The notes under the pieces: generated by a model
What the model was told of the DNA's origin: nothing
Database searches by the model: none
The model's input: only the letters and a program-made list of their open reading frames with translations
Position numbers and translations under genes: made by a program
Part shown: piece by piece, positions 1 through 25,997 of the stretch
How the letters are laid out: each line of letters begins with the position of its first letter
Position numbering within the stretch: the stretch's first letter is position 1
DNA from: Nitrospirae bacterium CG2_30_53_67
GTDB lineage: Bacteria > CG2-30-53-67
Direction of reading: 5' to 3'
Assembly (NCBI GenBank): GCA_001873285.1
Contig: MNYV01000029.1
Coordinates: 1-25,997 of the forward strand
Length of the DNA stretch: 25,997 nt

Positions 1-966
1 GACCTCTCCGATCCCAGACTGGACGTCTTGCTGGGAAGTCAGGCCGACGAACTGCGGGAGGATGCCGCTCTGCTCCAGAACGCCGCCAACCCCTTTGATT
101 ACCAGGGCTATCTCAAGGGGTATCAGACGCCTGTGTTTTTCGGAAGCGCTCTCAATAACTTCGGCGTCAGAGAGCTGCTCGATTCATTCGTTGAGATGGC
201 TCCTCCCCCCGGTCCGATGACCGCCCTGTCCCGTGAGGTGTCGCCCTACGAGGAGACCTTTTCCGGGTTCGTCTTCAAGATCCAGGCCAACATGGATCCG
301 GCCCACCGGGACCGCATCGCATTCCTTCGAATCTGTTCGGGCAGGTTCACACGGGGGATGAAGGTCCGCCACCATCGGACCGGCAAGGAGATGACCCTCT
401 CCAATGCCACCATCTTCATGGCCCAGGAGAGGACGCACGTGGAGGAGGCCTATGCCGGCGATATTATCGGCATCCACAATCATGGGACCATCAAGATCGG
501 CGATACCTTTACGGACAAGGAACCCCTGCAGTTCACCGGTATCCCCAACTTTGCGCCGGAATACTTCCGGCGGGCCGTGCTGAAGAACCCGATCAAATCC
601 AAGCAGCTTCGAACGGGATTGACCCAGTTGGCCGAGGAGGGAGCGGTACAGGTTTTCCGCCCGCTGATGGGGAATGACTATATTTTGGGGGCCGTCGGGG
701 TTCTGCAGTTCGACGTGACCATGGCCCGTCTGAAGAACGAATACGGGGTCGAGGCCGCCTATGTCCCGACGGATTTCACCATGGCCCGGTGGATCGAGTA
801 CGATGACAAAAAGAAGCTGGAAGAATTTGTCAGGAAGAACCAGGCCAATCTGTCCTACGACGCTGAAGGACATTTGGCGTATCTTGCCGCAAGCAAATGG
901 AGCCTCGAGTTTGTCATGGAGAAGTGGCCGGGAATCACCTTCAGCAAGGTGAAGGAACATCATTAG
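1..966 (+). CDS. prfC: Peptide chain release factor 3, 3' part (partial)
   Basis: RF3 is a translational GTPase that recycles RF1/RF2 from the ribosome after termination. The frame is open from base 1 and starts inside the protein ([12 protein letters not shown]), so about 321 C-terminal residues are present and the GTP-binding P-loop lies outside the window. What remains covers the end of the G domain ([20 protein letters not shown]), domain II (the segment with [20 protein letters not shown], the classic RF3 signature) and domain III ([20 protein letters not shown]). The protein ends normally at a TAG. An internal ATG at 28 is not the start because homology runs through it to the window edge. 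No convincing terminator follows. The next 245 bases separate it from an exporter operon with no evident functional link. Family assignment is very secure. Confidence 0.95.
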
Positions 967-1105
967 ACGACGCCTCACAGGGCGGCTCTTCCTGTTTCAT
1001 CCGACCTCAACTTCTTTTCAATACCTGCGGCAATTTTCTACAACCGTCCGGTTCCGCTAAAAAGGATTTTTTACCTCTTGACAGGGGGCCTTTCAATGGG
1101 TGAAC

Positions 1106-1216
1106 ATGTCAGGCGCCGAAACGGCGGTCATGCATATAAGGAGAGCCTATATCCGGATGCTTTGTGAAGACAAGGCGGCTCGGGCAAGCCTTGAGAAGGC
1201 GATGGGGGAGAGATGA
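1106..1216 (+). pseudogene. Possible C-terminal remnant of a TolC-like outer-membrane gene
   Basis: This frame is open from 1082 and ends at a TGA (1214-1216) that overlaps the macA start as ATGA, the usual spacing between translationally coupled genes. Read from ATG 1106 it gives 36 residues ending EDKAARASLEKAMGER. That ending resembles the C-terminal helix of TolC-family efflux proteins (pattern A-R-A-x-L-E-x-A-x-G). TolC genes often precede macA and macB, so I infer the stub of a deleted TolC gene. There is no clear ribosome-binding site, and nothing upstream in the 967-1105 gap looks like the rest of a TolC protein. It could instead be a small leader ORF or chance. A TTGACA-like -35 box lies at 1078-1083 but without a good -10 partner. 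Confidence 0.3.
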
Positions 1217-2370
1217 AAAAAATAGCGCTGATCAGCGGAATCATTATTTTCATGGCTGTTGCCGGATCTGTTTTATTCAGGGACAAAGAAAATGAGCCGG
1301 AATACAGAACAGACAAGATCGTCAAAGGGGATATCGAAATGACCGTTACGGCCACGGGCACCGTCAACCCTGTGACCACGGTTCTGGTAGGCACCCAGGT
1401 ATCGGGGACGATCAAGGAATTATACGCGGATTTCAATTCTCCTGTAAAGAAAGGGCAGTTGATCGCCCGGATAGATCCGGCTCTGTTTGAGGCACAGGTG
1501 AACCAGGCAAAGGCCAATCTTCTTTCGGCGAAAGCCAATCTGGAGAAAGCCGAAGCGGCGCTTCTTGATGCCAAGAGGACCCTGAACCGGAATAAGGAAC
1601 TGTTTTTGAAAAACTACATTGCCAGGAGTGATCTCGATACATCAGAGACGAATTATGAGACATCCGTTGCCGGGAGCAGCGCGGCAAAGGCGGAGATCGC
1701 CAAGGCCGAGGCGGCATTAAACCTTGCCGGGACCAACCTTCGTTATACAAGGATTGTGTCTCCGGTAGACGGGATTGTCGTGTCGAGAAGTGTGGACGTC
1801 GGCCAGACGGTTGCGGCGAGCTTTCAGACCCCGACCCTCTTTACCATTGCGCAGGATCTGACAAAAATGCAGATTGATACGAATGTGGATGAGGCGGATA
1901 TCGGGAAGGTCATGGTCGGGCAGGATGTTGAATTTACCGTGGATGCTTATCCGGACTTGACTTTCAAGGGCAAGGTTTTTCAGGTCAGGAATGCCCCGAT
2001 CACCGTCCAGAATGTGGTTACGTATGATGTCGTGATCATCGTGGATAATCCTGAGTTTAAGCTCAAACCGGGAATGACCGCCGAAGTATCCGTTATTATA
2101 TCCGTTAAAAAAGATGTGCTGACGATACCGAATGCCGCGCTGAGGTTCCAGCCGCCGGAAAAGGCAAAGACGGCGGAAAGGCCGAAAGGGCCCGGAGTCT
2201 GGATACTCGAACAGGGGAAACCGAAACGCATACCGGTTTCAACCGGCATCAGTGACGGGAAGGATACCGAGCTTGTCTCCGGTGACATCAAAGAAGGGCA
2301 GGATATCATCGTAGAATCTCTTGCGCCGGCAAAACAACCGTCCATGCCTTCCGGGCCGAGGATGTTCTGA
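1213..2370 (+). CDS. macA: Periplasmic adaptor of a MacAB-type exporter (HlyD/RND adaptor family)
   Basis: This is the periplasmic adaptor (membrane fusion) protein that links an inner-membrane ABC transporter to an outer-membrane TolC-type duct. It has 385 residues. An N-terminal signal-anchor (IALISGIIIFMAVAGSVLF) is followed by the first half-lipoyl segment (VSGTIKELYADFNSPVKKGQ), an Ala/Lys-rich coiled-coil hairpin (about 95-175), the second lipoyl half (SPVDGIVVSRSVDVGQTV), a beta-barrel domain and a membrane-proximal domain. A GGGGGAG ribosome-binding site lies just before ATG 1213. It is followed after one base by the ATPase gene, so the three genes form an operon. Substrate is unknown: MacA relatives serve macrolides, peptides, siderophores or lipoproteins. 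The family is clear; the symbol is by similarity. Confidence 0.88.
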   Translation: MKKIALISGIIIFMAVAGSVLFRDKENEPEYRTDKIVKGDIEMTVTATGTVNPVTTVLVGTQVSGTIKELYADFNSPVKKGQLIARIDPALFEAQVNQAKANLLSAKANLEKAEAALLDAKRTLNRNKELFLKNYIARSDLDTSETNYETSVAGSSAAKAEIAKAEAALNLAGTNLRYTRIVSPVDGIVVSRSVDVGQTVAASFQTPTLFTIAQDLTKMQIDTNVDEADIGKVMVGQDVEFTVDAYPDLTFKGKVFQVRNAPITVQNVVTYDVVIIVDNPEFKLKPGMTAEVSVIISVKKDVLTIPNAALRFQPPEKAKTAERPKGPGVWILEQGKPKRIPVSTGISDGKDTELVSGDIKEGQDIIVESLAPAKQPSMPSGPRMF

Positions 2371-2371
2371 T

Positions 2372-3064
2372 ATGGCCATCATTGAAGCGCAGGAAATTAC
2401 TAAAATCTACAGGCTGGGTGATGTTGATGTGAATGCGCTCGGAGGAGTGTCTTTAACCATAGGTAAAGGTGAATTTGTTGCCGTCATGGGTCCATCAGGT
2501 TCCGGTAAATCAACTTTTATGAATATCCTGGGCTGCCTTGATCAGCCGACGGACGGCAAATATTTCCTGGAGCATATGAATGTGGGTGATCTTGACAGGG
2601 ATGAACTTGCAGGAATAAGGAATAAAAAAATCGGTTTTGTCTTCCAGGGATTTAATCTGCTTCCAAGGACATCCGCCCTTGAAAATGTCGAGCTTCCGAT
2701 GCTTTATGACGGGATGCCTGCAAGAGAAAGAAGAGAGCATGCAGCCGATGCGCTCAAAAGCGTCGGTCTTGAGGGGAGGGAAAACCATCATCCCAATCAG
2801 CTTTCAGGCGGCCAGCAGCAGAGAGTGGCCATCGCCAGGGCCCTCGTCAATCATGCGCCCATCATCCTTGCGGATGAGCCGACCGGGAACCTTGACACCA
2901 GGACGAGCGCTGAAATCATGGAGATATTTGTCAAACTGAATGCGGAATCCAACATCACGGTTATCCTTGTAACCCATGAGGCGGACATCGCAGCATACAG
3001 CAGGCGGATCATTCGGTTCCTGGACGGTCATGTGATCAGCGACATGAGGCAGGAACAATCATGA
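2372..3064 (+). CDS. ABC transporter ATP-binding protein (MacB/LolD type)
   Basis: This is the cytoplasmic ATPase of the exporter, 230 residues. It shows Walker A GPSGSGKST (residues 40-48), Q-loop region GFVFQGFNLLP, signature LSGGQQQRVAIARAL, Walker B with catalytic Glu in IILADEPTGNLD, and the switch His in VTHEAD. These are the hallmarks of the MacB/LolD subfamily. The start is ATG 2372 (MAIIEAQEITKIYRLGD), one base after the macA stop, with GAGG ten bases upstream; the longer frame from 2321 would overlap macA and lacks family similarity. Its stop overlaps the permease start as ATGA. Unlike E. coli MacB, where ATPase and permease are one polypeptide, they are separate here. Confidence 0.92.
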   Translation: MAIIEAQEITKIYRLGDVDVNALGGVSLTIGKGEFVAVMGPSGSGKSTFMNILGCLDQPTDGKYFLEHMNVGDLDRDELAGIRNKKIGFVFQGFNLLPRTSALENVELPMLYDGMPARERREHAADALKSVGLEGRENHHPNQLSGGQQQRVAIARALVNHAPIILADEPTGNLDTRTSAEIMEIFVKLNAESNITVILVTHEADIAAYSRRIIRFLDGHVISDMRQEQS

Positions 3065-4290
3065 TTAATCTTCCTTCAACCCTCAGAATATCATTCAGGG
3101 CATTAAGAGTGAACAAGACGCGCTCCGCTCTGACCATGCTCGGAGTGATCATCGGTGTCGGCGCGGTGATTATCATGCTGGCTGTCGGCACAGGAGCAAG
3201 CCGGCAGATCGCTGAGCAGATTTCGAGCATGGGAAGCAATCTTCTCATCATCCTTCCAGGAGCAACCACCGCCGGAGGCGTGAGAATGGGTTCAGGCACA
3301 CAGCCGTCACTGACCACGGGTGATGCAGAGGCCGTCCGGAAGGAATGCCCCGCAGTCCGGGACGTCGCGCCGATTCTCAGCGGGGTTGCACAAATCGTTT
3401 ATGGACACGAAAACTGGTCAACCGGGGTCGTCGGAACCACTCCGGGTATGCTGAGGGTCAGGGACTGGTCCCTATCTGCCGGGAGACCTTTTACAGAGCA
3501 GGATGTCAAGAGCGCCGTGAAAGTATGTCTCTTGGGTAAGACGGTCTCGGAGAATCTTTTCGGGTATATGGACCCGTTGGGCCGGATGATCAGGATCAAG
3601 AAGGTTCCGTTCATGGTTATAGGCGTCCTTGCGGCAAAAGGACAGACCCCGACAGGCCAGGATCAGGACGATACCGTTTATGTTCCTGTCACCACGGCGC
3701 AGAAGAAGCTTTTCGGGACGACTTTCCCGGGAATGGTCAGGATCATCATGGTCAAAGCAAAAAACAGAGAAGACCTGCCGGCTGCCGAGAAACAGATCAA
3801 CGAGCTGCTCAGACAGAGACATCGAATCGGCCCAAAGCAGGAGAATGACTTCACCGTCCGAAATCTGACCCAGATGATGGAGACGGCGGAACAATCGGCA
3901 AAGGTCATGACTTTACTGCTGGGCGCCATAGCGTCCGTCTCTCTCCTTGTCGGAGGCATCGGAATCATGAACATCATGCTCGTATCGGTCACGGAGAGGA
4001 CCAGAGAGATCGGGATCAGAATGGCCGTCGGGGCAAAAACCTGGGACATTCGGATGCAGTTCATGGTTGAAGCGATCATATTATCATTCATCGGCGGTGT
4101 CGCCGGGGTGATGATCGGCATATCCGGTTCAAAGATTCTGTCCATGCTCGCAGGATGGCCCACCGTTATATCTCCCCTTGCGATTATACTGGCCTTCGGA
4201 TTTTCAGGGTTGGTCGGAGTGTTTTTCGGGTTTTACCCGGCATACAAGGCATCGCTTCTCGACCCCATTGACGCCTTAAGGTATGAATGA
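3061..4290 (+). CDS. macB: ABC transporter permease (MacB/FtsX type)
   Basis: Inner-membrane permease of the exporter, 409 residues, of the type VII mechanotransmission ABC class. The first transmembrane helix is near residues 22-42 (MLGVIIGVGAVIIMLAVGTG). A large periplasmic MacB_PCD domain follows (about 45-280), then the FtsX domain with three C-terminal helices around LLGAIASVSLLVGGIGIMNI, the segment after MVEAIILSFIGGVAGV, and IILAFGFSGLVGVFFGFYPA. It ends with the typical P-A-x-K-A-S-x-L-D-P-I-D-A-L-R-Y-E motif. The start overlaps the ATPase stop by four bases. No intact outer-membrane partner gene is in the window, so the system would use a TolC encoded elsewhere or the one suspected lost upstream. 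Confidence 0.92.
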   Translation: MINLPSTLRISFRALRVNKTRSALTMLGVIIGVGAVIIMLAVGTGASRQIAEQISSMGSNLLIILPGATTAGGVRMGSGTQPSLTTGDAEAVRKECPAVRDVAPILSGVAQIVYGHENWSTGVVGTTPGMLRVRDWSLSAGRPFTEQDVKSAVKVCLLGKTVSENLFGYMDPLGRMIRIKKVPFMVIGVLAAKGQTPTGQDQDDTVYVPVTTAQKKLFGTTFPGMVRIIMVKAKNREDLPAAEKQINELLRQRHRIGPKQENDFTVRNLTQMMETAEQSAKVMTLLLGAIASVSLLVGGIGIMNIMLVSVTERTREIGIRMAVGAKTWDIRMQFMVEAIILSFIGGVAGVMIGISGSKILSMLAGWPTVISPLAIILAFGFSGLVGVFFGFYPAYKASLLDPIDALRYE

Positions 4291-4358
4291 GCAATCCATC
4301 GACTTTACGATTCGTCAGGCCAATCCTACCGGTTGGCCGCATGATCAAGGGGGGTTGA

Positions 4359-4835
4359 ATGAAACTGATTACATCCGATTTGATTGATGATTTGATTGCC
4401 CGGGCTGGTGCGAATGTTAGAAGGCGCATCAACCACAATGTTCATGAATTACCGTCCGATCCGGTGCAGCGGTTATTCGTAGCGGCCAGGCCTGGTTCTT
4501 ATTTCCGGCCGCATCGGCACCCAATGAAGTGGGAATTCGCGGTGGTCATTCTCGGCCGTTTTGATGTGATGCTGTTCGATGACGCGGGCTTCGTGACCGA
4601 ACGCCGCTCTGTCGGCCCCGGAACGGATACGGTCGGGTTTGAAATCCCTCTGAATGTATGGCATTCCTGGATCCCCATTGCCGATCATTCGGTGTTTTTT
4701 GAGGTTAAACAGGGGCCGTATGATGCCCAAACCGCGGCAGAGTTTGCTGCCTGGTCGCCGGCTGAAGGCACATCAGCGGTTGGTGAGTTTTACGAAAGAC
4801 TGCGGAATGCAGAGGTCGGCGCCCATGTGGATTAA
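4359..4835 (+). CDS. wbuC: WbuC-family cupin-fold metalloprotein
   Basis: This 158-residue protein matches the WbuC family of small cupins, named from E. coli O-antigen clusters and of unknown reaction. Visible cupin elements are RPGSYFRPHRHPMKWEFAVV (a metal-binding His cluster and Glu, about residues 46-65), a Gly-bounded turn (LGRFDVMLFDDAGF) and a late NVWHSWIP segment supplying another His. A strong AAGGGGGG ribosome-binding site lies at 4347-4354, five bases before ATG. It follows the exporter permease by 68 bases, which include a 6-bp inverted repeat (4318-4338), so it may or may not be co-transcribed. No other surface-polysaccharide gene is nearby, so the context does not explain its role. 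It converges on gshB with 27 bases between the stops. Confidence 0.8.
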   Translation: MKLITSDLIDDLIARAGANVRRRINHNVHELPSDPVQRLFVAARPGSYFRPHRHPMKWEFAVVILGRFDVMLFDDAGFVTERRSVGPGTDTVGFEIPLNVWHSWIPIADHSVFFEVKQGPYDAQTAAEFAAWSPAEGTSAVGEFYERLRNAEVGAHVD

Positions 4836-4862
4836 CCAGACCGGACAGCTATTCCTTCATGG

Positions 4863-5822
4863 TCATGGCCGTCGTTTCCTGCATTCCTCTTCGACGAAGT
4901 CGATCACTTTTGATTCGAGGCAGTCCCGGTTCAATGCGTTGATCTCATGCAGGCAGGTAGGGCTGGTGATGTTGATCTCGATCAGGCAGCCTCCGATCAT
5001 GTCAATGCCTGCGAGGAATAAACCGTTTTCTTTAAGGAAAGGGGCTATGGTCCGGCAGACTACGCGTTCCCGTTCAGTGAGTTCGGTACCGGCCGCATGC
5101 CAAGGGGAACGGATGGGGGGCCTGTCAAAGCTGTTCTGCGGGGGGAGCCAGAGCACGGCGCCGATGGGCTCGCCGTTGAGCAGGATGATCCGTTTATCGC
5201 CCTGAGCCGCCTCATGGAGGTAACGCTGGGCCATGACGAAGCGGCTCTCTTCTTTCGTGGCCATCTCAAGAAGGGTATTGGCGTTGCTGTCGTCCTGATG
5301 CACATAGAGGATCTCTCTGCCACAGGACTTGTCGAGAGGCTTCACGATCATCTCCCCGTTCATCTCCTGGAGGAATTTTTGAAGGACGGATATCCGCCTG
5401 CTGACGATGGTCTCCGGGATCAGCTCGGGGAACCGCAGGACCGATACCTTTTCGTTGCAGTCCCTGAGTCCCTGGGGGCTGTTGATCACCAGGGTTTTAG
5501 TGTGGACCATGCTCAGGATCAGGGTGGCCATACAGTAATCCATGTCAAAGGGCGGGTCCTTGCGCATGAAGAGAACATCGAGATCGTTCAGGCAGAGGAG
5601 GGTTTCGTCTCCGAGCCGGAAGTATTCTTTGCCTCGGAAGACCCGGATGGCCCGGCCGGTCGCCATGGGGGTCTGGGTATGCAGGTAGAGGTCGGGGACC
5701 GTCATGTAAAAGATCTCATGATCCCGGCGCTGGGATTCGAGCATGAGGAGGTAGGTGGAATCGACCTCGGTCCGGATGGCCTCGATGGGGTCCATGACAA
5801 AACCGATTTTCAAATGGGACAT
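4863..5822 (-). CDS. gshB: Glutathione synthetase-like ATP-grasp ligase with altered active-site loops
   Basis: GshB joins gamma-glutamylcysteine to glycine with ATP. This 319-residue protein matches E. coli GshB in length and along most of its sequence: FVMDPIEAIRTEVDST (8-23), FMRKDPPFDMDY (85-96), SPQGLRDCNEK (115-125), GDKRIILLNGEPIG (208-221) and GIDMIGGCLIEINITSPTC (272-290), the last holding the metal-binding Glu and Asn. Two loops differ. The small ATP-grasp loop after KPLD, GMGG in E. coli, reads KSCG (165-168). The large lid loop, rich in Gly and containing RGNLAAGG in E. coli, reads FDRPPIRSPWHAAG (232-245). It is divergent from gshA, which supports a thiol-biosynthesis role. The ribosome-binding site is weak. 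Family is secure; whether the product is ordinary glutathione is less so. Confidence 0.85.
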   Translation of the reverse strand: MSHLKIGFVMDPIEAIRTEVDSTYLLMLESQRRDHEIFYMTVPDLYLHTQTPMATGRAIRVFRGKEYFRLGDETLLCLNDLDVLFMRKDPPFDMDYCMATLILSMVHTKTLVINSPQGLRDCNEKVSVLRFPELIPETIVSRRISVLQKFLQEMNGEMIVKPLDKSCGREILYVHQDDSNANTLLEMATKEESRFVMAQRYLHEAAQGDKRIILLNGEPIGAVLWLPPQNSFDRPPIRSPWHAAGTELTERERVVCRTIAPFLKENGLFLAGIDMIGGCLIEINITSPTCLHEINALNRDCLESKVIDFVEEECRKRRP

Positions 5823-5845
5823 AAAAAATCCACAAACTTTTCAGG

Positions 5846-5874
5846 ATGACAGATCCGTGCCGATGACATATAAT
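5846..5874 (+). promoter_or_regulatory. Sigma-70-type promoter for gshA
   Basis: ATGACA (5846-5851, five of six matches to the -35 consensus) is followed after exactly 17 bases by a perfect TATAAT (5869-5874) in the gshB-gshA intergenic region. Transcription would start near 5881. That lies downstream of the ATG at 5873 and so supports ATG 5942 as the true gshA start. No experimental support is visible. Confidence 0.55.
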
Positions 5875-5941
5875 GTTTGATCAGCATCACAGTATCAGAG
5901 AAGCATTCCACAGTCAACAGGTTTGCCGTGGAGGGTTTTTA

Positions 5942-7294
5942 ATGAATGAGCCGGGTTCCCGGAGGATCGGGTATGAGGATCTGATCCGGTATTTTCATGA
6001 GGGGAGCAAACCGTCCGGAGACCTCCGGATCGGAGGGGAATACGAACTCTTCGGGGTCCATGCCGGATCCGGCGTTGCGGTCCCCTATAAGGGAGAGGGC
6101 GGGATTCAGTCTATCCTGAACCGTCTGCTTAAGAACCCCCGTTGGGCGCCTTTGTGTGAAAAAGAACATCTGATCTGCCTTCTGGGTAAGGATTCCTCGA
6201 ATGTAACCCTGGAGCCTGGAGCGCAGATCGAACTTTCAGGCGCCCCCAGGCCGACCCTCATCGAGTTGTCCGAAGAATTGAAGGGGTATATCCGGGAGCT
6301 TTACTCGGTGACCCAGGATCTGGGGATCGATTTCATCGGCATCGGGATGCATCCCGTCAGCCGGCAGGAGGAGATCCCTTTTGTGGACAAGTGCCGGTAT
6401 GATATTATGGCGCCCTATCTGAAAGTCAAAGGGGCGCTCTCCCACCAGATGATGAAAGAGACGGCCACGGTCCAGGTGAACCTCGATTACACGGACGAAG
6501 CGGACGCCATGGACAAACTCCGAACCGCCATGGGGATCACCTCCCTGGTCTCAGCCATGTTCGCCAATTCACCGATCTCCGGAGGAAGGCCCAACGGCTT
6601 CCTGACCCGTCGTGAACATGTCTGGATGCATACGGATCCGGACCGGTGCGGCCTTCTCTCCTTTGCATTCAATGAAGGGGCCTCCTTTAAGGATTATCTT
6701 CAGTATGCGCTCAGGGTCCCCATGCTCTTTGTGGTCCGTGAGGGGAAGTGGATCCCCATGCACGGCATGCGGTTCGGCGATTTTCTGGAAAAAGGGGCAT
6801 CAGGGCTGCAGGCCACGGAAGAGGATTGGAGGCTTCACTTGAGCACGCTCTTCCCCGAGGTTCGTCTCAAACAGTATATCGAGGTCCGCGGGGTGGATGC
6901 TCAATCACCGGGCATGGTCCTATCGGTTCCGGCTTTCTGGAAAGGCATTTTATATGATGGCGAGGCCCGGAGAGCGGCCTGGGACATGGTTCGAGGCTCC
7001 CGCTTTGAGGACCGGCTGAAACTGCACGAAGAGGTCTGCCGTATGGGACTCAAGGCCAGGATCGGAGGCAAGATCATCCTAAGCATGGCCCAGGAGCTGG
7101 TCCGGATCGCGAAGGAGGGGCTCCGGCGGCAGGGAGAGGATCTCCGATTCCTGGAACCGCTGGAGGAGATGACCTTGGCGCAAGAAAAAACGCCGGCCGA
7201 GGCGCTGCTTGAGAAGTGGGAGGCGTGGAACCATGATGTGCGGAAGCTGATCCGGTATGCTTCCTATTTTCATGGAAGCGGATGGATCCTTTGA
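5942..7294 (+). CDS. gshA: Glutamate-cysteine ligase (plant/alphaproteobacterial-type GCS2)
   Basis: Catalyses the first step of glutathione synthesis, ATP-dependent joining of glutamate to cysteine, in the cytoplasm. The 450-residue protein belongs to the GCS2 class typical of plants and alphaproteobacteria, not the E. coli GshA class. Signatures are RIGGEYELFGV (29-39, the substrate-binding Glu pair), NVTLEPGAQIELSGAP, TVQVNLDYTDEAD, FANSPISGGRPNGFLTRR, HTDPDRCG and YIEVRGVDAQ. ATG 5942 is chosen over the in-frame ATG 5873. It has GGAGGG at 5930-5935, six bases away, while 5873 has no ribosome-binding site and overlaps the -10 box. It faces away from gshB, and the two genes make a complete pathway. 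A weak hairpin with a TTTT tail follows the stop. Confidence 0.93.
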   Translation: MNEPGSRRIGYEDLIRYFHEGSKPSGDLRIGGEYELFGVHAGSGVAVPYKGEGGIQSILNRLLKNPRWAPLCEKEHLICLLGKDSSNVTLEPGAQIELSGAPRPTLIELSEELKGYIRELYSVTQDLGIDFIGIGMHPVSRQEEIPFVDKCRYDIMAPYLKVKGALSHQMMKETATVQVNLDYTDEADAMDKLRTAMGITSLVSAMFANSPISGGRPNGFLTRREHVWMHTDPDRCGLLSFAFNEGASFKDYLQYALRVPMLFVVREGKWIPMHGMRFGDFLEKGASGLQATEEDWRLHLSTLFPEVRLKQYIEVRGVDAQSPGMVLSVPAFWKGILYDGEARRAAWDMVRGSRFEDRLKLHEEVCRMGLKARIGGKIILSMAQELVRIAKEGLRRQGEDLRFLEPLEEMTLAQEKTPAEALLEKWEAWNHDVRKLIRYASYFHGSGWIL

Positions 7295-7304
7295 TTCGAA
7301 GATC

Positions 7305-7354
7305 ATCTCCAAAAGAGTGGGTGAAAACATCAGGGGTTTTTCTCTGGAGATTTT
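7305..7354 (+). terminator. Weak candidate terminator after gshA
   Basis: ATCTCCA (7305-7311) pairs with TGGAGAT (7345-7351), with a further GAG/CTC pairing inside. The descending arm runs into TTTT. The loop is long (over 20 bases) and the stem short, so this is a modest candidate only. Confidence 0.22.
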
Positions 7355-7396
7355 GCTTGCGTTCTTGTACTCGGTTTACCGGTATCAGTATTTCAC

Positions 7397-7428
7397 TTGA
7401 CCCCTTGACCCCTTGAAGCCTCGACCCC
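7397..7428. repeat. Octamer tandem repeat, four units
   Basis: Four consecutive 8-base units are visible: TTGACCCC, TTGACCCC, TTGAAGCC, TCGACCCC. They fill the short gap between the convergent gshA and nagZ genes and end four bases before the nagZ stop. The two outer unit types differ by one to three substitutions, consistent with an ageing microsatellite or minisatellite. Confidence 0.75.
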
Positions 7429-7431
7429 TTT

Positions 7432-8508
7432 TTACCTACCATAACCCGCGATGGTCGAGGCCAGATCACGGTGGGCGCTCGATCCCACCTGCGTTTCAAT
7501 CCTCTTAAGGTCCATATGGAAAGGCGTTCCGAGCCGCCTGCGCTTCAGGTCGAGCAGCCTGCCTGCGGATTCATCGATCCGTTCCAGGGTGATCTCTCCC
7601 TCTTCCACCGCATCCATGACCGCGTGAAGGGCCTTTTCCTGTTTTGCGGGGTCATGACAGATGAGCAGGGCGTCCAGACCCGCGCTGATCGCAAGGACAG
7701 ATGAGCGTTCAATCCCCCATCGGTCCTCCACGGCCTTCATCTCCAGGTCATCGCTGAAGACGACGCCGTTGAAGCGGAGTTCCTCTCTCAAGATCTGCTG
7801 CACCATCCGGCGGGAGAGGGTGGCCGGGCGTTCGGGGTCGAACGCAGGGTAGAGCACATGCGCCGTCATCAGGGTCGAAAGCCCGCAGTCAATCGCCTTC
7901 CGGAAGGGGAGCATCTCCATGCGCCTCAGCCTCTCTTCCTCATGACGCACGGCGGGGAGGTCCAGGTGCGAATCAAGCGTTGTGTCGCCGTGTCCGGGGA
8001 AATGTTTGCCGCAGGCGATCACCCCGTAGTCCTGAAGTCCCCGGATCACGGAGCATCCGAGGTCTGCAACCTCTTCCGGATCCCCGGAGAAGGCCCGTGT
8101 TCCGATGACCGGATTCTCCGGGTTGGTGTTGACGTCGAGGACCGGGGCGAAATTGAGGTTGATCCCCACGGCTGAGAGTTCTTCCGCCGTGGCCCGGCCG
8201 AAGGCGTAGGCGAGTTTCCTGGAGTGTGAAAGGCCGAGGGCGTGATTGCCCGGGAAGATCGTAAAGGGCTCCGGCAGCCGGGTGACTCGCCCGCCTTCCT
8301 GGTCGATCCCCACGAGAAGAGGGATCTCTGAGACCTCCTGTAGATTCTGAATGAGCCCGGCCGTCTGCTGAGGATCGCGTATGTTGCGTGAGAAGAGGAT
8401 GACCCCCCCGATCCCGAAATCCCGTATCATCCTGAGGATATGCGCATCGGGCTCGGTTCCGTCAAAACCCAAGACAAAGAGTTGCGTGATCTTCCGGATC
8501 CGTTCCAT
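7432..8508 (-). CDS. nagZ: Beta-N-acetylhexosaminidase NagZ (GH3)
   Basis: NagZ removes N-acetylglucosamine from 1,6-anhydro-muropeptides in the cytoplasm during peptidoglycan recycling. The 358-residue protein is a single TIM-barrel GH3 domain. It shows GIDQEGGRVTRL (68-78), FAPVLDVNTNPENPVIGTRA (120-139), the hallmark KHFPGHGDTTLDSH (168-181, with the catalytic-dyad His in the PGHG turn) and FSDDLEM (251-257), whose first Asp is the expected nucleophile. It starts at ATG 8508 without a clear Shine-Dalgarno sequence, divergent from the zinc-ribbon gene. NagZ products also induce ampC-type beta-lactamases in some bacteria, but no such gene is visible here. Identification is secure. Confidence 0.95.
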   Translation of the reverse strand: MERIRKITQLFVLGFDGTEPDAHILRMIRDFGIGGVILFSRNIRDPQQTAGLIQNLQEVSEIPLLVGIDQEGGRVTRLPEPFTIFPGNHALGLSHSRKLAYAFGRATAEELSAVGINLNFAPVLDVNTNPENPVIGTRAFSGDPEEVADLGCSVIRGLQDYGVIACGKHFPGHGDTTLDSHLDLPAVRHEEERLRRMEMLPFRKAIDCGLSTLMTAHVLYPAFDPERPATLSRRMVQQILREELRFNGVVFSDDLEMKAVEDRWGIERSSVLAISAGLDALLICHDPAKQEKALHAVMDAVEEGEITLERIDESAGRLLDLKRRRLGTPFHMDLKRIETQVGSSAHRDLASTIAGYGR

Positions 8509-8551
8509 GAAAACAGCCTATCATGAGTGCAAAGAGGTTTAAAATATAAAG

Positions 8552-8579
8552 TTGTTTTTTTGTGTCTTTTCAGTATAAT
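8552..8579 (+). promoter_or_regulatory. Candidate promoter for the zinc-ribbon/PBP1A operon
   Basis: TTGTTT (8552-8557) is followed after 16 bases by a perfect TATAAT (8574-8579), within an A/T-rich gap 48 bases before the zinc-ribbon start codon. The -10 box is excellent and the -35 moderate. Confidence 0.42.
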
Positions 8580-8626
8580 ATCAGGATTCAGCAGGGAAGG
8601 GAATTTTTTTCGGAAAGGAATGAGCC

Positions 8627-9289
8627 ATGCTGATTCATTGCAAAGGCTGCGGCAAGGCATACCGTGTGGATGAGAAGCGCCTCACCCCGGAAGGGATCCG
8701 AGTCAGATGCAGGCACTGCGGTTCAGTCCTCATGATCCGCCTCAGAAAAGAGCATGAGATGCAGGCAGTCAAAGAGGAGGAACCTGCGGCAGCCGTCCCT
8801 CCGGAACCCCGAATTAAGGCGGAGGCGCCTGAGGCAGTTTCTGCCGAGCCTTCCGGAATGGCTGCTGAGGCAGCTCTAACCGGACCTGAATTTCAGAAGG
8901 AGTTTGAACCGGAACCCCCATCCGAATCTGTTTCTGCGCCTGAAGCGCCCTCGCCTAAATATCGTTTTTGTATCTACTGCGGGGGTCCTCTCGTCCGGGA
9001 CTTGCCCGCAGGCGGTCGTCCGGTCTGCGGGAACTGTGAGTCAGGAAGATCTGCGGCTGTTTCCGAACCGGAAGACGCTGTTTCTAAAGCGGCTCCGGGC
9101 ATGTCCGTCTGGAAGAAGATTCTTCTGTTGATCGTCCTTCTCTTCGTCATCCTTTTCGCTGCCTTCATGGGGTACCAGACGGCCTTGGGAAAAAGCTTCA
9201 TGTCCGTCTCTGTCTCGAATGTTTTTTATAACGGCATGCCCGCTCCTCAGATCCCACCGTTATCATCATCCGGCGCCGCAGGGTTTTGA
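8627..9289 (+). CDS. MJ0042-type zinc-ribbon protein with C-terminal membrane anchor
   Basis: A 220-residue protein with an N-terminal zinc ribbon of the MJ0042 type: C-x2-C (5, 8) and C-x2-C (28, 31), in CKGCGKAYRVDEKRL and VRCRHCGSV. A Pro/Glu/Ala-rich linker follows (about 45-110), then a second ribbon-like segment (FCIYCGG ... VCGNCESG) and one transmembrane helix (KKILLLIVLLFVILFAAFMG). About 45 residues come after the helix, ending in a Pro- and Ser-rich tail. Topology is therefore cytoplasmic zinc ribbons with a short periplasmic end. AAGGA at 8615-8619 supports ATG 8627. The stop lies two bases before the PBP1A start, so the two are co-transcribed. Function is unknown. The context suggests an accessory or regulatory role in wall synthesis, which is inference. 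Confidence 0.75.
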   Translation: MLIHCKGCGKAYRVDEKRLTPEGIRVRCRHCGSVLMIRLRKEHEMQAVKEEEPAAAVPPEPRIKAEAPEAVSAEPSGMAAEAALTGPEFQKEFEPEPPSESVSAPEAPSPKYRFCIYCGGPLVRDLPAGGRPVCGNCESGRSAAVSEPEDAVSKAAPGMSVWKKILLLIVLLFVILFAAFMGYQTALGKSFMSVSVSNVFYNGMPAPQIPPLSSSGAAGF

Positions 9290-9291
9290 CC

Positions 9292-11736
9292 ATGAAGAGA
9301 CCCGCAAAAAAGAAGCGGTGGTTCAGATGGATGATCACCGGATTGGTTCTTCTGCTGGTCCTTGTTCTCTCGGCAGCCGCTGGGGCCGGTTTTCTCCTGT
9401 ACACTCAGATTCTCCATGAACTTACGGATGTCTCAAAGCTGAAGGACTACCGGCCGAGCCTGATCACCACGGTCTATGCTGATAACGACGAGGTGGCCGG
9501 GAAATTTTACATCGAGAGAAGGATTCTTCTCCCCTTTTCCGAAATTCCCGATATCCTGGTGAAGGCCTTCATTGCCATTGAGGACGCCCGGTTCTATCAG
9601 CACGGCGGGATCGATTTTCAGGGTATCTCCAGGGCTTTCTGGGCCAACCTGCGGGCCAAACAGATCACGCAGGGAGGGAGCACCATCACCCAGCAGCTGG
9701 CCAAGACCCTTTTCCTCTCTCCGGAGAGGACCATACAAAGGAAGATCCGGGAGATCCTCCTGGCCCTTCAAATCGAGAAACGATTCAGCAAAAAAGAGAT
9801 CCTCGAACTCTACCTCAATCAGATCTACTTCGGAGAAGGGGCCTACGGCGTCGAGGCCGCGTCCGAAACCTATTTCGGGAAGCATGTGAAAGACTTGAGC
9901 CTTTCCGAAGCGGCGATGCTGGCGGGCCTTCCCAAGGCGCCCGCCCATTTCGATCCATACAAGGAGCCGGATTCCGCCTTGAAGCGAAGGTCCATGGTTC
10001 TGGTCCGGATGTACGGAGAACATTTCATTTCAAAAGATCAGATGCGCGCCGCCGATGCGGAGAACATCGTACTCAAGAAGAGAGAAAAATATCAGGATGT
10101 ATCCGCCTACTTTATTGAGCACGTCCGCCGTTATCTCATGGAGCGGTACGGAAGTCAGGAACTCTACCGGAGCGGGCTGGAGGTGCATACCACGCTGAAT
10201 CTGACGATGCAGCGTGCGGCCTTCCAGTCGCTGAGAGAAGGGCTGATGGAATATGACAAACGGCATGGGTACCGCGGGCCCATAGGTCATGGATCCGCAT
10301 CGGGGGAGGAGTCTAAGAAACCGCTGGAAGCGCCTCTCAGCCGTCCTCAGGAAAGCAGGTCCGTCCGTGTGAACGATATTTTGGAAGGTACGGTCGCCGA
10401 TTTGGACGGGAAGGGCGCATGGGTTCTGACCGAAGCGGGTAAGGGGTTCCTCCCCTTGGAAGGACTCCAATGGGCAGGGAGCGCGGTCCGTAAGAAGGAC
10501 CCCTCGGATCCGGCCAAGACCGTCTGGATCAAACCCAAGTCGCTGGAGGATATCCTCTCCCAAGGAGACCGCATCCTCGTGAGGGTCGTGAGGTCTGTGC
10601 CGGGATCGTCAGGTCTGTTCTTCTCTTTGGAACAGGAACCGGAGGCGCAGGGGGCTGTCATCTGCATGCAGCCGTCCACCGGTGAGATCAAGGCCATGGT
10701 CGGGGGATTCGATTTTGAGAAGAGCGAATTCAACCGGGCGGTCCAGTCCAGGAGGCAGCCCGGCTCGGCATTCAAACCGTTGATCTACGCTGCTGCCATA
10801 GAGAAAGGATTTTCTCCGGCCACCATCATCATCGATGCGCCGATCATCTTTGATCAACCCGGTATGCCGGAGAAGTGGAAACCGTCCAATTACAGCGAAA
10901 AGTTTTACGGGCCTACCCGGCTTCGTGTCGCCCTGGCGAAGTCCATCAACGTGGTGACTGTCAAGCTTCTTCAAAGAGTGGGGGTCAGGAACGTCGTTGA
11001 TTTGGCGAAGAGGCTCGGGATTACAAGCCCCCTCGATAAGAACTATTCCCTGGCCCTCGGTTCATCGGGGGTGACCCTGCAGGAGCTGACCTCTGCCTAT
11101 TCGGTTTTTGCCAACCAGGGCAGAAGGGCGGAGCCGTACTTTATCCGCCGTATTACGGACTACGATGGGAAGGTGATCGAGCAGAGAGAGCCCTCGACCG
11201 AAGATGCCGTGAGTTCCGATGTGGCCTATATCATGACCAGCATGCTCGAAGAGGTGGTCAGGAACGGGACCGGGTGGAAGATGCAGGAGCTGGGCCGTCC
11301 TTCGGCCGGCAAGACCGGAACGACCAACAACTTTCAGGACGCCCTTTATATCGGGTTCGTTCCGGATCTCATTGCCGGGGTCTGGGTGGGTTATGATGAC
11401 ATGCGCTCACTGGGGAACGGAGAAACCGGAGCAAGGGCCGCGGCCCCGATATGGCTCTCTTTCATGCGCAAGGCAACCCTGAACTCCGAAAGAATGCCTT
11501 TCCCGGTCCCTGATGACGTTGTATTGGTCAAGATTGATTCCAAGACCGGCCTCCTCCCTTCTTCAGAGAATCAGGAAACCTATTTTGAATGTTTCAGGAA
11601 GGGGAGCGAACCCCGTGAATATGCCTCCTCGAAACATACGGAGGGGAATGACTTCTTCGAAATGGATTCCGGTTCGGTCCGGCCATCGTCGCCTAAAGAG
11701 ACTTCTTCAGAGAAACCGGCGCCTGACCGGTTATGA
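9292..11736 (+). CDS. mrcA: Penicillin-binding protein 1A family (bifunctional transglycosylase/transpeptidase)
   Basis: Class A PBP that polymerises glycan strands from lipid II and crosslinks them. It has 814 residues. A basic N-terminus and one transmembrane helix (about 14-37) lead to the GT51 glycosyltransferase, with IEDARFYQHGG (catalytic Glu97) and GGSTITQQLAKTLFL. An OB-like insert typical of PBP1A follows (about 350-450). The transpeptidase has the Ser492-x-x-Lys495 box in QPGSAFKP, the Ser551-x-Asn553 box in KSINV, and Lys674-Thr-Gly-Thr in GKTGTTN. All catalytic motifs are intact. ATG 9292 is preferred to TTG 9286 because AGGG (9280-9283) is eight bases from the ATG. The C-terminus is a short Ser/Pro-rich tail. 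It is the second gene of an operon with the zinc-ribbon protein; the next 490 bases hold no gene. Confidence 0.93.
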   Translation: MKRPAKKKRWFRWMITGLVLLLVLVLSAAAGAGFLLYTQILHELTDVSKLKDYRPSLITTVYADNDEVAGKFYIERRILLPFSEIPDILVKAFIAIEDARFYQHGGIDFQGISRAFWANLRAKQITQGGSTITQQLAKTLFLSPERTIQRKIREILLALQIEKRFSKKEILELYLNQIYFGEGAYGVEAASETYFGKHVKDLSLSEAAMLAGLPKAPAHFDPYKEPDSALKRRSMVLVRMYGEHFISKDQMRAADAENIVLKKREKYQDVSAYFIEHVRRYLMERYGSQELYRSGLEVHTTLNLTMQRAAFQSLREGLMEYDKRHGYRGPIGHGSASGEESKKPLEAPLSRPQESRSVRVNDILEGTVADLDGKGAWVLTEAGKGFLPLEGLQWAGSAVRKKDPSDPAKTVWIKPKSLEDILSQGDRILVRVVRSVPGSSGLFFSLEQEPEAQGAVICMQPSTGEIKAMVGGFDFEKSEFNRAVQSRRQPGSAFKPLIYAAAIEKGFSPATIIIDAPIIFDQPGMPEKWKPSNYSEKFYGPTRLRVALAKSINVVTVKLLQRVGVRNVVDLAKRLGITSPLDKNYSLALGSSGVTLQELTSAYSVFANQGRRAEPYFIRRITDYDGKVIEQREPSTEDAVSSDVAYIMTSMLEEVVRNGTGWKMQELGRPSAGKTGTTNNFQDALYIGFVPDLIAGVWVGYDDMRSLGNGETGARAAAPIWLSFMRKATLNSERMPFPVPDDVVLVKIDSKTGLLPSSENQETYFECFRKGSEPREYASSKHTEGNDFFEMDSGSVRPSSPKETSSEKPAPDRL

Positions 11737-11782
11737 TTTTGGCGAGCCAGAACTGACACGGCCACTAAGTTTTATTCTAAAC

Positions 11783-11801
11783 CCACCACCTTTGGTGGTG
11801 G
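11783..11801. repeat. Perfect 8-bp inverted repeat, 3-base loop
   Basis: CCACCACC is followed by TTT and GGTGGTGG. It lies 46 bases after the PBP1A stop. Neither strand has a T-run after the stem, so a simple intrinsic terminator is not supported. Hairpins of this kind occur at the ends of IS200/IS605 elements. Confidence 0.7.
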
Positions 11802-12143
11802 ACCTGAAGAGGTTCTACCGATCCGGGGAGAAATAAGATAGGCTCTTCCTCTAGGAAAGCCCTGTATAGAGGAGGAGCAAGAACCTATGCATGGTTGAGA
11901 GAGTCCAACGCAGGTCAGTTGTTATTGGAATCACCCCACACTCTTACGCGAAGAGCCATTTATTTAAACGGCCGCTGTGGGGCTGTTGAAAAAGCCTGCC
12001 TTTGTCTTCCGTTCAGACCCATGTTACAAGGCAATTCTATGAACTCACCGGTCAGTTACTTTATAGCGGAAGCACAGATATCACGGGTATCCATTTTTCC
12101 AAAGAGTACAATCCTGAGGATTGGATATAAAGCTCAGGGACCT

Positions 12144-12166
12144 TCAAAGGTGTCTGACACCTTTGA
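12144..12166. repeat. REP-like palindrome around GGTGTCTGACACC
   Basis: TCAAAGGTGTC (12144-12154) pairs perfectly with GACACCTTTGA (12156-12166) around a single T. Palindromes with a GGTGTCTGACACC core recur in many bacterial genomes, sometimes next to REP-associated tyrosine transposases (RAYTs). No such transposase and no second copy is in this window. Confidence 0.7.
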
Positions 12167-12227
12167 CCTTCCAGGAATGTTTGGAGGGGAATTACATAAG
12201 CTGTCCCCGGAATTGAGGATTATAGTA

Positions 12228-12683
12228 TCAGACGCTTGCTGTCTCGACGCATGCAAACTGCTCTTCATAGAAGGCACGCGCAGCTTCCTGTTTCTTTCGC
12301 ATCTCTAAAAAGACCTCGTCGTAATTCTCTACCAGGAGGTCAACGACCTTCGATTCCAAGAGTTTTCTTGCCGAGAAGTCTTTGAGGATACGAATAATCC
12401 CCTTGCGATAGGGCCGGTCTTCGGCCGTTGCCGTAAAGATATCGGCCACCATCATGATCCGCGCCCCTATGGTGAGGTCCGCTGCCTTGCAGTGAAAGGG
12501 ATACCCGCTCCCATCAAGTCTCTCATGATGAAAGGCCCCCCATTCGGCGATCATAAAGAGGGTTGGAAAATCAATCTCAAGTCTCCGGGCAGGGCCTTTC
12601 GCCATGAGCACGGAATAGAGTCTCTTGGAAACCAGGTCGAGCCAGAATTCTTTCCGCACGCTGACCGATCTGAAAAAATCCAC
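12228..12683 (-). pseudogene. HD-GYP-type phosphohydrolase remnant with the HD half deleted
   Basis: The C-terminal part carries the second half of an HD-GYP domain: IAEWGAFHHERLDGSGYPFH (residues 45-64), then GARIMMVADIFTATAEDRPY and a closing helical tail. In relatives about 90-100 residues with the HD metal ligands and HD-x-GK precede this. Here it is preceded directly by KEFWLDLVSKRLYSVL, a segment that in such proteins lies before the HD part. The junction near residues 38-45 (about 12550-12570) therefore looks like an in-frame internal deletion. The 5' end is also broken: a TAA (12684-12686) sits directly before the GTG at 12683, and no good ribosome-binding site is seen. Without the HD residues it could not hydrolyse cyclic-di-GMP. 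This rests on remembered family architecture rather than an alignment. Confidence 0.7.
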
Positions 12684-12743
12684 TTATGGAAGGATGGAGA
12701 TGGTGGAAACGAAGCCGGCATTTTTCAAGGGAAAGCAGCTTTC

Positions 12744-13406
12744 TCAGGGTGCGGCCTCTCTGGCGCTCTCGAGGTCGAGGACGATCTGCTGGACGTTCCG
12801 GGTGAAGAATCTCTTGATGAATTCCCAGCTTGGCTTTTTCTTTCCGCAGTAGCGGGGGTCCGGGTCGGACTCCGCATCCTCAAAATAGACCAGAGACTTG
12901 CCGATGTGGAGAGGATGAATCCTATTCCAGCCGAAACGCCGGATCATGTTCTCGGCCACTTGAAAGAAGGGAAGGCTCTGCAGGATGAAATAGAGGTCCA
13001 CAAAATCTCTTCTTGCGCCCCGCTGACTGATCGAAATGACTTTCATTCCGGCTATATCCGCGATCCCGGAGATCGAAATTCCGTTCCACCGGGCCTTGGG
13101 TTCAGGAAACGGATAAGGGTAGTGGAAAAAGGAAGTCTTGACCTCATTCGCTAAAACGGTCAGGGTCCCTTGAGCTTCCTGCATGATTTCGGGTTGAACT
13201 CTCTCTGCCTGGAGCGCCTGGAAGAGGTTCTCTGTGCTGAAGTCCTCTGTGGTGAAAAAGTCCAGGTCCTCGGAGATACGATGCCCCAGTTGCAGGGCGA
13301 GGCCGGTTCCACCGGCCAGGATGAATCCGTGGGCGCGGACCACGGGTCTGAGCCGGGCGATGACCTTTCTTAAGTTCGGGGGCAGGGATTCAACATGGAC
13401 GGCCAA
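12744..13406 (-). CDS. Nucleotidyltransferase toxin, AbiEii/AbiGii family
   Basis: A 220-residue protein with the AbiEii/AbiGii (DUF1814) nucleotidyltransferase core: LAGGTGLALQLGHRISEDLD (30-49), with the Gly-Gly-Thr loop and metal-binding Asp47 and Asp49. Further on is the typical GIADIAGMKVISISQRGARR-DFVDLYFIL stretch with Lys, Arg and Asp. Members act as toxins of type IV toxin-antitoxin and abortive-infection systems, some by adding nucleotides to tRNA. The start is a TTG at 13406 preceded by GGAGGA seven bases away; no in-frame ATG or GTG is available upstream. It overlaps the preceding gene by 17 bases, the arrangement expected for an antitoxin-toxin pair. Function beyond family is not shown by the sequence. 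Confidence 0.82.
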   Translation of the reverse strand: MAVHVESLPPNLRKVIARLRPVVRAHGFILAGGTGLALQLGHRISEDLDFFTTEDFSTENLFQALQAERVQPEIMQEAQGTLTVLANEVKTSFFHYPYPFPEPKARWNGISISGIADIAGMKVISISQRGARRDFVDLYFILQSLPFFQVAENMIRRFGWNRIHPLHIGKSLVYFEDAESDPDPRYCGKKKPSWEFIKRFFTRNVQQIVLDLESAREAAP

Positions 13407-13770
13407 ACCAGATCCTCCAGAAGTTATTGGACTTGGGTGAAATCTTCCGGCTGTTCTCGCAGGTTTCCATAATCAGTTTTGTGGGATAAAGACGCTGTAT
13501 CCAGTGAAGCGCATCCAAACTGCCCATTTCGAGGACGCGCTCGATTACGTACCGGGCATGACTTCGGAGGTCAACCCGGCCGGGGGGGGTGTCCCAGAAA
13601 AGGAAGTAAAACCGTTTCGGAATCGTTTTCATTTCCTGCAGGGCTTCCATCTTTGTCGCAACCGCCGGGTCGGAAAGAGGGCCGAGGTATTTGTGCACGA
13701 CCTTGTTCCTGCTCCGGTAGGCATGATACGCATATTTTTTGTGCTTTATGGTCTTGACCACGATGCTCAC
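13390..13770 (-). CDS. Putative antitoxin (DUF6922-like) paired with the AbiEii nucleotidyltransferase
   Basis: A 126-residue protein in two parts. The N-terminal 45 residues (SIVVKTIKHKKYAYHAYR ... HKYLGPLSDP) form a small basic beta-rich module. The rest (about 52-122) contains RFYFLFWDTPPGRVDLRSHA, then RYVIERVLEMGSLDALHWIQ, and ends in SRKISPKSNNFWRIWF. It resembles the DUF6922 domain often encoded just before AbiEii-type toxins. The start is a GTG at 13770 with a strong GGAAGGAG six bases upstream. The 17-bp overlap with the toxin gene implies translational coupling. A promoter and an inverted repeat over its -10 box suggest autoregulation. It could instead be a stand-alone DNA-binding protein; the antitoxin role is inferred from position. 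Confidence 0.68.
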   Translation of the reverse strand: MSIVVKTIKHKKYAYHAYRSRNKVVHKYLGPLSDPAVATKMEALQEMKTIPKRFYFLFWDTPPGRVDLRSHARYVIERVLEMGSLDALHWIQRLYPTKLIMETCENSRKISPKSNNFWRIWFGRPC

Positions 13771-13795
13771 GGAGTCTCCTTCCTGGACTGCCTAA

Positions 13796-13824
13796 AAGTT
13801 ACCAAACTTTGTTGGGTAAGTCAA
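13796..13824 (-). promoter_or_regulatory. Promoter and operator-like repeat of the toxin-antitoxin pair
   Basis: On the minus strand TTGACT (13824-13819) is followed after 17 bases by TAACTT (13801-13796), upstream of the GTG start at 13770. An inverted repeat, AAAGTT/AACTTT with four bases between (13795-13810), covers the -10 box. That is where an autoregulatory antitoxin would bind. Confidence 0.45.
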
Positions 13825-13848
13825 CTGAATTCTCGCGGGGTGGATGGC

Positions 13849-14433
13849 CTACCAGCAGCGGATCCTTCCGGTGTCCACGTGGATGAAGTCGGAGCCTGGA
13901 TAATATCCCACGCCGCCGCTTCGGAGAGAAACGGCAACCTGTCTCAGATTTGAAAGTTCATAACCCGGCAGCCTGATGTCCGCGGCCTTGCCGTAGAGAT
14001 GCATACTGTTTTTCGCCACCCCATGTCCCTGTCTCCATAAAAACTCATTAGTCTGCGGCGAACGATAACCGGATATGATGTGGAAGGGCTCCCGGGTTTT
14101 CACTTTAGCCCTGAGGGCAAAAAGGAGATCCAGCAGGTCCGGGTCTATGGGAGAGATGTCCCCGGTATAATGGTCGCGGAGGATGGTGTTGATCCGGTCC
14201 ATGGCATCCGGAATATACATTCCCCGGTTCCAGTAGACGGTCTCCAGATGTTCCTCAGTGTGGGTGTTATAAAACGAGAGTGTTTTTTTCTGGATGAAAA
14301 AGTTTTTCAGCGCAGACTGGGCAGGGGCGGGAACCAGACATGCGGATACGGTCAGAAGCCCCAGGGTCAGAAATCCTCTGCGGTTTATCTCATGGCAAGA
14401 TTGTTCGATGATTTTTTTTTCAAATAAGTGCAT
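13849..14433 (-). CDS. mepK: MepK-type murein endopeptidase (YcbK/DUF882)
   Basis: MepK (YcbK) cleaves 3-3 (mDAP-mDAP) crosslinks in peptidoglycan. The 194-residue protein aligns closely with E. coli MepK: SFYNTHTEEHL, HIISGYRSPQTNEFL (118-132), GVAKNSMHLYGKAADI (138-153) and GGVGYYPGSDFIHVDTG (173-189). Expected zinc ligands are His145, Asp152 and His185. The N-terminus has a twin-Arg motif (INRRGFLTLG, Arg18-Arg19) for Tat export, as in E. coli, and also V-S-A-C at 29-32, which fits a lipobox, so it may be a lipoprotein. It lies 108 bases downstream of the ldtD homologue in the same direction, matching the E. coli ldtD-mepK order. The gap is very A/T-rich and may hold its own promoter (TATAAT on the minus strand at 14487-14482). 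Confidence 0.9.
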   Translation of the reverse strand: MHLFEKKIIEQSCHEINRRGFLTLGLLTVSACLVPAPAQSALKNFFIQKKTLSFYNTHTEEHLETVYWNRGMYIPDAMDRINTILRDHYTGDISPIDPDLLDLLFALRAKVKTREPFHIISGYRSPQTNEFLWRQGHGVAKNSMHLYGKAADIRLPGYELSNLRQVAVSLRSGGVGYYPGSDFIHVDTGRIRCW

Positions 14434-14541
14434 GGCGGTATGACTTGTCCGGAAATATTGTATTTGTTATGTTATGTAATCATTATAATATAAATTGAAA
14501 GAGAAAGTATACATAAATTTTCATCCGGTTTCTCATCCGCT

Positions 14542-16254
14542 TTATGGAGCAGGCGGTCTTTTTCCCAAGGCCTTGTCCATTTGTATGTCTCTATCATAAA
14601 CATCTTCACGGAAATTAAGTCTTCCTGCTTCATCCACCCATGCGGTAAGATAGAGTATATAGACGGCTATAGGCTGGGGAAGCCGCACGGCTTTATTCCT
14701 GCCGTCGTCTATGGCGGCCTGTATCCTCTCTTGAGTCCACGAAGGGTCCCTCTTTAACAGGTACTCTGCCAGTTCCATGGGTTTTTCTATGCGGATGCAG
14801 CCGTGACTGAAGGCCCGGACATTTTTTGAAAAGAGATTCTTGACCGGTGTGTCGTGAAGATAGACATTGAACCTGTTCGGGAACATGAACTTGATCCGTC
14901 CGAGGGGATTCTGGGGGCCGGGGTCCTGCCTGAGTTTATAATTGAAGTTTTTGGCCGAGGCCAGGGACCAGTCCAGGGCCTCCGGGTCTATGACTTCTAT
15001 GCGGCCTTGGCCTTCCCATATAACCTTCAGGTTGTTTTTGGCCAGGTAATCGGGGTCTTTGCTCATTTTGGGGATGATCTCCCTGACCATGATATTTTTC
15101 GGAACATTCCAATAAGGATTCAGCTCCAGGTAGGTCATGACTGCGCTGAAGACAGGGGTATGCCAGTAATTTTTGCCCACCACGACCTTCATGGACATGT
15201 TCGTATGGCCGTTCTCAAATAAATCCAGTTTAAAGTCGGCAATGTTGACGATGATATATTTCTGCCCGAGATCCCTGGGTATCCAGCGCAGGCGCTCCAT
15301 GTTCAATTCAATCTGGCGGATTCTTGCCTGCACCGGGACATTTATGGCCTTCAATGTGGCAGGGCCGGCCACTCCGTCGGCGTCCAGCCCGTGCTGTTCC
15401 TGGAACCTGATGACGGCCTGTTCGAGGGTTTCGTCGAAAAGTTCTCCTGACTCATCTTCCTCAGGGGTAAGATCACCCGAAGCGATCAACCTCTTTTTAA
15501 GTTCAATGACCCGCCGGTCAAAACTCTCCTTTTTCAAGGAAGGCCCGGTTGAAACAGCCGGCCATCCCCCTCTTTCCGCTATTTTCCGGTCATGCGCCAG
15601 GGCCTGCCTGAGTCTGGAGTAACCATATTGTGACGGGAGAAGTTTTATTAAGGTTTCTTCTATGAGGTCGTCTTCCAGCGCCTTTTCAAGGATCGAGGAA
15701 ACATCAACGGTCTCCCGGCCGGCATGCCACTCTGCGTCAAGCGTTACCGGATTGACGCACCCTGCCGAGAGGTGACAGCTTAGCAGGAGGAATGCATCCG
15801 TGAGGAGCAGGTCGAGATCCGCCATGGTTTCAAAAGAGGGTCCATCCTTTGCTGCGCCTTCTCGTATGCCGGCTAAAAGGGATTCAATATTTTTGAGGTG
15901 ATAGTAATCCGGGGTGAGTCCTTCATTACGGGAATCTTCAATGGCCTTGACCAGTGCATAAGCTTGAGCTAAGGATCCGTTTGCGCCGGCCCATGCAGGC
16001 CTGAAGCCTCTTCTGCTGTAGAAGCGGTCAAGCATCACCGTATCATGGATAAACTCTTTTCCAATTCTGATTTTTGGGGGAGAACCGGCTTCAGAGATTC
16101 TTTTTTTGATGAGGTCCGCAGTTTTTGCATTCTCGCTCTCATCCCACGGGATGTCATGGGAAGCCCGGCCCTGCACAGCCGGGGACAAAGAGAAGAGCAA
16201 AAGAAAAATAAAAAGACTCGTGCAGGTTAGATATTTAGGTCTCCGGTATCTCAT
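14542..16254 (-). CDS. ldtD: L,D-transpeptidase, LdtD/YcbB type
   Basis: LdtD makes 3-3 crosslinks between mDAP residues in the periplasm, a beta-lactam-tolerant route. The protein has 570 residues from ATG 16254. It has a signal peptide or anchor (RPKYLTCTSLFIFLLLFSLS), an alpha-helical scaffold domain with the family motif RRGFRPAW, a PG_binding_1 module (RFQEQHGLDADGVAGPATL) and the YkuD catalytic domain (about 330-500). The last holds YLHDTPVKNLF and SHGCIRI with catalytic Cys486. A longer frame opens at 16344 but would bury the signal sequence 30 residues in. Neither start has a strong ribosome-binding site, so the start is uncertain. It stands next to mepK as in E. coli and is divergent from the STN-protein gene. 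Confidence 0.92.
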   Translation of the reverse strand: MRYRRPKYLTCTSLFIFLLLFSLSPAVQGRASHDIPWDESENAKTADLIKKRISEAGSPPKIRIGKEFIHDTVMLDRFYSRRGFRPAWAGANGSLAQAYALVKAIEDSRNEGLTPDYYHLKNIESLLAGIREGAAKDGPSFETMADLDLLLTDAFLLLSCHLSAGCVNPVTLDAEWHAGRETVDVSSILEKALEDDLIEETLIKLLPSQYGYSRLRQALAHDRKIAERGGWPAVSTGPSLKKESFDRRVIELKKRLIASGDLTPEEDESGELFDETLEQAVIRFQEQHGLDADGVAGPATLKAINVPVQARIRQIELNMERLRWIPRDLGQKYIIVNIADFKLDLFENGHTNMSMKVVVGKNYWHTPVFSAVMTYLELNPYWNVPKNIMVREIIPKMSKDPDYLAKNNLKVIWEGQGRIEVIDPEALDWSLASAKNFNYKLRQDPGPQNPLGRIKFMFPNRFNVYLHDTPVKNLFSKNVRAFSHGCIRIEKPMELAEYLLKRDPSWTQERIQAAIDDGRNKAVRLPQPIAVYILYLTAWVDEAGRLNFREDVYDRDIQMDKALGKRPPAP

Positions 16255-16484
16255 ACTGAAGGCGAATCCTAAAAAAGGCTTATAACGGATTTTAAAGTTA
16301 AGTTTTGACGATGATGACCTGTTCCAGCCATGATCGGCCATCATATACGATCAGGGGCAAGATCTCAAGCCCTATGGCTATCTTACGCCTTTGTTTCCTT
16401 ATAATAGTTCATAACATTTTTTACGATTAAAAATAATTAAAAAAGTTCTAAAGTTCCTTTTCCGGATTCCGATAAAGGAGCTTG

Positions 16485-17315
16485 ATGACATTGAAAAGAT
16501 CGGAACGAAGCATTCATGTTGGGGGTTTTCTATTGAAAACGATCTCTCCGTTCCTTTGCAGCATCTTCTCTTATATCTTGTTCGTTTTTGTATTCTGCTT
16601 CTTCACCGCATCCGGTGTTCGTGCGGAAAGTCTTGTTTTGAACGTCGAACATGGCCGTATGGATGCCGCAATTGAAAAAGCCACGCTGAATCAGGTGATG
16701 GAGTCCGTGATCCGGAAGACGGGCATCCGTGTGTTCATAGACCCATCGCTTCTCAATGACCGGATAAGCGTCCATTTCAAGGACCAAAACATTGAGGATG
16801 CTCTGAAGAAAATATCAGGAACACAAAGTTATGCCATGATCTTTTCCCCGGAAAAAGATGCGTCAGGAAACCACATTTTAAAGGCGGTCCGGATCTATCC
16901 TAAGGGCGGGCCGGATCATCAAGAGCGGTATGTCTCGTTGAACGATCATCTCCTTGCCGGGTTCAAGTCTTCGGGACCGGCTTTCCTGACCTCTCAAGAG
17001 GTGGGTGACATGCTGAAAAGGGACGAACAGGCGAGCCTGTCCCATGTGTCTCAGGAAAATTCCAAAAGAAAAAATGGGAAGGAGATGGGGAACACCCCTG
17101 GAAGCAGGTCGTTGATTGATGAGGCGCTCTATCGGGCAAAAAAGATGCAAAAATTTAAGGAGCTCAAGGCCAAGACCATGAATCAAAAAACTCAATATGA
17201 AACCAGGACGGCATTACAACTCCAAGAGGAAAAATCCGCCCTGCAAAGGATCGCTTTTGAATACAAGAGGCAGGAGTCCTTAAAGGCAAGTTTATCAAGA
17301 AATATGAGTCATTAA
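16485..17315 (+). CDS. Exported protein with a secretin/TonB short N-terminal (STN)-like domain
   Basis: A 276-residue protein. It has a long N-terminal export signal (hydrophobic core IFSYILFVFVFCFFTASG, likely cut after VRA). An STN-like domain follows, about residues 47-118: LNVEHGRMDAAIEKATLNQV, then TGIRVFIDPSLLNDRISVHF and the DALKKISG helix. STN domains sit at the entry of secretins and TonB-dependent receptors, but no secretin barrel follows here. The remaining 150 residues are charged and probably helical, with a Lys/Gln/Glu-rich coiled-coil-like end (RAKKMQKFKELKAKTMNQ). AAAGGAG (16474-16480) supports ATG 16485, four bases on; a TTG at 16482 would be too close. The stop is 23 bases before the giant repeat protein, so they form one transcription unit. 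Specific function is unknown. Confidence 0.68.
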   Translation: MTLKRSERSIHVGGFLLKTISPFLCSIFSYILFVFVFCFFTASGVRAESLVLNVEHGRMDAAIEKATLNQVMESVIRKTGIRVFIDPSLLNDRISVHFKDQNIEDALKKISGTQSYAMIFSPEKDASGNHILKAVRIYPKGGPDHQERYVSLNDHLLAGFKSSGPAFLTSQEVGDMLKRDEQASLSHVSQENSKRKNGKEMGNTPGSRSLIDEALYRAKKMQKFKELKAKTMNQKTQYETRTALQLQEEKSALQRIAFEYKRQESLKASLSRNMSH

Positions 17316-17338
17316 ACCATTAACAAGAAGGAGAAAGT

Positions 17339-20300
17339 ATGAAGGCAAAAACATTTTCAGTCAATCATTGGTTCATGCTGTTCAGTTTTTTCCTGATGGC
17401 TGTTTTCATTCATTCGTCTTATGCCTCGATGAACAGCGTAAGCATTGATACGGGGACGCCGGGCAGCCTGACCAACGTCACCATTTCACCGGACGGGGAT
17501 GGGACGGATGACCGGGCTAATGTTCATTTTACATCGGATGTGTCCGGGTCGTTCAAGGTGATGGTGGACACGAACGGCACACCGGGATTTCAGATGCCGG
17601 ACTGGTCGGATCCGAACTCGTGGCAGACATCGGATACGACCATGGAGGGCTGGGCCGGAGCCGGAGGACCCAATCAATTCATGTTCGAGGGGAGGGACAA
17701 CAAATGGCGTGTTCTTCCCAATGGGACGTATTCCATCAGGATCATGGTGGATGAAGACGGGGATTGGATCAATACGACGCTGGATCAGTCCATGGATAAT
17801 TCATTGACGGTTACCATCCAGACCGCCTCGATTTCAGGAAATGTGACCGCAGGGGGGAATCCGCTTCCCGGGGTCCATGTGAATGCCGGCTCGCAGTATG
17901 GCTGGGGAGATTCTGATACGGACTCAAGCGGAAACTACACCATTTCCGGCCTCAAGGCCGGCAGCTATCATGTCAATGCACAGAAGAGCGGGTACGTCTC
18001 TGCGGATTATCCCGGAGGAGACGTTGCCGTGACGGCGGGACAGAATACACCCGGCATCAATTTTACCATGTCCCCTTCGATCCTGGTTACAGGGGCCATT
18101 ACGATCCCCGCGGCTTTTACCAGTTTTGTCAACATGTGGGGAGGCATGGAGGACCAGCTCTGGATCAACATCAACGGCTGGACCGATGACGGATCCGACT
18201 GGGTCTGGGGCAATGCGCACATCCATGCAGCGGACGGCCAGTTCTGCCTGAACGCCCTGCCCGGAGATGATTTTGATAACGATGGAAAAGAAGATCCGGT
18301 CGAGTGCTCCAGTCCGACATCCACAACTTATTCACTCGATGTCAAACCACCGGCTTCAGGACAGACCAAGACCTACCATATCCGGGCCGAGGCCAATAAC
18401 TACGCCAGTGTGGAATATACCGTGACGGTGAATGGCAGCGGCGGCGCCCAGGACATCACCATGACCAAGGCCAGCCGGATTTTCGGGACCGTGACCCTGC
18501 CGTCCGCCAATGCGGGATCAACGCCGCTTTGGATCAATGTGAACGCAAGGACGGCGAGCGGGACCATGGCCTGGGGCGGGGGCTCCGTGGATATAGGCCA
18601 GACCCAGGGAAATTTCGACATCCGATCCGCCCTTGAAGGGACCTACACCGTGGAAGTTCAGGTCATGGGTTATAAGACCAGCAGTGTCTCCAGTGTTGTG
18701 GTCACCGCAGGTCAGGATACGGATTTAGGCAACATCAGCATCTCTCAGGGCGGGACCATCAGCGGGATCATCACCATCGCCGGAGACACCGGCAGTTATC
18801 AGATGTATCCTGGAGATCCCGGAACCCAGCCCATCATGCTTTGGGTGGACGCAGGATCTTCGGACGGCAGCGGATGGAGCGGGACCCAGGTGCAGATTCC
18901 CCGAGGGCTCAACCAGAGTGTCTCCTATACTATAGGCGGTCTGGGCGCCGGAACCTATGAAATCCATTCCTGGCTGGGAGAAGGGTATGAGCAGACCCCC
19001 ATGCCGCTGACGGCAACCCTGGCCGGGGACACCAGCAATGCGACCGGCGTGGATATGTCCTTTGCGCCTTATTCAGGAAAGATTACAGGGACCGTATCAG
19101 GAACGGGTCTGGATCTCTCCAAAGTGGTTGTGAGGGCCATGAAGGCCGGATGGGGATGGCAGCAGCCCGTAACAACCCAGCCTTCAGGAGACGGATCTTA
19201 TACGCTGACCGGTCTGGGGACCTCGGAATATATTCTTGAAGTCAATGAGTACGTCAATTCAGCGGATATGCTGAACGGCGCTCAGCCGATGCCTACCGGA
19301 AACTTCGGGACCGAGACAGTTAGAGTCCCGGTCACCAACGGCGAGACCACTTCCGGTCAGAACGTTACATTAAGCGCCGGAGGGGTTATTACCGGAAGCA
19401 TATCACTGGAGCCGGGCTACAGCGGGAGTGTGAACTTCAACACGGATCTCGTAGGCAAAATGGTGACCGCCATGCCCATGAAGATGGCCATGATGGGAGG
19501 ATCCTCGATGTTCATGGGACCGATCCTGCCCGACGGGACCTATACCATCTCCGGTCTGGGGGCAGGGGCGTACAGTGTCTCGCCTCCCACGGAACTGACC
19601 GATCAGATGGCGGGTTTCGATCCCAATGCACAGATGATGCAGGCGCCATTCGAGCCCGACATTGCGGCCGACAGCCGGATGGTCTCGGTATCCTCCGGAC
19701 AGACCAAGTCAGGGGTTGATTTCGTCCTATCTGACGGATATTCCGTGAGCGGGACCCTGACCCTTCCGGATATTCCGACAGGAGACCAGTGGAACTATGT
19801 ATGCGAAATTGAACTCCGGCATCCCCGAAAGGAAGGGATGGGCCGGCACATGCCGGTTTTTGTCAAGGATTTCAACGGGACCAAGACTTATTCCTTTACT
19901 CTGGAACATATCATGGACGGTGACTATGTGATCCAGGCCTGGTCCAATAACTACACCGTCGCCTACAAGAACATTTCCGTGAACGATAGCGACGTGGCCG
20001 GTGCGAACCTGGAATTAAAGAAAGGCGCCAGCATCACCGGTACGCTCGTCAATGCGAGCAGCGGCAAGGCTGTAACACCCTCTGACGGTATCCGGGTCCG
20101 CTGTGAGGCTTACCCCTGGGTAGAGGGGAGCTGGAGAGAAACCATGCAGGACCCCTGGTCCACCAGCCGGTTTACGGATCAGGGCGGCATCTATACCGGG
20201 GCATTCACCCTGGCCAATCTCCCAGCCGGGACCTATGTCGTGACCGTGGAAGCGGAACACGGCATGAAAGAGAACGGCGCCAAGAACTACATCGGGATCC

Positions 20301-22234
20301 GGAAGGCCGGTGTCGTGGTTCCTGAAACCTCGGGGGCCAGCGTGGATATCGGTACGCTGGAACTCCATGAAGGCGTTTCCATCAGCGGTACGGTAACGTC
20401 TGAATCCACCGGTGCGCCTTTGGGGAACATTGATGTTGAGGCCATGCCGGTGGACGGGAAGGACGGATCCACATCGGCTTTTGCCACCACGGACTCAAAA
20501 GGAAACTATACGATTTATGGCGTGGATCCCAACGTCAAATACTACACCGTGATTGCCGGCTCAAGGCCGGATTTCATGAAGTTCATCCCGGTGACCTGGG
20601 GTGAGGTGGAAAAGGACGTGGAAGTGGCATCCGCAGGTTTGACCGGTGTGGACTTTGCGCTCCCGGCTGCCAACGCCACGCTGTCCGGGACCATCCACAA
20701 GACCGGTAGTTCGCCGTGGATGCTCCCCTTCATGGAAGACGACATGCCGGCGCCCTTTATCCTGCTCCAGAAGCAGGGTGAAGTCTACTCGGACCCCATG
20801 GGCGGTATCGATACCATAGGAGAACCGAGTGACGGCGATACCACGACCTTCAGCATCAGCGGGATTGTTCCCGGAACGTACAATCTCAAGATCTTCAGCA
20901 GGGGATACACCACGAAGATCGTCCGGGGCATCGTGATTGCAGAAGGGGACAATGTCATCTCTACAGCCCTGGAATTGGTAGAAGGCGGGACGGTTTCCGG
21001 CTCGGTGGTCAAGGACGACGGGACCTATCCCACAACCTCCGAGGTTTCAGAAGTGGTTGCGGTCTCTGAGGATCTGGAGGTGCTGATCTTCGGGACCCTG
21101 ACGGCCAATGAGGCCTCTCGAGAGGTTTCGGCTTATTCCATCAGCGGGCTTGAGGCCGGGAAGTCCTATCGCCTGGTATTTATCAGCGAGGGCGATAAGG
21201 GGCCCGGCGAGGTCCATGTGATGCCGGACATGATCAGCGCGGGTAATACCTACAATGCCGTGCTCGGTGACAATGCCCCGATTATCACGGCCCGTGCCAA
21301 GAAGAATGCCGATGGGACTTTCTCCATCGGGATATTCAGCACCAGTTACTTTAATGATGCATCCGCATCGAACATCCTCTCCCTGAGTCAGGGAGGAGGA
21401 ACGCTCACGGCGACATTGGGACCGGACAAGATGACGATTGATGCCGGCTATACACCGGACGCAGCCGATACCATTTTCACTTTGGCATTGACGGCGCATT
21501 ACGGCAAGAACAACAACACGGTCAGCGCGTCCTTCTCCTATGACGTGAACTCCACGGCATGGAACCAGGGGACCGTGAACACCCTGATGGGCGGCATGGT
21601 CGGTCTGGGGCAGGGCGACAAGTCCAAGGTCTTCATGGAACCTGGAGACGTCACGGATGGAGACGGCGACGGCGTATCAACCGTGACCATGCAGAAAGAC
21701 GATTCAGGTGTCAGCGGGAACGGCGTGCATGCCAATTCCGTAGAGAGGAGATCCCTCCTGGCTGAAGCTACGGACCCGCTTCCTGCCGGTGCCACGGCGG
21801 CGAGCGCCCTGTATGATATCGCGCTTCCCTCAGGAGATTCAATCACAACGGGCGCATCGGTGACGGTATCACTCCAGTACAATGACTCAGTGACCGACAC
21901 GACCAACCTGCACATCTACCACTTTACCGGCGGAGCGTGGGTTGCCGAGGACACCAACCTGACCATTGATACCGTGAACAAGACCCTCACCGCGGACGTA
22001 ACCAGCCTATCGCCATTCCAGGTGGTTACGGCCTCCTCGGTGGATACGCCTGCGGACACGCCTGCAGATACGCCTGCGGCAGTCTCAAGCGGCGGGGGCG
22101 GAGGAGGAGGATGCAGCCTCGCATCGAATCCTGTCTCCATGCCTAACGGCATAGGGGAGACGGCGTTGATGATTCTGCCTCTGTTGGTCCTTGTCTTGAT
22201 GAAGTTAAGGAGGCGGTCTCAGGATCAGAATTGA
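17339..22234 (+). CDS. Giant surface/exported repeat protein with Gly7-Cys C-terminal sorting signal
   Basis: A 1631-residue protein. The signal peptide is likely cut after SYA (29). A FlgD-Ig-like domain follows (about 31-160, with ISPDGDGTDDRANVHF). Then come about 11 carboxypeptidase-regulatory-like beta-sandwich modules, each opening with a pattern such as SISGNVT, RIFGTVTLP, VSISGTVTSESTG or ATLSGTIHKTG and often containing GNYTISGLKAGSYHV-like turns. A C-terminal beta domain ends SLSPFQVV, and a DTPADTPADTPA linker leads to seven Gly and Cys1592 (codon 22112-22114). A short spacer, a hydrophobic helix (ALMILPLLVLVLMK) and Leu-Arg3 close it. Gly-rich plus Cys, helix and Arg cluster is the layout of Cys-type CTERM sorting signals. 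AAGGAG precedes ATG. Role is unknown; adhesion, polymer binding or a structural surface layer are possible. Confidence 0.82.
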   Translation: MKAKTFSVNHWFMLFSFFLMAVFIHSSYASMNSVSIDTGTPGSLTNVTISPDGDGTDDRANVHFTSDVSGSFKVMVDTNGTPGFQMPDWSDPNSWQTSDTTMEGWAGAGGPNQFMFEGRDNKWRVLPNGTYSIRIMVDEDGDWINTTLDQSMDNSLTVTIQTASISGNVTAGGNPLPGVHVNAGSQYGWGDSDTDSSGNYTISGLKAGSYHVNAQKSGYVSADYPGGDVAVTAGQNTPGINFTMSPSILVTGAITIPAAFTSFVNMWGGMEDQLWININGWTDDGSDWVWGNAHIHAADGQFCLNALPGDDFDNDGKEDPVECSSPTSTTYSLDVKPPASGQTKTYHIRAEANNYASVEYTVTVNGSGGAQDITMTKASRIFGTVTLPSANAGSTPLWINVNARTASGTMAWGGGSVDIGQTQGNFDIRSALEGTYTVEVQVMGYKTSSVSSVVVTAGQDTDLGNISISQGGTISGIITIAGDTGSYQMYPGDPGTQPIMLWVDAGSSDGSGWSGTQVQIPRGLNQSVSYTIGGLGAGTYEIHSWLGEGYEQTPMPLTATLAGDTSNATGVDMSFAPYSGKITGTVSGTGLDLSKVVVRAMKAGWGWQQPVTTQPSGDGSYTLTGLGTSEYILEVNEYVNSADMLNGAQPMPTGNFGTETVRVPVTNGETTSGQNVTLSAGGVITGSISLEPGYSGSVNFNTDLVGKMVTAMPMKMAMMGGSSMFMGPILPDGTYTISGLGAGAYSVSPPTELTDQMAGFDPNAQMMQAPFEPDIAADSRMVSVSSGQTKSGVDFVLSDGYSVSGTLTLPDIPTGDQWNYVCEIELRHPRKEGMGRHMPVFVKDFNGTKTYSFTLEHIMDGDYVIQAWSNNYTVAYKNISVNDSDVAGANLELKKGASITGTLVNASSGKAVTPSDGIRVRCEAYPWVEGSWRETMQDPWSTSRFTDQGGIYTGAFTLANLPAGTYVVTVEAEHGMKENGAKNYIGIRKAGVVVPETSGASVDIGTLELHEGVSISGTVTSESTGAPLGNIDVEAMPVDGKDGSTSAFATTDSKGNYTIYGVDPNVKYYTVIAGSRPDFMKFIPVTWGEVEKDVEVASAGLTGVDFALPAANATLSGTIHKTGSSPWMLPFMEDDMPAPFILLQKQGEVYSDPMGGIDTIGEPSDGDTTTFSISGIVPGTYNLKIFSRGYTTKIVRGIVIAEGDNVISTALELVEGGTVSGSVVKDDGTYPTTSEVSEVVAVSEDLEVLIFGTLTANEASREVSAYSISGLEAGKSYRLVFISEGDKGPGEVHVMPDMISAGNTYNAVLGDNAPIITARAKKNADGTFSIGIFSTSYFNDASASNILSLSQGGGTLTATLGPDKMTIDAGYTPDAADTIFTLALTAHYGKNNNTVSASFSYDVNSTAWNQGTVNTLMGGMVGLGQGDKSKVFMEPGDVTDGDGDGVSTVTMQKDDSGVSGNGVHANSVERRSLLAEATDPLPAGATAASALYDIALPSGDSITTGASVTVSLQYNDSVTDTTNLHIYHFTGGAWVAEDTNLTIDTVNKTLTADVTSLSPFQVVTASSVDTPADTPADTPAAVSSGGGGGGGCSLASNPVSMPNGIGETALMILPLLVLVLMKLRRRSQDQN

Positions 22235-22258
22235 TCCGGGCTGTAAAAACAGCATGAG

Positions 22259-22290
22259 AAAGGGGCAGGACTCAGATCCTGCCCCTTTAT
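22259..22290. terminator. Strong bidirectional intrinsic terminator
   Basis: AAAGGGGCAGGA (22259-22270) pairs perfectly over 12 bases with TCCTGCCCCTTT (22277-22288), with a six-base loop and then ATTTTCT on the plus strand. It lies 24 bases after the giant repeat gene. Read on the minus strand it overlaps the gspM stop codon and is followed by T-rich sequence, so it can end both convergent operons. Confidence 0.88.
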
Positions 22291-23246
22291 TTTCTACTAT
22301 CACCGCCCTGAAGAAGGGTTCCCACGGAAAGGGTCGCTTCGAGTCCACTCTGGTCTTTTCCTGTAATCATCTTCAGGTTCTTGATATACAGCAAGTCTTC
22401 CGAACTTTCGATCTGATAAAGAAAACGAGTCAAATCATCAATCTTGATATTCTCGAGTTTGATCTCGGCCAGGGATTCCCGGAACTGCCCGACAGGGTTC
22501 TCACGCTGGGGCCTGATGTAGGTGATCTTGTCCTTGACTTCGGCCTTTGTGGCCAGTTGTTCCAGGTATGAGAAAACAGAGAATCCCTGCCCGCGCTGAT
22601 CTATGATTTTTTTGATTTGTTCCATCCCTCCACGGTCTTGTACAACAGAGGATTGGAGCCGGACCATTTCGGAGAGTTCCGTTTTCTTCTTCTGGATTTT
22701 GATGTTGATCAATTCATTATTTTGAAACATGGGGTCCATGACCCATGTGTAAAAGGCAAGAACGGAAAGGAAGATGAGTCCGGAGAGGACGATACGCTGC
22801 TCTCGGGCGCTCAATTCCTGGTAGTAGTGGAAAATGCGCTGGAACAAAGGTTGTTGCCGTATCTGGTCCAGAAGACGGGCATATATGGATTTTTTCTCGT
22901 GAGTCTCCGGACTCGGAATCAAGGGCGGCCCGGAATAAGGAGCGGATTCTTGTATGGGGGACGCCCCGACGGGAATCGTTTCATCGAGGTTCTCGGCAGT
23001 TCCTTCCGGCGCATGCGGTGTTTCGGCCGCCCGTCCGGGAGCCTGTTCACCGGATGTGACTTGTTCCGAGACGTCCCCGGATTCGTTCGTGACCTTGAAG
23101 ATATGTTTTTCTTCAGGGGCCGTATCTGAAGCGTCATGGGCGCTCTGTTCATCGATCCTGGGGGCGCCTTCCAGGAGGGCTTCCCATCCTTTGGGATCCA
23201 GATTCATTTTTGCTTTCTTTCGAAGAGAGTCTTCCTTGTCAGTCAT
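22287..23246 (-). CDS. gspM: Type II secretion system protein M with long N-terminal extension
   Basis: GspM is a single-pass inner-membrane protein that partners GspL in the T2SS assembly platform. In this 319-residue protein the GspM core begins near residue 143 (YQELSAREQRIVLSGLIFL), with the transmembrane helix at about 152-170, a coiled-coil and a periplasmic ferredoxin-like part (FSYLEQLATKAEV ... LENIKIDDLTRFLYQIESSE). Usual GspM proteins are about 160-180 residues. The extra 140 are cytoplasmic, Pro/Glu/Ser-rich and probably disordered, and start with a basic tip (DSLRKKAKMN). ATG 23246 is chosen because it overlaps the ParA stop as ATGACTGA; an upstream in-frame start at 23261 is possible. 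It is the last gene of the operon, and its stop lies in the terminator. Confidence 0.8.
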   Translation of the reverse strand: MTDKEDSLRKKAKMNLDPKGWEALLEGAPRIDEQSAHDASDTAPEEKHIFKVTNESGDVSEQVTSGEQAPGRAAETPHAPEGTAENLDETIPVGASPIQESAPYSGPPLIPSPETHEKKSIYARLLDQIRQQPLFQRIFHYYQELSAREQRIVLSGLIFLSVLAFYTWVMDPMFQNNELINIKIQKKKTELSEMVRLQSSVVQDRGGMEQIKKIIDQRGQGFSVFSYLEQLATKAEVKDKITYIRPQRENPVGQFRESLAEIKLENIKIDDLTRFLYQIESSEDLLYIKNLKMITGKDQSGLEATLSVGTLLQGGDSRK

Positions 23247-24000
23247 GGAGCAATACCTCAATAGCCAGGTGCCGGTAATGCAGGGCTCCGGGCGAGTTGG
23301 CCGAGTATTTGATGACCGGTTTCCGGTAAAGTTCAGCCTCGCTCAGGGTGATGTTTCTCGGTATCAATGTGGTAAAGAGCTTGTCCCCGAAGGTCTGCTT
23401 GATCTCATGATAGAGAATCCTGTGCAAAGTCGTCTTTTTGTCGAACATGGTGATCAGGACTCCCATGAGATTGATTTGATGCCCGAGCTGCTGATGAATG
23501 GTGCTGATCATCTTGTTCAGCATATCGAATCCTTTAATGGCATAATATTTGGCCTCCGTCGGGATGATGATGTCGCTTGACGCCAGGAGGGCGTTTAAGC
23601 TTAAAATCCCGAGAGACGGAGGACAATCAATGATGACGAAGTCGTAATCTCCGTTGATCTCCTTCAGCGCGTTTCTCAGGATATAAGGTCTGGAATTCCT
23701 GCCGGCCAATCGGACTTCACAGCCGGCCAGGTTCATATGAGCCGGGAGCAGGTCCAGGGTCTCCATCATGGTCCGGCGCCGGACTTCGCTGACCTTGGTC
23801 TTTTCATCCATGATGAGGTCATAAACCGTCTTGTCCAGCGTGTCAGGATCCACATTCAGCCCGATGCTTGCATTGGCCTGCGAATCCATGTCGATCAGCA
23901 ATACCCGCTGTCCCAGTTCCGCCAGGCACGCAGAGAGGTTGATGGCCGTCGTGGTCTTCCCGATCCCTCCTTTCTGGTTGATGATGGAAATGGACCTCAT
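23239..24000 (-). CDS. ParA/Soj-family ATPase within a type II secretion operon
   Basis: A 253-residue deviant-Walker-A ATPase. It shows KGGIGKTT (10-17, with the signature Lys10), the A-prime motif VLLIDMDSQ (33-41), the Walker B segment FVIIDCPPSLG, and ALLASSDIIIPTEAKYYAIK, all typical of ParA/Soj. Such ATPases position plasmids, chromosomes or large protein machines by ATP-dependent dimerisation on DNA or membrane. No parB-like gene adjoins. ATG 24000 puts the P-loop at the usual distance from the N-terminus. A GTG at 24090 would add 30 unrelated residues but shorten the gap to gspL to 10 bases, so the start is not certain. It lies between gspL and gspM in the same direction and overlaps gspM by eight bases. 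A role in placing the secretion machine is inferred. Confidence 0.88.
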   Translation of the reverse strand: MRSISIINQKGGIGKTTTAINLSACLAELGQRVLLIDMDSQANASIGLNVDPDTLDKTVYDLIMDEKTKVSEVRRRTMMETLDLLPAHMNLAGCEVRLAGRNSRPYILRNALKEINGDYDFVIIDCPPSLGILSLNALLASSDIIIPTEAKYYAIKGFDMLNKMISTIHQQLGHQINLMGVLITMFDKKTTLHRILYHEIKQTFGDKLFTTLIPRNITLSEAELYRKPVIKYSANSPGALHYRHLAIEVLLHD

Positions 24001-24100
24001 ACGATCTTGCCGCCAAGAATTTTCTCCTGAGATGATTCCTGTTCGGAGCGGGGAAAGACCCGCCGCCTCTTGATGCGCTTCATCATCCACGGGGTTGATA

Positions 24101-25645
24101 TCATGTTCCTTTGAATACGATTTTTATTTGAAAGTTGACATGGCTTTTGTCATTGTCCACCTTTGCATTGCTGACATTGACCTGATCTAAGATTTCCGAC
24201 TTTTTCAGCTCCTGTTCGATCCGGTTGACGGAATTGAAGGAATCCGTCCATCCGACGAAGCGGAGGGACTTATCGTCAAGGGTCAGGTCCGTGACCGCAA
24301 GCTCCAGATCAGCCGGGATCCGGACGCTGATCTCGTTTAGAATATCCAGGGCTGAAGGCTTTGCGCCGAAAACGTTTCTGAAGATCTCATTCTGTTTTTC
24401 AACCTCCTTGATATGGAGCTTCATCTGTTCTAATTCATTCACCACATTTTTGACATCGGGAAATGTTTCCTGAAGGATATGGCGGGTCTCTTTCTTTAAC
24501 TGGTTGTAATAGTGGCCCTTGGCTTGAATGCCGATGAAGTAGTCCACGAAGGATAGGAGAATAAAAAATCCCAGGATGGCTGCCGCATGGCGGATCTCCT
24601 TTTTTGATTCCATGATCCTGGAGATCATAGAGAATTTCTTTTTTCTGAAGGCGCATTTCAATGCATCCTTTCCCCCCTCCATCAGAGCCATCCCCAGAGG
24701 AGAATGGATCCCGGTCAGGTGATCTTTTCTCACCAGGTCATGAGGCAGGGCGGTCAGGGGATCGGTGATCTCGGTTTGGATGGACAACTCCTTTTCAAGG
24801 AGGGGGGGAAGCAGATGGATGCCCGGCCGGTCTCCGGTGACGTAGGCCTCCGACGGGGCCTTGGCGGAGGATCGGAGGAGATAAGTCCGGATACTCTTCC
24901 CGGCCTGGGAAGCGAGGGCCAATGGTTCCTGACCCAGGATATTGAGGAGTTCAGTGGTTTCGAGCGGGTTGACATCCCGAAGCCGTTCGGAGAGGGTTTG
25001 AGGATCCGTCCCTGTTTTCTCCTGGAGCCTTCCGAACAGGGCTTCAAGGCCCCAGCTGAGTCGTTGAATGTGTCCTGGAATCCCCCCTTCATACAGCGAA
25101 AGAAGGGTGTAATTCGATGAAACATGCAGGTGAAGACAGGAGCGGTCCTTCCGGATCCTTTGTGTTTGAAAGAGCGCGTTGGCTGCCGCAAGCGAAGAGA
25201 CGACGATCATGTTCAGAGGGATTCCCGCCTCTTCGAAGAGGGCGCTCCGCTGGTCCAGGATGGATCGGGGAAGGGCATAGACCAGAAGGTCGCTTTTCCC
25301 TTTTTCCTGCCTGATCATCCGGTAACAGGTTTCGAGGTCCTGAATCGGGAAGGGGACCAGGGGTTCGAGTTCATAGAGGATGACCTTGTCGATTTTAGAC
25401 CTCTCCCTGAATGGGACCGTGATCTGCCTGGTGATCAGCATGTCACCCGGCACAGACGCCACAACGCTCTCTCTCTGGATCTGATGTTCAGAGAAGAAGA
25501 GCGAGAGCGCATCCGGCGTGAGGGAGTCCCCGTCTATGACCTCCTCCATGAAGCGGAGAATCCGGACCAGCTTGCGCTGGACGGAGATTTCCACCGCCTG
25601 GATCCCGTATGCGTTGATCTCAATTCCCGTGATGATTCTCGCCAT
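24101..25645 (-). CDS. gspL: Type II secretion system protein L
   Basis: GspL recruits the secretion ATPase GspE to the inner membrane. The 514-residue protein has an actin-like cytoplasmic domain of the PilM/GspL type (about 1-300, beginning RIITGIEINAYGIQAVEIS and including KVILYELEPLVPFPIQDLE). A transmembrane helix follows near 352-372 (AAILGFFILLSFVDYFIGIQ), then a periplasmic PilN-like part with a coiled-coil (NELEQMKLHIKEVEKQNEIF) and a ferredoxin-like end (ILNEISVRIPADLELAVTDL). It is longer than the roughly 400 residues of enterobacterial GspL, in effect a PilM-PilN fusion. AAAGG lies about six bases before ATG 25645. It follows gspK by 24 bases and precedes the ParA gene. Confidence 0.85.
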   Translation of the reverse strand: MARIITGIEINAYGIQAVEISVQRKLVRILRFMEEVIDGDSLTPDALSLFFSEHQIQRESVVASVPGDMLITRQITVPFRERSKIDKVILYELEPLVPFPIQDLETCYRMIRQEKGKSDLLVYALPRSILDQRSALFEEAGIPLNMIVVSSLAAANALFQTQRIRKDRSCLHLHVSSNYTLLSLYEGGIPGHIQRLSWGLEALFGRLQEKTGTDPQTLSERLRDVNPLETTELLNILGQEPLALASQAGKSIRTYLLRSSAKAPSEAYVTGDRPGIHLLPPLLEKELSIQTEITDPLTALPHDLVRKDHLTGIHSPLGMALMEGGKDALKCAFRKKKFSMISRIMESKKEIRHAAAILGFFILLSFVDYFIGIQAKGHYYNQLKKETRHILQETFPDVKNVVNELEQMKLHIKEVEKQNEIFRNVFGAKPSALDILNEISVRIPADLELAVTDLTLDDKSLRFVGWTDSFNSVNRIEQELKKSEILDQVNVSNAKVDNDKSHVNFQIKIVFKGT

Positions 25646-25669
25646 TATGACCTTTTCATCCGCTTTTTA

Positions 25670-25997
25670 TCACTCTTCCCGCCAATACACGATGCTAACA
25701 TTATTATTCTTCCTTTGCAAGACTGCATGAACGAATTTTGTTACCTTATGGACTCGGACTGTGACGTAAGCCGAAAAATAGGCCGATTTTACGTCCCACA
25801 ACTCCTGCGGCACGCTGGATGCCCCGGGGAACTCCTGCTTAATATAGGTTGCAAAATCCTGCGTGGATTTGAAAGGGGCATCTTTACGGTATTCGGCAAG
25901 GGTCTCTCCGTCGATTCCGTCTGCGAGGGCGCTCAGGACCTGGGGGGGGGCCGTGTTCACATTGATCTTCCCGCCGCTCCAAACCGTGAAGATATCC
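25670..25997 (-). CDS. gspK: Type II secretion system minor pseudopilin K, C-terminal part (partial)
   Basis: GspK is the large tip pseudopilin of the T2SS. Only the last 109 residues are here; the frame is open to the window edge. They include DIFTVWSGG followed by KINVNTAPPQVLSALADGID, the conserved GspK motif after the helix-hairpin-helix-like region, and the closing strand segment SAYFSAYVTVRVHKVTKFVH. An in-frame GTG at 25960 is an internal valine codon, not a start. The gene ends 24 bases before gspL. The order K-L matches canonical T2SS operons, so E to J are expected outside the window on the right. Confidence 0.85.
   Translation of the reverse strand, partial: DIFTVWSGGKINVNTAPPQVLSALADGIDGETLAEYRKDAPFKSTQDFATYIKQEFPGASSVPQELWDVKSAYFSAYVTVRVHKVTKFVHAVLQRKNNNVSIVYWREE

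Follow-up and report, generated by a model that had tools for sequence, protein, structure and literature searches.

The locus considered here raises the question of why a complete ATPase of the ParA class should be encoded inside a type II secretion system (T2SS) operon. ParA-type ATPases elsewhere position chromosomes and organelles, and, to our knowledge, the placement and distribution of T2SSs in cells are poorly understood.

Organization and spread of the ATPase-bearing operon

The window, i.e. the whole stretch of DNA analysed, is one entire contig of 25,997 bp from a genome of 2.36 Mb (95% complete, 183 contigs). At its end, the minus strand encodes gspK, gspL, a complete Soj-class ParA and gspM, in that order:

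25670-25997, minus strand: GspK, 3' part only, cut by the contig end (PF03934; C-terminal part of NF037980; full length in locus L121)
24101-25645, minus strand: GspL, 514 aa, with PilM-like and PilN-like domains (PF11104 and PF05137; position after gspK)
23239-24000, minus strand: ParA/Soj-class ATPase, 253 aa, between gspL and gspM (AAA_31, E=1e-60; AlphaFold2/Foldseek; family alignment)
22287-23246, minus strand: GspM, 319 aa, with a cytoplasmic N-terminal extension of ~150 residues before a single TM (PF04612)
23157-23246, minus strand: GspM residues 1-30, a near-invariant peptide, candidate ParA-docking/activating motif (identity, pN, predicted helices)
23172-23195, minus strand: PKGWEALL core of the GspM N-terminal peptide
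22812-23156, minus strand: GspM residues 31-145, a mostly disordered, fast-evolving P/E/S/A-rich linker (pLDDT, low identity)
22259-22288, strand not assigned: terminator-like 12-bp hairpin and T-run, operon end (pattern match only)

The operon shows the components expected of type II secretion: T2SSC with a PDZ domain, a Secretin (GspD) with N0, T2SSE, T2SSF and T2SSK are encoded in L121, and L and M in the window. The fullest order, where contigs permit, is gspC-D-E-F-G/H-I-J-K-L-ParA-M. GspL of the window scores 42 bits against TIGR01709, under the cut-off of 65, and GspM scores 30.9 bits against PF04612 (cut-off 27.8). The operon probably ends after gspM, since a terminator-like hairpin follows it. 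The ParA frame could be extended to a GTG at 24090; the alignment of all six relatives, however, begins at the ATG at 24000, which speaks against the longer form. The original prediction had placed a full ATPase between L and M on the same strand, overlapping gspM by eight bases; the AAA_31 domain, the deviant Walker A motif (KGGIGKT) and the K-L-ParA-M order bear this out, as does the start of GspM at ATG 23246, which gives an 8-bp overlap with ParA (ATGACTGA). The same overlap is present in four of the six family genomes, and a gap of 45-48 bp takes its place in genus g3.

Convergent with the operon, the window encodes a secreted 1631-aa protein with CarboxypepD_reg repeats (17339-22234, plus strand), the tail of which (GGGGGGG-TM-RRR) resembles a GlyGly-CTERM sorting signal. 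It also adjoins the T2SS in three further genomes (G001, G003, G005), not in two others (G002/G004), and is a possible T2SS substrate. No match above cut-off to a rhombosortase for this protein was found in the genomes of the window's family.

A GspL search of 60 genomes recovered close relatives in a congeneric genome and in four others from the family. The K-L-ParA-M order recurs in all six genomes examined of the window's family (f1), spanning three genera, so that the arrangement is neither a one-genome oddity, the outcome that would have told against the original prediction, nor an assembly artefact. Within the sister family of the same class (f2), one genome has GspL directly followed by GspM, without ParA, and in a second the contig breaks inside gspL. 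Beyond the family, no ParA-type match was found near GspK in any of 45 genomes chosen for strong GspK matches (the closest on one contig lies 105 kb off), a survey whose coverage is restricted by contig breaks and whose GspK matches may include some related proteins. Conversely, at the 76 further ParA loci taken from 84,980 species genomes, T2SS genes were never neighbours of ParA. These counts (0/45 and 0/76) reject an overlooked, widespread T2SS feature. Thus, as far as sampled, the arrangement is a family-level trait, confined to a single, little-known family of uncultured bacteria.

Within that family the linkage is kept even though GspL identity ranges from 50 to 78%; the ParA is 68-87% identical across the six genomes. 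ParA is under strong purifying selection and more constrained than its neighbours: in three within-genus pairs its dN/dS is 0.06-0.08, as against 0.13-0.18 for GspL. Given these ParA values and the order shared by all six genomes, the arrangement is not due to chance.

An extended GspM with a constrained N-terminal peptide

The second distinctive element of these systems is GspM itself. PF04612 aligns to the window protein solely from residue 145 on and its TM lies at 151-171; at seven other T2SS loci the TM of GspM falls within approximately the first 35 residues. GspM open frames span 332-351 aa in the family, and 57 of the 59 outside it that score over the cut-off are at most 249 aa long (median 197). 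The two long frames outside the family (G182 and G064; L206 and L207), without ParA nearby, were rejected as high-GC artefacts; stop-free frames run over gspM in these two genomes, and frame length is a poor guide to extension there. The cytoplasmic extension of ~150 residues is thus seen only in ParA-bearing T2SSs, in exactly the same genomes.

The first 30 residues of this tail form a near-invariant peptide (MTDKEDxLRKKAKxNLDPKGWEALLEG). Their mean pairwise identity is 0.80, as against 0.28-0.38 over the next 115 residues, with 71% in the periplasmic domain. At equal synonymous divergence, pN is 0.014-0.043 for residues 1-30 versus 0.20-0.35 for residues 31-140. AlphaFold2 predicts helices at 3-14 and 18-25 with modest confidence, and pLDDT falls below 50 across most of residues 24-119 in the linker. 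Partners of ParA/MinD ATPases, cargo components included, act through charged N-terminal peptides (PMC10241942), and GspM displays the anatomy of such a partner: a conserved, helix-forming, charged/aliphatic N-terminal peptide on a flexible tether.

The peptide core, KGWEALL, further resembles the ParB core of the same genomes, KGLSALI, and hhalign pairs exactly these residues; the ParB-type motif reads LG[KR]GLxxLI. A hand-made core pattern applied to the first 45 residues of 1,493 proteins retrieves the ParBs, the GspMs of the family and one other protein; this pattern was written after GspM had been seen. GspM ranks ~400 of 1276 with a PSSM built from ParBs only, and 43 out of 200 controls with shuffled columns do as well in the profile test; neither result is significant. 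The profile test itself works, since the partner of a third ParA in these genomes (see below) matches the ParB motif clearly, at 93% probability. As a statistical claim, therefore, a ParB-like motif in GspM is unsupported by both tests, and we treat the likeness as a resemblance only. A search for a second copy of the peptide in the genome gave an E 0.02 match inside a TolC-like outer-membrane protein, judged to be chance. Anatomy, co-occurrence and constraint, as opposed to proven homology, make the GspM peptide a candidate partner peptide.

The ATPase and its predicted role in the secretion system

The ParA model (AlphaFold2, pLDDT 89) matches Soj/ParA structures with Foldseek TM of 0.94-0.97, and the T2SS ParAs are ~40-44% identical to Soj. 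All six preserve the Walker A' lysines and the D/D/N of Motif 2, together with the catalytic and dimerisation residues as mapped from work on ParA-ParB of M. xanthus (PMC12462528). The M. xanthus protein receives the ParB helix in a pocket that includes V116, L150, L152, L155, L192 and Y81 (PMC12462528). In the T2SS ParAs, the hydrophobic positions V116, L150, L152 (I/V), L155 and L192 are the same or similar, and L187 is replaced by T or A; at the ParB-arginine site Y81 is retained, D stands in for E82 (likewise in Soj), and E117 shows no conservation. Most of the partner-binding pocket is kept.

The DNA-binding face presents a different picture. The arginines implicated in non-specific DNA binding (Bs R189/R218, Cc R195/R224) are not retained as a set: T or S replaces the canonical DNA-contact arginine (Mx R238, Cc R224) in all six T2SS ParAs, and the second (Cc R195) is basic in four and lost in genus g2. 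Basic residues are gained at Cc positions 200, 232 and 237 in all six. The nucleoid-binding face is thus rewired, and loss of the canonical arginine calls for caution over a positioning role, with the qualification that DNA-contact residues vary among family members and are not required of each (PMC7229837). A C-terminal membrane-targeting amphipathic helix of the MinD/FlhG type is absent, the T2SS ParA ending three residues past its last core helix, and its score against the minD_bact equivalog is 55.7 bits (cut-off 212.9).

We propose, with a probability of roughly 0.55, that this ParA-type ATPase serves the T2SS alone, positioning or distributing it, and that its partner is a subunit of the machine, GspM; we infer that the two touch, that a matrix is involved and that positioning takes place. 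Under this proposal, ParA would bind ATP, dimerise and associate with a matrix, either nucleoid DNA via the rewired basic face or another surface. It is about an even bet that the T2SS thereby has its own ParA positioning module, GspM having turned cargo adaptor via a tail tipped with a ParA-activating peptide. In support stand the operon linkage, the catalytic residues, the conservation of the pocket, the co-occurring GspM tail and the purifying selection; the lost DNA arginine, the changes at L187 and E117, the non-significant likeness of the peptide to ParB and the occurrence in a single family would argue against it.

Known systems offer partial parallels. Within the type IV filament superfamily, TadZ of the Tad pili comes closest as a precedent: it too is a member of the ParA/MinD superfamily, is encoded alongside a filament machine of this type and acts in polar localisation. 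TadZ, however, belongs to another, FleN-like subfamily with an atypical Walker A, linked to Tad and archaeal T4P and not to other bacterial systems (PMC6668835); the ATPase described here lies in a T2SS operon in place of a Tad locus, has the KGGIGKT motif and is Soj-like. The pairs McdA/McdB and PomZ/PomX, along with PpfA/TlpT and ParC, in which ParA-type ATPases position protein cargos, share with the present case a dedicated ParA encoded with its cargo and an N-terminal partner peptide (PMC10241942). They differ in that the partner proposed here, through a predicted contact, would be an integral membrane subunit of the secretion apparatus.

The cellulose secretion complex depends on BcsQ, and flagellar number is under the control of FlhG. 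The main rival proposal is that the T2SS ParA is an assembly or activity factor of this kind, which would dock on the GspM/GspL platform and govern how the system assembles, its copy number or the GspE motor, with no matrix gradient. We regard this as possible though rather unlikely. It would account for the loss of the canonical nucleoid-binding arginine in all six genomes alongside retained partner-binding features, and for the position of parA between two genes for cytoplasm-facing platform proteins. The gene for BcsQ (BcsRQ), another ParA/MinD-like ATPase, likewise accompanies those of an envelope export machine, and the fold search also retrieved BcsQ structures, though with a weaker match (TM ~0.75) than Soj. 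However, the T2SS ParA scores only 64 bits against TIGR03371 (cut-off 158), no BcsR-like gene is present in the T2SS operon, and both sequence and fold are nearest to Soj and not to BcsQ or FlhG. Moreover, the basic residues gained lie in the same strip and would be compatible with retained DNA binding, and the known variability of DNA-contact residues noted above weakens the argument from the lost arginine.

Still less probable is an orphan ParA that hitchhikes in the operon with a T2SS-unrelated role, such as gene regulation or back-up segregation; the linkage would then reflect nothing but co-transcription, and the GspM tail would be otherwise employed. ParA genes are indeed common and mobile, and each family genome has two other Soj-class ParAs. 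Nevertheless, the linkage has been kept over the GspL divergence given above, through three genera and with differing ParA-gspM junctions, and the GspM tail occurs in exactly the same genomes.

If the positioning proposal is true, a major secretion machine joins the cargos of ParA-type ATPases, and by a short evolutionary route: one gene inserted and one subunit extended with a docking tail. It would also provide a compact ATPase/peptide pair, open to testing in vitro and as a positioning tag that can be transplanted. We found no paper describing a ParA within a T2SS and no dedicated T2SS positioning ATPase in the papers searched, a search mostly without subscription papers and thus not proof of absence.

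Separation from chromosome partitioning and other ParAs of the family

That the T2SS ParA is simply the usual chromosomal Soj of ParABS, with parB elsewhere, is very improbable and for practical purposes rejected: its fold and its identity to Soj would fit, but the family genomes have their own Soj-ParB pair (close to a perfect parS in the window's genome), the T2SS ParAs fall outside the Soj clade, and the window is devoid of parS.

In detail, no ParB_N gene occurs in the window and the genome's sole copy lies on contig C83 beside Soj, as the original prediction had it in stating that no parB-like gene was near; in all but one of the family genomes, where this was checked, a ParB_N gene adjoins the Soj homologue. 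The perfect parS (TGTTCCACGTGGAACA) lies ~3 kb from the Soj-ParB pair on C83, and the window has no parS-like site even when two mismatches are allowed. More precisely, the perfect palindrome and a one-mismatch copy are found upstream of soj-parB (G000:C83:23271-23286 and 25846-25861), near mnmE/gidA/gidB, the usual surroundings of an origin region. A tree of 88 ParAs groups the six T2SS proteins in a clade of their own (SH-aLRT 99) and sets them apart from the clade (98) that holds the Soj proteins of these genomes, a placement opposite to that which would have undermined the original prediction. Branching within the T2SS ParA clade follows the genera and thus fits vertical descent. A simple partition role is excluded by the Soj-ParB-parS set elsewhere in the genome, and the earlier view that chromosome partitioning is unlikely is upheld by that set and by the tree. 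Compared with Soj/ParA of ParABS systems (T. thermophilus Soj, H. pylori ParA and M. xanthus ParA), the T2SS ParA is alike in fold, Walker A'/catalytic residues, partner pocket, length and lack of an HTH. It differs in its T2SS operon context, a locus without ParB/parS, T/S in place of the DNA arginine and its separate clade.

The T2SS ParA clade joins a third, family-specific ParA weakly (84, long branches). This third Soj-class ParA is present in every genome of the family (L183, 7418-9677, G000:C17; counterparts L184-L188), carries a C-terminal AMPK1_CBM (glycogen-recognition) domain and has His replacing the Motif 2 Asn. Its neighbour, near groES/groEL, combines a ParB-like N-terminal motif (MSGRRLGRGLEEISHVFL) with a fused, degenerate MinD/ParA-like domain. 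The two look like another ParA/partner pair, with a cargo that is perhaps glycogen-related.
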